Positions 1 through 64,000 of a stretch of DNA of 64,000 bases are shown here, one piece after another. The translations under genes and the position numbers were made by a program. The notes beneath the pieces are model-generated. The model was not told the DNA's origin. It did no database searches and worked only from the letters and a program-made list of their open reading frames with translations. Numbering within the stretch: the stretch's first letter is position 1; each line of letters begins with the position of its first letter. This stretch comes from Haloarcula halobia (lineage in GTDB: Archaea > Halobacteriota > Halobacteria > Halobacteriales > Haloarculaceae), in contig NZ_CP119787.1 of assembly GCF_029338255.1 (NCBI RefSeq), forward strand, positions 1,922,001-1,986,000, read 5' to 3'.

Positions 1-347
1 AGGAGATCAAAGAGAGCCTCAAGGCGGACGTCCAGGAGGAACTGGCCCACGCCGAACAGCTCGGCCAGCGGCTCAAGCAGCTCGAGGCCCAGCCGCCGGG
101 GTCGATGGAGTTCGTCGCCCGACAGGAGTCACTCCAGCCACCGGAGCAATCCACGGACGTGCTTTCGGTCATCGAGGGTGTCCTCGACGCCGAGGAGGAC
201 GCAATCGCGACGTACCACGACCTCATCGACGCCGCCGAGGACGCCGACGACCCGGTCACGGAGGACCTCGCCGTCACCCTGCTTGCCGACGAGGAGGCCC
301 ACCGCACCGAGTTCCGCGGGTTCCGGACCGAGTACGCGAACGAGTAA
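1..347 (+). CDS. Ferritin-like diiron protein, C-terminal part
   Basis: The reading frame is open from the first bases of the window, so the start lies outside. About 114 C-terminal residues are visible. They contain two E-E/A-x-x-H type motifs, EELAHAEQ near the left edge and DEEAHRTEF near the C-terminus, separated by a long helix-like acidic stretch. This is the pattern of the second half of a four-helix ferritin-like bundle, where paired Glu and His ligate two iron atoms. In the family such proteins store iron, detoxify peroxide or act as Dps/bacterioferritin relatives; which applies cannot be told from this half. The family call is good and the exact role is inferred. Confidence 0.6.
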   Translation, partial: EIKESLKADVQEELAHAEQLGQRLKQLEAQPPGSMEFVARQESLQPPEQSTDVLSVIEGVLDAEEDAIATYHDLIDAAEDADDPVTEDLAVTLLADEEAHRTEFRGFRTEYANE

Positions 348-802
348 GGCACGCGTGGCGAGTGGACAGATTCTGTTACCGGCACAGCGGTCAGTGTACT
401 CAGAGCGACGCCCCTTTGGTCGCTCCCGTCCACTCTACCGCGCCGATACGAGGTCAGTACAATACGATTATCGGTGGGTGCAGCCCCCGATGCAACGGCG
501 TGTAACACACCCTCGGAGGTAGACGTCGGGACGAACGTGGTCGGCGCTCACGTCGAGCCAGTCGGACCGGTCTCGGGATCAAAAGGCGGCCAGGCGTTCG
601 TCGACTCCGACATGGGAACCACCGACAGGAGCATGTCGCGTCTCGGGTGGGCGGCCATCGGCGAAGGTGACGACCCGCTCGACGACGCACAGATAGATCG
701 CATCGACGACGAACTGCGGTTGCCATCGGACCTCTGGGCCGCCGGACGGAGCCTCGAGTCGGACGTTCCCGGTGGCGCCCACGGTCGTAGCGGCCGCGTC
801 AG
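348..802. other. Gene-poor spacer between ferritin-like gene and malQ
   Basis: No convincing gene. Both flanking genes end here (convergent). Short frames on both strands have good third-position GC bias around 560-780 but no recognisable motif, start context or homologous pattern. A decayed gene is possible but not demonstrable by eye. Confidence 0.4.
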
Positions 803-2308
803 TCAGGCCCGACCGTGGCACTCTGTCAGCTCGGCGAGGCGACCCTGCACGTCGGTGTCGTCCAGGGCCTCGCCGGTAACCCGCCACGTCCAGTTGCCCT
901 CGGCCGTCCCCGGGGTGTTGAAACGCGTCTCGCCGCCCAGCCCCAGGAGGTCCTGCATCGGCGCGACGGCGAACACCGACTCCGAGGCCCAGACGGCCTC
1001 GATGACGTCCCAGTGTATCGCCGTCCCGTCGGTGTCGAGAGCAAACTGGAGGCAGCCACGCTGGCGGTCGGAGGCGACGTCCTCGTACCACCCCACCACG
1101 GTGGTCGTGTCGTGGGTCGAGGTGTAGGCGACGGCGTCCTCCGGGTAGCGGTGGGGCAGGTACTCGTGGTCCTCGGCACACCAGTCGGCGTAGACGGCGA
1201 CTTTCGTGCCTGGCAGCCCCAGGCGCTTCCGGAACGCGCGCAGCGCTTCCGTCACCCCGCCGAGGTCCTCGACCACGAGCGGGAGGTCACCCAGCGCGGA
1301 CTCGACGGCCTCGAACAGGGCCTCCCCCGGTCCGTCGCGCCACTCGCCGTCGGCCGGACTCGTGGCGTCGGCCGGGATGGCCCAGTACTGTTCGTACCCC
1401 TTGAAGTGGTCGACGCGGACGACGTCGACCCGGTCCAGCAGCGACTCGAACCGACGAATCCACCAGGCGTAGCCGTCGGCCCGCATCGCGTCCCAGTCGT
1501 ACAGCGGGTTCCCCCACCGCTGGCCCTCGCCGTGGCCGTCGGGGTTCGTCGGCATCCCCGCGACCGCGGCCGGTTCGTTGGCCTCGTCCAGGTCGAACAG
1601 GTCCGGATTCGCCCAGACGTCGGCGCTGTCGAGACCCATGTAGATCGGCATATCGCCCACGAGGGTGACGCCCCGCTCGCTGGCGCGTTCGTGGAGCGAC
1701 TGCCACTGGCGGTCGAAGCAGAACTGACAGAACTTGCGGAACCGGATCTCCTCGGCGGGGTCGGCACGGTACCGGGACAGTTCCTCGGGGTCACGCTCCC
1801 TGACCCCCTTCGGCCAGCTCCGCCAGCCCTCGTCGTCGAACACCGTCTTTATCGCCCGGAAGAGTGCGTAGTCGTCGAGCCAGGCCGCGTTGTCCGCCGC
1901 GAACGCCTCGAGGGCTGCCCGGTCTTCGTCCGTCGCCGTCGTCCGGAACCGCTCGAACGCCCGTCGCAGGCGGTCAGTCTTGAACGCGTTCACCCGGTCG
2001 TACTCCACCCAGTGCTCGTCGAAGTCGGGACGCTCCGCGAGGTCGGCGTCGGTCAGCCAGCCGGCCGCCCGGAGCGCCTCGAGGTCGACCAGCAGCGGGT
2101 TGCCGGCGAACGCCGAGTAGGTCTGGTACGGCGAGTTGCCGAACCCGCCGGCGGTCGGGCCGAGCGGGCAGAACTGCCAGAGCGACTGGTCGGCGGCCGC
2201 GAGCGCGTCGACGAAGTCGTGGGCCGGAGCGCCCAGCGTCCCGACGCCGTCCGGACCAGGCAGTGCCGTGAGATGGAGGAAGACGCCGCTCGAACGGTCG
2301 AACGTCAT
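803..2308 (-). CDS. malQ: 4-alpha-glucanotransferase (amylomaltase)
   Basis: A GH77 enzyme of 501 residues that transfers alpha-1,4-glucan segments between malto-oligosaccharides. Visible family signatures in order are the N-terminal FGNSPYQTYSAFAGNP block, GDMPIYMGLDSADVW, the nucleophile region DVVRVDHFKGYEQYWA with its catalytic Asp, VVEDLGGVTEALR with the acid/base and stabiliser region, and the late YTSTHDTTTVVGWY block. Length matches bacterial and haloarchaeal MalQ. The ATG at 2308 is followed by a typical MTFDRSSGVFLHLTALPG start. It lies 42 bases downstream of a small winged-helix gene on the same strand, which could be its regulator. No other maltodextrin genes are adjacent. Confidence 0.93.
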   Translation of the reverse strand: MTFDRSSGVFLHLTALPGPDGVGTLGAPAHDFVDALAAADQSLWQFCPLGPTAGGFGNSPYQTYSAFAGNPLLVDLEALRAAGWLTDADLAERPDFDEHWVEYDRVNAFKTDRLRRAFERFRTTATDEDRAALEAFAADNAAWLDDYALFRAIKTVFDDEGWRSWPKGVRERDPEELSRYRADPAEEIRFRKFCQFCFDRQWQSLHERASERGVTLVGDMPIYMGLDSADVWANPDLFDLDEANEPAAVAGMPTNPDGHGEGQRWGNPLYDWDAMRADGYAWWIRRFESLLDRVDVVRVDHFKGYEQYWAIPADATSPADGEWRDGPGEALFEAVESALGDLPLVVEDLGGVTEALRAFRKRLGLPGTKVAVYADWCAEDHEYLPHRYPEDAVAYTSTHDTTTVVGWYEDVASDRQRGCLQFALDTDGTAIHWDVIEAVWASESVFAVAPMQDLLGLGGETRFNTPGTAEGNWTWRVTGEALDDTDVQGRLAELTECHGRA

Positions 2309-2350
2309 TCGAAGGTGTTCGACAGCCCCGGGTAAGAATCCCGTGGCTCC

Positions 2351-2671
2351 CTAGAGGTCGAAGGCGTCGCCGACCTGGGTCTCGACGACGGTCTTCTCGG
2401 CGGCGTCGTAGGTGACGACCCCGTAGTCTGCCAGTTTGGGGAGGTGGTTGTGGTGGAGGGCGATCTTCAGGTTCTCGGGGCCCTGGCGCTGCATCTGTCC
2501 GTCTGCCGTCACCCAGATGGTGTGTGCGAGGTCCTGTAGTGTCAGTGGTGGCGCTGCCCGGCCAAGTACCGAAATCGTCTCGCGCCGCAGTTCGTCGGCG
2601 AGCAGTTCGTGGCGCTCGGTCTCCGTGAGTCTCAGTCGTTGGGTGCCGTTTGTATTGTCGCCGTTGACCAT
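2351..2671 (-). CDS. Small winged-helix protein (DUF7344-like)
   Basis: 106 residues. The region LTETERHELLADELRRETISVL followed by HHNHLPKLADYGVV is the pattern of the haloarchaeal DUF7344 winged helix: an N-terminal helix pair, then a recognition helix ending in LPKLxDxGVV. It is probably a DNA-binding or protein-binding regulator. It is upstream of malQ on the same strand. The N-terminal 15 residues are polar and disordered-looking. The target is unknown. Two other proteins in this window (38032-38412 and 63604-64000) share the same HLPKL motif. Confidence 0.65.
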   Translation of the reverse strand: MVNGDNTNGTQRLRLTETERHELLADELRRETISVLGRAAPPLTLQDLAHTIWVTADGQMQRQGPENLKIALHHNHLPKLADYGVVTYDAAEKTVVETQVGDAFDL

Positions 2672-2781
2672 GATTCAGTCCTGCGGGATGTCTCTCCGGA
2701 GTCGCCGGGGCCCCGCATGTACCCTATCGAGGTTGCAGTGACCAATAAGAAAACAACCTAGATGTCTAGGCTCTCCGGTCG

Positions 2782-4344
2782 TCACTCGCCGAACCGCTCG
2801 ACGACGGCGTCCCGGTCTATCTTCGAGGGGCCGGACGTCGGCATCGTCTCGACGAACGCCAGCGAGCGCGGGTGTTTGAACCGGGCGAGACGGCCATCGA
2901 GGAAGTCCCCGAGTTCCTCGACGGTCAGGTCCGGGTCGCCCTCGACGACGGCGCGCCCGACCTGGCCCCACCGGTCGTCGGACACCGCGACGACGACTAC
3001 CTCGTCGACGTCCGGGTGGTCGGCGATAACGTCCTCGACCGCCGACGGATAGACGTTTTCGCCGCCGCTGACGAACATGTGTTTCTTGCGCCCCTCGATG
3101 TGGTAGTAGCCGTCGTCGTCGACGCGGGCGAGGTCACCCGTGGCGACCCACCCGTCGACCCCGAACGTCGCCGCCGTCTCCTCGGGGGCGTCCAGATAGC
3201 CGGCGGCGGCGTGGGGCGACCGCAGCTCCAGTTCGCCGACCTCACCGCGGTCGACGGGTGTGCCGTCGTCGACGACGCGCGCGTCGACGTGTATGGCCGG
3301 TCGCCCCACGCTGTCGGCCTTCTCCGGGGGCCACCCGTCCGGCATCGCGAAGTTGTTCGGTCCACACTCGGTGAGGCCGTATCCCTGCGAGAGGTCGACG
3401 CCGCGGTCCCACCAGGCGTCCATGACGGCCTGTCGGCACGGTCCTCCACCGGACTTGACGACCCGCAGCGTCGAGAGGCCGGTGTCCGACCAGGCCGCGT
3501 GCTCGGTCATCGCCCGCAGGACGGCAGGGACGGCCACGAGCACCGACCCGTCCTCCGCTTCGAGGACCCGGAGGACCCGCCCCGGGTCGAACTCCCGGGC
3601 GACGACGACGGTCCCTCCCATGTGCCAGATGGGGACGGTGACGACGTTCCACCCGCCGGTGTGGAACATCGGGAACACCATCGGCGACACGTCGTCGTCG
3701 CGCAGGCCCCAGGCGGTGATGGTGTTGACCGAGTTCCAGACGATGCCGCGGTGGGTGAGGACCGTCTCCTTGGGCGTGCCCGTCGACCCGCCGGTGTGCA
3801 ACAGGAGGTGGGGGTCCGACGGCGCGACCGTCGCCGTCTCGACCGGATCGTCGTTCGGGGGGAGCGTGTCGGCGTAGGCCTCTGCGTCCGAGAACGGCCC
3901 GTCGGTCGACGTGGCCGCCTCGCGGTGGCCGACCGTCACCACGGGACACTCGACGTCTGTTCTCTCGAGCGCCTCGCTCGTCGGGTCGCGGAACGGCGTC
4001 TCGACGACGAGGAGGTCGGGGTCGACGCGCGCCAGCAGGGTCCCCAGTTCCGGCGGTGCCAGGCGGTGTGAGAGCGGCGCCAGCACGCACCCGGTCTTGC
4101 CAGTCGCGAAGAACAGGTCGACCAGTGCCGGTCGGTTCCGCGAGACGACGGCGACGGCGTCACCCTCGACGACGCCGCGGTCACGGAGCAGTCGTGCCGT
4201 CCGGTTCGCGCGCCGGTCGAGTTCGGCGTAGGTGAACCGCTCGCCGGTCGTCGCGTCGACGAGACCGGTCCGGTCGGGCGTGAGTGCGGCGCGCTTCTCG
4301 CTCCAGGCGCCGACCCACGCCTGCGGGAGACCGAACTCAGCCAT
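2782..4344 (-). CDS. AMP-dependent acyl-CoA synthetase/ligase
   Basis: 520 residues of the ANL superfamily, which activates a carboxylic acid with ATP and joins it to CoA. The phosphate-binding loop LHTGGSTGTPKE (about residue 185), the adenine motif QGYGLTECGPN, the GDLARVDDDGYYHIEGRKKHMF hinge and the catalytic Lys near the end in SGPSKIDRD are all present, so the enzyme looks intact. Substrate cannot be deduced; long-chain, aromatic or cinnamate-type acids are all possible. The start overlaps the end of the upstream alpha/beta hydrolase gene by 8 bases, so the two are translationally coupled and may act on the same ester or thioester. Confidence 0.85.
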   Translation of the reverse strand: MAEFGLPQAWVGAWSEKRAALTPDRTGLVDATTGERFTYAELDRRANRTARLLRDRGVVEGDAVAVVSRNRPALVDLFFATGKTGCVLAPLSHRLAPPELGTLLARVDPDLLVVETPFRDPTSEALERTDVECPVVTVGHREAATSTDGPFSDAEAYADTLPPNDDPVETATVAPSDPHLLLHTGGSTGTPKETVLTHRGIVWNSVNTITAWGLRDDDVSPMVFPMFHTGGWNVVTVPIWHMGGTVVVAREFDPGRVLRVLEAEDGSVLVAVPAVLRAMTEHAAWSDTGLSTLRVVKSGGGPCRQAVMDAWWDRGVDLSQGYGLTECGPNNFAMPDGWPPEKADSVGRPAIHVDARVVDDGTPVDRGEVGELELRSPHAAAGYLDAPEETAATFGVDGWVATGDLARVDDDGYYHIEGRKKHMFVSGGENVYPSAVEDVIADHPDVDEVVVVAVSDDRWGQVGRAVVEGDPDLTVEELGDFLDGRLARFKHPRSLAFVETMPTSGPSKIDRDAVVERFGE

Positions 4345-5140
4345 CGGCGAGGAACTCCCGGAGGCGTTCGTTCACGCGGTCGGCCTCCTCGACGAAAAAG
4401 AGGTGCGGCGCGCCCTCGAACCGGACGAACTCCGCGTCCGGCAGGCCTTCGGCCAGCGACTCGCCGTTCTCGACCGGGACGACACGGTCGGCCGTGCCGT
4501 GCATGACCAGTACCGGGACGGTGACCGCCTCGAGGCGGTCGTGGGCGTCGAAGCCCTGGACGGCGGCGTTCTGCCAGGCAAGCGCCTGCTCGCCGGCGTC
4601 CGACTCGATGCGCCAGTCGACGATGCGCTCGACGAGGTCCTCGTTGTCGGCCATGAACGACTCGCGCATGGCTGCGGCCATCTTGTACCGACGCGACTCG
4701 CGTGCGTCGTAGTGTTCGGGCACCTCGAACATCCGGGCTCTGGTCGCCTCGGGAGTCGGCACCGCGTCGGGGCCGCCCGGCGACGTACACAGCAGCGTCA
4801 GCGAACGGACGCGGTCGTACTCCAGCGCGTACTGCTGGGCGACCATCCCGCCCATGCTCGCCCCGACGACGTGGGCCGACGCGACGCCGGCGTCCTCGAA
4901 GACCGCCTCCAGGTCGCCCGCGAACTGCGACATCGTGTAGGGTCCCTCCGGCGTGTCGGAGTCTCCCGTCCCGCGGTTGTCCCAGACGATGGTGTCGTAC
5001 TCCTCGTCCAGGGCCTGCCGCTGCCAGCGCCACATCCACCGGCCGTAGCCGATGCCCTCGACGAACGCGACGGTCGGTGCGTCCGTCGGGCCGCGCCGCT
5101 CGTAGGCGAGGCGGACGCCGTCGTTGGTAGCGTACTCCAT
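4337..5140 (-). CDS. Alpha/beta-hydrolase fold protein
   Basis: 267 residues from the ATG at 5140; a longer frame upstream starts with a GTG and a basic, non-haloarchaeal-looking extension, so it was rejected. Visible: oxyanion-hole region, WDNRGTGDSD turn, nucleophile elbow GASMGG with Ser, the acid region HGTADRVVPVENG and the late His in GAPHLFFVEEAD. This is the pattern of esterases, 3-oxoadipate enol-lactonase and related haloarchaeal hydrolases. It overlaps the start of the acyl-CoA synthetase gene by 8 bases, so an operon is likely. Substrate not known. Confidence 0.85.
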   Translation of the reverse strand: MEYATNDGVRLAYERRGPTDAPTVAFVEGIGYGRWMWRWQRQALDEEYDTIVWDNRGTGDSDTPEGPYTMSQFAGDLEAVFEDAGVASAHVVGASMGGMVAQQYALEYDRVRSLTLLCTSPGGPDAVPTPEATRARMFEVPEHYDARESRRYKMAAAMRESFMADNEDLVERIVDWRIESDAGEQALAWQNAAVQGFDAHDRLEAVTVPVLVMHGTADRVVPVENGESLAEGLPDAEFVRFEGAPHLFFVEEADRVNERLREFLADG

Positions 5141-5363
5141 GCGTGGTGGCTGCTCAGTTGCCCGGATGGTCGGGTCCCGGAGGTAAAACCTTCGGGCCGG
5201 TGCCCCGTGACCGGGACGCCTCTGGGGACACTCGCGTCGCCCGTCGGCCACCCCGACGGCGCAGGCCCGTCGCCCGTCGATCCGGCGCGGGGTTTGTCAT
5301 TATCGAACGCCCACCCCACCCCATTTCAATACAGTTTTACGCCTCGGATTGGGACGCAATGGT

Positions 5364-8060
5364 ATGACTTTGCACGCCAGAGATATCAAACAGGACGTGC
5401 GGGAGCTGGGGGAGCTCCTCGGCGACGTCCTCGAGGCCCAGTCGTCGACCGAAGCCTTCGAGACCGTAGAGCAGATCCGGACGTCGTCTATCGAATATCG
5501 ACGCGGCGACGCGGAGACGCGCAAAGACGTGGGCCGCACGCTCGACCGCCTCTCGCCCGCCGAGCAGGACATCGTCTCGCGGGCCTTCACGACGTACTTC
5601 GAGCTCATCAACCTCGCCGAGGAGCGCCACCGCGTGCGACAGATTCGCGAGGAGAGTCAGGAGGGGGTCCTGGAAGACAGCGTGGCCGAAGCCGTGCAGC
5701 TGCTCTCGGAACGGGGCGCCGACGCCGAGACCCTCGAGGACGTGCTCGAGGACGTGCTCATCCAGCCGACGTTCACCGCCCACCCGACCGAGGCCCGCCG
5801 GAAGACGGTGAAGGCCAAGCTTCGCGCCGTCGCTCGCGACCTGGAGACCTTAGACGAGGTCCGCCTGACCGACCGCGAGGAGGCCCTCGTCGAGCGCGAC
5901 CTGGAGGCCGAGGTGACCAGCCTCTGGCAGACCCCACAGGTCCGTGACCGCCGCCCCGAGGTCACCGACGAGGCCCTGAACGTCCAGTGGTACTTGGAGA
6001 ACGTCCTCTTCGACGTCATCGACCGCGTCTACGACGAACTCGAATACGCCATCGACGAGGAGTACGACGATGACGTCGACGTCTCGAAGCTCTACGAGTT
6101 CCGGTCCTGGGCCGGGTCCGACCGGGACGGGAACCCCTTCGTCACCCCCGAGGTCACCGAGGAGACGCTGGAACGCCAGCGCGACACCATCCTCCCGCTG
6201 TACCGTGACAAGCTCAAGGAACTCTCCGGCGTGCTGAGCCAGGACGCGGACAACATCGACACCGACGAGCGCTTCGACGAACGCCTCGAGGACCACAAGG
6301 CGCGTCTCCCCGGCGTCGCCAGCGAGGCCGAGGAGCGGTACCCCGACGAGCCCTACCGGCAAAAGCTCAAGCTGATGCGCGAGTCGGTCCTGCGCGTCGG
6401 CGACGTCCGACAGGGCGGCTACGATGGCCCACAGGAGCTGCTGACGGACCTGCGTGCCATCGCCGAGAGCCTGCGCGAGAACGAGGCCCAGGTCATCGCC
6501 GAGTCGCAGGTCGACCCGCTGGTCCGGAAGGTCGACACCTTCGGCTTCTCGCTGGCCAGCCTCGACCTGCGCGACCACCGCGCGATGCACACCAACGCCA
6601 TCGCCGAGGCCGTCGACCGCCACGGCATCGACTACGACGGGATGGACGAGGACGAACGCGTCGAGTTCCTCACCGAGGCCATCCTCCAGGAGGACTCGGT
6701 CATCGACATGACGGAGACCGACGGCCTCTCGGAGGACTCCGAGCGCGTCATGCGGCGGTTCCGCGAGACCGCCGAGTGGCAAAAGGAGTTCGGCGTCGAC
6801 GCCATCGACACCTACGCCATCAGCTGGTGTGAGGAGCCCAGCCACGCCCTGGAGGTCCTGTTCCTGGGCGACCAGGTCGGCATCGTCGACCTGCCGGGCT
6901 ACTGCGGGCTGGACATCGTCCCGCTGCTGGAGTCCGAGTACGCCCTCTCGGGCGCCCGGCGCATCATGGGGACCCTGTTCGAGAACGAGGCCTACGAGAT
7001 GGCCCTGGAGGCTCGAAACAACATCCAGGAGATAATGCTGGGGTACTCGGACTCCAACAAGGAAAACGGGTTCCTCGCGGCCAACTGGTCGCTGTACAAC
7101 AACCAGAAGCGCCTGGCCAACATCACGAGCGACTTCGACGTCGAGATGCGCCTGTTCCACGGCCGTGGCGGCTCTATCTCCCGCGGGGGCGGCCCGATGA
7201 ACGACGCGATGCTGGCACTGCCAAACGAGACGGTCACCGGCCAGATCAAGTTCACCGAGCAGGGCGAGGCCATCTCCGAGAAGTACGCCAACGAGGACAT
7301 CGCCGAGCGCAACCTCGAACAGATGCTCAACGCCCAGGTCCGGGCCCGCTACAACGCCTTAGAGGAACCGGTCGAGGACATCCCCGAGGAGTGGTCCGAG
7401 GCGATGAAGACGGCGGCAGACGCCGCCCGCGACGAGTACCAGGACCTGCTCGAGACCGACGGCTTCGTCGAGTACTTCGAGCAGGCCACGCCCATCAGGG
7501 TCATCGAGAACCTCAACATGGGGTCGCGGCCGGCCTCCCGCAGCGAGGACCGCAGCGTCGACGACCTGCGCGCCATCCCGTGGGTGTTCTCCTGGACCCA
7601 GGCCCGCTGTATCATCCCCGGGTGGTACTCCATCGCCACCGGACTGGAGGCCTACCTGGAGGACGGTGGGGACATCGAATCCCTGCAGGAGATGTACCGG
7701 GAGTGGCCGTTCTTCCGGACGAAGATAGACAACGCCTCGCTCGCGCTGGCCCGGACCGACATGGAGATCGCCCGGGAGTACGCTGACCTCGCCGACGGGG
7801 ACCTCCGCGACCGCATCTTCCCGCGCATCGAGGACGAGTACGAACGGACTGTCGACCTCGTCACGGAGATAACCGACCGCGAAGGGCTGCTCGACCGTGA
7901 CTGGCTCGAGGAGAATCTCGATCGGCGCAACCCGTACGTCGACCCGCTGAACCTCCTGCAGGTCCGCCTGCTGGCCCAGTCACACCTCACCGAAACCGAG
8001 CAGCGCACCCTCCGGCTGACCGTCCAGGGCATCGCCGCCGGCATGAAAAACACGGGATAA
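5364..8060 (+). CDS. ppc: Phosphoenolpyruvate carboxylase
   Basis: 898 residues. It converts PEP plus bicarbonate to oxaloacetate, the anaplerotic step feeding the TCA cycle. Seen directly: the catalytic histidine block HPTEARRKTVKAKLR (His140), the GYSDSNKENGFLAANW block, the FHGRGGSISRGGGP glycine loop with catalytic Arg, and the C-terminal motif IAAGMKNTG close to the usual QNTG end. Full length for the bacterial-type enzyme. The ATG at 5364 is preferred over an upstream TTG because translation MTLHARDIKQDV aligns with the usual start. A TATA-like AT-rich stretch lies at about 5320-5338. The sequence allows a functional link to the DabAB bicarbonate pump at 51-55 kb, but that is inference. 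Confidence 0.96.
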   Translation: MTLHARDIKQDVRELGELLGDVLEAQSSTEAFETVEQIRTSSIEYRRGDAETRKDVGRTLDRLSPAEQDIVSRAFTTYFELINLAEERHRVRQIREESQEGVLEDSVAEAVQLLSERGADAETLEDVLEDVLIQPTFTAHPTEARRKTVKAKLRAVARDLETLDEVRLTDREEALVERDLEAEVTSLWQTPQVRDRRPEVTDEALNVQWYLENVLFDVIDRVYDELEYAIDEEYDDDVDVSKLYEFRSWAGSDRDGNPFVTPEVTEETLERQRDTILPLYRDKLKELSGVLSQDADNIDTDERFDERLEDHKARLPGVASEAEERYPDEPYRQKLKLMRESVLRVGDVRQGGYDGPQELLTDLRAIAESLRENEAQVIAESQVDPLVRKVDTFGFSLASLDLRDHRAMHTNAIAEAVDRHGIDYDGMDEDERVEFLTEAILQEDSVIDMTETDGLSEDSERVMRRFRETAEWQKEFGVDAIDTYAISWCEEPSHALEVLFLGDQVGIVDLPGYCGLDIVPLLESEYALSGARRIMGTLFENEAYEMALEARNNIQEIMLGYSDSNKENGFLAANWSLYNNQKRLANITSDFDVEMRLFHGRGGSISRGGGPMNDAMLALPNETVTGQIKFTEQGEAISEKYANEDIAERNLEQMLNAQVRARYNALEEPVEDIPEEWSEAMKTAADAARDEYQDLLETDGFVEYFEQATPIRVIENLNMGSRPASRSEDRSVDDLRAIPWVFSWTQARCIIPGWYSIATGLEAYLEDGGDIESLQEMYREWPFFRTKIDNASLALARTDMEIAREYADLADGDLRDRIFPRIEDEYERTVDLVTEITDREGLLDRDWLEENLDRRNPYVDPLNLLQVRLLAQSHLTETEQRTLRLTVQGIAAGMKNTG

Positions 8061-8099
8061 CCGGCCCAGGCACTTTCCGTCGGTGGAGAGCGGACGGAT

Positions 8100-8115
8100 T
8101 ACTACAGACGTAGTA
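8100..8115. promoter_or_regulatory. Palindromic operator candidate upstream of uspA
   Basis: TACTAC-AGAC-GTAGTA is a perfect 6-base inverted repeat. It sits directly before an AT-rich TATA-like stretch (about 8114-8120) and 42 bases before the uspA start. It fits the published haloarchaeal TrmB-like form TACT-N7/8-(G)AGTA, recalled from knowledge of the Halobacterium glucose regulator. Binding is an inference. Confidence 0.5.
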
Positions 8116-8156
8116 TTTATCGAAGCATTTACTGTTCAGCCGGGTGCAGGTGGCAT

Positions 8157-8609
8157 ATGGCACTGGAACGGATACTGCTCGCCGTCGGCCCGAACGACAA
8201 GGACCGCGTCGAAGAACTCGCTCGCACCGTCATCGACATCGCCGGTCCCACCGGCGCGGAGGTCACCGTCGCACACGTCTTCACCGAGGACCAGTACGAG
8301 GACGTCGTCGACCGCCTCGAGTTTGCCTCGACCGGCGAGGCCGACCCCGACGAAGTCGCCGACCGACACACCACGGTTCGCGATCTCAGCAAGCGGCTCG
8401 AGGAGGCCGGCATCGTCCACTCCGCCCGGGGTGCCGTCGGGAACCACGGCGACCAGATCGTCTCGCTCGCCGAGGATACCGGCGCCGGCCTCGTCGTCGT
8501 CGGCGGCCGCAAGCGATCCCCGACCGGGAAGGCCGTCTTCGGTTCGACCGCACAGGAGGTCATGCTGAACGCGCCGTGCCCGGTCACCTTCGTCCGCGGC
8601 GAGGATTGA
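8157..8609 (+). CDS. Universal stress protein, UspA family
   Basis: 150 residues with the UspA fold pattern: N-terminal beta strand ERILLAVGPNDKDR, a mid acidic helix region, and the C-terminal nucleotide-binding loop GLVVVGGRKRSPTGKAVFGSTAQEVMLNAPCPVTFVR, which matches G-x2-G-x9-G(S/T). That loop suggests the ATP-binding subclass. The gene is monocistronic with its own promoter region. Its stop codon directly abuts the right end of an insertion sequence. Confidence 0.88.
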   Translation: MALERILLAVGPNDKDRVEELARTVIDIAGPTGAEVTVAHVFTEDQYEDVVDRLEFASTGEADPDEVADRHTTVRDLSKRLEEAGIVHSARGAVGNHGDQIVSLAEDTGAGLVVVGGRKRSPTGKAVFGSTAQEVMLNAPCPVTFVRGED

Positions 8610-8610
8610 C

Positions 8611-8660
8611 ATCCTCCCCGCGCTGAAGCGCGAGCATTCCCACGTTGGGATATTCTGGTC
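8611..8660 (-). ncRNA. Right end hairpin / omega-RNA (reRNA) 3' region
   Basis: Sequence between the tnpB stop and the element edge. It contains the hairpin CGCGC-TGAA-GCGCG at 8619-8632 and the ATCCTCCCC motif typical of haloarchaeal IS605-group right ends. In this family the transcript that reads out of the right end is the guide RNA of TnpB, with the guide lying in flanking DNA, here the 3' end of uspA. The RNA is inferred from family knowledge and not shown by sequence alone. Confidence 0.45.
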
Positions 8661-9922
8661 TACGGGACAACCTGTTCTTGTGGGGCTACTCGCCCCGTTG
8701 ATTTGTCGAACAGGCGTACCGAGGGCTGTGCCAAACAGCCGTTACTCCTATCCTCTGCAGGACTCGGAGTTACCGTGGCTCGCATATTCTCCGCCGCGTT
8801 CAGGTCGCTATTGGCGACTAACTCGCAGTTCTCACAGACGTACAACCCGCGCTCGACACGATTCGAATCGGCTTCTGTCCCACACGCACAGCACGTTTTC
8901 GACGTTTTCAACGCTGCTTCGTCGACACGCTCGACGTCGATACCGTGCTCTTGGGCTTTGTGCTCGAGGTGGCCGAGCAACGCCTCGAATGCCCAGTCGT
9001 GCAACCGCTTGTTCCCGTGTCTGCCCCAGTCTTCATCCTCGCGGATATTCTAGGGGTGGCCCACCGCTTTCGTCCCCACGTCACGGGTAGCACACTGTTC
9101 TACGATGTCTTTTGAGAGGGCGTGTAGGAAGTGGTCCTGTCGCCGGGATTTCTTCTGCCGCGCCCACCCTGCGTGATCGCTTGGGCCATCAGTTCCTTCC
9201 GTCTCGTATTCCGCGCGACGGAAGTAGTGTGCGTCTTCTTTCAGGGCGTTGCCCGGATACAGGAGTGTCTCGTCACCGACAGAGACGGCCGCAGTGTTGC
9301 AGATGCCGAGGTCGATACCTGCAGTTTTCTCACCGGGCGTCCCGATCGTCTCGATCCGCAGTTTGCAGACGAAGTGGAGTTCCCACTGCTGACCAGTCCA
9401 GACAGCACGCACCGTCTGGACGCTCTCAACCGCTTCGAGTGTTTGATCGTCTGTCTGGAGCGTGTATTCACAGAGGATGTAGTCTGCGGCATACCGCGAC
9501 TCCTTCATATTCGCCCCTTTGGAGAGACGGACACGGTTGTACTTGGTGTCGAGTTTGAAGCCCTGATTCTTCCACGTCACTGTCGAGCGTGGGTGGTCGT
9601 CGCCGTGTTTGCGGTAGCCGGGTGGATTCGCGTCTGGGTCGTCTTGTTCATACCACGAAACGAACGCTTCACCGAGTTCCTGAAGAACTCGTTGACTGGA
9701 TTGTGAGTGCAAATCCACATAGCGGTCGTGAGTCTTGAGGTATGAACAGAGTTCGTCGGCGTCCGGAATGTGGCCGATAGCGTCCCAGACACGCGAGATC
9801 GTCCACCGCCCGACATTCCACAGTTTGCTGGCGGCGAAGCCATGCGAATCGAGGTCGTCAGCGACTTGCGAGTGATTCGTTACACTCGCTTTGAGTGTCC
9901 GAGTGACGACCAGATTCGCCAT
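8660..9922 (-). pseudogene. tnpB: TnpB RNA-guided nuclease gene with in-frame amber stop
   Basis: The frame reads as one TnpB of about 420 codons except for a TAG at 9050-9052 (codon 291 from the ATG at 9922; an ATG at 9949 is also possible). Upstream of the stop are the N-terminal helical/HTH region and the RuvC-I Asp in GIDLGICNTAAV. Downstream, in the same frame, are the RuvC-II Glu region NIREDEDWGRHGNKRL, a CxxC...CxxC zinc finger (TCCACG, VCENCE) and the RuvC-III Asp in NSDLNAAENM. A single base change (for example AAG to TAG) would restore the gene. The truncated protein lacks two of three catalytic acids, so nuclease activity is probably lost unless the stop is read through. Confidence 0.85.
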
Positions 9923-10025
9923 ATGTAAGCATAGTCTGTTCACTTTCATAAATGTCGGGCGGCCGGTGTTGAATATCCAGTCGTGGCTACGTGCGTGGAA
10001 TGTTCCTCAGTTGTCGGCTTCATCC

Positions 10026-10052
10026 CGCCCTAAAGGGCGAGGCTTTTGCCTC
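10026..10052. repeat. Left-end hairpins of the tnpB element
   Basis: Two adjacent short hairpins, CGCCCT-AA-AGGGCG (10026-10039) and GAGGC-TTTT-GCCTC (10039-10052). Subterminal imperfect palindromes of this kind are the recognition structures of IS200/IS605-group ends. They lie about 100 bases upstream of the tnpB start. Confidence 0.55.
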
Positions 10053-10264
10053 GAATCTTCCGTAAGCGCCGCTCTCTGCCTCCGCCGGCGAGCGGGACAT
10101 CGACCACGGCGATTCACCCGCTCGAGTGACGACGCCACGTCTGCCGACCGCGACACTGGAGAACCCGTCGCGCCGCCCGCTCGAGGCCGCTGCCCCAGCA
10201 GGACGACCACTCCGAGTGACATCTGCCGACACCTCTTTGTACCGGCACTCGTCTACAAGCAAGA

Positions 10265-12028
10265 GTGACCGTGGCAAGTGACGGCACGATTCGGGTGCTC
10301 CACGTCGACGACGACCCGGAGTTCACCGAACTGACCGCGACGTTCCTCCAGCAGGAGGACGACCGGTTCGTCGTCGAATCGGCGTCCTCCGCGGCCGAGG
10401 GGCTCGACCACCTCGAAACCAGCGTGCCCGACTGTGTCGTCTCCGATTACGACATGCCCGGGGACAACGGGCTGGCGTTTCTCGAGACGGTCCGGAGCGA
10501 GCACGCCGACCTCCCTTTCATCCTGTATACCGGACGTGGGAGCGAAACGGTCGCGAGCGAGGCGATATCGGCCGGCGTGACGGAGTACCTCCAGAAGTCC
10601 GGCGGGACCGAACAGTACGCGATGCTGGCCAACAAGATATCCAACGCCGTCGAGCGCATGGAGGCAGAGGTGGCCCGGAAACGTCACCTCGCGGCCGTCG
10701 AGAGCGCACAGGAGGGCATCAGCATCCTCGACGAGGACGGCCGGTTCGTCTACGTCAACGAGGCCTACGCCGCCCTCTACGGGTACGACCCCGCGGCGAT
10801 GGTGGGCGAGCACTGGGAGCTGGTCTACCCGGCCGGGGCAACTGACGTCGCGTACGAGGAGATACTCCCGGCGGTCGCCTCGGAGGGGTACTGGCACGGG
10901 GAGACGACTGGCCTCCGGGCCGACGGGTCGACGTTCCCGGAGGACCACGTCGTCTCACGGACCGAAACGGGCGACATGGTCTGTACCGTCCGGGACGTGA
11001 GCGACACGCGGGACCGCGAGGCCGAACTCGCCCTGAAAGACCGCGCCATGGACGAGGCCCCCGTCGGCATCACACTCACCGACCCCTCACAGGACGACAA
11101 CCCCCTGGTCTACGTCAACGACCGCTTCGAGGAGATAACCGGCTACGACCGGGCGGGGATAGTCGGCCACAACTGCCGAATCCTTCAGGGCGAGAGGACC
11201 GACCCGGAACCGGTGGCCGAACTGCGGGCGGCGATCGACGCGGAGCGGCCGGTCACGGTCGAGCTGCGAAACTACCGCGCGGACGGCACCGAGTTCTGGA
11301 ACCGGGTCACCGTCGCGCCCATCACGGACGGGACCGGCGAGGTGACGAACTTCGTCGGGTTCCAGGAGGAGGTCACCGAACGCACGGAGCGTGCGCTGAC
11401 CCTCGAACGCAAGAACAAGCGCCTGGACGCGTTTACCGGGATGGTGAGCCACGACCTCCGGAACCCACTCCACGTCGCGGAGGGCAGTCTCGAACTGGCC
11501 CGCGAGGAGTGTGACAACGAACACGTCGACCGGGCCAGCGAGGCAGTCCAGCGGAGTCTGGCGCTCGTCGACGACCTGCTGACCCTGGCACGGGAGGGTC
11601 GCGATTTGGCCGACGTCGAACCCGTCTCTCTCGCCGACGTCTTCGAGGAGTGCTGGACGAACGTCGACACGGACGACGCGACGCTCGCGTTACAGGGAGA
11701 CGTAACGATACGAGCCGACCGGAGCAGACTGGTACAACTGCTCGAGAACCTCGTCCGCAACGCCGTCGAACACGGCAGGCGGGACGTGACCGTCACCGCC
11801 GGTCCCCTCGACGGCGGCTTCTACGTCGCCGACGACGGCCCGGGCATCCCGGTCGAGGAGCGCCAGGCGGTGTTCGAACCGGGCCACTCGACGAGCGAGA
11901 ACGGGACCGGTATCGGGCTGGCAATCGTCGAGCGCATCGCCGACGCCCACGGCTGGGACCTCGCGATTACGACGGGGCCCGAGGACGGCGCCCGCTTCGA
12001 GTTCACCGGCGTCGACACCGCCCGGTGA
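10265..12028 (+). CDS. Hybrid sensor kinase: receiver-PAS-LOV-like PAS-HisKA-HATPase
   Basis: 587 residues from a GTG start. Domain order: receiver (about 8-120) with phospho-acceptor Asp61 in VVSDYDMPG; PAS 1 (about 135-250); PAS 2 (about 260-385) containing GHNCRILQG with Cys304; HisKA with His396 in VSHDLRNPLH; HATPase with N box LENLVRNAVEHG and G boxes DDGPGIP and GTGIGLAIV. No membrane segment, so it is cytosolic. GxNCRxLQ is the signature of LOV blue-light flavin domains, where the Cys forms a photoadduct with FMN. The family also contains non-photoactive PAS domains, so light sensing is an inference. No partner response regulator is adjacent. It follows the left end of the tnpB element. 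Confidence 0.88.
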   Translation: MTVASDGTIRVLHVDDDPEFTELTATFLQQEDDRFVVESASSAAEGLDHLETSVPDCVVSDYDMPGDNGLAFLETVRSEHADLPFILYTGRGSETVASEAISAGVTEYLQKSGGTEQYAMLANKISNAVERMEAEVARKRHLAAVESAQEGISILDEDGRFVYVNEAYAALYGYDPAAMVGEHWELVYPAGATDVAYEEILPAVASEGYWHGETTGLRADGSTFPEDHVVSRTETGDMVCTVRDVSDTRDREAELALKDRAMDEAPVGITLTDPSQDDNPLVYVNDRFEEITGYDRAGIVGHNCRILQGERTDPEPVAELRAAIDAERPVTVELRNYRADGTEFWNRVTVAPITDGTGEVTNFVGFQEEVTERTERALTLERKNKRLDAFTGMVSHDLRNPLHVAEGSLELAREECDNEHVDRASEAVQRSLALVDDLLTLAREGRDLADVEPVSLADVFEECWTNVDTDDATLALQGDVTIRADRSRLVQLLENLVRNAVEHGRRDVTVTAGPLDGGFYVADDGPGIPVEERQAVFEPGHSTSENGTGIGLAIVERIADAHGWDLAITTGPEDGARFEFTGVDTAR

Positions 12029-12125
12029 TCGGCCGCCACATCGCTCGCAGGGTGGGGTGGGAGTCACGAACGCGGGCGACCCCGACGGTCCTCCGCCCGG
12101 CGTCGGTGCCGGGACGGCGGCCGTC

Positions 12126-13496
12126 TCACTCGACGAGGGCGGCCTCGAGCAGTTCAAGCGGGTGGCGGATCTCGTACCCGGAGCCGTGTTCCATCTGCAT
12201 GGCACACGTGGGGCACTCGGTCATGCCCACCTCGCCCTGGGCGTGGGCCATGTGCTCGAACATCTCTTCGCCGATCGCCATTGACTTCTCGTACTTCTCC
12301 TCCTTCCAGCCGTAGGTGCCCGAGATGCCCGAGCAGGACTCGCCGACGTCCTCGATGCCCGCCCCGTCGAGGTCACGGAACAGCTCGACCGCCTGGCGGT
12401 CCAGGCCCTGGTTGCGGGCGTGACACGGCGCGTGGTAGGCGAACTCCTCGGCCAGGTCGCCCGAGACCTCCGCCTCCCGGACCGCCCCCGTCAGGTCCTC
12501 GTTGATGCGCAGGTACTCGAGGGCCTCGAAGGTGTTCGCCGCGACCGCCTCGATGCCGTCGATGTCGAACAGCTCGGGGTACTCCTGGCGCAGCGCCATC
12601 GAACAGGAGGTACAGGACGCGACGGCGTCGTAGCCCTGTTCGACCAGGTCCGACATCGAGGAGACGTTGACCGCCGCGTGCCGGCGGGCGTCGGCGAGCA
12701 TCCCGTTTGCGAACATCGGCGTCCCGGAACACCGCTGTTCGGGCGCGACGACCTCGTAGCCGAAGTGCTCGTACACCCTGACCATCGCCTTCCCCACCTC
12801 CGGGGTGTTGTAGTTGGAGTAACAGCCGTGGAAGTACGCCACTTTCTTCTCGCTGTCGGTGGGTTCCCCGCGGCGCTGGCGGCTCTCGCGGGCGTTACTG
12901 CGGGAGGCGTCGGCCCCGCCGCGGGCCGCCCACCACTCGCGGAACGTCTCCCGGGCGAACTCGGGGAAGTCCCGCTCGCTGGTGACCCCAAGCGTCTTTT
13001 CCATCAGCCAGCGAGCCGGCCCGAAGTTCATCGCGACGTTCGCGAGGCGCGGGACCTTGCTCGCGAAGAACGCCGAGGTGCGGTAGTTCGCGAGGATGCG
13101 GTTGCGGACGTACTCGACCGAGAGCTTGTCCATCTGCTCGCTGACGTACTCGCCCCGTGCCGTGTTGTGCATCTGGCTGAGCGGGACGCCCGACGGACAG
13201 GCGTCGTCACAGCGCATACAGTTCGAACACGACATGATGGAGTCGTCGACGGTGTAGTCGTCGTCCGTCTGTTTCAGGCGCCACTGTTCCGGCCCCTGGA
13301 ACTTCGGGCCGGGGAAATCGTCGTCGACCTCCGCCACCGGGCAGTTTGTGTCACAGGCGGCGCACTTGTAACAGGAGTCCGCACCGGGGCGCAGGTCGAA
13401 GTCGTCGCTGTCGGGGAAGACGTCGACCGGTTCGAACTCGTCTCCCGTGTTCGGTGCAACTGGCTCGAATGTAGGGCTCTCTTCTGCGTCGCTCAT
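12126..13496 (-). CDS. glpC: Anaerobic glycerol-3-phosphate dehydrogenase subunit C (iron-sulfur)
   Basis: 456 residues from the ATG at 13496. It anchors the GlpAB flavoproteins to the membrane and passes electrons to quinone. Two ferredoxin-type clusters are visible, CYKCAACDTNCP and CSNCMRCDDACP, followed by two CCG-type cysteine domains (HGCYSNYNTP...RCSGTP with CTSC, and HAPCHARNQG...CSGISGTYG). This is the normal GlpC layout with full length. The ATG overlaps the stop of glpB by four bases. Longer upstream extension of the frame lies inside glpB and was rejected. Confidence 0.93.
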   Translation of the reverse strand: MSDAEESPTFEPVAPNTGDEFEPVDVFPDSDDFDLRPGADSCYKCAACDTNCPVAEVDDDFPGPKFQGPEQWRLKQTDDDYTVDDSIMSCSNCMRCDDACPSGVPLSQMHNTARGEYVSEQMDKLSVEYVRNRILANYRTSAFFASKVPRLANVAMNFGPARWLMEKTLGVTSERDFPEFARETFREWWAARGGADASRSNARESRQRRGEPTDSEKKVAYFHGCYSNYNTPEVGKAMVRVYEHFGYEVVAPEQRCSGTPMFANGMLADARRHAAVNVSSMSDLVEQGYDAVASCTSCSMALRQEYPELFDIDGIEAVAANTFEALEYLRINEDLTGAVREAEVSGDLAEEFAYHAPCHARNQGLDRQAVELFRDLDGAGIEDVGESCSGISGTYGWKEEKYEKSMAIGEEMFEHMAHAQGEVGMTECPTCAMQMEHGSGYEIRHPLELLEAALVE

Positions 13497-14764
13497 CGTA
13501 CCTCCCGTGCGGCGTTCCGGCCCGCCGCGTAGCCTGTCGCGATCGATACCCCGGCACCGGACTTCTCGGCCGCGTAGTCGTACCCGCCGAGGACGCCCCC
13601 TGCGGCCCGGAGGTTGTCGAACTCCGGGGCACCGGACCCGTCCAGCGGCCGCAACGTCGCGTCCGTCACGACACCGAAGGCCGCGAACGCGTGGTCGCCG
13701 AAGACGTCGACGTCGAACCATTCGTAGCGGTCCGCGGGGTGGGGCACGTGGCAGTCGAAGGCCGGTTCGCGGACCGCCTCGCGGTCGGACTCGATGCCCT
13801 TCCCGACCAGGCCCCCCGTGGCGAGCACGTACTGGGCTGCCGAGATCGGGATCTTCGTACCGTACTTCTCGACGAAGACCCGCTCGATGGCCCCGTCGCC
13901 CTCGTAGTCGACGACGGGGTTGCCCGTCTCGAACCTCGCACCCGACTCGTCCAGGGCCTCGAACAGCGCGTCCTCGAGGCGCAGGCCGGGCAGCGACGGC
14001 GGGCCCGAGGGGACCTCGAAGACGTCGACGCCCATCTTCTCGGCCAGGGCCGCCCTGACCGCGTCGGCCCTGTCGTCGCCCAGCACCGCCGGGAAGCCGA
14101 CCCGTTCCTCGCCCTCTAGCAGCGGGTTCACGCGCTCGGCGAGTGCGTCGCGGACGGGCCGGTTCCGGCCGCGGACGGCTACCTCGGCGTTCGTGTCCAG
14201 CTGTTTGGCGTACCGGGTCACCTTCGCGTCCGCGCGCAGGTCGCCGGGGAACTGGATGGTGACGCCCCGAACGGCGAACGGGACGCCGGCGGCGTCCAGG
14301 TGGGCGGCGGCGTGGGGTGCGTCGAAGTCGGTCATCGACTCCAGGCCCACCAGCAACATGTCGCGGTCGTCGCTCGCCACGCCGGCGGCGGCCCCGGGAG
14401 GATACCGCGCGGTCGGTTTCACCGTGCCGCCGTGGGTCGGGAGCAGGGCGTTGGTGTCGGTGTGGCCGCCCTGGTAGCCCGTCACCTCGTCGAACAGTGC
14501 CATCGCCTCCCGGACCGTCTCGACGCCCACGGTTCGGTAGGGGTGGTCGTCGTGGAGTGCTGCCATCGCCTCGTACGGATCGGTCAGCGGCCCCTCGCCG
14601 TCGGGCGTGTACCCGAGCAGGTCGACCAGTCCCGAGGCGTGCCGGAGCGTGCTCTGCTTGTAGGAGACCAGGCGCACGTCCGCGCCCTCGCGGGCGGCGG
14701 TGATGGCGCTCGTGAGCCCGGCCAGGCCGCCGCCGACGACGAGGACGTCCGACTCAATCGCCAT
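13493..14764 (-). CDS. glpB: Anaerobic glycerol-3-phosphate dehydrogenase subunit B
   Basis: 423 residues. The N-terminal Rossmann loop [21 protein letters not shown] binds a flavin; the C-terminus has a second flavin motif ending in [15 protein letters not shown]. It is the second flavoprotein subunit of the GlpABC complex. The gene overlaps glpA by 11 bases and glpC by four bases, so the three are one tightly coupled operon. Confidence 0.92.
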
Positions 14765-16481
14765 GTCGCCCCCCGTCGGCGGCGACGTCCGTGGCGCCCG
14801 ACCCGTCAGAGGGGGCGACGCCGTCGTCGAACGCGGCGAAGTCGACGGGGTCGCCGTCGGCGGGGTCGTGGTCCCGGTTCTGGGTCGTCGCGTGCAGCGA
14901 GTAGTTCAGGGCCGCCTGTGAGAGCTGCTGGCCCCACAGCGCGTGGCGCTGGCCCTTCCAGCGCTCCTGGAGGAGTTCGTCCCAGGCCTGGCGGACGACG
15001 TTCTGGTCGTACTCCTGGTGGAGCTCGTTCGCGAGTCGGTGACTGCAGATACCCCCCTGGCAGTTCCCCATCGTCGCCCGCGTGCGGATGCGGACGGCGT
15101 TGAGGTCCGAGCCGGACCCCGTGATGGCGTCCTTGACCTCCGCACGGGTCACCCCCTCGCACTCACAGACCGTCGGGTTCGGCCGGTCGGTCTTCAGAAC
15201 CTCGTCGGCGCGCGAGCCGAGGCGCTCGACGCTACGGCGACCGATGGGCGAGCGCAGGCCGAATTCGGCCATGTAGTCCCGCAGGACCGAGAAGTCCTCG
15301 CTGCCCGGGAGCGGCACCGCCGCGGTCCGACAGTCGGCGTCGATACCGAACTTTCCGCAGACGTGGTCCGATATCTTCTCGCCCATCATCCGGTAGGTGG
15401 TGAACTTCCCGCCGACGATGCTGGTCATCCCCGACACGTCGTCGCGGTCCTCGTGGTCCAGCAGGAAGAAGTCGCGCGTGATATCCGTCGGATCGGTGCT
15501 GCCGACGTCCGGCGGTTCGTACAGCGGCCGGACGCCCCAGAACGAGCGGATGGTCCGGGCTTGCTCGAGCATCGGCACCAGCTCAGAGAGCGTGTCGATC
15601 ATCATATCGACCTCCCACTGTTCCTCGGGGTAATCCTCGGGGTCCTCGACCTCCTCGTCGGTGGTCCCCAGGATGGCCGTCGTCTCGTGGGGGACGATGA
15701 TGTCGGCGTCACCCTTGGGCTTACAGCGGTTGATGACCGTGTCGACCTGCCGGACGTTCATGATGGTCATGACGCCCTTCGACGGGCGGACCTCGATGTC
15801 CAGGCCCGCCATGTCGCCGATTCGCCCCGCCCAGGCGCCGGTGGCGTTGACGACGTAGTCGGCGTGTATCTCCTCCGTGCCGCCCTCGGTCCCGTGGACG
15901 CGTTTGCCCGGCCCCGAGGCGTGTTCGACCTCGACCCCGACGATCTCGCCGCCCTCGACGAGCAGGTCCGTGACCGTCGAGTGGGTCTCGATGCGAGCGC
16001 CGTGTTCCTGTGCGCTCGCGGCGTTGGCGACCACGAGACGGAAGGGGTCGACCGCGCCGTCGGGCACCGTGATGGCCTTGTCGATGTCCTTTGCCAGGTG
16101 GGGCTCCATCGCGCGAGCCTCCTCACGAGAGACTGCTTCCGCCGGAATGCCACACTCCGCACAGCCCTGCAGCTTCTCCTCGAAGTACTCCTCGGAGTCC
16201 TCGGGCCGTTTGACGAACAGGCCGCCGGTCATCTCGACGCAGTGACTGGCGATGTCCCGGAGGACGCGGTTCTCCTCGATACACTCGGTCGCACTCGCCT
16301 GATCCGAGACGGCGTAGCGTCCCCCGCTGTGGAGCAACCCGTGCATCCGCCCGGTCGTCCCGTGCGTGAGGTTCCCCTGTTCGAGGAGCGTCACGTCGAG
16401 CCCCCGCATCGCGAGGTCCCTGGCGATTCCCGCACCGGTCGAACCGCCTCCGAGGACGGCGATGTGTGGTGTCGATGCCAT
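14754..16481 (-). CDS. glpA: Anaerobic glycerol-3-phosphate dehydrogenase subunit A
   Basis: 575 residues. It oxidises sn-glycerol-3-phosphate to dihydroxyacetone phosphate. Visible: FAD-binding [19 protein letters not shown] near the N-terminus, the [13 protein letters not shown] block, [10 protein letters not shown], and a C-terminal BFD-like [2Fe-2S] domain with CECEGVT and CQGGICSHR cysteines. The C-terminal 45 residues are very acidic and low complexity, typical of haloarchaeal forms. First gene of glpABC. Glycerol is a main carbon source for haloarchaea living with Dunaliella. No glpK (glycerol kinase) is in the window; glycerol phosphorylation must be encoded elsewhere. Confidence 0.95.
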
Positions 16482-16511
16482 CTACCTTACCGCGACTTTG
16501 GATGCCACGCA

Positions 16512-16522
16512 CTTTATTTTAC
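16512..16522 (-). promoter_or_regulatory. TATA-like promoter of glpABC
   Basis: An AT-rich TTTATTTTA stretch in otherwise GC-rich DNA, about 30 bases upstream of the glpA ATG on the minus strand. The spacing suggests a leaderless transcript. Confidence 0.55.
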
Positions 16523-16818
16523 CGTTGAACCCGATGGCGTCAGTAAATTTCAGTTCGAAACCGTGAACGAGCCCCAGGGCGGACGAGCGATAGCCGGTCC
16601 GGTTCGTTACTCCCGATCGCGGGCCCCGAGTGACGAAGCCGGCGATAGCCTCTGTTTCGTCGGTTCGCGCCGCTGTACACCGGTCTCGTCACCGTCGATG
16701 CGCAGCGTCGTCGCCAGGTTCCGGCCCGTCGTGGCCCGGACGCGGGCCGGGTCCTCGGGGCGTCTCGAACGCGACGACGTCCTCGCCCGGAGTAATCTTT
16801 ATGCCCGTCACTGTAATG

Positions 16819-16847
16819 TTTACCGTCACGGTCCGGTCCCCGGTAAA
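16819..16847. promoter_or_regulatory. Inverted repeat upstream of the orc1-like gene
   Basis: TTTACCG (16819-16825) and CGGTAAA (16841-16847) form a perfect 7-base inverted repeat with a 15-base spacer, 24 bases before the orc1-like start. A TTTTACCG also occurs on the glpA side (about 16518). It could be an operator, or, because it flanks an Orc1/Cdc6-like gene, part of an initiator-binding site; it does not match a full ORB element that I recognise. The rest of 16523-16871 holds nothing recognisable. Confidence 0.4.
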
Positions 16848-16871
16848 TATCAGGGCCGTCACTTCCGAACG

Positions 16872-18047
16872 ATGGACCTCGAATCCCGCATCCAACGGCG
16901 ACAGCGGCGTGAGAGCGACCAGGGTCTCGTCCGCGACTACGAGTCGCTGTCGCCGGTGTTCCACGCCGAGGAGCCCACGGACCGGGGCCCGGTCTTCGAG
17001 AAGTTGCTCGACCACCTCGATCCGGTCTTCGACGGCACCCTCCCGCCGAACGCGTACGTCCACGGGCCGATGGGGGCGGGCAAGTCGGCCGTCGTCACCG
17101 CCCTGTTCGCGAAGCTCGACGCCCTGCCTACGGACGGACGCTCGATAATCTACACGAGCACGCGGGCCGAACCCGCGACGTCGCCCGCCTTCGTCTACGT
17201 CGACACCCGGGCGACCGGGAGCGAGTTCGCCTTCTACCACGCCGTCCTCGACAGCCTCACCGAGGAGGCCGTTCCCGAACACGGCATCGGGACCGAGACG
17301 CTCAGGTCTCGCCTCATGGACCTGCTGGACGGGCGCCCCACCGGCGCCGTCGTCGCCGTCGACCACGTCGACGACCCGGACGGCACCGACCCGACGGCGC
17401 TCGTCGACCTGTTTGCCGGCCTCCCGAGTAACACGAGCTGGCTCGCCGTCGGCCAGTCCCCGCCGACGGAGGTCCGGCTTACCGACTACACCGCTCACGC
17501 CATCGCTATCGAACCGTACCGACAGCAGACGCTGGTCGACGTGTTGATGACGCGGGCCTCGGACGGCCTGACCCAGCAGGCGCTCGAGCACGCGGTCGCC
17601 CGTCGCATCGCCAGGTGGGCCGACGGGAACGCCCACCACGCGCTGGCGGTGCTCCTCGTCGCGGCGGCCACCGCCGAGTCGGCCGGCCGGGACCACATCA
17701 CCGGGGGCGACGTAGCGGCGGCCATCGACGAGATGCCGTCGCCCTGCGTCGAACTGGGGCGGGTCCTCGCGCTCCCGGCGAACCGCCGGGCGGTGCTCAG
17801 AGAACTCATCGACCTCGACGACGACGCGACGGCGTCGGTCACGCGGACGACGACGGCCATCAGCGACCGCGACGCGGTCGACCTCTCGCCGGGGACGGTC
17901 AAGCGCTTCCTCTACGAGATGGCGGAAGCGGGCATCGTCGACCGCGTGAAGGCCGACGGCTGGAGCGGCCAGGGACGGCCGCCCAGTCGCGTCGAACCGC
18001 GGTTCCCGCCGACGGCGTTCCGCCGCCTCTACGACCTCGGGGTCTGA
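16872..18047 (+). CDS. Orc1/Cdc6-like AAA+ protein
   Basis: 391 residues from the ATG at 16872; the open frame runs far upstream but that extension is antisense to glpA. Walker A GPMGAGKS (about residue 67) sits in the Orc1/Cdc6-type N-terminus (VFEKLLDHLDPVFDGTLPPNAYVHGPMG). The Walker B position reads VVAVDHVDD, so the usual catalytic Glu of DE is His. The C-terminal third contains a winged-helix region (LSPGTVKRFLYEMAEAGIVDRV). Family role: origin recognition and helicase loading. The degenerate Walker B and the lack of clear origin repeats suggest a diverged paralogue rather than the main initiator. Confidence 0.75.
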   Translation: MDLESRIQRRQRRESDQGLVRDYESLSPVFHAEEPTDRGPVFEKLLDHLDPVFDGTLPPNAYVHGPMGAGKSAVVTALFAKLDALPTDGRSIIYTSTRAEPATSPAFVYVDTRATGSEFAFYHAVLDSLTEEAVPEHGIGTETLRSRLMDLLDGRPTGAVVAVDHVDDPDGTDPTALVDLFAGLPSNTSWLAVGQSPPTEVRLTDYTAHAIAIEPYRQQTLVDVLMTRASDGLTQQALEHAVARRIARWADGNAHHALAVLLVAAATAESAGRDHITGGDVAAAIDEMPSPCVELGRVLALPANRRAVLRELIDLDDDATASVTRTTTAISDRDAVDLSPGTVKRFLYEMAEAGIVDRVKADGWSGQGRPPSRVEPRFPPTAFRRLYDLGV

Positions 18048-18056
18048 GCGCCCCGC

Positions 18057-19028
18057 TCATCGAAGCATGTCGCGGTCGCCGGTCCCGCGGGTCAGCGCCG
18101 AGGCCAGCGCGCCCCGGACCACGACGTCGTCGCCCATCGACGTCAGCTGGATGTCGGGGATGTTCGCCATGACCATGTCGTCGAGTCGGTTGCGAATCGG
18201 TTCGAGCACCTGGTCCGGGTTGTTGAGCGCGACGGCGCCGCCGACGTAGATGACGAGGGGCGCGTAGGAGTGGACCATGTTCGCGATACCGATGGTGTTC
18301 CAGTGACAGATCTGGTCTAAGACGTGGGAGGCGAAGTCGTCCTCGCCCGCGAACTCGAAGATATCCGCGGCCGAGAACTCCTCGGTCTCGATGGGCAGGG
18401 CCGTCTCGACGGGGTCCTCGCGGTGGAGTGCGATGGCGTATCTCGGGATGTTGTCGCCCGAGCAGTACGCCTCCCAGTGGCCGTCGTGGCCACACCCGCA
18501 GGTCATGAACCCGTGGGGGTCGATGGTCATGTGGCCGACCTCGCCGGCGTTGCCGTCCCACCCGCTGAGGATGTTGCCGTCCACGGCGACGCCCGCGCCG
18601 ATACCCGAGGAGATGGTGAGATACACCATGTCGTCGGGGTTCCGATCGGAGTAGAAGCGTTCGCCGATGGCCCCGGCGTTCGCGTCGTTGTGCAGGAATA
18701 CCTGTTCGCTCCCGACGAGGTTCGAGACGGGGCCGGTAAGCGGGATTCGGTCGATGGTGTCGGGGAGGTTCGCGGGGTTCTCGATGATGCCCTCCGCGAG
18801 GTCGAGCGGTCCGATGGCGGCGATCCCGGCCGCGGTGACGTCTCTCGGCTCGATTCCCGCGGCGTCCGCTGCCTGCCTGAGCGCGTCGAGGACCGCCTCC
18901 GTGACGGCGATTCCGGTGGGGCCACGCGGCGTGTTCGTCCTGTGTGACCCGAGAATCGTCCCGGACTGGTCGCCGATGACGGCGCGGATATGTGTCGCAC
19001 CGAGGTCGACGCCTGCGTATGCGGCCAT
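18057..19028 (-). CDS. ROK-family sugar kinase (glucokinase-like)
   Basis: 323 residues. N-terminal phosphate loop GVDLGATHIRAVIGD, catalytic Asp region LHNDANAGAIGE, the ISSGIGAGV adenosine/phosphate motif, and the zinc motif CGCGHDGHWEAYCSG. In most ROK proteins the motif is CxCGxxGCxE; here the last Cys is replaced by His, which can still bind zinc. No N-terminal DNA-binding domain, so it is a kinase and not a ROK repressor. Likely substrate glucose or another hexose, consistent with the pyk and kdgK neighbours on the same strand. A TTAATT TATA-like element lies about 28 bases upstream (19056-19062). Confidence 0.87.
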   Translation of the reverse strand: MAAYAGVDLGATHIRAVIGDQSGTILGSHRTNTPRGPTGIAVTEAVLDALRQAADAAGIEPRDVTAAGIAAIGPLDLAEGIIENPANLPDTIDRIPLTGPVSNLVGSEQVFLHNDANAGAIGERFYSDRNPDDMVYLTISSGIGAGVAVDGNILSGWDGNAGEVGHMTIDPHGFMTCGCGHDGHWEAYCSGDNIPRYAIALHREDPVETALPIETEEFSAADIFEFAGEDDFASHVLDQICHWNTIGIANMVHSYAPLVIYVGGAVALNNPDQVLEPIRNRLDDMVMANIPDIQLTSMGDDVVVRGALASALTRGTGDRDMLR

Positions 19029-19073
19029 GTTGGTTGTGTGGTCGCCCCAGCAGTACTTAATTGCACATATTCG

Positions 19074-20840
19074 TTACCGGGGGCGGTCGCCGGCCCGGCC
19101 TCGGTCGGTCGCTTCCCGGTAGACGACGCCCCGCTCGGCGTCGAGCGTGACCGTCGTGCCGTCGGTCACTGAGTCCGGGAGGGTCGTCTCCGAGACCATC
19201 GGCACGCCCAGCTCGCGGGCGACGATGGCGGCGTAACTCGTCATCCCGTCGTGTTCGTCGATGATACCCCCGATGCGACTAATCTCGCCGACGAACTCGC
19301 CGTCGAAGTGCTCCGGGACGACGAGGACGGCACCGGTCGGCATCTCTCCGATGTCGCCCGAGGGGTCGATGCGGTGGGTCGGCCCCGTCGAGATGCCCTC
19401 GACGACCGAGCGACCGCGGGCGGCCGTCTCCGCGGCGACGTGGACCTTGAGCATGTTCGCCGTGTTCATCCCCTCGAGCTCGGTCATCATCCCGGAGATG
19501 ACGACCACGGTGTCTCCGCCCGTCGCCGCTTCCGTATCGAGTGCCGACTGGACTGCACTCTGGATGACGGCATCGGCCCCTTCGGTCGTATAGTCCGTCG
19601 TGACCGGTGTGATACCCCAGGAGAGTGCGAGTCGCCGTTTGACTCGCGTGCTCGGCGTGGCGGCGACGATGGGAATCGACGGCCGGAACTTCGAGGCTTT
19701 CAGTGCGGTGTACCCGGACTCGGAGGCGGCCACGAGCGCCGAGGCGCCGACGTCGCGCGCGAGGTACCGGCCCGACCGGGCCAGGGCGTCGGTCCGGTTG
19801 CCGCCCGCGCCGGGGACCCACTGTTCGCGGGCCTCGTCGTACTCCTCGCTGGACTCGACGTCACGGACGATGCGGTCCATCGTCGTGACGACGCGGGTCG
19901 GGTGGTCGCCGATGGCCGTCTCGCCCGAGAGCATCACCGCGTCGGTGCCGTCGAGGACGGCGTTGGCGACGTCCGAAGCCTCCGCGCGGGTGGGCCGCCG
20001 GGAGTGGATCATCGAGTCGAGCATCTCCGTGGCCGTGATGACCGGCACGCCGGCCTGGCGGCACTTCCGGATGATGCGCTTCTGGATGATGGGGACGTCC
20101 TCGAGCGGGCACTCAACGCCCAGGTCCCCGCGGGCGACCATCACGCCGTAGGCCGCCTCGATGATGGACTCCAGGTTCTCGACGGCGCCGGTTCGCTCGA
20201 TCTTCGCGATGACCGGGATGTCGACGCCGCGCTCCTCGAGCGCCTGGTTTATCTCGTAGATGGCCTCGCCGTCGCGGACGAACGACGCCGCCACGAAGTC
20301 CGGTTCCTTCTCGGCGGCGACGTCCAGTTCCTGCTCGTCGTTCTCGGTGATGGTCGGCAGGCCGAGCTCGACGCCGGGGACGTTGACGCCCTTGCGCGAT
20401 TCGAGGTCGCCGCCGTTCTCGACGGTGGCGTAGACCACCTCGTCTTCGACCCGGTCGACAGTCGTCTCGATCCGGCCGTCGTCCAGCAACACGCGGTCGC
20501 CCGGGCCGGCCGCCGCGATGGACTTCGATAGCCCGACCTCCTCGGGGGTCGCGTCGTCCCCGACGACGAACCGGACTGTCGACCCCTCCTCGAGCCGTAT
20601 CGGCGTTTCGAGCGGCGCGGTCCTGACCTCCGGCCCGGGCATGTCGAGCATCGCCGCGACGGGCTGGTCGACGATCTCGTCGACCTCCCGGATGCGATCT
20701 ATCATCTCCCGGCGGTGTTCCGGCGACCCGTGGCTCGCGTTGAGCCGAGCGACCGACATCCCCGCCTGGGCGAGTTCGGCGATCGACTCGACCGACTCGG
20801 AGGCCGGGCCCAGCGTACAGACGATCTTCGCGTTACGCAT
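19074..20840 (-). CDS. pyk: Pyruvate kinase with C-terminal PEP-utiliser mobile domain
   Basis: 588 residues, longer than the usual 470-480 because of an extra domain. The barrel is intact: RNAKIVCTLGPAS start, MLDMPGPEVRTAP, KIERTGAVENLESI with the catalytic Lys, ARGDLGVE, and ATEMLDSMIHSRRPTRAE. The C-terminal about 100 residues resemble the phosphohistidine domain of PPDK and PEP synthase, with DGMTSYAAIVARELGVP; where the swivelling His normally sits there is Tyr536. The domain is therefore probably structural or regulatory, as in some Bacillus-type enzymes. Converts PEP and ADP to pyruvate and ATP, the last step of the haloarchaeal Entner-Doudoroff route. Confidence 0.95.
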   Translation of the reverse strand: MRNAKIVCTLGPASESVESIAELAQAGMSVARLNASHGSPEHRREMIDRIREVDEIVDQPVAAMLDMPGPEVRTAPLETPIRLEEGSTVRFVVGDDATPEEVGLSKSIAAAGPGDRVLLDDGRIETTVDRVEDEVVYATVENGGDLESRKGVNVPGVELGLPTITENDEQELDVAAEKEPDFVAASFVRDGEAIYEINQALEERGVDIPVIAKIERTGAVENLESIIEAAYGVMVARGDLGVECPLEDVPIIQKRIIRKCRQAGVPVITATEMLDSMIHSRRPTRAEASDVANAVLDGTDAVMLSGETAIGDHPTRVVTTMDRIVRDVESSEEYDEAREQWVPGAGGNRTDALARSGRYLARDVGASALVAASESGYTALKASKFRPSIPIVAATPSTRVKRRLALSWGITPVTTDYTTEGADAVIQSAVQSALDTEAATGGDTVVVISGMMTELEGMNTANMLKVHVAAETAARGRSVVEGISTGPTHRIDPSGDIGEMPTGAVLVVPEHFDGEFVGEISRIGGIIDEHDGMTSYAAIVARELGVPMVSETTLPDSVTDGTTVTLDAERGVVYREATDRGRAGDRPR

Positions 20841-20875
20841 CTACGGGTCCCTCCGTGCATATTGGTAGCGAAACG

Positions 20876-20897
20876 GGAGTAGACTGAGTCATACTCC
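20876..20897. promoter_or_regulatory. Inverted repeat upstream of pyk
   Basis: GGAGTA and TACTCC are perfect inverted arms separated by 10 bases, 35 bases upstream of the pyk start and just upstream of a TATA-like CATATTGG (about 20857-20865). The position fits an activator site. The half-site TACTC is like the TrmB half-site but in the outward orientation, so the factor is uncertain. Confidence 0.45.
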
Positions 20898-20972
20898 AGC
20901 GTACCGAGCCAGGGGATAAGAAACTTGTCTGACGGCGTCGAACCGTCGCCCTTGGGCGATTGTGGCACCTCC

Positions 20973-21932
20973 CTACCGGGAGATCTCGGCCCTGTCGCCC
21001 TCCAGTACCCGTTCGACCTCGTGGGGGGAGAGGACGGCGATGTCGCCGGGGACCGACCGCTTGAGCGCCGCCGTCGCTGCTCCCCACCGGAGCGCCTCCG
21101 GAATCGGCTCGCCCGTGACGTACTGGGAGAGGAACCCACCGACGAAGGAGTCGCCCGAGCCGACCGGGTGCGCGTCGGTCGCCTCGTAGGCCGGCTGGTC
21201 GAACTGCTCGTCCGGGGTGGCTGCGACGGCGCCCTTCGCGCCCTGCGTGACCACGGTGACGTCGAACCCGTAGTCGTCGGTGAGCGACGACGCTATCTCG
21301 ACGGCCGACCCCGTGCGGTCGAAGAGGTTCTCGGCGTCGCGCTTCGCGGTGAGCAACACGTCGACGTGGGGAAACAGGTCGGTCAGCACCGACCCGGCCT
21401 CCTCGGGCGGCCAGACCTTCGACCGGTAGTTGACGTCGAGGCTCGTCGTCGCGCCCGCCTCGTCTGCCGTCGCCAGCAGGTCCGCCGCCGTCTCTTCGAG
21501 CGTCTCCGAGAGGCCCGGGGTGATGCCCGACGTGTGGAACGCCGTCGTCTCCGCGAGCATGTCGGTCGGCAGCTCGGCCGTCTGGGCCGTCGTCACACTC
21601 GCGCCCGCGCGGTCGTAGATGACGTTGTTCCCCCGCGGGACCTCGCCTTGCTCCAGGTAGTAGGTCCCGACGCGGGCGCCCTCGGTGTCGTCCCAGACGA
21701 TGTCGGTGTCGACGCCGTGGCCTCTGACCTCGTTGACGACCTTCCAGCCGGGCGGGGAGTCCGGGAGTTTCGAGACCCACGTGCTCTCGAGGCCGAGTCG
21801 CTGGGCCGCCACCGCGACGTTGGACTCCGTGCCAGCGACGTGGACGTCGTACTGGTCTGCGGTCTCGACTCGCTCCTGGGTTGGCGGAGAGAGTCGGAGC
21901 ATCGTTTCGCCGAACGTGACCAGGTCAACCAT
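20973..21932 (-). CDS. kdgK: 2-keto-3-deoxygluconate kinase (PfkB family)
   Basis: 319 residues from the ATG at 21932 (MVDLVTFGETMLRLSPP), preferred over an in-frame start 105 bases upstream that gives an arginine-rich extension. PfkB signature at the C-terminus, HPVGSGDSFVGGFLSQY, contains the catalytic Asp, and the early GTESNVAVAAQRLG glycine block is present. It phosphorylates KDG to KDPG in the semi-phosphorylative Entner-Doudoroff pathway used by haloarchaea for glucose. It is upstream of pyk on the same strand with a 130-base gap that contains the pyk promoter, so the genes can be expressed separately. Confidence 0.9.
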   Translation of the reverse strand: MVDLVTFGETMLRLSPPTQERVETADQYDVHVAGTESNVAVAAQRLGLESTWVSKLPDSPPGWKVVNEVRGHGVDTDIVWDDTEGARVGTYYLEQGEVPRGNNVIYDRAGASVTTAQTAELPTDMLAETTAFHTSGITPGLSETLEETAADLLATADEAGATTSLDVNYRSKVWPPEEAGSVLTDLFPHVDVLLTAKRDAENLFDRTGSAVEIASSLTDDYGFDVTVVTQGAKGAVAATPDEQFDQPAYEATDAHPVGSGDSFVGGFLSQYVTGEPIPEALRWGAATAALKRSVPGDIAVLSPHEVERVLEGDRAEISR

Positions 21933-21988
21933 ACGCGTCCGTGGTAGCGGGGCCGGCATAAATCCCTGAGACTTCGGTGGCGGGTGTC

Positions 21989-22203
21989 CTACTCGGGCGA
22001 CGCGGCCTCGCCGTCGACGGCGTCCGGTACTACCCACGGGAGGCGCATCGCGTTGCCCGTCACGCCGAGGGTCATCCCCGCGTCGCCGGCGAGGACGGCC
22101 AGCCAGATGGGGACGTAGCCGAAGGGGACCGCCAGCGCGAGGCCGGTTTCACCGCGAGGCTGGCGCCGATGTTCTGCCTGATGACGCTGTTTGTCTTCCG
22201 ACG
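21989..22203 (-). pseudogene. Remnant of heavy-metal P-type ATPase, C-terminus only
   Basis: The last transmembrane pair of a P1B-ATPase is recognisable: [13 protein letters not shown] in one frame, then, after a one-base frameshift near 22155, [30 protein letters not shown] in the next. All catalytic parts (CPC, DKTGT, GDG) are missing. This is a deletion remnant of a zinc/copper/cadmium exporter gene. Confidence 0.75.
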
Positions 22204-22407
22204 CCCGGTTATCAAGTTGGCCGCTCAAAACAGCCCAGATGTGCGTCTGATTATTTAAAACACGAGATGTGATTGTTAAACCGGGCGCCGTACCCTCGCA
22301 GTACTCGCTGCCATCGGTAGGGTTCGACGACTGGCGAGTCCGTCCTCGACGGTGAGGCAGTCACCACCCACTCGGACCGTCCCGGCGAGGGCGGCCACAC
22401 GTGACAA

Positions 22408-23589
22408 TCACAGCGCGTTGCTGGTCGCTGCGAGTCCGGCTTCGACGTCCACGTCGGCGCCCTGTTCGGTGAGGGCGTCGCCGAGTGCCGTCATGAGGTA
22501 GCTCACGTTCTTCGGTCGCGCCGAGTGGCCCATGCAGCCGATACGCCAGATATCGCCTTCGAGGGCACCCAGGCCGCTGGCGATCTCGAGGTCGTACTCG
22601 TCTAGGAGGTACTGGATGACGGCACCGTCGTCGACGCCCTCGGGCACGCGGACCGTGTTGAGACTGGGGAGCCAGTAGGCTTCGGGGGCGTTCAGTTCCA
22701 GCCCCATCGCCTCGACGCCGGCCTTCAGCGCGCTCGCGACGGCCCGGTGTCGCTCCCACCGCCGTTCGATCCCCTCCTCGGCGACCAGGCGCAACGCCTC
22801 CCGCAGGGCGTAGACGTTCGTGATCGGTGCGGTGTGGTGGTAGGCCCGCTCCTCGCCCCAGTACCCCTCCAGCAGCGAGAGGTCGAGATACCACGAGCGG
22901 GGCGCCCGCTCGCGTGAGAGTACCTTGTCCATCGCGTCGTCGTTCAGGGTGAGCGGGCTCGCACCCGGCGGACACGAGAGGCACTTCTGTGGACCCGAGT
23001 AGGCGACGTCGACGTCCCACTCGTCGGCACGGAACTCCACGCCGCCCAGTGAGGTCACGGTGTCAGCGACCACCAGCGCGTCGTTCCGGTGGGCGATGCT
23101 CGTGAGCTCGGGGACGGACGGCTGGAGGACACCGGTACTGGTCTCGGCGTGGACGAACCCGAACACGTCGGGGCTGTGTTCGTCGAAGGCGGTCTCGACG
23201 TCGGCGGGGTCCAGTGGTTCGCCCCAGGGTGCGTCGACGGTGACGACGTCGCCGCCGGCGCGGTCGGCCATGCTCGCCATCCGGTCGCCGAAGTACCCGT
23301 TGGTCGGAACGAGCATGGTGTCGCCTGGTTCGACGAGGTTCCCGATCGCGGCCTCCATCGACGCCGACCCGGTGCCTGAGACGGGGATCGTCCACTGGTT
23401 GTCGGTGCGGAACGTGTACCGCAGGAGGTCCTGAACCTCGTCCATAATCTCGATGAACGACGGGTCGAGGTGCCCGACAAGCGGGGTGCTCATTGCTCTG
23501 AGGACTCGGGGGTGGACGTCACTCGGTCCAGGCCCCATCAACGTGCGGTCCGGTGGCGTGAGTTCGCCGACGGCTGGTTTCTCGACCAT
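22408..23589 (-). CDS. Class V aminotransferase (alanine/serine-glyoxylate or -pyruvate type)
   Basis: 393 residues from ATG 23589; a GTG 18 bases upstream is an alternative. The PLP lysine is in AYSGPQKCLSCPPG and the early block PGPSDVHPRVLRAM...GHLDP is the serine-pyruvate/alanine-glyoxylate aminotransferase pattern. Later VADTVTSLGGV contains the PLP-ring Asp. Transfers an amino group between alanine or serine and glyoxylate or pyruvate; the exact pair cannot be assigned. Stands alone; the neighbours are unrelated. Confidence 0.85.
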   Translation of the reverse strand: MVEKPAVGELTPPDRTLMGPGPSDVHPRVLRAMSTPLVGHLDPSFIEIMDEVQDLLRYTFRTDNQWTIPVSGTGSASMEAAIGNLVEPGDTMLVPTNGYFGDRMASMADRAGGDVVTVDAPWGEPLDPADVETAFDEHSPDVFGFVHAETSTGVLQPSVPELTSIAHRNDALVVADTVTSLGGVEFRADEWDVDVAYSGPQKCLSCPPGASPLTLNDDAMDKVLSRERAPRSWYLDLSLLEGYWGEERAYHHTAPITNVYALREALRLVAEEGIERRWERHRAVASALKAGVEAMGLELNAPEAYWLPSLNTVRVPEGVDDGAVIQYLLDEYDLEIASGLGALEGDIWRIGCMGHSARPKNVSYLMTALGDALTEQGADVDVEAGLAATSNAL

Positions 23590-23735
23590 GCCGAACCGTT
23601 TCGACACGATACAATAAAAAGTACGACTTCGTCGAACCGTCTGGCCGCCGCTATCGACGGCAGCGCGTAGACGGCAGTCTACCAGGTCTCTGTTTTCCTG
23701 CTGGAGCCAGCGCCCCGTCTTTCGGGGAACCGTGG

Positions 23736-24107
23736 TTACTCACCTGTTCTATCCGACGTTCCATCGTGTCCGGTCTCGCCCAACCGCACGACGAGTCGCT
23801 GGATACTCAACGCATAGACTGTCATCTCGGCACCACGTGAGGAGTACCACGTGTCCACACCCTCGACGAGACCTGCCTCACAGAGCTGGTCGAGGTGGTA
23901 CTTTGTGTTCTGCAGGGACGCCCCGACTGCGTCAGCGAGTCCCGAGGCGGTACTTGGTTCGTCGTCCAGCGCCGCGAGGAGGTCCTGAGCCATCGCCGAT
24001 GACATGGCCTGGATGATGTCACCGGTATCGTCGTCTCGGATCTCGACGTCAGTTCGGTCGGTCGGCGTGTAATCGACGGCCGGACGGTGGGGTAATGCGC
24101 TTGCCAT
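23736..24107 (-). CDS. Winged-helix (ArsR-like) transcriptional regulator
   Basis: 123 residues. Helix-turn-helix: MAQDLLAALDDEPSTASGLADAVGASLQNTKYHLDQLCEAGLVEGVDTWYSSRG, the typical ArsR/HTH_20 pattern of haloarchaeal small regulators. No metal-binding cysteines. It ends with a polar tail. The P450 gene on the same strand ends 36 bases upstream of this gene's start, so the two may form a unit. Confidence 0.78.
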   Translation of the reverse strand: MASALPHRPAVDYTPTDRTDVEIRDDDTGDIIQAMSSAMAQDLLAALDDEPSTASGLADAVGASLQNTKYHLDQLCEAGLVEGVDTWYSSRGAEMTVYALSIQRLVVRLGETGHDGTSDRTGE

Positions 24108-24143
24108 ATTGTATCACCTCGCGTGAATTTCGTCGTTGTGTTT

Positions 24144-25463
24144 CTACCGTACGTCGATCTCGATCGGTCCGCCGGGCTCGAGGTTCGAACTGGCGATCAG
24201 GTCTGGATCCGGTTCGGACACGAGTGTGACGGAGTACTCGTCAAGAATAGTTGCGAGAACGGTCTTCATCTCCATGCGCGCGAATCGCATCCCGATGCAG
24301 TGACGGGGTCCGCCGCCGAAGGGAAAGTATGCGTACTCCGGGCGGTCGGCGTCGTCGTCGAATCGCTCCGGTCGGAACGCTTCTGGGTCGTCCCACCACG
24401 CCGGGTCACGGTGGACGGCCCACTGTGGCACGACCAGCGTCGTGCCTGCCGGGATGTCGTATCCCTGTAGCGTCACGTCTCGCGTCGCTTCTCGGAAGAG
24501 CATGTACACGGGCGGATAGAGACGCAGCGCCTCGTCGATCGCGCGCTCCACCCGTTCGAGTTCCGGGAGGTCCACAGCGGTTACGCGCCCGTCACAGACG
24601 GCGTCGACCTCCGCCCGGAGGTCGGCCTGTCTGTCGGGGTGTCGCGCGAGACAGAGGAGCGTGTACGTCAGCCCCAGGGCTGTCGTCTCGTGTCCGGCAA
24701 AGAGGAACGTGACCATGTTGTCGCGGAGTTCTTCGACCGTCAGTTCGCTCGCTTCGACGAACCCCACGAGGATCGACAGCAGATCCTCGCCACGATTCTC
24801 GGGGTCTTGTCGACGCCGCTGTCGGGCCAGGTCGTCGACGAACTGCCTTAGTTCACCGAGCTTCCGTCTGTACCGCAGATTCGTCGGCGTCGGGAGGCGG
24901 TCCGGGAGGAACGACCAGACCCTGCTCGTATCGAACCGGGTGAGAATCGCGTCCGACGCCTCCGAGACGACCGGATTCTCCGTCACGTCCACACCGAACA
25001 GCGTTCGTCCGAGCACGTCCATCGTCGTCGCCGTCATCGTGTCGGTGACGTCGACGACCATCCCATCACGCCACTGCTCGACAGTCTCTTTTGCAGCGGA
25101 CCGCATCTCGGGAACGTACCTGCACAACCGTTCTCGGTAGAAGGCCGGTTGCACCTGTGTCCGCTGATTCTGCCACTGATCACCACCCGTAACGAACAGG
25201 CCCTCGCCCATCGCGTCCGCGAGGTTCCGGGTCACCACCGCACCTTTCTCGAAGGCTTCGTGCTCGTCAAGAAGGATCCGCTGGATCGCGTCCGGATGGG
25301 CGATCATACACGCGTCGGTCCCGAAGACGTCGTAGCGTGCGACGCGACCGTGCTCGTCGCGCAGCGCTTCGAAAAACGCCAGGACATCGCGGCTCAAATC
25401 GAGTGTGCTGCCGAGAACTGGCAATCCGCGCGGACCGGGTGGGTCACTCACTTCCGAGCTCAT
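24144..25463 (-). CDS. Cytochrome P450 monooxygenase
   Basis: 439 residues with all P450 hallmarks: I-helix oxygen-activation AGHETT, K-helix ExxR in EALRLYPP, and the haem-ligand loop FGGGPRHCIGMRFA. No N-terminal membrane anchor, so it is soluble and would need ferredoxin partners encoded elsewhere. Substrate unknown. It is divergent from an HTH_10 regulator across an 86-base intergenic region containing a perfect palindrome, which suggests specific regulation, and is followed on its own strand by an ArsR-like gene. Confidence 0.93.
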   Translation of the reverse strand: MSSEVSDPPGPRGLPVLGSTLDLSRDVLAFFEALRDEHGRVARYDVFGTDACMIAHPDAIQRILLDEHEAFEKGAVVTRNLADAMGEGLFVTGGDQWQNQRTQVQPAFYRERLCRYVPEMRSAAKETVEQWRDGMVVDVTDTMTATTMDVLGRTLFGVDVTENPVVSEASDAILTRFDTSRVWSFLPDRLPTPTNLRYRRKLGELRQFVDDLARQRRRQDPENRGEDLLSILVGFVEASELTVEELRDNMVTFLFAGHETTALGLTYTLLCLARHPDRQADLRAEVDAVCDGRVTAVDLPELERVERAIDEALRLYPPVYMLFREATRDVTLQGYDIPAGTTLVVPQWAVHRDPAWWDDPEAFRPERFDDDADRPEYAYFPFGGGPRHCIGMRFARMEMKTVLATILDEYSVTLVSEPDPDLIASSNLEPGGPIEIDVR

Positions 25464-25499
25464 ACACGCGTGTTTCCGACACCGGGGCGCAAGCGTTCT

Positions 25500-25515
25500 G
25501 TCGGACCTGTCCGAC
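25500..25515. promoter_or_regulatory. Palindromic operator between P450 and HTH_10 genes
   Basis: GTCGGAC-CT-GTCCGAC is a perfect 7-base inverted repeat directly upstream of a TATA box (about 25519-25526, TTTATAT) whose spacing places transcription start at about the ATG at 25550. The site could serve both divergent promoters; autoregulation by the HTH_10 protein is a reasonable inference. Confidence 0.6.
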
Positions 25516-25549
25516 CCTTTTTATATCCGACGGGCAATTCTCTCGCACA

Positions 25550-26230
25550 ATGCGGTATCTCCAGTTACAGATCCGCTTCCCGCCGGCGGCCCGTCATCGG
25601 ATGCACCAGTTCCTCGTCGAACAGGACTCGCTTCGTCGCGCGTACCTGCGCCACTGGAACTTCTCGAACCCCGAGTACGTCACCACCTTGCTCTATGTCG
25701 TCGGGGATGTCGCGGAGGGAAAAGCGGCGTACCTCGCCGCCCTCGACACCGTCGACGCTATCCGAGAGTACGATGTGACCCCAGTCGACGACCGCAGCTT
25801 CTACGTCTACATCCGGGAGATATCGCAGGGATTCGCCAGTCGCCTGCGTGCTCTCCTCACCGATACTGAACTGCTCGTCGTCCCACCGATCGAATACGGC
25901 AGCGATGGTGAGATGCTCTTCGAGATCGCTGGGAAACACGATGCCCTCCAGGGGTTGATCGCAGATCTTCCGGACCACCTTTCGGTATCGGTCAGCCGTC
26001 TCGGAGAGTACGATGCATACCGGGAGTTGCAAGTCACGGCGTTGACCAACCGGCAAGCGGAGGTGCTCGAGGTCGCACGGGAACAGGGATACTACGAGAT
26101 TCCTCGCCAAGCAAGCGTTCGGGACGTTGCCGACGAGGTCGGGTGTTCGAAAAGTACCGCCGCAAACCATCTGCGAAAGGCAGAGGCGCGACTCGTGTCG
26201 CTCTACGAAGACCGTTCGACCACGAAGTGA
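25550..26230 (+). CDS. HTH_10 family (bacterio-opsin activator-like) regulator
   Basis: 226 residues from ATG 25550. The N-terminal about 160 residues form a sensory region of the Bat type (MRYLQLQIRFPPAARHRMHQF). The C-terminal LTNRQAEVLEVAREQGYYEIPRQ...DVADEVGCSKSTAANHLRKAE is the HTH_10 domain. An upstream extension of the frame is antisense to the P450 gene and was rejected. Likely regulates the divergent P450. Confidence 0.88.
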   Translation: MRYLQLQIRFPPAARHRMHQFLVEQDSLRRAYLRHWNFSNPEYVTTLLYVVGDVAEGKAAYLAALDTVDAIREYDVTPVDDRSFYVYIREISQGFASRLRALLTDTELLVVPPIEYGSDGEMLFEIAGKHDALQGLIADLPDHLSVSVSRLGEYDAYRELQVTALTNRQAEVLEVAREQGYYEIPRQASVRDVADEVGCSKSTAANHLRKAEARLVSLYEDRSTTK

Positions 26231-26237
26231 CATCCTC

Positions 26238-26250
26238 ATACGGTCGTGCG
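26238..26250 (+). repeat. Left terminal inverted repeat of the IS630 element
   Basis: ATACGGTCGTGCG matches in reverse the sequence at 27377-27389. The TA inside both repeats is consistent with the TA target duplication of IS630 elements, so the element proper would be 26241-27386. Confidence 0.75.
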
Positions 26251-26284
26251 AAAATATTTGCCAGTGTAGACTCAATTTGCGGTA

Positions 26285-27359
26285 ATGAGGCGGTTGGACG
26301 ATATCACTCTGGAAGAGCTACAGGATCTCCGTGAACGAACAGAGGGAGAGATTCCTCGGGAACGTGTTCTTGCTGCAATCGGTCGAAAGCAGGGCGATGA
26401 ACTGGAGACACTGGCTGAACGACATGGTGTCGTGGAGAAGACGATTCGCAACTGGCTCGATCGGTTCGCTGAAGAACCGATCGAGCAAGCCCCCCTACGA
26501 TGATCCCAGACCAGGTCGCCCCTCAAAAGCTCGACGAACACGAGCGTAAACAGTTCTTCGAACAGCTCCAGCAATCGCCGACGGAACTCGGCTACGAGCA
26601 ACAAGCGTGGTCGCCGAAACTACTGCTCCACCACGTCAAAGAAGAGTACGGAGTCGAATACAGTGAAGGCCACGCTCGGAAACTCCTGGGAAAGGCCGGG
26701 CTGTCCTGCCGGACAGCACGGCCGCGCAATCACGAGGCTGACCCGGAAAAAGAAGCCGAGTTCCAAGACACGGTCGAAAAAAACGGCCGAAGCTGACCGA
26801 GAAAACTGTCGTTGTCGTCGATCAGTTCACCAAGCGCGTCGGCACAGTGCAACGACGTGGCTGGTACCCAATCGGATCAAATCCAACGATAGAGACCTCA
26901 AACTCGTGGGATAAAGTGACCGTGCTGGGCGCTGTCACCGACGACGGTGACAGCTTCTACTGCTGGACCGAAGAGAATCTCACCTCACAGCAAGGGATCT
27001 GGTTGCTCGGAGCGCTCCAAGAGAGGTTTGGAGAAGAGTTGGTAGTGTTTCTCGACCGTGCTGGGTACTTCTACAACAGAGATCTCTGGGAACACGTCAG
27101 TGGTGAGCGCGCGACCGAGACTGTCGGAGACAGTTCGGTCGCGTGCGTGCGCGGAGACGAAGAAGGTGAAGAGCATCTCGATGTGTGGTACTTTCCGCCG
27201 AAATTACCGGAGCTTAACCCAGTGGAAGGATGCTGGGACCGACTCAACGAATGGTTCAAGCACCGCCTCATCCCTGATCTTGCGACGCTGAAAGAGCAGA
27301 TCCAACGAGGATTCCCTACGGTTGATGAACCGAATATCTGGAACTATCTCTGTCCGTAA
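26285..27359 (+). pseudogene. IS630-family transposase, frame-interrupted
   Basis: Three consecutive open segments make up one IS630 transposase. 26285-26503 holds the HTH (ETLAERHGVVEKTIRNWLDRF). 26500-26796 holds the linker and second HTH (GYEQQAWSPKLLLHHVKEEYGV). From 26784 to 27359 is the DDE domain with acids in TVVVVDQFTK, VVFLDRAGYF and LNPVEGCWDRL. Continuity needs +1 shifts at a C6 run (about 26490-26495) and an A4 run (about 26525), and a -1 shift at A AAA AAC (26778-26784). The first two break the protein; the third is a perfect slippery heptamer. Most likely decayed, unless the first two are assembly errors. Confidence 0.75.
26778..26784 (+). promoter_or_regulatory. A AAA AAC slippery heptamer in the transposase
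   Basis: In the zero frame the codons are GAA AAA AAC. A -1 slip at A AAA AAC gives the frame that restores the conserved KKRPKLTEKTVVVVDQ joint. This is the same heptamer used for -1 frameshifting by some retroviruses and IS elements. No pseudoknot was evaluated. Confidence 0.5.
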
Positions 27360-27376
27360 TCACCGGTAAAAACTAA

Positions 27377-27389
27377 CGCACGACCGTAT
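27377..27389 (-). repeat. Right terminal inverted repeat of the IS630 element
   Basis: CGCACGACCGTAT, exact inverted copy of 26238-26250. Confidence 0.75.
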
Positions 27390-27480
27390 CATCCGCCATG
27401 AACGGGGGGCTTCCCACAGGGCCGGCGCGGGGGGCATGGGAACGGTCTCCCCGCCACAGAGTTGGGGCTTTCTGGTGATT
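27389..27480 (-). ncRNA. Relic of a tnpB-type right end / omega-RNA
   Basis: The stretch TCATCCGCCATGAACGG then GGGGCTTCCCACAGGGCC and further ACGGTCTCCCCGCCACAG is the kind of hairpin-rich sequence that follows tnpB in haloarchaeal IS1341-type elements. No tnpB remains. The IS630 insertion separates it from a GACATCCTC piece at 26229-26237. Recognised by pattern memory, not alignment. Confidence 0.4.
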
Positions 27481-27849
27481 GTGTCTGGTGTGTAACAGCA
27501 GCCGGGCGCTATGGGAGGTATGTTGCGAGGAAGTTCACGAGCCGATCGAGTGGTTTGTTGATTCTGTCGTCCTCCGATTCGTCGTCCTCGTCTTGGGCCA
27601 TATGCTGACTTGCCGTTACTCGTGTAAGTACTTGGATCGAGCGTTCCCATCCTGTCCGGACCGACTCGCCGCAAACGGTGCTGCACAGAAACACGTCGAT
27701 ACGGCGCCGAACCGTTCGTTCGTGTCCAATCGTCGGATTGAAGCGCGATCTCCGATCTGTGACTGGTGGCTGAGTTCGCCCCATATCGATTCGATAACTG
27801 TACGAAGATTCGAGGGTTGGACGCCAACGACTTACTAAGACGGTCTTCA
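27481..27849. other. Gene-poor stretch before the apbE operon
   Basis: No convincing gene. A short minus-strand frame at 27509-27601 codes for 30 residues rich in D/E followed by RINKPLDRLVNFLATYLP; it may be a small protein or a truncated gene end. The surrounding frames are not haloarchaeal in composition. Confidence 0.3.
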
Positions 27850-27914
27850 CCCTCGGTTTGCAATGGCAGAACGCAACGACCGACACGTCGAAGCAAGCGG
27901 TTCTAAACCGAGGG
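27850..27914. promoter_or_regulatory. Inverted repeat in the apbE operon leader
   Basis: CCCTCGGTTT (27850-27859) and AAACCGAGGG (27905-27914) are perfect 10-base arms separated by 45 bases, ending 10 bases before the first ATG of the operon. A 19-codon frame (27863-27922) starts inside the loop and ends two bases before that ATG. Together these could form a leader hairpin or attenuator-like element; function unproven. Confidence 0.4.
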
Positions 27915-27924
27915 ACAGCTGATC

Positions 27925-28242
27925 ATGCGCGTTCCCGTCCCGAAGAACAAACTCGTCGCCTTCACGCTCGTCGGTGCGATCCTCACAGCTGGTATCGCCG
28001 GGGCCCTTGCGCTGCCCGGTGGCGGCCTCGCGCAGGGTGGCGAGCAACCTGACTCACCCCGGTCAACGGCGTCGGATGCATCACAACAGGTCGCTTCGGA
28101 TGCGCCGACTCCGAACCAGGACTTCACGCCGGCAGTCCAGACACAGTCCGGATACGAGGACGAAGAACACGAGGAGTATGAAGAGGACGACGAGGAAGAA
28201 TACGAAGAGAACGACGAGGAAGAACACGAAGAGGACGAGTGA
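27925..28242 (+). CDS. Small membrane-anchored protein with acidic E/D-rich tail
   Basis: 105 residues. One N-terminal hydrophobic segment (about residues 10-30, VAFTLVGAILTAGIAGALAL) followed by a Ser/Gln-rich linker and a 30-residue tail made almost only of Glu, Asp, Tyr and His in a near-repeat (EEHEEYEEDDEEEYEEND). It is probably held at the outer face of the membrane with the tail exposed; the tail could bind Ca2+ or metal ions. No flavinylation motif of the D-x-x-(S/T)-x-A-T type. First gene of a four-gene operon; its stop overlaps the apbE start. Confidence 0.75.
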   Translation: MRVPVPKNKLVAFTLVGAILTAGIAGALALPGGGLAQGGEQPDSPRSTASDASQQVASDAPTPNQDFTPAVQTQSGYEDEEHEEYEEDDEEEYEENDEEEHEEDE

Positions 28243-29117
28243 CCGAGATGACAGGATCGCTCGCATCGGTGTACGAACGGTTCGGGGACACGCACCGCGA
28301 GTTCAGCTGTTGTGACACGACGTTTCGGATTCAGGCGACAGGCATCCGCGCCGGGGCTGCGGCAATCGCGGCCCGAGAAACGGCTGAATCACTCGAGGCA
28401 CAGCTGAACGCATTCGATGAGGCGAGTGCCGTCAGCCGGCTCAACCGTGAGGGGGAGGTCGCGAACGAGCACATCGCGCGTATCGTCCGCCGTGGGCTGG
28501 AATACAACGACCGGACCGAGGGGGTCTTCGATATTCATCAGGGGCGTATCGAACACGACCTCAAAGCGTTCCTGCGTGGTGACAGTGACACTCCGCCAAC
28601 GGAGTTTGATACCGGAACTGTCCAAACCAGCGGGTCTCACGTCACGACCGACGTCGAACTCGACCTGAATGGCCTCGCCAAGGGATACATCGTCGATCGA
28701 ACCGCCGAGACGCTCGCGGGACTCGGCCGATGCGGATTCGTCAGTGGTGGTGGGGATATGTCTCCACCGCCCGGCCCGGTCGCCATCGAGAGCCCGTACG
28801 GCGACGACACGCCGCTGAAGATTTTAGACACGGACTGGTACGTCGCAACATCCGGCGGATACCGACGGTCTCGAAAAGGTACTGACCACGTCTACGATCC
28901 GACCACCGAATCGCTCGGCTCTCGCCATGAATCGGTCACCGTCGTGGCGCGTCGAGACTGTATGGAAGCCGACGCCCTGGCGACGACCCTCGCGGCACTC
29001 CCACTTGCCAAGGCACGCGAATTAGCATCGGAATGGGAGGGTCTAGAGGCACTCATCGTCCACGACGGCGTCTTCCATACGACGGATGGCTTCGAGAGAC
29101 ATGTCCTGGACACATAA
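28239..29117 (+). CDS. apbE: FAD:protein FMN transferase (ApbE family)
   Basis: 292 residues (GTG 28239 overlapping the previous stop; ATG at 28248 is the alternative). ApbE hydrolyses FAD and attaches FMN covalently to Ser/Thr of target proteins that carry electrons outside the membrane. Visible blocks: LEAQLNAFDEASAVSRLNREGEV near the N-terminus, ELDLNGLAKGYIVDRT (FAD/Mg site), CGFVSGGGDM, VATSGGYRR, and DCMEADALATTLAAL. Unlike bacterial ApbE there is no lipoprotein or Tat signal, so it is predicted cytosolic. It is flanked by membrane proteins in an operon, but no protein of the operon shows the usual acceptor motif. Confidence 0.85.
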   Translation: MTEMTGSLASVYERFGDTHREFSCCDTTFRIQATGIRAGAAAIAARETAESLEAQLNAFDEASAVSRLNREGEVANEHIARIVRRGLEYNDRTEGVFDIHQGRIEHDLKAFLRGDSDTPPTEFDTGTVQTSGSHVTTDVELDLNGLAKGYIVDRTAETLAGLGRCGFVSGGGDMSPPPGPVAIESPYGDDTPLKILDTDWYVATSGGYRRSRKGTDHVYDPTTESLGSRHESVTVVARRDCMEADALATTLAALPLAKARELASEWEGLEALIVHDGVFHTTDGFERHVLDT

Positions 29118-29388
29118 GCAACGAATCACCGTCGTGGCGATCGTCGTCTTAGTGGTGGCTGTCCCTGCTCTCTGGCAGATCGGCGACGTGCGTGCCGCCC
29201 AAGCGACCGAAGAAAGACAAAGCGACCTCGTCGATCGAACCGTTCCGACGCGACAGGCCCCAGCCGATTACGATGGTGACGGCATCAACGACTCCACCGA
29301 CGAGTGTCCGACACGACCGGAGACGAAAAACGGGTTCCAGGACGCGGACGGCTGTCCAGATGTCGTCGAAACGACAGGGGCATCGTAA
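29101..29388 (+). CDS. Exported small protein with thrombospondin type 3-like calcium motif
   Basis: 95 residues from ATG 29101 (an ATG 15 bases upstream is possible). N-terminal hydrophobic segment (about 8-24) acts as signal or anchor. The C-terminal part DYDGDGINDSTDECP...NGFQDADGCPD is one and a half TSP3-type repeats with DxDxDG loops and two cysteines, predicted to bind Ca2+ outside the cell. It overlaps the end of apbE by 17 bases and its own stop overlaps the next ATG, so all four genes are coupled. Confidence 0.75.
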   Translation: MSWTHKQRITVVAIVVLVVAVPALWQIGDVRAAQATEERQSDLVDRTVPTRQAPADYDGDGINDSTDECPTRPETKNGFQDADGCPDVVETTGAS

Positions 29389-29930
29389 TGTCACAACTCG
29401 TTTGGCTCCTCGACCGCGGTGCCGCACTCGTGACGTATCCGGCGTTGTATCTGGCGGTTCTCACGGGCATTCTCTACAACACGGAGTCGTTCGGTGTGCT
29501 CCACGAGGCTGCCAGACGCATCCATGTCGAACTGTCCGTGTTCGCGATGATCGTCACGTTGCTACACGCGGGACTCGGTGTACTCGATACATGGTTCGTC
29601 GTCGCTGGACAGGTTCCGGCGCCGGCATACTCGATGCCGTACTTCCTCGGCGGCGTCGCCGTCGGCGCGGGGGCCCTACTCATGCTTGTCGTCGCGGTGC
29701 TGGGCTTTACTGACGCAAACCGGTTCCAGCGCCCCTGGGGCCCGCGCGTCGTCCACTCGTTCGCGTACGCAGGATTCGCCTTCGGAACGATCCATGCTGC
29801 AGCGATTGGCACCGACCTGACGGGACTCGTCCGTCCTCTGCTGGGCCCCTCGGTGGCGTTTCTCGTGTACGTACTCCTGTTGCGACTGCTGGTGCTCCGA
29901 GGGCTACCGTCGAACACAACGCCGGGTTAG
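29388..29930 (+). CDS. Ferric reductase/cytochrome b561-like di-haem membrane protein
   Basis: 180 residues with about five hydrophobic segments. Two His pairs at haem-b spacing are visible: His46-x13-His60 (RIHVELSVFAMIVTLLH) and His123-x12-His136 (VVHSFAYAGFAFGTIH). This is the bis-His arrangement of the ferric reductase-like/YedZ/b561 superfamily, which moves electrons across the membrane. No NADPH or flavin-binding cytosolic domain is attached. Last gene of the operon; it converges on and overlaps by four bases the end of the winged-helix gene on the other strand. Confidence 0.75.
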   Translation: MSQLVWLLDRGAALVTYPALYLAVLTGILYNTESFGVLHEAARRIHVELSVFAMIVTLLHAGLGVLDTWFVVAGQVPAPAYSMPYFLGGVAVGAGALLMLVVAVLGFTDANRFQRPWGPRVVHSFAYAGFAFGTIHAAAIGTDLTGLVRPLLGPSVAFLVYVLLLRLLVLRGLPSNTTPG

Positions 29931-30448
29931 TAGCTGTCCCAGAGGCCCAGAATACGGTCGACGACTCTGTCTGTAAACGACCGCCGGTGAACCGTATAGA
30001 GGTATCTGATCCGATCGGGATCGCTGACCTCGTAGACGACACTGCGGCCGTCGCGCTCTTTCGTGACGAGGTCGGCCTCGGCCAGCTTCGAAAGGTGCCA
30101 CGAGACAGTCGACTGGGCTTTCTCGAGGCGGTCGCTGAGTTCGGTCGTCGAGAGCGGGCCGTCGGTGAGAAGGTGCGCGAGGATGCGACGGCTGTACTCC
30201 CGGCGAAGGGCGTTCATCACCGCCCGATCGGCTTCGTCGAACTCGGCAGCCGGATAGTACCGCGTGTACTTGCCGTCGTCCGAGACGTCGATCAGGCCCT
30301 CGTCGGCGAGCCACCGGAGCTGATACTGGAGTGTCCCCTGCGCGTACTCGAGGTCGTCGAGGAGCGCGCGAAAGTGAACCCCCGGCGTGTCGGCTATCCG
30401 CTGGTAGATTGTTCGCCGGGAGGTCAGTTCGAGATCCGGATCCGACAT
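29927..30448 (-). CDS. Transcriptional regulator with two winged helices
   Basis: 173 residues. First HTH near residues 10-55 (TIYQRIADTPGVHFRALLDDLEYAQGTLQYQLRWL) and second near 80-140 (RRILAHLLTDGPLSTTELSDRLEKAQSTVSWHLSKLAEADLV). This twin ArsR/MarR-like layout is common in haloarchaeal regulators. It sits three bases downstream of a small membrane-protein gene on the same strand, the usual pairing of a DUF7521-type membrane protein with a regulator. Possible regulator of the convergent apbE operon. Confidence 0.83.
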   Translation of the reverse strand: MSDPDLELTSRRTIYQRIADTPGVHFRALLDDLEYAQGTLQYQLRWLADEGLIDVSDDGKYTRYYPAAEFDEADRAVMNALRREYSRRILAHLLTDGPLSTTELSDRLEKAQSTVSWHLSKLAEADLVTKERDGRSVVYEVSDPDRIRYLYTVHRRSFTDRVVDRILGLWDSY

Positions 30449-30451
30449 TGC

Positions 30452-30739
30452 TCAGTCCCGCGTCAAAGCGACGAAAAACGTCAGGAGGCCACCGAGAATC
30501 AGGATCGCACTCCCGTGTTCGAGCAATTCGAGCGTTGCGTACGGGAAATACGGGAGCAACGGATACTCGAGAAACACGATGAGTCCGTAGACGGCGAACA
30601 TCCCGTACCCGAGCGTGACGATCCCCATACGGCCGTCGCGTTCCCGCCGCCATGCGAGGAAACTGAGGACGCTGAGCCCTGTAGCGAGGACGAGGATACC
30701 GAGACTGACGTACTGTTCGAGGAGTTGAGCGAGTGGCAT
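30452..30739 (-). CDS. Small membrane protein (DUF7521-like)
   Basis: 95 residues with three hydrophobic segments (LGILVLATGLSVLSFLAW, GIVTLGYGMFAVYGLIVFL, GSAILILGGLLTFFVAL). No catalytic motif. Forms an operon with the two-winged-helix regulator; in this arrangement the membrane protein may sense a signal for the regulator. Upstream (about 30765-30865) lie two copies of GTTCAACCG. Confidence 0.65.
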   Translation of the reverse strand: MPLAQLLEQYVSLGILVLATGLSVLSFLAWRRERDGRMGIVTLGYGMFAVYGLIVFLEYPLLPYFPYATLELLEHGSAILILGGLLTFFVALTRD

Positions 30740-30866
30740 ACGTTACTATCTGTGCACACGGCCGGTGGGACGTGTTCGGCGATGGATACAGTTCAACCGA
30801 AGGGGGTGGCGGTGAAAACGATTGGCGTTCAACCGTCGAATCCACCGTTATACATTGAGACTGTTC

Positions 30867-30874
30867 GTCTCAAT
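30867..30874. repeat. 8-base target duplication, left copy
   Basis: GTCTCAAT, repeated exactly at 31590-31597 on the other side of the element. Confidence 0.85.
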
Positions 30875-30890
30875 GGCTCTGTTGAAATCC
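30875..30890 (+). repeat. Left 16-base terminal inverted repeat
   Basis: GGCTCTGTTGAAATCC; exact inverse at 31574-31589. Confidence 0.85.
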
Positions 30891-31034
30891 CCAAATAGTG
30901 ATAAGTCTCTACGATCGTGCTGCATACAGCGCGCGAATGCACCATCGGACAAACCCTCGATTCGGGTTTAGCCTATCGTTCGATACAGACGAGATACAAT
31001 GTAGTCGGGACCGCGACGTTTCGTGATGGCTGTG

Positions 31035-31424
31035 TCAGGGCTCGACCTGGCGAAACCACAATCCGAGTCCAACCAGCAAGATACCCGTCACTACCCGCCA
31101 GCGACCGTCTATTGCTATGCCTGCCAACGACGCTGTGCTGCCTCCCGACCAATTCCAGTATAACTCAAGCAACAAGAGACTGATCGCCAACACTCCGGTC
31201 ACGTAGGCGCTGGCTGCAATCGTCTTCTGTGCCGTCGGTCGGGTGTAGAGAAACACGGCCAACACCGCGGCGAACAAAATAGCAGTGGTTCCAAGAACGT
31301 TCTGCTCGTACAACAGCACTACGAACGCGATCGGAATTCCGACAACCACGACCAGACGCCGACGCTCAGTGGACCCAACGAATTCACTGATATCACCGAC
31401 AACAGTTCGTGGATGCTTGTCCAT
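31035..31424 (-). CDS. Cargo membrane protein of the transposon-like element
   Basis: 129 residues with four predicted membrane helices (about 23-42, 45-60, 70-90, 105-125): RLVVVVGIPIAFVVLLYEQ, TTAILFAAVLAVFLYT, ASAYVTGVLAISLLLLELYW and RWRVVTGILLVGLGLWF. Charged N-terminus (MDKHPRTVVGDISEFVG). No recognised family. It lies fully within the terminal inverted repeats, so it is moved as cargo. Upstream (31425-31440) is a small inverted repeat. Function unknown. Confidence 0.65.
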   Translation of the reverse strand: MDKHPRTVVGDISEFVGSTERRRLVVVVGIPIAFVVLLYEQNVLGTTAILFAAVLAVFLYTRPTAQKTIAASAYVTGVLAISLLLLELYWNWSGGSTASLAGIAIDGRWRVVTGILLVGLGLWFRQVEP

Positions 31425-31573
31425 CCCTCTACGAGGGTCTTGTCAGCCATACCTTTTCGGTACGTACGCGGGTCTACAGAACGTGTGATTCGGTTCTTTC
31501 CCTCTGAATTGAATCCACTCACCGTGCTGCACTCATCCTCTGCATCTTGCATGCCAGTCTTGTCAGAGTGAGT

Positions 31574-31589
31574 GGATTTCAACAGAGCC
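31574..31589 (-). repeat. Right 16-base terminal inverted repeat
   Basis: GGATTTCAACAGAGCC, followed directly by the second GTCTCAAT duplication (31590-31597). Confidence 0.85.
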
Positions 31590-31714
31590 GTCTCAATGCA
31601 TACGGCTGACACAGTATCAGACATTACACAAAGATCACTTCGTGTCCCCCTCCCTCTGCAATCAGGGGTGGGACAGGCATAAAATATTATAAAACCGACA
31701 CTATAGAGTTATCC

Positions 31715-32441
31715 ATGGATATCACCGAGATACTCTCGACGGAGTTCACCGAGTTCGACATCGGAACCCCCCTCTAAGGTCGCCGGGGCGTTCGAGAACC
31801 AGGAACTCGATGCCGTCGTCGTAACGATGGCGACGAGTATCGCGGCGTCGTCAGTCGCCGACAGCTGGCGTCCTCGTCCAACCAGCCGTCCCCGAAGGTC
31901 GGCTCACAGGCACAGCACGTCCCGACCGTCGAGCGCACCGCTCGACGAGGTCGTCGAGACGATGTTCGACCGAGCGATCTCCTCGCTCGTCGTCACGGCC
32001 GACGACACCGACGAGCCGGTCGGTATCGTCACGAAAACGGACGTCATCGAGGCGCTCACCCGGGAACGTGACGACCGGAACGCCGTGCAGGTGTTCGGGC
32101 TCGACCTGCTCGAGGGGATGACCTACGACGACGTCTCGGCGCGGATCGAGAACACGACCTCGAAGTACGGCGAGATGAGCGTGATCAAGGCCAGCATCGG
32201 ACTACAGGAGCACAAAGAGCAATCGTGGGGCGTGCCGCTGGTGCTGGCACGGATCCGACCGGTCACCGACCGTGGCTATTTCACGGCCGATGGAGAGGGC
32301 TACGGTGCCTCTCATGCCCTCCGTCTCGCAGCGAACGCCGTCGAACGCCAGCTGCTCAAGGGGAAGACCTACGGCCAGTCGAAGAAGCAGGCGGCCACAG
32401 ACGAGCAGGCACGACTGTACGGCTGGTGGCTCGGTGGGTGA
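31715..32441 (+). pseudogene. CBS-domain protein with RaiA/HPF-like C-terminus, frameshifted
   Basis: Starts MDITEILSTEFTEFDIGT at 31715 and reaches a stop at 31775 after a C6 run; removing one C continues SKVAGAFENQELDAVVV. A second shift near 31825 continues NDGDEYRGVVSRRQLASSS, and a third near 31930 leads to APLDEVVETMFDRAISSLVVT and on to the C-terminus. The reconstructed protein has two CBS motifs, including DDTDEPVGIVTKTDVIEAL, and a C-terminal part (SIGLQEHKEQSWGVPLVLARI...DGEGYGASHALRLA) like ribosome hibernation factor/RaiA domains. Three shifts make this a pseudogene unless the assembly is wrong. A TATA-like TATAAAA lies about 25 bases upstream. Confidence 0.7.
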
Positions 32442-32469
32442 AGTACCCGTCGGTGAACGTGCGGAGTGA

Positions 32470-32757
32470 CTACTCGATTTCTAACTGGCCACTTCCGCTG
32501 CTCTCCTCACCGGCGTTCTCGTCCCACTCGAGCTCGAACTCGACACTCAACTCGGTCATATTGCCGGCCGGGCCTTCGCGTTCGGCTTTGACCTCGAAGG
32601 TCGGTCGAGCAGGGGGATTCAGCCTTACGGACTCCGAGCCTGCTTTCAGGGTGAGAGCGTTTCCGCTGTCGAGCGTGTCCGCGACGTTCCGGAGGTACGA
32701 TGCAATCTCTGCTCGGCTCTGCTCGCTCTCCGATTTGAACAGGACTTCTTCAGGCAT
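32470..32757 (-). CDS. Amphi-Trp domain-containing protein
   Basis: 95 residues. Matches the haloarchaeal amphi-Trp family: N-terminal MPEEVLFKSESEQSRAEIA, a central strand region ending RPTFEVKAERE, and a C-terminal LSVEFELEWDE. The family is small, of unknown function, and common in haloarchaea. Intact; converges on the CBS pseudogene. Confidence 0.8.
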   Translation of the reverse strand: MPEEVLFKSESEQSRAEIASYLRNVADTLDSGNALTLKAGSESVRLNPPARPTFEVKAEREGPAGNMTELSVEFELEWDENAGEESSGSGQLEIE

Positions 32758-33139
32758 ACAGGAGAGATTACACGGCCTACACCGATAAATGCGCCCACCG
32801 TGTTGAGTCGACGGGACTGTTCAGCGTGACACTGTTGCCGGGTCACGTCTCGCGCTCTGTGACGCCCAATCCGTGTCGCTGAACTCGTTGAATCACACAC
32901 CTGGATGCGATTCGGAGTCGCGTTTGCACACCGACGCAGGCCCCGATGGGAGGCAATCGCCGTATCGGTATCCCGTGTGATGAGAACGGGCCGGTGTTCA
33001 GCGACGTATCCGGGCGGTTTCGGAACGCTGGCTTTCAGGTTCGGTTCTTCTAGACTCGATCCGCCAGTCAGAACGAACGGACGGTGAAGCATGCAGAGGA
33101 CGTAGGTACCACGTGGATAGAGCTGTCTGCGGTGAGAGA
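32758..33139. other. Gene-free interval
   Basis: 382 bases between two minus-strand genes. No credible gene, repeat or RNA seen; the open frames are arginine- and serine-rich shadows. Confidence 0.4.
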
Positions 33140-33388
33140 CTACTGTGGTCGATTGACTGGACACTCCGGGCTCTCGGTGCGTGCCTGTTCGAGCGTCCGT
33201 TCGATGGAGTCACCGAGGATCGTGACCGCTTCGTAGTGGGTACGTTTCGGCTTGTGGACACTTGATGGACACACCTCAAGCGTGTCGTACTTGGGATGGA
33301 TACCCCGGTCCACGTCCTCGTTCTCCATCACATACTCCGAGATCTCCAGGAGGAGGGCGTGAACGTGGATGAACTCTTTCTTGCGCAT
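33140..33388 (-). CDS. UPF0058 family protein
   Basis: 82 residues. Starts MRKKEFIHVHALLLEISEYV, the typical opening of the archaeal UPF0058 family, followed by PKYDTLEVCPSSVHKPKRTHYEAV. The family is a small helical protein of unknown function, widespread in haloarchaea and often present in several copies. Intact. Confidence 0.82.
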   Translation of the reverse strand: MRKKEFIHVHALLLEISEYVMENEDVDRGIHPKYDTLEVCPSSVHKPKRTHYEAVTILGDSIERTLEQARTESPECPVNRPQ

Positions 33389-33848
33389 GAGTACACTTCA
33401 ATCGGATGTGGGTGGCCGGATCCCCGTGCAGGTAACCCGAGGCACGCTTCACCAGCCACCCGGTCAGCGGTTCGCAATCGGCGTTGACGCGTGGAGGAGA
33501 CAGTCGTTGTGGTGGCACTCGATTTGGCGATCGTGATTGGGTGTGGGTATCTGCCTCCCACGACAACTATATGGGTGAAATGTCATCAAACCACACATTC
33601 ACCCACATGATCACCTGTGATCGATTCAGTGACAAGCCAGCGCTACAGTCACTACACACCCGACCGCACGAAAGTCGTACCGCCGACATGAAAATGGGAG
33701 TCTCGTACTATGGCAGCGCGATAGCGGGCACGACTCCCCTCGCACTCCGAGTCTGTGTCACCCGGTTCCTCCTCAAACGACATTTGCGTGAAAAAGTCAC
33801 ACACCTATGCCCCGTCACGGCGTAGAGACCATAGAACGTGATTATAGA
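33389..33848. other. Gene-free interval with a hairpin
   Basis: No credible gene. TGGGTGAA (33572-33579) and TTCACCCA (33598-33605) make an 8-base inverted repeat with an 18-base spacer in an AT-richer stretch. It may be an operator or a transcript-end hairpin. Confidence 0.4.
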
Positions 33849-34445
33849 ATGTCACTAGAGGTATCCACGATAGGCGACGAAGCACTCGAGGAACTTTCCG
33901 GGACACTGCGTGGGTCCCTCATGCGCCCAGACGACGAGGGCTACGACGAGGCACGGACGGTCTGGAACGCGATGATCGACGAACGCCAAGCGGTTACCGT
34001 TCGATGCGCCGGCGGGGCCGTCGAGGACGACGCGCTCACGATCGACCTCTCGCCGGTGAAATCCGTCCGGGTCGATCCGGATGCGAAGACGGCTCGCGTC
34101 GAACCGGCTGTCGTGCTCGAGGAACTGGACCACGAGACCCAGCAATTCGGACTTGCCAGGCCCGTGAGGTACAACTCCACGACCGGAATTGCCGGGCTGA
34201 CGCTCGGCGGCGGCGGGGGGTGGCTCTCACGGAAGCACGGATTGACCGGTGACACTCTCATCTCGGCCCACGTCGTCACCGCGGACGGGGAACTGGGACA
34301 CGCCAACCTCGTCCCCGAGGACGTCGGTGACCGGCAGGCTACCTACGGTGAGAACTACGACCGACTGGTCCAGGTGAAAAACGAGTGGGATCCCGAGAAC
34401 CGGTTCCGGCTCACCCACAACGTCGAACCGAGGGCGGAAGCATGA
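33849..34445 (+). pseudogene. FAD-linked oxidase (BBE type) with internal deletions
   Basis: 198 residues against about 460 for the family. The frame is open, but two blocks are missing. After NAMIDERQAVTVRCAGG the family has the FAD-binding VRGGGH loop; here it jumps to DDALTIDLS. After HVVTADGELGHAN it jumps past about 200 residues to GENYDRLVQVKNEWDPENRFR, the berberine-bridge C-terminus. The central STTGIAGLTLGGGGGWLSRKHG block is intact. Without the FAD loop and substrate domain it cannot be active. Both deletions keep frame, so a stable product is possible but unlikely to function. Confidence 0.75.
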
Positions 34446-34717
34446 CTGCCGACGACGACCTTCCGGCTGATTGGGTGGTCGAAACCGAGCGGACGACACA
34501 CGACGCCTTCATGGGTCGGGACTACACCAGGGTCCTCTATCGCCAGGAAGAGACCAGAGACGCGGTATACATCAACGAGGTCATCGACGGACGGAACGTC
34601 TGGGAATACATCGTGCACCACTCGGGGCGTGACGGTGACCTCGGCACGGTCGCTGACCTGGAAACCGCGAAGCAGGTCGCACACGCGTTCATGAACAAGT
34701 CCGCTGCCACCGAGTGA
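34442..34717 (+). CDS. Small conserved-looking hypothetical protein
   Basis: 91 residues, ATG overlapping the stop of the FAD oxidase remnant by four bases. Acidic, with no membrane segment: RTTHDAFMGRDYTRVLYRQEE and NEVIDGRNVWEYIVHHSG. Third-position GC is strong, so coding is likely. Not recognised. It was probably co-transcribed with the oxidase. Confidence 0.6.
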   Translation: MTADDDLPADWVVETERTTHDAFMGRDYTRVLYRQEETRDAVYINEVIDGRNVWEYIVHHSGRDGDLGTVADLETAKQVAHAFMNKSAATE

Positions 34718-34772
34718 TATCCGCCACACCGCCTGCGTCGGGATTCTCTCGCCGAGATGACGCAGCTGCTGA

Positions 34773-35258
34773 GTGACGGACGTCGGCTGTGTCCGATCAC
34801 CGACCGTAGATCTGACCGGAACTCGACTGCGGTCGACGGACGAACTCATCGAGTTGGGCTTCGACGAGTGTCGCGACGCGCTCGCTGTCTCGCCAGAGTG
34901 CCGCGTTGCGTCGTTCTTCGCTCTCGTCGTCGAGTTCGTCGGGCCCACGGAGGACGGGGTCTTACGTGCTCTGTGGATGGTGTACGCGGACCAGGCCGAG
35001 CGAGCTATCCGAACTCGAGACGTCGGCCGTCTGAATGTCGTCCTGGTCGGTTCCCCAGACACCATCACCGCCTTCGCTCCAGTTCGGAGTCGGGCGCATC
35101 GAGCGATCGCACCTTCTCGGGGGAGCGGATGGGACCGTCACCTTCGGACAGTTCAGTGCACGCCGCCATCTAGGCACGCTTCGTCCACTGAGCCAGCCGG
35201 TACGCGCGCGAACGACGAGTTATCGTTCGTCTGTCAACTCGGGCAGACTCCTCCGTGA
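34773..35258 (+). CDS. Unassigned open reading frame, possibly decayed
   Basis: 161 codons. The first about 100 residues (TDELIELGFDECRDALAVSP...EFVGPTEDGVLRALWMVYAD) have haloarchaeal composition and GC-rich third positions. After about 35060 composition becomes arginine/serine-rich, and a different frame (about 35090-35220, RIERSHLLGGADGTV) looks more protein-like, which suggests a frameshifted gene. No family recognised. Confidence 0.3.
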   Translation: MTDVGCVRSPTVDLTGTRLRSTDELIELGFDECRDALAVSPECRVASFFALVVEFVGPTEDGVLRALWMVYADQAERAIRTRDVGRLNVVLVGSPDTITAFAPVRSRAHRAIAPSRGSGWDRHLRTVQCTPPSRHASSTEPAGTRANDELSFVCQLGQTPP

Positions 35259-35342
35259 ACGGCCGGGGCGATCAACGTTCGTACGACACGTCCGGTCGGC
35301 GGGAGTGACGGTGGCGCACCATCGCGGGCAGCACAGGTCGTC

Positions 35343-37214
35343 TCACACGCTGACTCCCCAGAAGAACGCGATACCGAGCGTGGTGACGATCGAGAGGAGG
35401 AACTGCAGTGGGGCCCCGACCCGGATGAAGTCAGTAAACGTGTACCCACCGGGTCCGTAGACGAAGAGATTCGTCTGGTAGCCCACCGGCGTCATGAACG
35501 CCGTCGAGGCTGCGAACGTGACCGCCAGCACGAACGCGAAGGCGTTCGCGCCGATCGACTGGGCGGCGTTGGCAGCCACCGGAATCATCAACACGACGCT
35601 CGCGTTGTTGCTGATGACACTCGTCAACAACCCTGTCGCGAGGTAGAAGACCCACAGGACGCCGAGCGGTGGCAAGAACACCGACGTCGCCGCGACGGCA
35701 TCACCGAGCAGCGCCGCAGCGCCCGTCTGCTGTAAGGCGATACCGAGCGGGATGACGCCGGCGAGGAGGAAGATCACGTTCCACTCGACGGACGAGTAGA
35801 GTTCTGTCGGCTTGAGAACGCCGGTGAAGATCATCGCAACCACGCCAGCGAGTGCTGAGACGACGATCGGGAGGATATTCAACGCCGGCAGTGCGACCAC
35901 GCCCGCGATGATGGCGACCGCGAACGGAATCTTCTCGCTCCGGTAGCTCACCTCGTCGAACTCGTGGGCGACGATGAAATCCTCGTTCTCGACGAGGCGG
36001 GTGAGGCTATCGGGCGGTGCCTGGACCAGGAGGGTATCGCCGACGCGAATGCGGATGTCCTCGAACCGGTCCCGGACGACGTCTCCGCGGGTGCGAAAGG
36101 CCAGCACGTTCGCGTCGTAGCGCTGTCGGAACGTCGAACTCGTCAGCGTCTCGCCGACGAGAAACGACCCCGACGGGACGACGACTTCGACGAGGACCGG
36201 CTCATCGGCCTCCGGACCCAGGTCGTCCTCGGTTTGGGGCCCGCCCGACAGTGTGAGCCCTTCCGCATCCATGATGTACTCGAGCGTCTCCCGGTTCGTC
36301 CTGAGTCTGAGCGTGTCGTTCTCGTGGATCTCTTTTCGAGCGAGGGGTTCGTCGAACCGCTCGCCGTATCGAATCAGCTGTAACACGTCGATATCGAGGT
36401 CCTCCTCGCCGAGCGCCTCCCCGACGGTGTGGCCGACCAGTGGTGAGTCCGCCGGGACGGTGACGTCAGCGAGGTACTCCTGGAGCGCGTACTCCTCGAC
36501 GAGGTCCTCGTCAGCCGGGATCCGTTCGGGAAGGAGTCGCACGCCGATCGTCATGAGATAGAGGGCACCGACGGCGAAGACGACGACGCCGAGTTTGGTG
36601 AACTCGAACATCCCGAACGCGTGTAATCCGAGCTCGGGCGACTCGGCCCCGATCTGGGCTGCGATGTCGCTCGCGAGGATGTTCGTCGACGTCCCGATGA
36701 GTGTGAGCGTCCCCCCGAGCATCGACGCGAACGACAGCGGCATCAGGAGCTTCGACGGCGAGGTATTTCCCTCGTGTGCGAGATCGGCGATCACGGGGAC
36801 CAGGATCGCGACGACCGGCGTGTTGTTGATGAACCCCGAGACTGGACCGGTGACGCCGACCGTCGCGGCGAGTTGCTTGCGACGGTCGGTCCCGGCGAAC
36901 GCGGCCATCTTTCGCCCGATCAACTGGACGAGACCGGTCCGATTGATCCCCGTACTCAGAATGAGCATCGCCAGCACCGTGATCGTCGCCGGGTTCGCGA
37001 ACCCCGAGATCCCTTCCCGCGGCGAGATCTGCGTCCACGGTTCGAGTACCATCAACAGAACCATGATCAAGATGGCGGTGACGTCGATCGGGAACCGCTC
37101 GGTCGCAAAGAGCACGAGCGCGAGGAGAATGAGAGCGAAGACGACGAGCATCTCGGCCGTTACGGGGGTAGCGGCCAGGCCTTGAACGACCAGAGGTGCC
37201 GAAAAGAACGCCAT
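35343..37214 (-). CDS. SLC13-family (DASS) permease with two RCK_C domains
   Basis: 623 residues. N-terminal membrane half (about 1-195), two TrkA_C/RCK_C regulatory domains (about 215-295, LVEEYALQEYLADVTVPADSPLVG, and about 305-390, VEVVVPSGSFLVGETL), then the second membrane half (about 415-623). Characteristic inverted-repeat motifs: FINNTPVVAI in the first half and ISNNASVVLMI in the second. This layout is that of sodium-coupled anion transporters for sulfate, dicarboxylates or arsenite-like anions; substrate unknown. The cytosolic RCK_C pair may gate by ligand. Monocistronic. Confidence 0.88.
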   Translation of the reverse strand: MAFFSAPLVVQGLAATPVTAEMLVVFALILLALVLFATERFPIDVTAILIMVLLMVLEPWTQISPREGISGFANPATITVLAMLILSTGINRTGLVQLIGRKMAAFAGTDRRKQLAATVGVTGPVSGFINNTPVVAILVPVIADLAHEGNTSPSKLLMPLSFASMLGGTLTLIGTSTNILASDIAAQIGAESPELGLHAFGMFEFTKLGVVVFAVGALYLMTIGVRLLPERIPADEDLVEEYALQEYLADVTVPADSPLVGHTVGEALGEEDLDIDVLQLIRYGERFDEPLARKEIHENDTLRLRTNRETLEYIMDAEGLTLSGGPQTEDDLGPEADEPVLVEVVVPSGSFLVGETLTSSTFRQRYDANVLAFRTRGDVVRDRFEDIRIRVGDTLLVQAPPDSLTRLVENEDFIVAHEFDEVSYRSEKIPFAVAIIAGVVALPALNILPIVVSALAGVVAMIFTGVLKPTELYSSVEWNVIFLLAGVIPLGIALQQTGAAALLGDAVAATSVFLPPLGVLWVFYLATGLLTSVISNNASVVLMIPVAANAAQSIGANAFAFVLAVTFAASTAFMTPVGYQTNLFVYGPGGYTFTDFIRVGAPLQFLLSIVTTLGIAFFWGVSV

Positions 37215-37560
37215 ACCGGACGGAAGCGCCTCGGAGGGAAAAGGACTGGTTTCCCGGACAGACTCCTGTATCGCGTTCAGGTGTCCGTGGTCGCCGGTAC
37301 CGGTGATCGTTGGGTGTGAGTCGTGTTCCCCACCTGCCGCTCTCCCATCGGCTACCGGGTCGACCGTTTACGTCCTGAATTGTGACTCCACCGTCGACGA
37401 CGTACCCTCTGTCGCCTCGTCTCTCGAGGGACTGTTCCTGCCCAGCGATATCAAATTCGTCCCGGCTGTCGCCCACGACTGCTTCGGGGACATCGCCGCT
37501 GGTCGCGATTCCGTCGAATACGCTCTGGGTCAGATCGGCCTCAACGACGAGTCCACGACA
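37215..37560. other. Interval with a possible decayed gene
   Basis: A plus-strand frame (about 37380-37570) reads DDVPSVASSLEGLFLPSDIKF and YALGQIGLNDE with good GC bias but lacks a credible start and runs into the antisense of the next gene. Probably a gene fragment. Nothing else seen. Confidence 0.3.
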
Positions 37561-37800
37561 TCAGTCCTCGAATCCGCCGTCGTACTGTTCGTAGGTGATG
37601 GTCAGTCGCCCCGGCGATCGGCGCTTCGCTGCGTCTCGAAGCGTCCGGAACTCTTCTAAGAGTGCCTCGCCGTCGTCCGTCCCGTCTCGAACGCTCCGCG
37701 ATTCTTCTCGAATGGTATCGAATACCTGCTCTAGCATGCGTAGCGCGGCGTAGGAATCGGTCTTCGAGTCTATCTCGAAGGACGCCTCGTAGTGAGACAT
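37561..37800 (-). CDS. Small hypothetical protein
   Basis: 79 residues. MSHYEASFEIDSKTDSYAAL opening followed by a helical region EQVFDTIREESRSVRDG and GRLTITYEQYDGGFED. Highly charged and soluble; strong coding bias. I do not recognise a named family. No operon partner. Confidence 0.6.
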   Translation of the reverse strand: MSHYEASFEIDSKTDSYAALRMLEQVFDTIREESRSVRDGTDDGEALLEEFRTLRDAAKRRSPGRLTITYEQYDGGFED

Positions 37801-38031
37801 ACTCGTGGTTGGGTCTCCAACGGGATAACTTCCTGCCGTGGCTCACAGTCGAGTCCGGCCCGGTTGCACGGGATCGGGTTCCGTCCCCCCGATCTCTCCG
37901 GCTCGGATAGCAGTAAGGATACGCTCGCGATCGCCTCCATCGGGGAACGCGAGTGTAACTCACGTAATCAAAAATACACGCTAGTGTTAAAATTACCATA
38001 GTTTACCCCACTTCGGTAGAGATACAGCAGT

Positions 38032-38412
38032 ATGACGAACCACGACCTCGACAGGTGCCTCCGGATCGTCGCCGACCAGCACCGACGTCAGATCATCCAC
38101 CACCTGCGCCACGAGGCCGGTGGGAATACGACGTTCGACGACCTCGTCGAGCAACTGTTCACTCGAGCGTCAGACGCCAAAAACGGACCACTGCATGACC
38201 GTGAAGTCCTCGCTATTCAACTCCAACACACGCACCTGCCGAAGTTAGCGGACCACGGTGTCGTCGACTTCGACCATCGGACCGGGGCAGTCCGGTACCA
38301 TCCCGACGAACGGGTCGAGACGGTACTCGACTCGCTCCCTGGAGACGTGTCACGCCGAAGCCCCGACGCCATTGACTCCCACCGGGAGACTCCGGGTCGT
38401 CCGGATCGGTGA
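38032..38412 (+). CDS. DUF7344-like winged-helix protein
   Basis: 126 residues. LRIVADQHRRQIIHHLRHE and LAIQLQHTHLPKLADHGVVDFD define the DUF7344-type winged helix. The N-terminal half gives the HTH; the C-terminal 30 residues are polar and disordered. A TATA-like AT-rich element (about 37965-38005) precedes it. Likely regulator; target unknown. Located beside the HalOD1/TrmB cluster. Confidence 0.72.
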   Translation: MTNHDLDRCLRIVADQHRRQIIHHLRHEAGGNTTFDDLVEQLFTRASDAKNGPLHDREVLAIQLQHTHLPKLADHGVVDFDHRTGAVRYHPDERVETVLDSLPGDVSRRSPDAIDSHRETPGRPDR

Positions 38413-38438
38413 TTCAGTGATGGAACATTCCGCCCGTG

Positions 38439-38768
38439 TTACGCTGATTCGTGTCGCGACTCGGTAGGCTGGATGACGACGAGTCCGGTGTCTCGAACCG
38501 TTACATCATGCCCGGCGAACGCGAACGAAACAGTACTGACCCCGCCAGCCGCGTGGCGCCCGTCGGAACCGAAGAGTGCATTCAGCGCGTCCGTATCGAC
38601 CGAGTGGTACATCGGTTCGAACCCCGTGGGCTCGCTGTTTCTCGCGATTGCGACGGTCTCGATGACCGCTGTGCTCGGGGTCACCGACGACCAGTCGTAC
38701 TCGGCCCGAACGACACCGTCCGCGTCGGCCGTCGGGTCGTGCCCCGCTCCTCTATCGGAGTCGGTCAT
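38439..38768 (-). CDS. HalOD1 output domain protein
   Basis: 109 residues. SSVTPSTAVIETVAIARNSEPTGFEPMYHSVDTDALNALF followed by VSFAFAGHDVTVRDTGLVVI is the HalOD1 pattern, a haloarchaeal stand-alone output domain of unknown biochemistry. It is downstream of a TrmB gene on the same strand, separated by 97 bases. A second HalOD1 gene lies at 40889-41191 near the sister TrmB. Confidence 0.83.
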   Translation of the reverse strand: MTDSDRGAGHDPTADADGVVRAEYDWSSVTPSTAVIETVAIARNSEPTGFEPMYHSVDTDALNALFGSDGRHAAGGVSTVSFAFAGHDVTVRDTGLVVIQPTESRHESA

Positions 38769-38865
38769 GCGTGTGACCGCCCGTGCGTTGCTGCGGGTCC
38801 CCGGCCACGTCGGCTGTGATGGTATGGAGTCATGTTGCTGGTCGATCTGCTGGTGTTGGATTCCG

Positions 38866-39663
38866 TCACGTCGGCTCCTCCACGTCGAGTCGGCCGGTGA
38901 ATATCGCCTTCAAGACCACGACCAGGCTGTTCGTCTCACCCTCTCCCCAGATGGCGGTCTCCGACCGCGGATCGGACGGGCTCGCGTCCGCGCCGTTGAC
39001 GAGCGCACTCACGAGGGTTTTCCGTCCGTCGACCATCATGAGCCGTCCCGCCGACGTATCCGACCAGACCCACAGCGACTGGAACATCGTCGCGCCGGGG
39101 ATCTCGTCCTGGATGCGTTCCTGGACCTCCGTCGACACCCCACCGAGCTTGATCGAAACGCCCCGCTCTGTGGCCTCGCTTAATCCCTCGATCAGATCTT
39201 CGGTAAGTAATTCTTCGACGGTCATGTAGACGAGCTCCTCCTCCGCGTTGTCGAAGAAATCCAGCACACGGTCGGTGACCGCCGGCTGCCCGTTTACCGT
39301 CCAGACGCCACGCTGTTCGACCCGTCGGTCGACGGGTTCGAGTTCACTCAGCGCTGTCTGGAAGAGTTCCGTGCGGTGCTGGAGCTCGCGTTCGAACGTC
39401 CGACTCGCGGTTTCGGCGGATATCGCCCAGAACTCCTTGGGTGACGACTGGAGGATATCGACGAGTCCCCGGTCGTGTAACTCGTCGATCGCGTCGTAGA
39501 CTCTGGTGCGGGGCACATCCGAGGCCTGGCTGACGTCTCTGGCAGTCCCCGTACCGAGGCTTGCGAGCGCGACGAACGTCCGTGCGGCGTATGCACTCAG
39601 CCCGAACCGTTCGAGTTGCTCTATCGCGACAGCCTGTGGGTCCTCTGTGGGGTCGTGGTTCAT
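38866..39663 (-). CDS. TrmB-family transcriptional regulator (copy 1)
   Basis: 265 residues from ATG 39663. Winged helix at the N-terminus, LERFGLSAYAARTFVALASLGTGTARDVSQASDVPRTRVYDAIDELHDRGLVDI, the canonical TrmB HTH. The C-terminal half is a phospholipase-D-like effector domain with VYMTVEELLTEDLIEGL. This type controls sugar or other metabolite genes. It is divergent from a similar gene at 40055 across 391 bases; the two share the PRTRVYDAI helix and overall plan, suggesting an ancient duplication. Confidence 0.88.
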   Translation of the reverse strand: MNHDPTEDPQAVAIEQLERFGLSAYAARTFVALASLGTGTARDVSQASDVPRTRVYDAIDELHDRGLVDILQSSPKEFWAISAETASRTFERELQHRTELFQTALSELEPVDRRVEQRGVWTVNGQPAVTDRVLDFFDNAEEELVYMTVEELLTEDLIEGLSEATERGVSIKLGGVSTEVQERIQDEIPGATMFQSLWVWSDTSAGRLMMVDGRKTLVSALVNGADASPSDPRSETAIWGEGETNSLVVVLKAIFTGRLDVEEPT

Positions 39664-39871
39664 CGATCTGGCGGCATTGGGGCGGTATGTCCCGGCCAGG
39701 TGGAGTACCCCGGCCGGCACGCAGCAGTGGTGTGGGTGGGACAGAGTACTCGTTCGCGCGCCGAGTAACTGCTTGGCCTCTTCGCGGTAAATACTTTTTG
39801 TGATTAAACGGGTGACTTTACTGTTCGTTCGTCAGTCTGCATCTCTGCGCGACGATACGCATCTCCGGCCG

Positions 39872-39892
39872 TTGTAACTATAATAATTACAA
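39872..39892. promoter_or_regulatory. Palindrome between the divergent TrmB genes
   Basis: TTGTAA and TTACAA, perfect 6-base arms with a 9-base AT-rich spacer, in the otherwise gene-free 39664-40054. A TATA-like AAATACTTTTTG lies at about 39787-39798. Probable operator for one or both regulators. Confidence 0.5.
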
Positions 39893-40054
39893 TGAGCCCA
39901 GGGATTAGTGTCCGGGCGGCTGTTTCAGGGCGCCATAGCGGCTGTATCACGTCCTTCCGGTAACCACCGTAACGAACTCAGTAACAAACCATATCCGTCT
40001 CGGGGGCAAACCTCAGTACGAGTCACTGGGGAACACCCCGTGAGGCTGGGACAC

Positions 40055-40858
40055 ATGACCACTAATGACAGTCTGGAAGAGGCAATCGAAGTCCTCCAGC
40101 AACTCGGCCTGAAGGAATACGAGGCGCGATGCTTCGTCGGCCTGTCCCGTCTCCACACGGGAACAGCAAAGCAACTGAGTGAGATGACGGAGGTGCCCCG
40201 CACGCGGGTCTACGATGCGATCCGAGTGCTGGAGGCACACGGCCTCGTCGAGATACAGCATTCGAGTCCACAGCAGTTCCGGGCAGTGCCGCTCGATGAG
40301 GCGACCGAGACCCTGCGCGACCAGTACGAGGACCGCGTCGAGCGCCTCCACGATGCGCTGGATACGGTCGAGGTCGTCGAGCAGGACGACGAGACTCCCA
40401 TCCAGCAGATATGGGCGATGACCGGGCGTGACGCGATCGAAAATCGGATCGATCAACTCATCGAGGACGCATCGGAGGAAGTCGTGTTGGTCGTCGGCGA
40501 CGAGTCACTGCTGACCGACGATCTCGTTACCAGCCTCAACGACGTCGGTAACGGGGTCGACCTTCTCATCGGCGCGCTGACGGAGTCCCTTCAAGAGCAG
40601 ATCCAGACGGCCGTGCCGGACGCTACGACATTCATCTCTGGCCTGGAGTGGCTACATGGCGAGGCCGATAGCGAAAACGAGGCGGCGATCGGCCGGCTCC
40701 TTCTGATCGACCGATCGACGATCCTCGTGAGTTCGCTCATGCCCGGGACCAAGGAGGAACAGGCCATATTCGGGGAGGGATTCGGGAACGGACTGGTCGT
40801 CATTTCCCGGCGGCTCATGGCACAGGGGTTGCTGACCGCCCGTGATCCCAAGCAGTGA
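40055..40858 (+). CDS. TrmB-family transcriptional regulator (copy 2)
   Basis: 267 residues from ATG 40055; an in-frame upstream extension has unlikely composition. HTH: LQQLGLKEYEARCFVGLSRLHTGTAKQLSEMTEVPRTRVYDAIRVLEAHGLVEIQ. The C-terminal effector half (VVLVVGDESLLTDDLVTSL...AAIGRLLLIDRSTILVSSL) parallels copy 1. Divergently transcribed from copy 1. Followed after 30 bases by a convergent HalOD1 gene. Confidence 0.88.
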   Translation: MTTNDSLEEAIEVLQQLGLKEYEARCFVGLSRLHTGTAKQLSEMTEVPRTRVYDAIRVLEAHGLVEIQHSSPQQFRAVPLDEATETLRDQYEDRVERLHDALDTVEVVEQDDETPIQQIWAMTGRDAIENRIDQLIEDASEEVVLVVGDESLLTDDLVTSLNDVGNGVDLLIGALTESLQEQIQTAVPDATTFISGLEWLHGEADSENEAAIGRLLLIDRSTILVSSLMPGTKEEQAIFGEGFGNGLVVISRRLMAQGLLTARDPKQ

Positions 40859-40888
40859 TCTCCCGACGAGCGGCTACGTGCTACGCCG

Positions 40889-41191
40889 TCAGCGGACGAA
40901 CCCGTCAGAGGGTTCCCGTGGGCGTTCGTCGGACAAACGGTCTTCGATCAACTGGAGCGTGAGATACTCACCATTGTCGATCGTGACGCAACAATCGTTG
41001 TAAACGAACGAGATGCGTCCGCCCGTCCGGGGAGTTCCGTCGTACAGCGGTTCGAACAGGGTATCTAACGCAGTCGGATCGACGACATCCGTCAGCGGTC
41101 GGAGTGCGCACGGTTGACGGCCATCGACTGCGCTCACCGCGCGTACGACGGCCGTGCTGACCGATTCGTTCGGCCCGATATCGTACTCCAT
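40889..41191 (-). CDS. HalOD1 output domain protein (second copy)
   Basis: 100 residues. SVSTAVVRAVSAVDGRQPCALRPLTDVVDPTALDTLF and ISFVYNDCCVTIDNGEYLTLQ match HalOD1. It lies convergent to TrmB copy 2, whereas the first HalOD1 gene is co-directional with TrmB copy 1. TATA-like AT stretch upstream (about 41195-41210). Confidence 0.82.
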   Translation of the reverse strand: MEYDIGPNESVSTAVVRAVSAVDGRQPCALRPLTDVVDPTALDTLFEPLYDGTPRTGGRISFVYNDCCVTIDNGEYLTLQLIEDRLSDERPREPSDGFVR

Positions 41192-41710
41192 AGTTGTATT
41201 TCATCCTAGACGTTCAAAAGCACCGACGGTTTTCACCCAGTTTATCAAAACAGGTTCGGACGGACGGGTCACCTGTGCATGATTGCACCGCTCGGTCGGT
41301 GGAGTCGAACGAGACCCGAGGATACGGCAACTTCCGGCCGGCGTCGAGCGAGTATTCTGTTCGAAGCAGGCGTATCGGATTCATCACGCCACCAGCTCGG
41401 CGATGGGACTATCGCTGATAGCTCGAACGACCGGGCTCGACGAAATTCGGCCATCTGGCCGGAAGCGTCCCAGGGATGGTCGTTCCGAGAGCGATCTGGG
41501 GAGTATCCACCCGTCGATTCGGCCAGACCCAGGCATCTTAGCCCCGGTAATCCCGCGGCAGTTTCGGCTTCCAGCGGATGGTGTTCTGTATAGCGATATG
41601 CGATTTACGCGGGCGAGAGCGAACGTCCCAGTACCTCTTCCGAAACGACACTTATCGCGATGCTGAGCTCCTGGCGGCCGCGGAACCCCCCGAAGAAGGG
41701 GGCCACGAGG

Positions 41711-41829
41711 CTAGGACTCGAACGTGTATCGCACGAGGTACCGGAGTAGATAGAGCGACCCGACGATCTGAGGACCATCACGACGAGGACGACCGCCACC
41801 ATGAACAGGAGTTCCGGTTCAGATGCCAT
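41711..41829 (-). pseudogene. Small membrane protein gene, probably frameshifted
   Basis: MASEPELLFMVAVVLVVMVL is one hydrophobic helix; after about 41770 the next frame gives QIVGSLYLLRYLVRYTFES and a stop at 41711-41713, a more natural ending than the other frame. A one-base indel would explain it. About 40 residues if restored. Not recognised. Confidence 0.35.
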
Positions 41830-42013
41830 CGTCTGCCTCCCGTCCCGAACGTTGCCCTCGCCAGCCCCCGCTGTGAGCGCCGTTCATATGTCCGTCTAGC
41901 CGGTCAGAGAGTAAGAGGGTCTCTTCGGGAACCGGTAGTGAACTACCGGAAAGCGCCGATCTCGGCTTCTCGAGCCAGCTCAGCAGGCTGCCGTCCCCAT
42001 CGAACAGCGTCAC
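41819..42013 (-). CDS. Possible small protein of 64 residues
   Basis: MTLFDGDGSLLSWLEKPRSALSG...EETLLLSDRLDGHMNG. The end overlaps the start of the small membrane ORF by 11 bases, suggesting an operon pair. Coding bias moderate; no family. Confidence 0.3.
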   Translation of the reverse strand: MTLFDGDGSLLSWLEKPRSALSGSSLPVPEETLLLSDRLDGHMNGAHSGGWRGQRSGREADDGI

Positions 42014-42819
42014 ACTCGTCTCGTCGAAGGATGCTTTACGGTCCCGTCGACAGCGCGGTCCCGATGTGTGGGAGGGGGTGCAACGCTTTCTTCCGTGGGT
42101 AGCTCACCACCGAGCCCCAATTATCGTCAGGCGGGAGGCAAACGTCAAGTCTGCGAGCCATGCGTCACTGGGCCGCAGGCATCAGGATCGTCCCTGTCGG
42201 TGGTTCACTTGCGCCTGCGTTCGTTCCGCAGTCGGGACTGCAGATTCGGCTATACGCCCGCGTACGCCGCCTGAAGGTACCTGTTGGCAGTTACTGAGAG
42301 TCGCTTCGGGGTGGAGAGACTGGCGCTCCCGGTCGGGCAATCCGCCGAGAGTACCGGGGGAGGCCCTGCACTGCGTTGTCCGGTCAAGCGGTAGGCTGGT
42401 TACCTCGCTGCCACGAGTCTACGGGTTGGATCGATCTGCCGGCGCTGCAGGGACTGCCGGGCCGTTCGGAGGCCGAGTCGAACGGGTCACGATTGGCCGT
42501 CCAGCGGGACCACTCGGACGGCCGCGATGTGTTCCGCCCGACTACTCGGGAATCTGCAGCCCGGCCGACCGGAGGGACTGATCGCTCGACCCGGTGGCTC
42601 TCGCCTGGGGACCAGTCGGTCGTCGCCACACGCCGGGCCCACCAGAATTTATATTTGTGCTCGTAGTTTGTCGGTGTCGCACGCAAAACCACCCGATGAC
42701 CGCTTATCTGTGTGGACAGTATCAAAAGACCCGCTGAGGCATACCCATATTTACGAATAAGTGTGTTTATCCGTGCGGATGGGAATACTTTGATAATGGT
42801 CGCGTGAGTGGGCCCTCAC

Positions 42820-43236
42820 ATGTCGAGTGACGACGGAACCGAGCGCGCGGTCGTCCGGACGTACGTTCCCGCCTACCAGAAAGCCCGCTGGCAGGACCAC
42901 GCGGACGAACTCGACATGAGTCAAAGCGAGTTCGTCCGGACGATGGTGCAGGCGGGACGCAGCGGGTTCGAACCGCCCGAATCTAGTTCGCCGGACGACG
43001 GTCCAGAGCCTACTCCCGAGGAACCCCGTTCTCGGGACGCCACCCCTGGGGGTGAGGGCCTCGAAGACCGGGTCCTCCGGACGCTCTCTGACGGTGGGCA
43101 CTACGACTGGGACGAGTTGCTCACCGAACTCACTGACGACATCGAGGCGCGCTTAGACGAGACGCTCCAGGAACTGCAGTCGCGGGGGGAGGTCAGGTAC
43201 AGTGGTCGCCACGGGGGGTACGTCCGCGACCGATGA
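42820..43236 (+). CDS. DUF5805 family protein
   Basis: 138 residues from ATG 42820. N-terminal ribbon-helix-like region AVVRTYVPAYQKARWQDHADELDMSQSEFVRTMVQAG, acidic proline-rich linker, and a C-terminal winged-helix-like part DRVLRTLSDGGHYDWDELLTEL...GRHGGYVRDR. The family usually lies directly before a tyrosine recombinase in haloarchaeal elements, as here (four-base overlap). It is likely an excisionase-like or regulatory partner. TAAGTGTGTTTA lies about 60 bases upstream. Confidence 0.75.
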   Translation: MSSDDGTERAVVRTYVPAYQKARWQDHADELDMSQSEFVRTMVQAGRSGFEPPESSSPDDGPEPTPEEPRSRDATPGGEGLEDRVLRTLSDGGHYDWDELLTELTDDIEARLDETLQELQSRGEVRYSGRHGGYVRDR

Positions 43237-44273
43237 GTTCCGAGACTGCCGGTCCCGGCCCCGACGAGGACGCAGTCGGGTACTTCCTCGACGACATCAC
43301 GTTCCACGGGAAGACCGACCGGACTCGGACGTTTTACGAGCGAGTGCTCCGTGACTTCGAATCCTTCCTCGCCGCAGGTGGCCGTCCGGTGTCGATCGGG
43401 GACGCCAGCCATCGGGACTGCATGGCATACGTTCACAGCCTCCGCGGCGACAAGAGCGAGAGCACGGTCGCGACGTACGCGTCGTACCTCCACCGATTTT
43501 TCGCCTACATGACCCAGGTCGGAACCTTCGAAAGCAACCCGATGACCCTGGTCATGGAGGAGATGGACGAGTCTATCAACACCGATCCGACGCGCCGCGA
43601 GATCGACGTCCAGGCGATGCGAGCATTCGTCGCCGACGTCGGTCATCCGCTGGAGCGGTCGGTCGTCGTCACGCTCTTGAAGACCGGGATGCGTGTCGGC
43701 GAACTCTGTAACCTCGATGTCCGGGACCTGAACCTCGAAGACCCCGGGCCCCGGCCCTCCGTGCCAGCCAGGGCCGCTCTCGACGGTCGTCCAGACTCGC
43801 TGTACGTGTCTGCGGGGCCGGCGCGCGGGAGTGTGGTCAACGGCGAGGAACGGACGGCGTCGAACAAGCGAAAGCGCGACACGACGGTGCCCGTCGACGA
43901 CGAACTGGCTGCCGTGCTGCGCCGGTGGCTGGCCATTCGACCCGATCCGAGATCCGATGCTGAGCCACTCTTCCTCTCGACGAGCGGCAGCTGGGGGCAG
44001 CGTCTCACGCCGGACATGGTCCATCACATCGTGGAGACACACGCGAGGGAGCGCGGATGGTACCGTGATGGTGGCGGCGCCGAGGAGAACGTCACTCCAC
44101 ATTACTTCCGACACTTCTTCACCACGCACCTGCGTGACCGGACCGGCGACAGGGGCGTCGTGAAGTACCTCAGGGGCGACGTCGCCCAGGACGTGATCGA
44201 CACCTACACCCACGAGTGGGGTAACCGCATCAGGGCAGTCTACGAATCCAATATCTACCGTCTGCTACCCTGA
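43233..44273 (+). CDS. Tyrosine recombinase / phage-type integrase
   Basis: 346 residues. N-terminal SAM-like core-binding domain (about 20-110) and C-terminal catalytic domain with Arg154 (KTGMRVGEL), His290/Arg293 (HYFRHFF) and nucleophile Tyr325 (DVIDTYTHEW). All main catalytic residues are present, so it is probably active. It forms an operon with the DUF5805 gene (ATGA overlap). It marks an integrated element. No tRNA or attachment repeat was identified nearby. Confidence 0.9.
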   Translation: MSSETAGPGPDEDAVGYFLDDITFHGKTDRTRTFYERVLRDFESFLAAGGRPVSIGDASHRDCMAYVHSLRGDKSESTVATYASYLHRFFAYMTQVGTFESNPMTLVMEEMDESINTDPTRREIDVQAMRAFVADVGHPLERSVVVTLLKTGMRVGELCNLDVRDLNLEDPGPRPSVPARAALDGRPDSLYVSAGPARGSVVNGEERTASNKRKRDTTVPVDDELAAVLRRWLAIRPDPRSDAEPLFLSTSGSWGQRLTPDMVHHIVETHARERGWYRDGGGAEENVTPHYFRHFFTTHLRDRTGDRGVVKYLRGDVAQDVIDTYTHEWGNRIRAVYESNIYRLLP

Positions 44274-44554
44274 AAATCAGATATTCTATAATTCTTGAAC
44301 GACACAAACTGTTCGGTATCGAACTCATAAATCATATACCGCTATATCGAAATTGGGGCCTGATGTTGCGAATGCCCCGCTGAGCGTTCACGGATTCACC
44401 CAGTTCTGACGCTCTACCCCTGGATTCTCACCCCCGACCTACCACCGAGACCTATCAGAAAATGCGACTACCCACGAAAATACCCTGAAACTGACCGAAA
44501 AATAGCTGCGGTGCCTACTGATGGCTCTCACGAAGCGCGAACCCGGAACGAGGA
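44274..44554. other. AT-rich spacer after the integrase
   Basis: 281 bases, clearly AT-richer than average (TCATAAATCATATACCGCTATATCG). May contain the attachment site or the right end of the IS4-type remnant; no repeat was identified. Confidence 0.3.
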
Positions 44555-45565
44555 TTAAACGAGTGTGACCAACTCCTTCTCGAGCCAGTCCAAAAACCGC
44601 CTGAGACGGATGCGCGGTTTCTTCCGCGTTTCAAGCACCCCAAGGCGTTCCTGTGTGAGGAAATCCACCAGGAGCCACATATTGTAGACGAGGCAACCGA
44701 ACGCGAAATGGAACCGCCGCACTTCGAACTCTTTCGACGTCGTCCACGCAGCAGCTTCCTTGATCGACGAATACGAATTCTCGATCGCACCACGGTCCGA
44801 GTACTCGTTCATCTTCTTGGTCGCCCACCGTCGCTCGTGCGGCAGCTCATCACTCACGTCGAGATTCGTTAGGAACGGTTGCGGTGACCCGTCCTCATGC
44901 GTTTCATCGTCCTCGTTTGGCGGGAGTATCACCACATTCGTCGTCACCCGCGTGTTCGTCGTCTTGTCCTTCACTTTCCCGTAGATTGCGTGGTCTTCCT
45001 TCACGTACAACGGCGTGTCTTTCTCCTCATCGTACCCACTCTTCAGGTCAGGAAAATCGTCACACATCGGCCCGATTCGGTGCTGTCCTTTCTTTGCCGG
45101 AATCACGTACTTCAGGCCTTTCTGCTCCAGCGTGTAGATCACGTCCGCAGCGTGGAACTCGCGGTCCGCGTACACCGTGCGGACGTTGACATACTCGTCA
45201 GCAATCGAGAGTAGCCGTCGCGCCACGTCACCGACATTGTAGGACTTATCCGCATCCGTGTACGCTTCGTTGTCAGCCCACTCTGGGCTCCCAAGCGGCG
45301 TCACACCGACCACGTAGTGCGTGTTCTCACCGACGATGACTACCGTGGCGAACTGGTGGCACCACCGGTATTCCTTGTCTTCAGGTGCACCTTGCACCCA
45401 CACGAGTTCGTCACGATTACCGTAGTAGGCGACGTACGTGATATCCAGCGCAATCTTCGCTCGAACACCGAACACCGAACCGTGATCATACGGCGTCGAC
45501 GCAATCCTGTGGTTGTAAATGGAAGGGTGTTGTTTCCGAAACTTCCGAATTGTTTCTGAAACTGG
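44555..45565 (-). pseudogene. IS4-family transposase, 5'-truncated
   Basis: The C-terminal about 337 codons of a DDE transposase. The frame opens after a stop at 45566-45568 with ETIRKFRKQHPSIYNHRIASTPYD; the earliest ATG is 45475. Catalytic acids are in LDITYVAY, VYADREFHAAD and the YREK signature YSDRGAIENSYSSIKE (Y-2-R-3-E-6-K), diagnostic of IS4-type enzymes. Family members are longer at the N-terminus, so about 80-100 residues are missing. No matching upstream sequence remains before cheW. The fragment ends next to the 3' end of cheW. Confidence 0.72.
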
Positions 45566-45718
45566 TTAGAGAATATGACCAGAATTGTGCTTCCGGTGTA
45601 TTCGTCTGTCTGAGAGGGACACACTGGTTGCCAAGTGGGCGGTTTTGATTGTCGGACATACAGCGACTCTCCTGCAAGGATGTTCCGATTGGTTTGCTCA
45701 AAAGGCTTGGTTGCCGCC

Positions 45719-46189
45719 TCACACAACAAGTTCTGACGGGTTCAACCAGAGCGTGAATTCGTCGTCCTCGGTAATGAGTCCCCAAAGGAGGTCAGTGTCT
45801 TCGACCGCTTCAGTATCAATCACCTCCTGGGTGACGGTTTTCACTTCGTGAACGTCAGAGACGACCCATCCAACCGGGGACGAAGTATCGACTGCTTTCG
45901 AGTCGAGGACGATGATTCGGTGGTTGTTGCTTCCGCCATCAGTAACTAGTGCTGTCCTGTCGGTGTCCAGAATCGTGTCCGGATTGATGATCGTTGTGGT
46001 GCGACCCCGGAGATCCATGACCCCCTCAACATGTTCTTCGGAGTCCGGGAGAGTCGTTATCTCCTCACCATCAACGATTTCTTCCACGTATTCGATGGCG
46101 AGACAGTAGGTTGCATCACCGAGCGTGAACGTCAGTACCTGTGACTCCTCGATAGTTGGCGTGTCCCGCCCCGCGTCTGTGGTACTCAT
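45719..46189 (-). CDS. cheW: Chemotaxis adaptor CheW
   Basis: 156 residues. [24 protein letters not shown]...[27 protein letters not shown] and [10 protein letters not shown] are CheW signatures. It links transducers to the CheA kinase. Its ATG overlaps the stop of the transducer gene by four bases, so a dedicated transducer/CheW pair is formed, separate from the main che cluster. It ends 150 bases from the truncated IS4 transposase. Confidence 0.92.
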
Positions 46190-47922
46190 CGAGTTGTCTC
46201 CGAGAGGTTTGCGTTCTCGTCGGCAGCCACTTTGAACACGCCAACACGGTCATGCAGTTGATTACTCATCGCCGAGAGCTGTTGGGCGTTCGCTGCCACC
46301 TCCTGCATCGCCGCGGACTGTTCGTCAATCCCGCTCGAAATCTGTTGGATCGACGCCGTGATCTCCTCGCTCATACCGGCAGCATCCTCGATGACGTGGC
46401 TAACCGTTTCGGCGTTTTCGGCCTGCGATTCGACGGCTCCGGTGATCTCCTCAAGTCCATCACTGGTCTGGGTGGCCCGCTCGTCAATTGCCTCAAGCCG
46501 CTCGACAAGCGCTTCCACTTCGTCGGCTCCGTCTGCGACTTCACCATTGGCCTCGGTGATACTCTCGACGAGGTCTGTCGTCTGGTCCTGGACATCTGTG
46601 ATGATGCCGGTGATCTCGTCGGCCGATTCCTGTGACTCTTCGGCGAGCGTTTTGACCTCGTTAGCCACGACAGCGAACCCTTCGCCAGCATCCCCCGCGC
46701 GAGCCGCCTCGATATTCGCGTTCAACGCGAGCATGTTCGTCTGGTCCGCAATATCCGCGATCATGTCGATGATATCGCCGACCTCCGCCATACTCTCTTC
46801 AAGCGAGTTGATGCGCTGCGCGACTGTCGAAGTTGCGTCTGTCGCGTCTCGAATCTGATCAACAGCTTCTGACGCGTCATCGACACCCTTCGAAGCGATA
46901 TCCGCAACCTCTTCGGACTGTGAATCGATCTGCTGGATGGTGGCCGTGATTTCCTCGATTGACGCCGAGAGGTCATCGATATTCTTACTGGCGTGCTGGG
47001 TCTCTCCGGCAAGATCGTCTGAACCGTCCGCCAGTTCGGTCGAGGACGCATCGATCTGCTGGATCGAGGCGGTCACTTCCTCGCTGCTAGCGCTAAGCGA
47101 CTCGCTGGTATCGCTCAATTCGTCGGCATTCTCGGTGAGCGTTGCCACGATGTCGCGGATATTATCCGTGGCTCTATTGAGGTGATCATTCAGACGCGTG
47201 TACTCCTCGTAGACCTCTTCGGCCTCTTCGTAGTCTTCCTCAGGCTGTGGGACCGTCGGGTCAATCGTGAGATCGCCCTCTGCGAACCGGGCGAGTTTGT
47301 CCTGAAGATCGTCAAGAACGTCCTGCTGGTATTGTTCGAGAAATTGTGTTTTCTGGCGCTGACGGTGACGGTCGGTCACGTCCTTCTCAATGAGCATCGC
47401 GCCAGCGAACGCGTCATCGTCGGTGTACAGCAGTGTCGCTGTCCGTTCGAGTGGTGTTTCCTGACCGGCGACGAGCATCGTCTCCTCGCGTTGCTGAATA
47501 TCCTCGCCGCGCTCAAGTGCCTCGGAGACGATATCGCTGGCTGGACTCCCATCGGCCTGTAATGCATGAGAGGCGGTTCCGACCGCCTCACGCTCGGTCA
47601 CGTCGTACAGGTCCAGCGCCTGCGAGTTGATATGGGTGATCTGGCCGTCAGCATCAACCACAATCGTCGGTTCCTGTAACCCGTTGAGGATACTTCGGAC
47701 GAGCGCCTGCGCGTCATCCGAGCGGGTTGCTTCGGTGTTGCTCTGCTCGGCTTTAGCCGGCGGTTCTGCCGTTTCATCTTCTGGATCGACAGTCTCCGAC
47801 TCGTCGTCGTTACTGCCGAGGAGGCTGCCAACGATGGTACCGGATGTTTCAGAGAGATCGTTCCATCCGGTGCTCCCGGCCTGTTCATCAGCACGGCCGT
47901 CTCGCTCGGTTTGCTTGCTCAC
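46186..47922 (-). CDS. Cytosolic PAS-containing chemotaxis transducer (Htr)
   Basis: 578 residues from a GTG start with an AGGAG site just upstream. No membrane segment, so the transducer is soluble. PAS domain (about 75-190, [22 protein letters not shown]), then a HAMP-like/helical section, then a long signalling hairpin whose tip is [34 protein letters not shown] with the E-A-A-R-A motif. Glutamines and glutamates of the methylation regions flank it. Ligand or signal (redox, light or metabolite) unknown. Forms an operon with cheW. Confidence 0.93.
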
Positions 47923-48054
47923 TCCTAGAGGTCGTCAATTATGGTATTAGTATCTTCACCCGAATTATCAAAACATGATTTTGGACACTGGCTCAGGTGC
48001 TTCTAGTCCTCCTTTCGTTCAATCTGAAATGACGTATTCAGCGACGTCTGGGAG

Positions 48055-48810
48055 TTAGATTTCGGAAGATCGAGCCGAGTTCTCTGACAGAAGATACGTC
48101 TGTTCGAGATAATCAATAACCGAATCGACTATCGGCGGGTCGTATGTCCACACCCCGTAGAAGCTATCCTCGGAACGCTCCTCAGCGAGGAGCGCACTAC
48201 GTTGGCTCTCATCAGTACCACCGTCGAAGACAACGAACCACATCTCGGCAATTTCGTCCGTTGTAGTCGTGTGTATCTGTGCACCCTCAATGTCCGGCGG
48301 TGCGACATCAGCGATGCCGTATGCATGAATATCAAGGCCTCGTCGGGAGAGATCCGCGTAGATAGCGCGCTGATCAGCCATAACGGAACAGCGTTGAAAC
48401 CCCGCATGAATCGTTCCCTCGCCGACCCGGCGGGCACGATCTTCGATTTCCCGAGATGCGTACAGCATCTGCTCGGTGTCGTACGAGGTGAACGTCGTCT
48501 CCTTGAGGTGCCCGAGAATATCGCCGTATTCCGCATCCGAAATACCGACAGTACCTGACTGAGACGGGGAGTGATCAACAAGATTGCGTAGTGTCTCAAC
48601 ATCAAATCTACCGAGGACCTCATCGTGATTACTGAGAACAGCAACACCGGCTGGGTGTCCTGACGCAGTCCGGGTGGTTGTGATTTGGACGTTCTGTGTT
48701 TCGAAGTAGCCGGCGAGACGCTCCCCGATCTGGTCAGTCGAATCGACATTGAACAGTACCAGATCTTTTTCGAGCTGTTGAACCTGTTCGATCAGATCGT
48801 GAAGGCTCAT
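48055..48810 (-). CDS. DICT sensory domain protein
   Basis: 251 residues from ATG 48810 (MSLHDLIEQVQQLEKDL); 13 further upstream residues are unlikely. Contains the DICT domain pattern: FNVDSTDQIGERLAGYFETQNVQITTTRTASGHPAGVAVLSNHDEVLG and later MADQRAIYADLSRRGLDIHAYG. DICT domains are thought to sense light or redox with chemotaxis or signalling proteins in haloarchaea and cyanobacteria. Located upstream of the transducer/CheW pair on the same strand, 132 bases away. Confidence 0.8.
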   Translation of the reverse strand: MSLHDLIEQVQQLEKDLVLFNVDSTDQIGERLAGYFETQNVQITTTRTASGHPAGVAVLSNHDEVLGRFDVETLRNLVDHSPSQSGTVGISDAEYGDILGHLKETTFTSYDTEQMLYASREIEDRARRVGEGTIHAGFQRCSVMADQRAIYADLSRRGLDIHAYGIADVAPPDIEGAQIHTTTTDEIAEMWFVVFDGGTDESQRSALLAEERSEDSFYGVWTYDPPIVDSVIDYLEQTYLLSENSARSSEI

Positions 48811-49156
48811 TACCCTGCTGCTACGATGGCTGGAGTAGTTAACCATCACTCTCTCTTTATCAGTCGTGATTATACCCTTATTCGGGAAAGAAACTTCGTC
48901 CGAATTATTCTATACACTACTCTGCTGATGAGACAACTCAAATTATTTTCTAGTCATTATACTCTGTATCTATCCCGTGAACGTTTCGTGTCGTTCGCAC
49001 CTCAACTGGGGCCTGTCGGTGCGAATATCACCCGCTTTGCTGAACGGGATGCCTGCCCTCGTACGCTCATCTCGACTCCATCGCCGACTCGCACTCACGA
49101 ACTCACCACGACCGACTCACATCACCGAAGTACAACCGTTCCGAGCATGTCCGTAG
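48811..49156. other. Gene-free AT-rich interval
   Basis: No gene seen. AT-rich start (48850-48980) with TATA-like elements for the DICT gene on the minus strand. TTCGG (48882) and CCGAA (48900) form a short inverted pair. Confidence 0.35.
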
Positions 49157-50044
49157 TCAGTGTACAAACCGGAACGCGAGAAAACCCGCTCCGAGGATTC
49201 CAGTCAATAGACCGAATAGCAAGGCCCCACCACCGTTCGGTAGCTCGTCGAGCGGTCGTTCTGAGAGATACAGTACAGACTCCGCTGTGCGTGTCAGCAC
49301 GAGATCTGCCGGGCGACTCGCGGAGTCCATCCCGTCACGTCGAGGTCGAGCGTAGCCACGGACACTGACGGTATCTCCTGGGCTGAGCGTCTGTTCGAAG
49401 TACGTCCGCTTACTCGAATCAACGACGTACTCACCGGCGGTGGTCGTCATCGGATCTACCGACAATCCGTCGGTCTGATCTACGAATTCTTTGACCCGCT
49501 CTGGTGGAGATTCGCCGTAATCGGTTTCTACGTGAACATCGAACGTCTCGAACTCACACTGGAGACCCTCGACAGATACCCCTTCTACAGACAGGATGGT
49601 TTCTGGTGTGAACACGTCGTCTGTTTCGTTCCCGACGACTACGTCGTCTATGTCGACGAGTATCTCCGCATCATCGTTCGAAAGGAAAAACGGGACTGCT
49701 CTGACACCCCACGCAGATCGCTCCCACGAGTTCGTCTTGGGAGTATCATACTTCTCTTTGATCTCCCACGCCGATAGAACACACTTCTCGTCGCTTTTGA
49801 TCGGGGACGTGAACGTATCCTGCTCAACCTTGGGGGTGATTTCACCCCGAATCCGAACGACTCCAGGTGATCGAACTTCACCGATCGCTTGCCGAGGGGC
49901 TTTGGCAACGACTGAGGCCAGTTTCCGCTTGTTCCACCCCCAGTAGAACGACAGGCCGCTGGCGAGCACCAAGAGGACGCCACCCCACAGGGCGATCTCC
50001 CGGATGAGAGTAGCGAGAAGATCGCTGACCAGTCTACCGGGCAT
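49157..50044 (-). CDS. GIDE-like (E3 ligase-type fold) membrane protein
   Basis: 295 residues from ATG 50044 (ATG 50050 possible). N-terminal membrane helix (about 16-32, GGVLLVLASGLSFYWGW) and C-terminal helix (about 278-294, ALLFGLLTGILGAGFLAFRF) enclose an extracytoplasmic or cytosolic beta-rich domain with GVVRIRGEITP...SPIKSDEKCVLSAWEI, the pattern of the GIDE/MAPL BAM domain found in haloarchaea without any RING finger. Function unknown. An upstream extension of the frame is antisense to the Lrp gene and rejected. Confidence 0.68.
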   Translation of the reverse strand: MPGRLVSDLLATLIREIALWGGVLLVLASGLSFYWGWNKRKLASVVAKAPRQAIGEVRSPGVVRIRGEITPKVEQDTFTSPIKSDEKCVLSAWEIKEKYDTPKTNSWERSAWGVRAVPFFLSNDDAEILVDIDDVVVGNETDDVFTPETILSVEGVSVEGLQCEFETFDVHVETDYGESPPERVKEFVDQTDGLSVDPMTTTAGEYVVDSSKRTYFEQTLSPGDTVSVRGYARPRRDGMDSASRPADLVLTRTAESVLYLSERPLDELPNGGGALLFGLLTGILGAGFLAFRFVH

Positions 50045-50269
50045 CACCATAGAGGGTACGAACGAATCGTGGATAAACGATTGGGTCTCTCTCTCCGAAT
50101 CAGTACAGCAATCCTGCCGTTCGCAACGAGAGGGGGCTGGGTTCGAGACGAAGAGCAGAGATAGGTCCACCGCGATCGGGTCTGCCGACCACGGGCGTTC
50201 GGTAGCAGTTCCCGATCGTGTGCCCGTCGACGTACAAACGTAAAGTGTCTCTGTCGCGGACACCTCTGT

Positions 50270-50749
50270 ATGGTTGACACAGCCATCGACGACGTCGACA
50301 AAGCGATACTGTACGCGCTTCAGGAGGACGCCCGGAACATGTCGTCCGGTGACATCGCGGAGCGAACCGGAACCTCCGACAGCACGGTTCGCAAGCGCAT
50401 CCAGCGACTCGAGTCCGAAGGTGTCATCAAGGGATACCGCGCCAGCGTCGATTACCAGAAGTCCGGGTACCCGCTCCGGATGCTGCTCTACTGCACCGCG
50501 TCGATACCGGACCGGGGTGACATCGTCCCCGAGATTCTCGAGATAGACGGTGTCATTTCGGTCCAGGAACTGGTCACCGGTGAACAGAATCTCCTCGTCA
50601 CCGCCGTCGGCGAGACGGACAGCGACATCACCCCGGTGGCTCAGGAACTTCTCGACATGGGTCTCACAGTCGCCGACGAAGTGCTCGTCCGGAGCCACGT
50701 GACGACCCCCTTCGGCAGGTTCGACACCCGGACAGCGGACGACCAGTGA
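50270..50749 (+). CDS. Lrp/AsnC family regulator
   Basis: 159 residues. HTH DDVDKAILYALQEDARNMSSGDIAERTGTSDSTVRKRIQRLESEGVIKGY and a C-terminal RAM-like ligand domain (PEILEIDGVISVQELVTGEQNLLVTAVGETD). Encoded upstream of dabBA on the same strand with a 417-base gap, so it may control the pump or its own gene. Intact. Confidence 0.9.
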   Translation: MVDTAIDDVDKAILYALQEDARNMSSGDIAERTGTSDSTVRKRIQRLESEGVIKGYRASVDYQKSGYPLRMLLYCTASIPDRGDIVPEILEIDGVISVQELVTGEQNLLVTAVGETDSDITPVAQELLDMGLTVADEVLVRSHVTTPFGRFDTRTADDQ

Positions 50750-51166
50750 GCCCAGGCCCGGGGTGGGCCCAAACTCGCAGGCGGCTCCCTGCGTGGACTC
50801 TCCCGGCCGTCCAGCAACCAACGTGCTCGAATCACCGTATTGGTCGGGAGTGCTGTTCTGTTGCTCGGTGACGTCGCCACAGCACCCTCTCCCGGTCGTG
50901 GCTGTCGTTCCGTCGACGGGACTCTTCCGTGACGCACCCGCCAAGTGCGGTGTGGCACTGTGCTGTCCTTCCCGTCTCGTCGGCCCTGCTCTGTGTAGCC
51001 CGTAGCCGTCTGGGCGCGGTCGACGTGTCCGTCCGTTCGAGACTGCTTTGAACTATAATGTTCGTTCGATACCAATATTCGAACAGTCTGGTAATATAGA
51101 CAGTTTTAATAGACAGTTTGTTACACATTGGGGTGAAGACGACCAGTACCGGTACCACGACGCTGC
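50750..51166. other. Long leader/promoter region of dabBA
   Basis: No gene seen. 50750-51040 has no clear structure. The last 110 bases are AT-rich and hold repeats, listed separately. Confidence 0.4.
51059..51119. promoter_or_regulatory. Repeats upstream of dabB
   Basis: TGTTCG (51059-51064) and CGAACA (51080-51085) form an inverted repeat with a 15-base spacer; TAGACAGTTT is repeated in tandem at 51097-51106 and 51110-51119. They lie 50-110 bases before the dabB start in a TATA-rich stretch. Suggest a controlled promoter, for example by the Lrp protein or CO2 status. Confidence 0.45.
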
Positions 51167-52681
51167 GTGGACACCGGGAAAGGTCGCAGACCGAACGATG
51201 TCAGGACACAACCAGAACCCGACGGTCGGAGCGCTCCCGGACACGACGGCGGAGTCGCCGCTCGTGCCCGTCGCAGTACGTGGCTCGTGTGGTCGCTGTT
51301 CGCCGCGAGCATCGCCGTCCTGAGCGCTCGAATCCTGTTCGGCGAGGCCTGGGAGGTACCGGGCGTGGCCGTCGTCGACGGCCTGACGGTCCTGCTGTGG
51401 GTGGTCGTCACGTTCGTCAGCGGCATCGTCCACAGTTACTCGCGCCGCTACATGGCCGGCAACGCCGTCGAGACGGAATTCTTCGCCATTGTGTTCGGCT
51501 TCACGGTGGTCGTGCTGGGGCTCGTCGCCGCCGACCACGTCGCCCTGTTTGGCGCGTTGTGGCTGACGATGGGGCTGCTGATGGCGAGGCTCGTCGGGGT
51601 CGTCGACGAATGGAGGCAGGCACAGGCGGCCGCGAGGGTCGCCCGCTCGTACTTCCTCGCGAGCAGCGCCTTGCTCGGCGTCGCCGTGACGACGCTGTGG
51701 TGGGCGACGGGGGCGACGACGATCTCGGGCATCGCTGCGGCGACGGACTCACTCGGCGGCACGGTCCTGGTCGTCGCCGCCGGTACGCTCGTCCTCGCGG
51801 CGATGATACAGTCGGCCCTGGTGCCTTTCCACACCTGGCTGCTCTCCTCGATGACCGCGCCGACGCCGGCGTCGGCGCTCATGCACGCGGGGTTCGTCAA
51901 CGCGGGCGGCATCCTGCTGGCTCGCTTCGCCCCCGTCGTCAGCGTCGACCCCTCGATACTGCTGGCCGTCGTCGTCGTCGGCGCCGTCAGTGCACTGGGA
52001 GGGAAGCTGCTCAAATCCGTCCAGTCGGACGTCAAGGGCGAACTCGGTTGCTCGACGGTCGGCCAGATGGGGTTCATGATACTGCAGGCCGGCCTCGGGT
52101 TCTTCGGAGCGGCGATAACTCACCTCGTGCTACACGGCTTCTACAAGGCCTACCAGTTCCTCGGTGCGGGCGGCCAGGTCCGGCGTCGCGCTCCGGGAAC
52201 GCCCGCGACGGAGGGTCCCGATCTGACCACCGTCGCAGCGACGCTCGTGACCGCCCTCGCAGGCGGCGCGCTCTTCGCACTCTTGACCGGGAAGGGCACG
52301 AGCCTCGACAGCGGCCTCTTGCTCGCCCTCTTCGTGGTCCTCACCACGCTCCACGCGGCGAGAAGCGCCGTCCGGCACAGCGCCCTCTCGGCGACGGTCC
52401 GTTACGGGGCCGTTCCGCTGGTCTTCCTTCCAGCCATCACCGTCTACGCGCTCGTCTACACCGCCATCTCGGCGCTCCTCTCGGGACTGCCGGTCGTTAC
52501 TGCGGCGACCGAACTGACCGGACTCCACGTCCTCGTGGCCGTCGCCTTCGTCGGCGTCTATCTCGCCATGGAGGCCGGCGTCCACGAGCGCAGTCAGCGC
52601 CTCTACGTCGCGCTGGTGAACGCGAGCCAACCACCACAGCCCACCGTCACGACCACCTCGGAGGACTACCATGACCACTGA
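51167..52681 (+). CDS. dabB: DabB-like proton-conducting membrane subunit (NuoL/MrpA type)
   Basis: 504 residues, about 13 hydrophobic segments. Signature SALMHAGFVNAGGILLARFAP and KLLKSVQSDVKGELGCSTVGQMGFMILQ are those of the NuoL/MrpA/DabB antiporter family. With DabA it forms the energy-coupled inorganic carbon pump; DabB moves the proton (or Na+) that drives it. The start is uncertain: GTG 51167 gives a polar, arginine-rich N-terminus, whereas another frame from ATG 51198 (MSGHNQNPTVGALPDTTAES) looks more natural and joins this one near 51275, which would need a frameshift. The end overlaps dabA by 11 bases. Confidence 0.85.
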   Translation: MDTGKGRRPNDVRTQPEPDGRSAPGHDGGVAARARRSTWLVWSLFAASIAVLSARILFGEAWEVPGVAVVDGLTVLLWVVVTFVSGIVHSYSRRYMAGNAVETEFFAIVFGFTVVVLGLVAADHVALFGALWLTMGLLMARLVGVVDEWRQAQAAARVARSYFLASSALLGVAVTTLWWATGATTISGIAAATDSLGGTVLVVAAGTLVLAAMIQSALVPFHTWLLSSMTAPTPASALMHAGFVNAGGILLARFAPVVSVDPSILLAVVVVGAVSALGGKLLKSVQSDVKGELGCSTVGQMGFMILQAGLGFFGAAITHLVLHGFYKAYQFLGAGGQVRRRAPGTPATEGPDLTTVAATLVTALAGGALFALLTGKGTSLDSGLLLALFVVLTTLHAARSAVRHSALSATVRYGAVPLVFLPAITVYALVYTAISALLSGLPVVTAATELTGLHVLVAVAFVGVYLAMEAGVHERSQRLYVALVNASQPPQPTVTTTSEDYHDH

Positions 52682-55073
52682 GACGACGATTCGAGACAGC
52701 ATCGACAAGGCAGCGACCATCGTCGGGTCGGTCTGGCCGATCCACTCGTTCGTGACGGCCAACCCTCTCTCGGGGTTCGAGGACCTCCCGTTCGACCAGG
52801 CCGTGACCCAGGCAGCCGACCTGCTCGGGGGTCGCGGCTACCCGCGCCCAGAGACCTACCGCGCCGCCCTCGAAGACGGGCAGATAGACCCCGGGATACT
52901 CGAGGCAGAGCTCGCGGAGCGCGGCTTCGAGGCCGACCCCGAGACGCTGCTCGGCCGCATGGACACCGACGTCGAGCACGACGCCCCGGACACCGCCACC
53001 GAGCGCGTCGACCACGTCCTGACGAAGTGGCTGGCGGCCTTCCTCGACGAGGGGCGCGCCGAGTGGGAAATGCCGAACGGCGAAGCCGGGTTCTACGTCG
53101 CTTTCCGGACGGTGGCCGAGCACGACGGCGACATCCCCGACGAGGGGATCGTCGGGAACCTGCCCGACACGCCGCTGGCGGCCCTCGAGACGCTGCTGGA
53201 ACCGTACCCGGAGAGCCAGTGGGTCCCGATCTTCGAGGAGCAACTGGCCGCGCTTCCGGGCTGGACCGGGTTCGTCAAACAGCGTGCCGAGGACGGCGAG
53301 GACTGGCAGTCTGCCTCCCCGATCACGCTCGCGGGCTACCTCGCTGCCCGCCTCTCGTTGTACGACGCGTTCGACGTCGATGTCGAGCCCTCGACCGGCC
53401 CCGATAGCGCCGACGCCTACGCCGTCGACGAACTCGCCGACGCGTTCCTGACCGCCTGGGAGGCGAGTTACCGCAACGACGTCGTCGAACACGTCGCCGA
53501 CGGGAGCGAGTCCCTCGCCGAGCGTGGGTCGTCGGGGCGCCCCGACGCGCAACTGGTCTTTTGCATCGACACCCGGTCTGAGGTCATCCGCCGTCACGTC
53601 GAGGCCGCAGGCGACTACGAGACCCACGGCTACGCCGGGTTCTTCGGTATCCCGATGGAGTACCAGGGCTACGACGCCGACGTGGCCGTCGACGCCTGCC
53701 CACCAATCCTCGAGCCACAGCACCGCATCTCCGAGGTACCGACCGACGACGACAGACGGGCGAGTCACGCGAAGTGGACCAGCCTCCGCGAGGCCGCGCG
53801 TTCGATCATCAAGGCGCTGAAGACGAACCCCGCGACGGCCTTCGGCTTCGTCGAGCACGCCGGGAGCGGGTACGGGTTGGCACTCGCCGCCCGGACGCTC
53901 GTCCCCGGCCGCGTCGCCGATCTGTTCGACGCTGCCGACGCGGTCCCCGACGAACACGCGTTCTGCGACCAGACCGTCCACCACCAGCACACCTACGCCG
54001 GCGACCTCCCGGTGGGACTGACCCACGAGGAGCAAGTCGAGTACGCCGCGACCGCCTTCGAGTTGATGGGCTGGGAGGCGTTCGGTCGCCTGGTCGTCGT
54101 CACCGGCCACGCCAGCGAGACGGCGAACAACCCCTACGACGCGAGCCTCGACTGCGGGGCCTGTGCCGGTAACCCCGGCGGCCCGAACGCGCGCGTGCTC
54201 GCGTCAATCTGCAACGACCCGGACGTCCAGGCGTCGCTGCGCGAACGCGGCATCGACGTGCCGGAAGACACCGTCTTCCTCGCCGGCGAACACAACACGA
54301 CGACCGACGAGGTCGACCTGTTCGACGGCCACGTCCCCGAGAGCCACGCCGACGAGCTCGAACAGTTGCGCGCGGACCTCGCGACCGCCCGCGCGAACGC
54401 GACAGCCGAGCGCGCTGCGTCGATGGGCGCGGACGCCACGACGGGCCTCAGCGAGACGGAACGCCGCGCTGCCGACTGGGCCGAGTCCCGCCCCGAGTGG
54501 GGGCTGGCCGGCAACGCCGGGTTCGTCGTGGGCCCACGCGAGCTGACACGCGACCTGGACCTGGACGGCCGTTCGTTCCTCCACTCCTACGACTGGTCGA
54601 CAGACCCCGAGGGCGACGCGCTCGAAGCGATACTCACGGGCCCGATGGTCGTCACGCAGTGGATCAACGCCCAGTACTACTTCTCGACGGTCGACAACGC
54701 CGTCTACGGCAGCGGGTCGAAGGTGACCCACAACCCCGTCGGGAACGTCGGGGTCTACCAGGGCAACGGCGGCGACCTGATGACCGGCCTCCCGTTCGAG
54801 TCCCTGATGGCCGCGGACGGCGACCCGTATCACCAGCCGCTCCGCCTCTCGACGGTCGTCCACGCCCCGGTCGAGCGCACCACCGAGGTCCTGGCCGACC
54901 ACGACGGACTGACCGAACTGCTGGACAACGACTGGCTCTCGCTGACGGTCGTCGACCCCACCCGGGACCACCGCGCGTTCCACTACGAGGCGGACCTGGA
55001 GTGGACCCCGGTGGCCGGAGAGTCGGAGGTCCCGTCGGCGGAAGCGAGCGCGCCGACGGTCGCGGACGACTGA
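52671..55073 (+). CDS. dabA: DabA inorganic carbon transporter subunit (DUF2309)
   Basis: 800 residues. DabA is a soluble beta-carbonic-anhydrase-like subunit that hydrates CO2 to bicarbonate unidirectionally when coupled to DabB. Zinc-ligand pattern: Cys298 and Asp300 in VFCIDTRSEVIRRH, His480 in VVVTGHASETANNPY, and Cys495 in DCGACAGNPGG, matching the known Cys-Asp-His-Cys set. Early block VWPIHSFVTANPLSGFE is a family hallmark. Full length. No membrane segments, as expected. Translation overlaps dabB by 11 bases. Possible partner of PEP carboxylase (5364-8060), which uses bicarbonate, by inference. Confidence 0.92.
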   Translation: MTTETTIRDSIDKAATIVGSVWPIHSFVTANPLSGFEDLPFDQAVTQAADLLGGRGYPRPETYRAALEDGQIDPGILEAELAERGFEADPETLLGRMDTDVEHDAPDTATERVDHVLTKWLAAFLDEGRAEWEMPNGEAGFYVAFRTVAEHDGDIPDEGIVGNLPDTPLAALETLLEPYPESQWVPIFEEQLAALPGWTGFVKQRAEDGEDWQSASPITLAGYLAARLSLYDAFDVDVEPSTGPDSADAYAVDELADAFLTAWEASYRNDVVEHVADGSESLAERGSSGRPDAQLVFCIDTRSEVIRRHVEAAGDYETHGYAGFFGIPMEYQGYDADVAVDACPPILEPQHRISEVPTDDDRRASHAKWTSLREAARSIIKALKTNPATAFGFVEHAGSGYGLALAARTLVPGRVADLFDAADAVPDEHAFCDQTVHHQHTYAGDLPVGLTHEEQVEYAATAFELMGWEAFGRLVVVTGHASETANNPYDASLDCGACAGNPGGPNARVLASICNDPDVQASLRERGIDVPEDTVFLAGEHNTTTDEVDLFDGHVPESHADELEQLRADLATARANATAERAASMGADATTGLSETERRAADWAESRPEWGLAGNAGFVVGPRELTRDLDLDGRSFLHSYDWSTDPEGDALEAILTGPMVVTQWINAQYYFSTVDNAVYGSGSKVTHNPVGNVGVYQGNGGDLMTGLPFESLMAADGDPYHQPLRLSTVVHAPVERTTEVLADHDGLTELLDNDWLSLTVVDPTRDHRAFHYEADLEWTPVAGESEVPSAEASAPTVADD

Positions 55074-55197
55074 ACCCAGGCTTCGAGTCCTCTACTGCCG
55101 GCGGTACCGGCCAGCACCCTCCGCCCGCCGGAACGGCCCCGCTGGCGCGTGGCCGCCTTCTGGCCCACTCCGACCGGACCGTGCCTCCGTCTCCCGC

Positions 55198-55213
55198 TTT
55201 AGGCGGTCCTAAA
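55198..55213. promoter_or_regulatory. Iron-regulator (DtxR/Idr-like) box 1
   Basis: TTTAGGCGGTCCTAAA, perfect 6-base arms with a four-base centre, 39 bases before the ATG of the substrate-binding protein gene. Resembles the TTAGG...CCTAA palindrome recognised by DtxR-family regulators (SirR/Idr in haloarchaea). Binding is inferred from known families. Confidence 0.65.
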
Positions 55214-55234
55214 TATCGAAAGAGGTTTTATGTT

Positions 55235-55248
55235 TTAGGTAGGCCTAC
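55235..55248. promoter_or_regulatory. Iron-regulator-like box 2
   Basis: TTAGGTAGGCCTAC contains a perfect 10-base palindrome GTAGGCCTAC and a TTAGG half-site. It lies three bases before the ATG at 55252, so it would overlap the transcription start and likely blocks initiation when occupied. Confidence 0.55.
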
Positions 55249-55251
55249 GAT

Positions 55252-55884
55252 ATGCACGACGACCCAGACGGTTCCGACCGCGCGACGCGACGAGCGTATC
55301 TCCAGTACGGTGGCGCCCTCCTCGCCAGCGGGCTCCTGGCCGGCTGTTCCGGCGGGAACGACGGCGACGGCGGCGGTTCCACCGCCTCCGAGACGCCGAC
55401 GGCCACGGCGACGCCGGAACCTACGGAGTCCGCGGACGCGGAGGCGACGGCGTCCGGGGGCGATTCCTACGCCGTCGAGATGGCGCCCGCCGGCCGCGTC
55501 GAGTTCGACGCGCCGCCCGAGACGGTCACGCACTACTTCCTCGACTACGCCGACATGGCGGTCGCACTCGGCCACGGCGACACGATTCTCTCGATGGGGC
55601 TGCCCTCCAGATTCCACACCAGCCACTACGACGAACTCGAGGGCGTGAGCGTCGACGTCGACTCTATCACGGCCCTGAACGGCGACAGCGGCATCGACGA
55701 GGAGATATTCTACGAACTGGACGCCGACCTCCACCTCATCGACCCGCAGTGGCTCGTCAACAACTCCTTCTTCGGGCTCGAGGCGTCCGACGTCGACGAG
55801 ATAGCCGAGAACGTCGCGCCCTTCCTCGGGAACACCAGAACGTCCTCCTGCTGGGCGAGAAGACGGCGAGCTCGCTCGGCATGA
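55252..55884 (+). pseudogene. Iron-siderophore substrate-binding lipoprotein, deletion-truncated
   Basis: Tat-type lipoprotein signal: RRAYLQYGGALLASGLLAGC with lipobox Cys, then a Thr/Pro-rich linker and the N-terminal lobe of a BtuF/FhuD-type binding protein (PAGRVEFDAPPETVTHYFLDYADMAVAL...YELDADLHLIDP). Normal length is about 380-400 residues. At about 55836 the sequence jumps into the permease gene; the frame continues only 15 meaningless codons (RTSSCWARRRR) to a stop. The C-terminal lobe is lost, so it cannot bind ligand properly. Confidence 0.82.
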
Positions 55885-56198
55885 ACGTCGAGCGGGTCCG
55901 CTTTGCCCTCTCGGGAATCGCCGTCCTCGCCGCGGCGGCCAGCATCGCCGTCGCCGGCGTCGTCGGTTTCGTCGGCCTCATCGTCCCCCACGTGGTCCGC
56001 AACCTCGTCGGCAGCGAGTACAAGAAACTCGTCGTGGGGTGTCTCTTCGCCGGGCCGGCGTTGCTGGTCGCCGCCGACGTCGGCGCCCGTCTCGCGCTGA
56101 GTCCGATACAGATACCGGTCGGCATCGTCACGGGACTCGTCGGCGGGCCGTACTTCCTCTACCTGATGCGGAAACAGGACGCGATGGGTGATATCTGA
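55839..56198 (+). pseudogene. FecCD-type permease, C-terminal fragment
   Basis: The frame NVLLLGEKTASSLGMNVERVRFALSGIAVLAAAASIAVAGVVGFVGLIVPHVVRNLVGSEYKKL... is the last third of a FecCD/BtuC iron-siderophore permease. The GFVGLIVPHVVRNLVG motif is diagnostic. About 250 N-terminal residues are missing. The fragment begins at the deletion junction and lacks its own start; it ends by overlapping the ATG of the ATPase gene. Roughly 1.3 kb may have been lost across the two genes. Confidence 0.8.
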
Positions 56199-57100
56199 TG
56201 GTCGACGAGAGCGTCTTCGACGAGGAACGACCGAAGCGCGTCCGAAACAACGGCGCGGGTGACTCGCAGACCGCGGCCGGTACCACCGGGGCAACCGGAG
56301 CGTCGGCCGCGAGCGAACTCGTCGGCGAGGACCTCGCCATCGGCTATCCGACCACGGACGACCCGGTCGTCGAGTGCGAGAGCGTCGTCATCCCCGCCGG
56401 CGAGGTGACGGCCCTCGTCGGCCCAAACGGGAGCGGCAAGAGCACGCTCCTGAAGGCGATGGCCGACCAGGTCGCGCCCGAACGGGGGCAGATACTCCTC
56501 GACGGCGAGGCTGTCCAGTCGCTGGACTCGAAGGCCCTCGCGACCCGCCTGGGCCTGCTCTCCCAGGAGAACGAGTCACCGGGCTCGATAACGGTCGAGG
56601 ACCTGGTCTACCACGGGCGGTACCCCCACCGCGGGTTCTTCGAGTCCGTCACGGCGGACGACGAGTCGGCCGTCGACCGGGCCATCGACCTCGCGGGCGT
56701 CGACCACCTCCGGGACGCCGAACTCGGGACCCTGAGCGGCGGACAGAAACAACTCGCCTGGATCGCGATGGTACTGGCCCAGGAGACGGACGTGCTGTTG
56801 CTGGACGAACCGACGACCTACCTCGACTTGCACCACCAGCTCCGCGTCATGGAGGTGGTGCAGACGCTCAACCGCGAGGAGGGAGCGACTGTCGGCATCG
56901 TCCTGCACGACATCGGCCAGGCCGCCCGGTTCGTGGACAACCTCATCGCGATGAAAGACGGCGAACCGTACGACTGGGGCCCGCCGAACGAGGTGGTGAC
57001 CGAGTCGCTGCTGGCCGACGTGTTCCAGGTCGAGGCCGACGTCGACAGCGAGAGTTCCACCGGCCCACACATCGCCCCTCACCGGGCGATAGAGGAGTGA
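56198..57100 (+). CDS. Iron-siderophore ABC transporter ATP-binding protein
   Basis: 300 residues of the FecE/BtuD type. Walker A GPNGSGKST, Q-loop SQENESPGS, signature LSGGQKQLAWIAM, Walker B DVLLLDEPTTYLD, and H-loop VLHDIGQA. N-terminal 40 residues are a disordered extension. Intact, but its membrane partner is reduced to a fragment, so the transporter is presumably dead unless it pairs with another permease. Confidence 0.9.
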   Translation: MVDESVFDEERPKRVRNNGAGDSQTAAGTTGATGASAASELVGEDLAIGYPTTDDPVVECESVVIPAGEVTALVGPNGSGKSTLLKAMADQVAPERGQILLDGEAVQSLDSKALATRLGLLSQENESPGSITVEDLVYHGRYPHRGFFESVTADDESAVDRAIDLAGVDHLRDAELGTLSGGQKQLAWIAMVLAQETDVLLLDEPTTYLDLHHQLRVMEVVQTLNREEGATVGIVLHDIGQAARFVDNLIAMKDGEPYDWGPPNEVVTESLLADVFQVEADVDSESSTGPHIAPHRAIEE

Positions 57101-57498
57101 GCGCGACGCGGACCCGACGGACGCGCGCTGGTGGAGTTCTGTCATCGGGTCGCTGCGGGCGTGTTCGAGTCGCTGTATCAGTTCGGTTACCGCGACGTCG
57201 AGACGGCGGTGATGGGCGTCTACCTCGACCTCGCGGAGAGCGTCGGGGACCCGGACGAACTGTGCCTGTGCCTCCTCGAGAGCAGGGCCGCGAGCTGGAC
57301 CGCAGACTCGCCCCCGCCGCGGCCACCGGCGTCCTCGTGGGGGTCGCCACACGACTCCCGTCAGCCGATTCCAGTCTCGATCCGGTCTTTCGACGCTGGA
57401 GACGCTCGACCGGGGTGGTCTGCTCTCGGGGTACACCTGCCGCACGGAGGCGGCCGACCCCGACGACGCGTCGCAATCGACGGTCCCCTCGGCGCTGC
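57101..57498 (+). pseudogene. Decayed coding remnant
   Basis: A plus-strand stretch with strong codon bias in three successive frames: 57131-57300 (FGYRDVETAVMGVYLDLAES), then about 57300-57370 (LAPAAATGVLVGVATRLPSA), then about 57380-57500 (LETLDRGGLLSGYTCRTEAAD). This points to a gene with at least two frameshifts. No family recognised. It follows the ABC ATPase directly. Confidence 0.4.
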
Positions 57499-57831
57499 TT
57501 ATTCGCGCTGGAGGTTCGGTCCCGGCTTCCAGGTGTTGCCCTCGAGGACGACCAGGTCGTAGCGTTCGAGCACCTGGAGGGTATCGACGACGGCCTGTGC
57601 GTCGAAGTTCACGGACATCGTGTCGGGCAATCGGTCCGCGATGGCGCTTCGCGTGCCCCCGTCCATCTGGACGACCGTCTCGAGCAGCGTCTCCAGGTCG
57701 GCCATGAGCGGTTCGAGCCCCGGGCTTCCGTCGGTCGGCGACTGGAGTCTGTCCATGACGTCGTCGTAGTTACCGGTGATTTCGAGTGATACGGCCACAG
57801 TATCGTTTTCCGGTTCGGAATCGTCGGACAT
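57499..57831 (-). CDS. Hypothetical protein
   Basis: 110 residues from ATG 57831 (an earlier in-frame start adds five residues). Acidic: DTVAVSLEITGNYDDVMDRL and SIADRL-like helix IADRLPDTMSVNFDAQAVVDTLQVLERYDLVVLEGNTWKPG. The C-terminus has the pattern of a winged helix wing (DLVVLEGNTWKPG). No family recognised. Strong coding bias. Confidence 0.65.
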   Translation of the reverse strand: MSDDSEPENDTVAVSLEITGNYDDVMDRLQSPTDGSPGLEPLMADLETLLETVVQMDGGTRSAIADRLPDTMSVNFDAQAVVDTLQVLERYDLVVLEGNTWKPGPNLQRE

Positions 57832-57992
57832 ATCGATGAGATTCACAGAGAAATCCTAAAAGTGTTTCCATCGATGGTTGTTCTGCGACCGTATCGATTC
57901 CAGATACGGGCACCACCTGGCTGCCCTCGGGGTCCGATACACCGGTCACGGACGCGTGGTTCCGCCAGACTCCCTCACGGCGTGAGGTCGGG

Positions 57993-58613
57993 TCATGAGT
58001 CGCGTTCGCAGTCACAGCCGCGCTGTTCGAACAGTTCCGTGACCGAGTACTGCGAGCCACACTCCTGGCAGAGCACCTGGGCGTCGAGGAACACCTCGAA
58101 CTCCCCGAGGTCGAACCGGCCCGAGTTGCGCAGCTTCTCGATGCGCTCCTCCGTGACCGACATCGTCCTGGTCATCAGTCGCTGAATGCTCTCCAGGTCC
58201 TTCTGTATCTTCTCGTCGTCTGACGGTCCCTCGTAGGCCGCGCCCCGCCACTCCTTGAGATACGAGCGTATCGCCTGATACGTGACGAAGTCGCTCAACA
58301 GCTCGTCGACGTCGACACCGTTTCGCTCCAGTCGACTGCGCGTGTCGGTCTGCACACCGGTACTCACCTCCTCGTCTGTGAGGTTCCGGTAGGTCATGTC
58401 CACGTTCGTCTCGAGCGCGCTCATGCCGGCGTCGAGGAGCCGCTGTTCCAGGAGGCGCTTGTTGAACAGCGTCGCGAGGTCGCGAAGACTCATCCGCTCT
58501 TCGCCCGTGCCGGTCCAGCGTGCTTCCAGTTCCGCGCCGAGTCCGTCGAGGTCGTAGCCGTCGATGAGCCGAGCTACTTTGCTCGACGGACGGTCTTCAG
58601 TCGCGTCAGCCAT
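57993..58613 (-). CDS. rdfA: Rod-determining factor RdfA
   Basis: 206 residues. SSKVARLIDGYDLDGLGAELEARWTG...MSLRDLATLFNKRLLEQRLLDAGM...YRNLTDEEVS is the RdfA pattern; the C-terminus has a zinc-type CQECGSQYS...CDCE region. RdfA was described in Haloferax as needed for rod shape; its mechanism is unknown. It is 45 bases downstream of an SMC-like ATPase gene on the same strand, an arrangement that recurs in haloarchaea, so the two likely act together. Confidence 0.88.
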   Translation of the reverse strand: MADATEDRPSSKVARLIDGYDLDGLGAELEARWTGTGEERMSLRDLATLFNKRLLEQRLLDAGMSALETNVDMTYRNLTDEEVSTGVQTDTRSRLERNGVDVDELLSDFVTYQAIRSYLKEWRGAAYEGPSDDEKIQKDLESIQRLMTRTMSVTEERIEKLRNSGRFDLGEFEVFLDAQVLCQECGSQYSVTELFEQRGCDCERDS

Positions 58614-58658
58614 CTAGTGTTCGAACCGTGGGGCGAGACCAGTAAAAGCGTGTCGCCC

Positions 58659-60611
58659 TCAGATGTCTGTGATTCTGTGGTAGTCGTCGTCGAGCGCCTG
58701 GGCGTCCTCGGGGAGGAGCGCCACGACGAGGTACTCGGCGTAATCGCTGAAGTAATCGACCAGCGCCGCGATGCGGTCTGCGTCGATTGCTTCGAGGGAG
58801 TCGAGCAGCATGAACGGGACCACCTCGTGGAGGTCGTGGACGAGATAGCCCGCCAGCGCGAAGATGAGTCCCGTCACCTTCCGCTCGCTCTCGCTGAGGT
58901 GATCGATGGTGTCCTCGTATGCCGCGCCGTTCTCGGTGGTCCGGACGATGTGCAGTTCGAACATCGCGCGGTCGACTGTGCGACGCCCCTCGCGGACGGA
59001 GCGCTCGACCCGCTCGATCCAGATGCGGTCCAGGTTGTCGTACTCGAGGGTCTCGAGCAGCGCGTCCATGTGCTGGTTGAACTCCTCGACGGCCTGGCTC
59101 TCGATCTGGTCGATCTTCGTCCGGAGGTCCGTGAGCTGGTCACCCAGCTCCTCGCGCTCGGCTCTGAGCTCGTCGGCGTCCTCGAGCATCCCCTCGATGG
59201 TTTCTATCTCCTCTGTCACGTCTTCGAGGTCTGACTCGAGGCGGTCGATCTCGAACTCGAGCTGGTTGGCCTCCGTGTGGAGAGAGAGGATCTCCTCGAA
59301 GTCCTCCGACTCGAGGTCCTCGACGTCGGACTCGAGGCTCTCGACCGTCTCTGTCAGCGACTGGCGCTGTTCCTTGAGCGACTCGACCTGTTCGGTCCGC
59401 CGGTCGATTTCTGCCGCGATGTCGTCGAGCTTCTCGTCTAAGTGCTCTCGCCGGCGCTGTTTGCGCTCGGCCTCCGACTGCTCGTCCTTGAGGTCTTCCA
59501 GTTCCGTCTTGAGGTCGTTCAGTTCGGCGACTTTCTCCTGGCGCAGCGACTGGAGCCGCTCGACGGTCGCCTCTATCTGTTCGCGGTCGACGGTCGACCC
59601 ACAGGTCCAGCAGACCAGGTCCTCCTCGTCGTCGGCGAGCAGCTTGTCCGTCACCTCGCCACTCGTCGACGTGTCCTCGAGTGTCTGCAGGACCTCGTAG
59701 TCGTCGTCCTCGAGGCGCTCCTCGTTGTACTGGATGAGACTCTGGAGGTCGGAGATCTCCGTGCTGAGCGACTGCCGCCGCTCCCTGAGTCGGACGATCT
59801 CGTCCTCGAGGTTCGCGTGTTCGCCCATCGGGGCCGACGGGAGGTCCTCGCGTTCGGCCTCGAGGTCGCTCCGTTCCGATCTCAGCGAGGCGATGCTCTC
59901 CTCCTGGGTCTCGATCTTCCGACGGATGGACTCGATCTCCGAGCGCGTCTCGCGGAGCTCGTCGAGCTTCGACTCGAGCTTCTGTTGCTCGCGACGACTC
60001 TCCTCGATGTTCTGGCTGTTCTCGTCGATCTCCGCCTCGAGTTCGGCGAGCTCGTCGCGCTTGGCCTCGATCTGTTCGCGCAGCTCGGTCCGGCGCTGTT
60101 CGAGCCGGGGGAGGTCCGTCTTCCGGTTCTCGATCGTGGCGAGCTCTTCGTTTATCTCCTCTTTCTCGGCTTCGAGACTGCGTATCTCCTCCTTGATAGC
60201 CGCCGTATCCACGGGGCGCATGATGATCTCCCGGAGGTCGTCCCCACGGGCGACGGACTGCCGTGGTTCGTTGGTCTCGAGCAGGAACGCGAAGAGATCC
60301 GCCACTTCGGGCTCCTCGAGGAACGGGTCGCCCGAGAACTTCACGGCGTCTCCCGTGTGAGTGAGCGTTCGCTCGTACGTTTCGCCGCCGAACTCGAGTC
60401 GGATGTGCCCCTCGTCGGCGTCGCCCTTGAGCGTTACCTCCCGACTGCCCATCGCACCCATGATGGACTGGAGGAAGGAGGTCCTGTTCGTCGCGTTCTT
60501 CCCCGTCAGGACGGTTACCCCGGGTGGGATGTCGACCTGTGCGCTATCGATTCCGCCGATGTTCTCGACGTCGAATCGGGCGACTTCGGAGACCTGACTC
60601 GATGAACTCAT
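58659..60611 (-). CDS. Archaea-specific SMC-related ATPase (Rad50/Sph-like)
   Basis: 650 residues from ATG 60611. N-terminal ATPase head with RFDVENIGGIDSAQVDIPPG; coiled coil about 160-330; a CxxC hook at Cys334/Cys337 (VCWTCGS) exactly mid-length, as in Rad50; coiled coil about 345-520; C-terminal head with signature-like HLSESERKVTGL and FMLLDSLEAIDADRI. Walker A reads GKNATNRTS in place of GxNGxGKS/T, and Walker B has DS rather than DE, so ATP hydrolysis is probably weak or absent. Upstream of rdfA. TATA-like AT stretch at about 60635-60645. Confidence 0.85.
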   Translation of the reverse strand: MSSSSQVSEVARFDVENIGGIDSAQVDIPPGVTVLTGKNATNRTSFLQSIMGAMGSREVTLKGDADEGHIRLEFGGETYERTLTHTGDAVKFSGDPFLEEPEVADLFAFLLETNEPRQSVARGDDLREIIMRPVDTAAIKEEIRSLEAEKEEINEELATIENRKTDLPRLEQRRTELREQIEAKRDELAELEAEIDENSQNIEESRREQQKLESKLDELRETRSEIESIRRKIETQEESIASLRSERSDLEAEREDLPSAPMGEHANLEDEIVRLRERRQSLSTEISDLQSLIQYNEERLEDDDYEVLQTLEDTSTSGEVTDKLLADDEEDLVCWTCGSTVDREQIEATVERLQSLRQEKVAELNDLKTELEDLKDEQSEAERKQRRREHLDEKLDDIAAEIDRRTEQVESLKEQRQSLTETVESLESDVEDLESEDFEEILSLHTEANQLEFEIDRLESDLEDVTEEIETIEGMLEDADELRAEREELGDQLTDLRTKIDQIESQAVEEFNQHMDALLETLEYDNLDRIWIERVERSVREGRRTVDRAMFELHIVRTTENGAAYEDTIDHLSESERKVTGLIFALAGYLVHDLHEVVPFMLLDSLEAIDADRIAALVDYFSDYAEYLVVALLPEDAQALDDDYHRITDI

Positions 60612-60733
60612 TGCTACCCGATTGGCACGTCCATTATAAAAATCAACTGGTCGAAGTGACACGTACGGCCCGTAGCGGCTGTAATAATGAATGTACAATT
60701 GTTACTCATCATCGCATGTCACGTTCCTCACTT

Positions 60734-60768
60734 TGACATCCACCCCCGAGGAGGGCGCGGGGGTGTCA
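60734..60768. repeat. G/C-rich hairpin
   Basis: TGACA...CACCCCC and GGGGGTG...TGTCA form a long imperfect stem with a TC bulge. Looks like a haloarchaeal IS200/605-group end or a transcript terminator; no associated gene. Confidence 0.35.
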
Positions 60769-60990
60769 TACCGCCCTGCCGGCGCTGCCACGCCGTAGCG
60801 ATGCCAGACCGGACTGGCGACGGCTTCCCGTTGCTGTGTGGCAGCGTCGCCACCGGCCCGATCAACCACCGCGGTGGGCCCGTGTCGTGGGATTCCTTTG
60901 GGGCCAAATCGCCGGAGTTCTGTTCAAACAAATCACATTTGGATGCGAATATCTCAATTTCACGTCGAGTGGGTCTAGGAGTATCCCTGA

Positions 60991-61012
60991 CTCTCTCTCT
61001 CTCTCTCTCTCT
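60991..61012. repeat. (CT)11 microsatellite
   Basis: Eleven CT units, unusual in haloarchaeal DNA. It lies 190 bases before the DUF7260-type start; slippage could change length between strains. Confidence 0.8.
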
Positions 61013-61202
61013 GTATCGCTCACCTGGACCTCCGGACCGGGGGCCACCGGGCCGAATCCAGACGCTGAGTGGCGCTCCGTGCCGATAGGACTACATCCGT
61101 CCGTGACGGGCAGGTCCGCGTTCTTATAAAGCCACGCGCGTGACCCGGCGGTATCGGTGGGTAAGTAAAACATTTATTGTTCTTAACACGGTACAGACAC
61201 CC

Positions 61203-61934
61203 ATGTCAACTTCCCCCGCCCGCGAAAACCCCCACTGGTTCCTCGACTCGCTCAACGAGTACGTCGCGGAACCACTCGAGACGGCGACAGCGTCTCTGGA
61301 GCGCGAACGGCGGGAACTCACAGCGGAGTGTGACGCCCTCGAGTCGTTCCGTGACACGGTAGCGGACGTGCGTCCAGAAGTCATGACCGGACGCGGGCAG
61401 TTTCTGGTCGGGGCCAACGGGGGGTCGAGCGACGGAACGGACACCGTCCGGCGGGCCTACGAGGAGACGTTCTACGCGGTCGACCACCAGGACGAGGTCT
61501 ACGATGACACGCTGGTCGAGAGCATCGCGAGCGAGTTCGGCTGGGACTTCGCCGCCGTGTTGCGCCCGGGCAGCGACGTCCAGTTCTCCCGGACGCTCAA
61601 GGAGGCCCTGCTCGGCGGCGTCGAACGGGCCATCGACGAGCGCCAGTCGCTTCTCTCCTGCGTCGAGTCCGAAGAGGCCTCGGTCGAACGAGCGGCCGCC
61701 GACCTCGCCGACCTCCTCGAGCCGATCGATAGCAGCGTCCTGCCCGAGTGGTACCGGAGCACCTTCGAGAACGAACTGCGGGCCATCACCGACACCAGAC
61801 AGCAAACGCTCCACGACCGGACCAAGACGTTCGACAACCACGACTTCTGTTCGTACCTCTACGAGGAGCCCGAGTGGACCTACCCCGTCCTGACGAGCGT
61901 CGCCCGCCTGCGGGAATCGGTGTCGATCCAGTAG
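61203..61934 (+). CDS. DUF7260-like haloarchaeal protein
   Basis: 243 residues from ATG 61203, with a TATA box at leaderless spacing. Long helical, acidic protein: LDSLNEYVAEPLETATASLERERRELTAECDALESFRDTVADV, then VRRAYEETFYAVDHQDEVYDDTLVESIASEFGWDFAAVLRPG and CVESEEASVERAAADLADLLEPID. No membrane or metal motif. The pattern matches haloarchaeal DUF7260 hypothetical proteins by memory. Function unknown. Confidence 0.7.
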   Translation: MSTSPARENPHWFLDSLNEYVAEPLETATASLERERRELTAECDALESFRDTVADVRPEVMTGRGQFLVGANGGSSDGTDTVRRAYEETFYAVDHQDEVYDDTLVESIASEFGWDFAAVLRPGSDVQFSRTLKEALLGGVERAIDERQSLLSCVESEEASVERAAADLADLLEPIDSSVLPEWYRSTFENELRAITDTRQQTLHDRTKTFDNHDFCSYLYEEPEWTYPVLTSVARLRESVSIQ

Positions 61935-62826
61935 GTCCACACACTGGGGCATCCGTCGCGTTGCTGGCCCGGTGGGCGCGTCGATACTACGTGGTGGTCC
62001 GCTCGCCGCGTATCCTCCGAGTAATCGCTACTTATCGGCTTCGTCCGTTCACGCCGTCCCGAGCTCGCCGCGTAGCGACGCTCTACCAGGCACGTGGTAC
62101 TGCCGCCGGGGACGCCGAGCGTGCCATTTCACCTGGCGAAACCGGCGATAGGAAGACATTTACAATGTCAGATCGCACCGGGACCGGGTATGCCGGACAC
62201 GGGCGGAGCGTCGGCCGAAGCCTGCTGGCCCCGACGTCGGAACTGGCTACACTCGCGTGAGACGCCTCCCGCGTCGACGTGAGAGCGGCCCCGGCCGACT
62301 TCCTCATTTCGGCCGGCGTACGCGGGCACGAGGACCCCCGCTCTGTGTCGTCAGTCGCCTGCCGCTGTATCTCCGCACGGTCGGCGCAATCCGCTATTAC
62401 TCCCGGATAACTCGGTTATAACAATAGTACTGTACCGCCTGGTATCTCTCGGGGAGAGGAGTTATAGAGACTAGCTGGCCGACATCCCTTGCCATCCCAC
62501 CCGACCCCACCCACCCCCAGGCCACGCACCGGGACGATTGCCGGGCCGTTTTCGGCACTCGCACCCCGCATCTCTCCCCGAAAACTCTCATCCAGTGTGT
62601 CTCTCGAGCCAGGTCTCTCGGTGGCGACGCTGTAGCGTACGTGCTCCCACCAGACCCCTCCAGGGGCTCTGACTGCGTCGGGGGAGTGGGACACTCGTCG
62701 ACTGCGACGCACCGCCGCGATTACACTCCCACCATCCGGCGGTGAGGGGGAACGAAGGCCCGGGGATCGGAATTACCGACGTCTCAGAAAGGGACCACGG
62801 ACGGCACGGAGTCGTCCGGCCCCGGT
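61935..62826. other. 0.9-kb gene-free region
   Basis: Nothing convincing. Frames are short and arginine/serine-rich. An AT-rich patch occurs at 62395-62480. No repeat or RNA seen. Confidence 0.4.
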
Positions 62827-63385
62827 TCACTCGACGGTCACGCTCCTCGCGAGGTTTCGGGGCCTGTCTATCGCCCTGTCGAGCGTGTCGGCGACGCAGT
62901 ACGCGAACAGCTGGAGGTTCCCGAGGACGCCGGTCAGTTCCGGGGCGGTGTCCGGGACGGGCAGCCTTTCGTCGAACCCGCCGTCGACCAGGTGACCGAC
63001 CACGTCGGTGTCCGTCTCGCTCGCGAACCGGTGGCCACGCGCGACCAGTTCGGTCTGCAGGCCCTCGTGGTTCTCGATGATGCCGTTGTGGACCACCGCC
63101 ACCCGACCGCTACAGTCCGTGTGCGGGTGGGCGTTCGCATCGGTCGGCGGTCCGTGGATGCTCCATCGGGTGTGCCCGATGGCCCCACGTCCGATCGGGG
63201 AGTTCACCGCAGACGTCGTCGAGGAGGCCCGAGATCTGCCCGGCGTGCTTGCAGACGGCAGGCGAGTCCCCCAGGCCGACGGCGACTTCCGCGGAGTCGT
63301 AGCCCCGATACTCGAGGTTCTGCAGTCCACGCAGGACGCTCTCGAGGTCCGGGTCGGTGCCGTTGGCCGCGATAATACCACACAT
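62827..63385 (-). pseudogene. glmS remnant (glucosamine-6-phosphate synthase)
   Basis: The intact enzyme is about 600 residues; here about 180 codons remain. N-terminal glutaminase part starts [18 protein letters not shown] with the Cys1 nucleophile, then [12 protein letters not shown]; a one-base frameshift lies near 63200 between DVCGELP and [17 protein letters not shown], after which [13 protein letters not shown] and [12 protein letters not shown] are seen. The two SIS isomerase domains are deleted, and the frame jumps to the C-terminal end [29 protein letters not shown]. Dead by frameshift plus deletion. Confidence 0.85.
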
Positions 63386-63603
63386 CGCTACCTCCGGTGA
63401 GTCGTGCTGCCTGGCGGTCGGAGCGTGGTCGCGATGTCCGGGTGTGTTCACGTCTGAGGGCGACTCCGGCGTGCTGCGTCGTATCATAGCACTGGCTGCT
63501 GGTAGACACTGGTCTGGAGACGTCGCCGCTGCACCGTAATCGGAGTCTTGCTGGAGAGTATCCACAGTCTACTCCGAGCGCTGCTGCCGCCGAAAACGAA
63601 GCC
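63386..63603. other. Short spacer
   Basis: No gene seen. Contains the former promoter region of the glmS remnant. Confidence 0.3.
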
Positions 63604-64000
63604 TCAGACGTCGCGGTTCTCGGCCGCCCAGTGCAGCGCGGAGGTGGCGCCGGCGATGCCGACGACGAGTGCGAGCATCGCCATGACCGCCCAGCCGGGA
63701 ACCGGTGCGAGGACCGAAAGCGCCAGGACGAGGACCCCGACGACGGAGACGCCCGCGTAGTACTTGTACCAGCGCCGGGCGGGTCCCTCGTCGGCGTGAT
63801 CCAGGTACTTCTCGAAGTGGACGGCTTCGTCGGTGAGTTCGACGTGGCCGCGGTTCTGGTTGAACTCGACGACACCGATGTCGTCCATCTTCGGTAGGTG
63901 ACACTGGTAGAGGCCGACGTAGACCCGCTTGCGCTGGCTCGAACTGAGTTCGGCCGTCGTGATCCCGTTCTCGACGGCCGCGACGTGTTCGGCGAGGTCC
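63604..64000 (-). CDS. DUF7344-type winged helix with two membrane segments, partial
   Basis: The frame is open to the window edge, so the start is missing. The visible part begins DLAEHVAAVENGITTAELSSSQRKRVYVGLYQCHLPKMDDIGVV, the DUF7344 winged helix with the YQCHLPKMDDIG motif, then a linker HFEKYLDHADEGPARRW and two hydrophobic helices (VSVVGVLVLALSVLAPV and GWAVMAMLALVVGIAGAT). A membrane-bound regulator of this build is frequent in haloarchaea. Target unknown. Confidence 0.75.
   Translation of the reverse strand, partial: DLAEHVAAVENGITTAELSSSQRKRVYVGLYQCHLPKMDDIGVVEFNQNRGHVELTDEAVHFEKYLDHADEGPARRWYKYYAGVSVVGVLVLALSVLAPVPGWAVMAMLALVVGIAGATSALHWAAENRDV

Follow-up and report, generated by a model that had tools for sequence, protein, structure and literature searches.

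We identify the segment at positions 30875–31589 of the window, that is, of the whole 64,000-nucleotide stretch analysed (C1:1922001–1986000 of a 3.48 Mb host genome, G000), as a probable mobile insertion cassette: the transposase-free version of an IS5-family transposon that carries a passenger, nearest to the branch represented by the elements L286, L287 and L289. We put the probability of this reading at about 85%. In haloarchaea at large, the same ends recur on either side of dozens of genes that are unrelated to one another, together with matching IS5-type transposases, so that the window element seems to be part of a widely distributed system that moves single genes.

The element is a 715 bp unit bounded by inverted copies of GGCTCTGTTGAAATCC, the terminal inverted repeats at 30875–30890 (plus strand) and 31574–31589 (minus strand), which agree at 16 of 16 positions; immediately outside them the 8-mer GTCTCAAT is directly repeated (target-site duplication, 8 bp, at 30867–30874 and 31590–31597). 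These coordinates confirm the complete 715-base insertion with perfect 16-base ends and an exact 8-base duplication that the first-pass annotation had described. Within the window, the 16-mer occurs at these two sites only, with up to three mismatches allowed (a mean of 0.35 occurrences expected). The extended ends are of type A (30875–30944, plus strand; inner part 30916–30938, CGTGCTGCATACAGCGCGCGAAT) and type B (31520–31589, minus strand; 31525–31554, GCATGCAAGATGCAGAGGATGAGTGCAGCA). A check of the ORFs found no transposase gene inside the 715 bp. The cargo gene, at 31035–31424 on the minus strand, encodes a 129-aa membrane protein.

On removal of the insert, the target forms the palindrome TATACATTGAGAC-tgttc-GTCTCAATGCATA, with its left arm at 30849–30866 and the duplicated 8-mer in its right arm. 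A palindromic target as a general rule was rejected, as a single site of 65, the window's own, lies in such a palindrome. The gene downstream of the element (31716–31940) has a frame that, by eye, seems broken: read from a start at 31716, it meets a stop about 20 codons on, close to six consecutive C, with an apparent continuation in another phase.

The ends of the window element match those of an IS5-family group (DDE_Tnp_1; ISHla2/ISHxa2 type) and appear to belong to it, not to IS6. When species genomes were scanned for GGCTCTGTTGAAATCCTCA, at least 119 stretches matched, and among the 80 listed nearly all were labelled haloarchaeal. Complete elements were found by pairing ends through an exact 8 bp duplication. 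Several of those with window-type ends encode a 273-aa DDE_Tnp_1 (PF01609) protein, loci retrieved with this protein show window-type ends, and plasmid annotation places its close relatives in the IS5 family as ISHla2 and ISHxa2. Every full-length transposase found between window-type ends was an IS5-family DDE_Tnp_1 protein. Since the window element has no transposase inside, it would be a derivative of this group and not itself an IS. More distant IS5 relatives (~41% identical, 935–940 bp) were rejected: their ends are GGCTCTGGTGAATCGC or similar, they are passenger-free, and they do not match the inner ends.

Counting all loci collected, 70 elements combine window-type or related ends with an exact 8 bp duplication. 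None of 732 offset control comparisons shows an exact 8 bp match, so the repeats outside these end pairs are not due to chance. Removal of five matches of the distant 935–940 bp group leaves a census of 65, which is not a random sample, as the searches favour the consensus end and the transposase. All 65 duplications differ, and in the target 8-mer position 1 is mostly R and position 8 mostly Y. A full-length transposase is encoded by 27 of the 65 (1193–3686 bp), each of which has an extra (passenger) segment; a passenger ORF was called in 26 of these 27, and short ORFs among them may be spurious. The other 38 (226–3815 bp) have no full transposase gene, and a cargo ORF was called in 32 of them.

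The cargo of the transposase-less set includes HalOD1, an AsnC-type regulator, GNAT, an AstE/AspA-type enzyme, an SBF-family transporter and Pycsar genes. Across the census, passengers are nearly all mutually unrelated, the exceptions being three HalOD1 domains, two DUF7344 proteins and the arsenic-transporter pair discussed below. An element of Halorubrum californiense DSM 19288 (L182:2243–4173, exact duplication GCTTTGTT) carries a nucleotide cyclase and a PycTM protein, likely a Pycsar anti-phage pair, and only the first 31 codons of its transposase remain. Another of the same group, on Halorhabdus tiamatea pHTIA (L432:2363–5146, duplication ATGTCGGT), contains a nested ISH3-family transposase gene. 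No exact match to the 19-base consensus end was found in viral contigs.

The transposase-bearing elements are alike from the transposase-side tip to about nt 885, just past the transposase gene, beyond which their passengers diverge. The ends of the cassettes form two pairs, A/B and C/D. End A of the A/B cassettes corresponds to the cargo-side end found in L286, L287 and L289, three elements with transposases ~68% identical to the ISHla2 type; end B has the look of a transposase-side tip fused with what comes after the stop codon of the transposase gene. C/D cassettes show the equivalent junction with the ISHla2/ISHxa2 transposase branch. The window element is an A/B cassette. Its inner end A agrees with the cargo-side end of L286, L287, L289 and L265 (0 of 1000 shuffles reach the score), all of which bear a transposase and exact duplications and are located in other genomes; no match was found to L168, L227 or L294. 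Its inner end B resembles the post-stop segment of L286/L287/L289 weakly (11–63 of 1000 shuffles), and for many siblings the match of end B to the post-transposase boundary is clear (0 of 500 shuffles). Element L265 combines an ISHla2-type transposase-side end and a type-A end within one exact 8 bp duplication, which indicates that the ISHla2-type enzyme group uses A ends. A hairpin at the boundary motif was dropped from consideration, as the motif has a palindromic look in some elements that is absent in others.

These comparisons suggest how such a cassette could arise and move. The transposase-bearing elements consist, in order, of a transposase-side tip, the transposase gene, a short conserved boundary, a passenger gene and a cargo-side end. 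Loss of the transposase gene from between tip and boundary would leave the passenger gene flanked by end B, which is the tip plus boundary, and by end A, which is the cargo-side end. Ends A and B would then be bound by a related transposase produced elsewhere in the cell, and the unit would be inserted at an 8 bp R......Y target, duplicating the target. We infer that an IS5-type transposase acts on the window cassette in trans in this manner, and that the cassette originated by loss of the transposase gene, not by exchange of cargo on an already reduced element.

A serious, if tentative, alternative is that a selfish non-autonomous lineage lost its transposase a single time and then exchanged its cargo repeatedly by recombination at the conserved ends or boundary, in place of many independent losses of the transposase gene. 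It concerns the origin of the cassettes and is compatible with their mobilisation in trans. Consistent with it, all subfamily-1 cassettes have the A/B layout in common with a different cargo almost each time, and cassettes can share partial content: a 3424 bp transposase-less cassette on Haloferax lucentense pSVX82-3 (L409:662–4085, exact duplication GAACAGCA) contains an HTH gene, merA and an arsenic-transporter gene together with the transporter's A end. However, the A/B and C/D subfamilies each have the corresponding junction with a transposase branch of their own, which hints at an event that happened more than once, and the Pycsar-bearing element, with its 31 retained transposase codons, would represent an intermediate stage of transposase loss.

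The full 715 bp window element has one copy in the host genome; searches of 145 and of 392 haloarchaeal genomes, and of plasmids, yielded no other complete copy. An empty target site with both flanks was not found in relatives; the left and right flanks match different places. The first-pass annotation had looked to further copies with the same ends and cargo and different duplications as the mark of a mobile cassette. This expectation failed for the window cassette, which is single-copy, and was borne out by a sibling of 1248/1249 bp that encodes a 344-aa SBF-family transporter (an arsenic resistance protein by Haloferax annotation). The two copies, in Halorubrum salipaludis (duplication GTTCATGT) and in a genome of a different family (G039; GTACATCC), are 98% identical, and their immediate flanks are unrelated beyond about a dozen bases. 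Downstream of both lies a gene region that is 74% similar, at different distances, which places the insertions in comparable gene neighbourhoods; the sites and duplications still differ. In the remaining genomes with the SBF gene, similarity is limited to the gene region (≤79% identity). On sequence evidence, it is the arsenic-transporter sibling, not the window cassette, that is shown to move without encoding a transposase.

The host carries a second transposase-less element, of 375 bp, with C/D-type ends and an exact duplication of CAAAACAC (L004:1501–1875; C1:544196–544570), which contains a possible 48-aa zinc-binding ORF. A degenerate 898 bp element in the same genome contains an ORF that is universal-stress-like by eye. 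The only related transposase of the host is an 84-residue remnant near C1:801600–801850, 80% identical to L168, so a trans source is absent from this assembly, and the window cassette is probably unable to move unless a transposase comes in from outside.

The cargo gene is the only ORF in the element with haloarchaeal codon bias and scores as coding. Its 129-aa product, which has hydrophobic helices, fell into no Pfam or PADLOC family, in agreement with the earlier description of the sole gene inside as a membrane protein of no known family. An AlphaFold2 model built from 7 sequences had a mean pLDDT of 59, too low for a fold search. Homologues are present in seven other genomes (30–58% identity), of which six haloarchaeal ones are 34–58% identical over nearly the whole length, and no window-type ends were found around the homologues within the fetched stretch (~1.5 kb on each side). 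In G028, by eye, RPP30-like and Pop5/Rpp14-like genes flank the homologue, with a proteasome-subunit-like gene adjoining. The gene differs from its homologues most often at third codon positions. Given homologues outside elements and mostly third-position differences, the cargo was apparently an ordinary gene of the chromosome before it became a passenger, and the membrane protein is presumably a mere passenger. The cargo of another cassette (L189:131–728) resembles, by eye and possibly by chance, a neighbour of the cargo homologue in G064 (L065:1945–2361).

The properties of this gene bear on another explanation, by which the element is a decayed ordinary IS whose interior was replaced or degraded, the ORF being a chance reading frame. 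Its low G+C content (0.54, or 54%, versus 0.64, or 64%, for the window) and the presence of siblings (226–467 bp) without a clear gene are in line with such decay. We nevertheless consider it improbable, because the ORF is intact and scores as coding, has stand-alone homologues in the six haloarchaea from which it differs mainly at third codon positions, and lies between perfect ends, which are not those of a decayed IS.

The first-pass annotation had described a complete transposase-less insertion with cargo, of a kind movable in trans, and that picture stands; its proposed link to IS6 does not. Mobilisation by an IS6-family transposase is very improbable: 8 bp duplications and GG-starting ends with TGTT and an AAA motif are in keeping with IS6 elements in general (PMC7986276), but the duplication is not specific to IS6, readable haloarchaeal IS6 ends differ, and the full-length transposases between window-type ends all belong to IS5-family DDE_Tnp_1. 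Archaeal IS6 elements with readable ends have GGCACTGTCTAGTT or GGYRGTGTTCAGATAA-like termini, and the host's own copy, intact-looking and 743 bp long, ends in GGCACTGTCTAGTT. IS6 was rejected as the mobiliser, as the PF13610 loci of the host and its relatives carry other ends; no IS6 transposase (PF13610) was found between window-type ends. IS1595/ISH4 was rejected, as PF12762 elements with readable ends start with CGCTCTTGTGAAG, and so were the other PF01609 transposases of the host, near which matching ends were not found.

Taken further, the cassette reading raises the idea that haloarchaea have a dedicated single-gene shuttle, functionally comparable to integron cassettes, which we regard as rather unlikely at present. 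Such a shuttle would consist of an IS5-type group whose members regularly carry a passenger beside a constant boundary just after the transposase gene; transposase-less cassettes would be derived from this group and spread between genera, metal-resistance and anti-virus genes included. If transposition in trans were shown, the cassettes would provide haloarchaea with one way of exchanging small genes singly, often genes for membrane proteins of unknown function, and many lone "hypothetical" genes on haloarchaeal plasmids may belong to them. The cassette ends could also serve as ready-made tools for moving genes in haloarchaea.

Mobile insertion cassettes (MICs) and transporter ISs (tIS) are established notions (PMC3129680). 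MICs such as MIC231 of Bacillus cereus (De Palmenaer et al. 2004, cited in PMC3129680) are described as IS ends around a passenger, transposase-less and dependent on a transposase in trans. MIC231 and the window element are alike in their IS ends, their passenger gene, the absence of a transposase and the existence of a related complete element. They are unlike in that the host here is archaeal, the transposase is of IS5 and not that of IS231, and the cargo varies in almost every element. IS231 itself belongs to the IS4 family. With IS-type ends and a duplication, no transposase, a passenger unrelated to transposition and a matching complete IS elsewhere, the window element is, as far as its sequence goes, an archaeal MIC in kind.

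Transporter ISs are insertion sequences with passenger genes (PMC3129680; PMC7986276). The transposase-bearing relatives described here qualify as such, with a transposase and an unrelated gene, whereas the window element is without a transposase. ISHla2 of Halorubrum lacusprofundi and ISHxa2 of Halopiger xanaduensis have the same terminal sequence as the window element; ISHxa2 has an exact 8 bp duplication and passenger genes, and ISHla2 a 57-aa passenger ORF. Unlike the window element, both encode a transposase, and they have the transposase-side end and another cargo-side end in place of the A/B pair.

A catalogue of transposase-free elements in haloarchaea lists mostly non-coding MITEs (PMC3119063). 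Like the window element, these MITEs and an ISH2-type element are transposase-free, with inverted repeats and target duplication; they are moved in trans, as is proposed for the window element, and the ISH2-type element, likened here by description, has a non-transposase ORF inside (PMC3119063). The MITEs differ in being mostly non-coding and <500 bp, with no diverse cargo described (PMC3119063), whereas the window element spans 715 bp with a 129-aa gene and is thus not a short, non-coding element. Hlac_3088 is the passenger gene of a Halorubrum lacusprofundi transposon, a further haloarchaeal case of a transposon with a surface-protein gene of possible use to the host (PMC10544981). It differs as a lone, transposase-bearing case, compared here by description.

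No description of the present haloarchaeal cassette population was found in the literature searched, whose scope excluded subscription papers and ISfinder. MICs and passenger-bearing ISs have so far been known singly and mostly from bacteria; here, one haloarchaeal IS5 group shows both forms with a gene that is nearly always different, arsenic transport, mercury reductase and Pycsar defence included.
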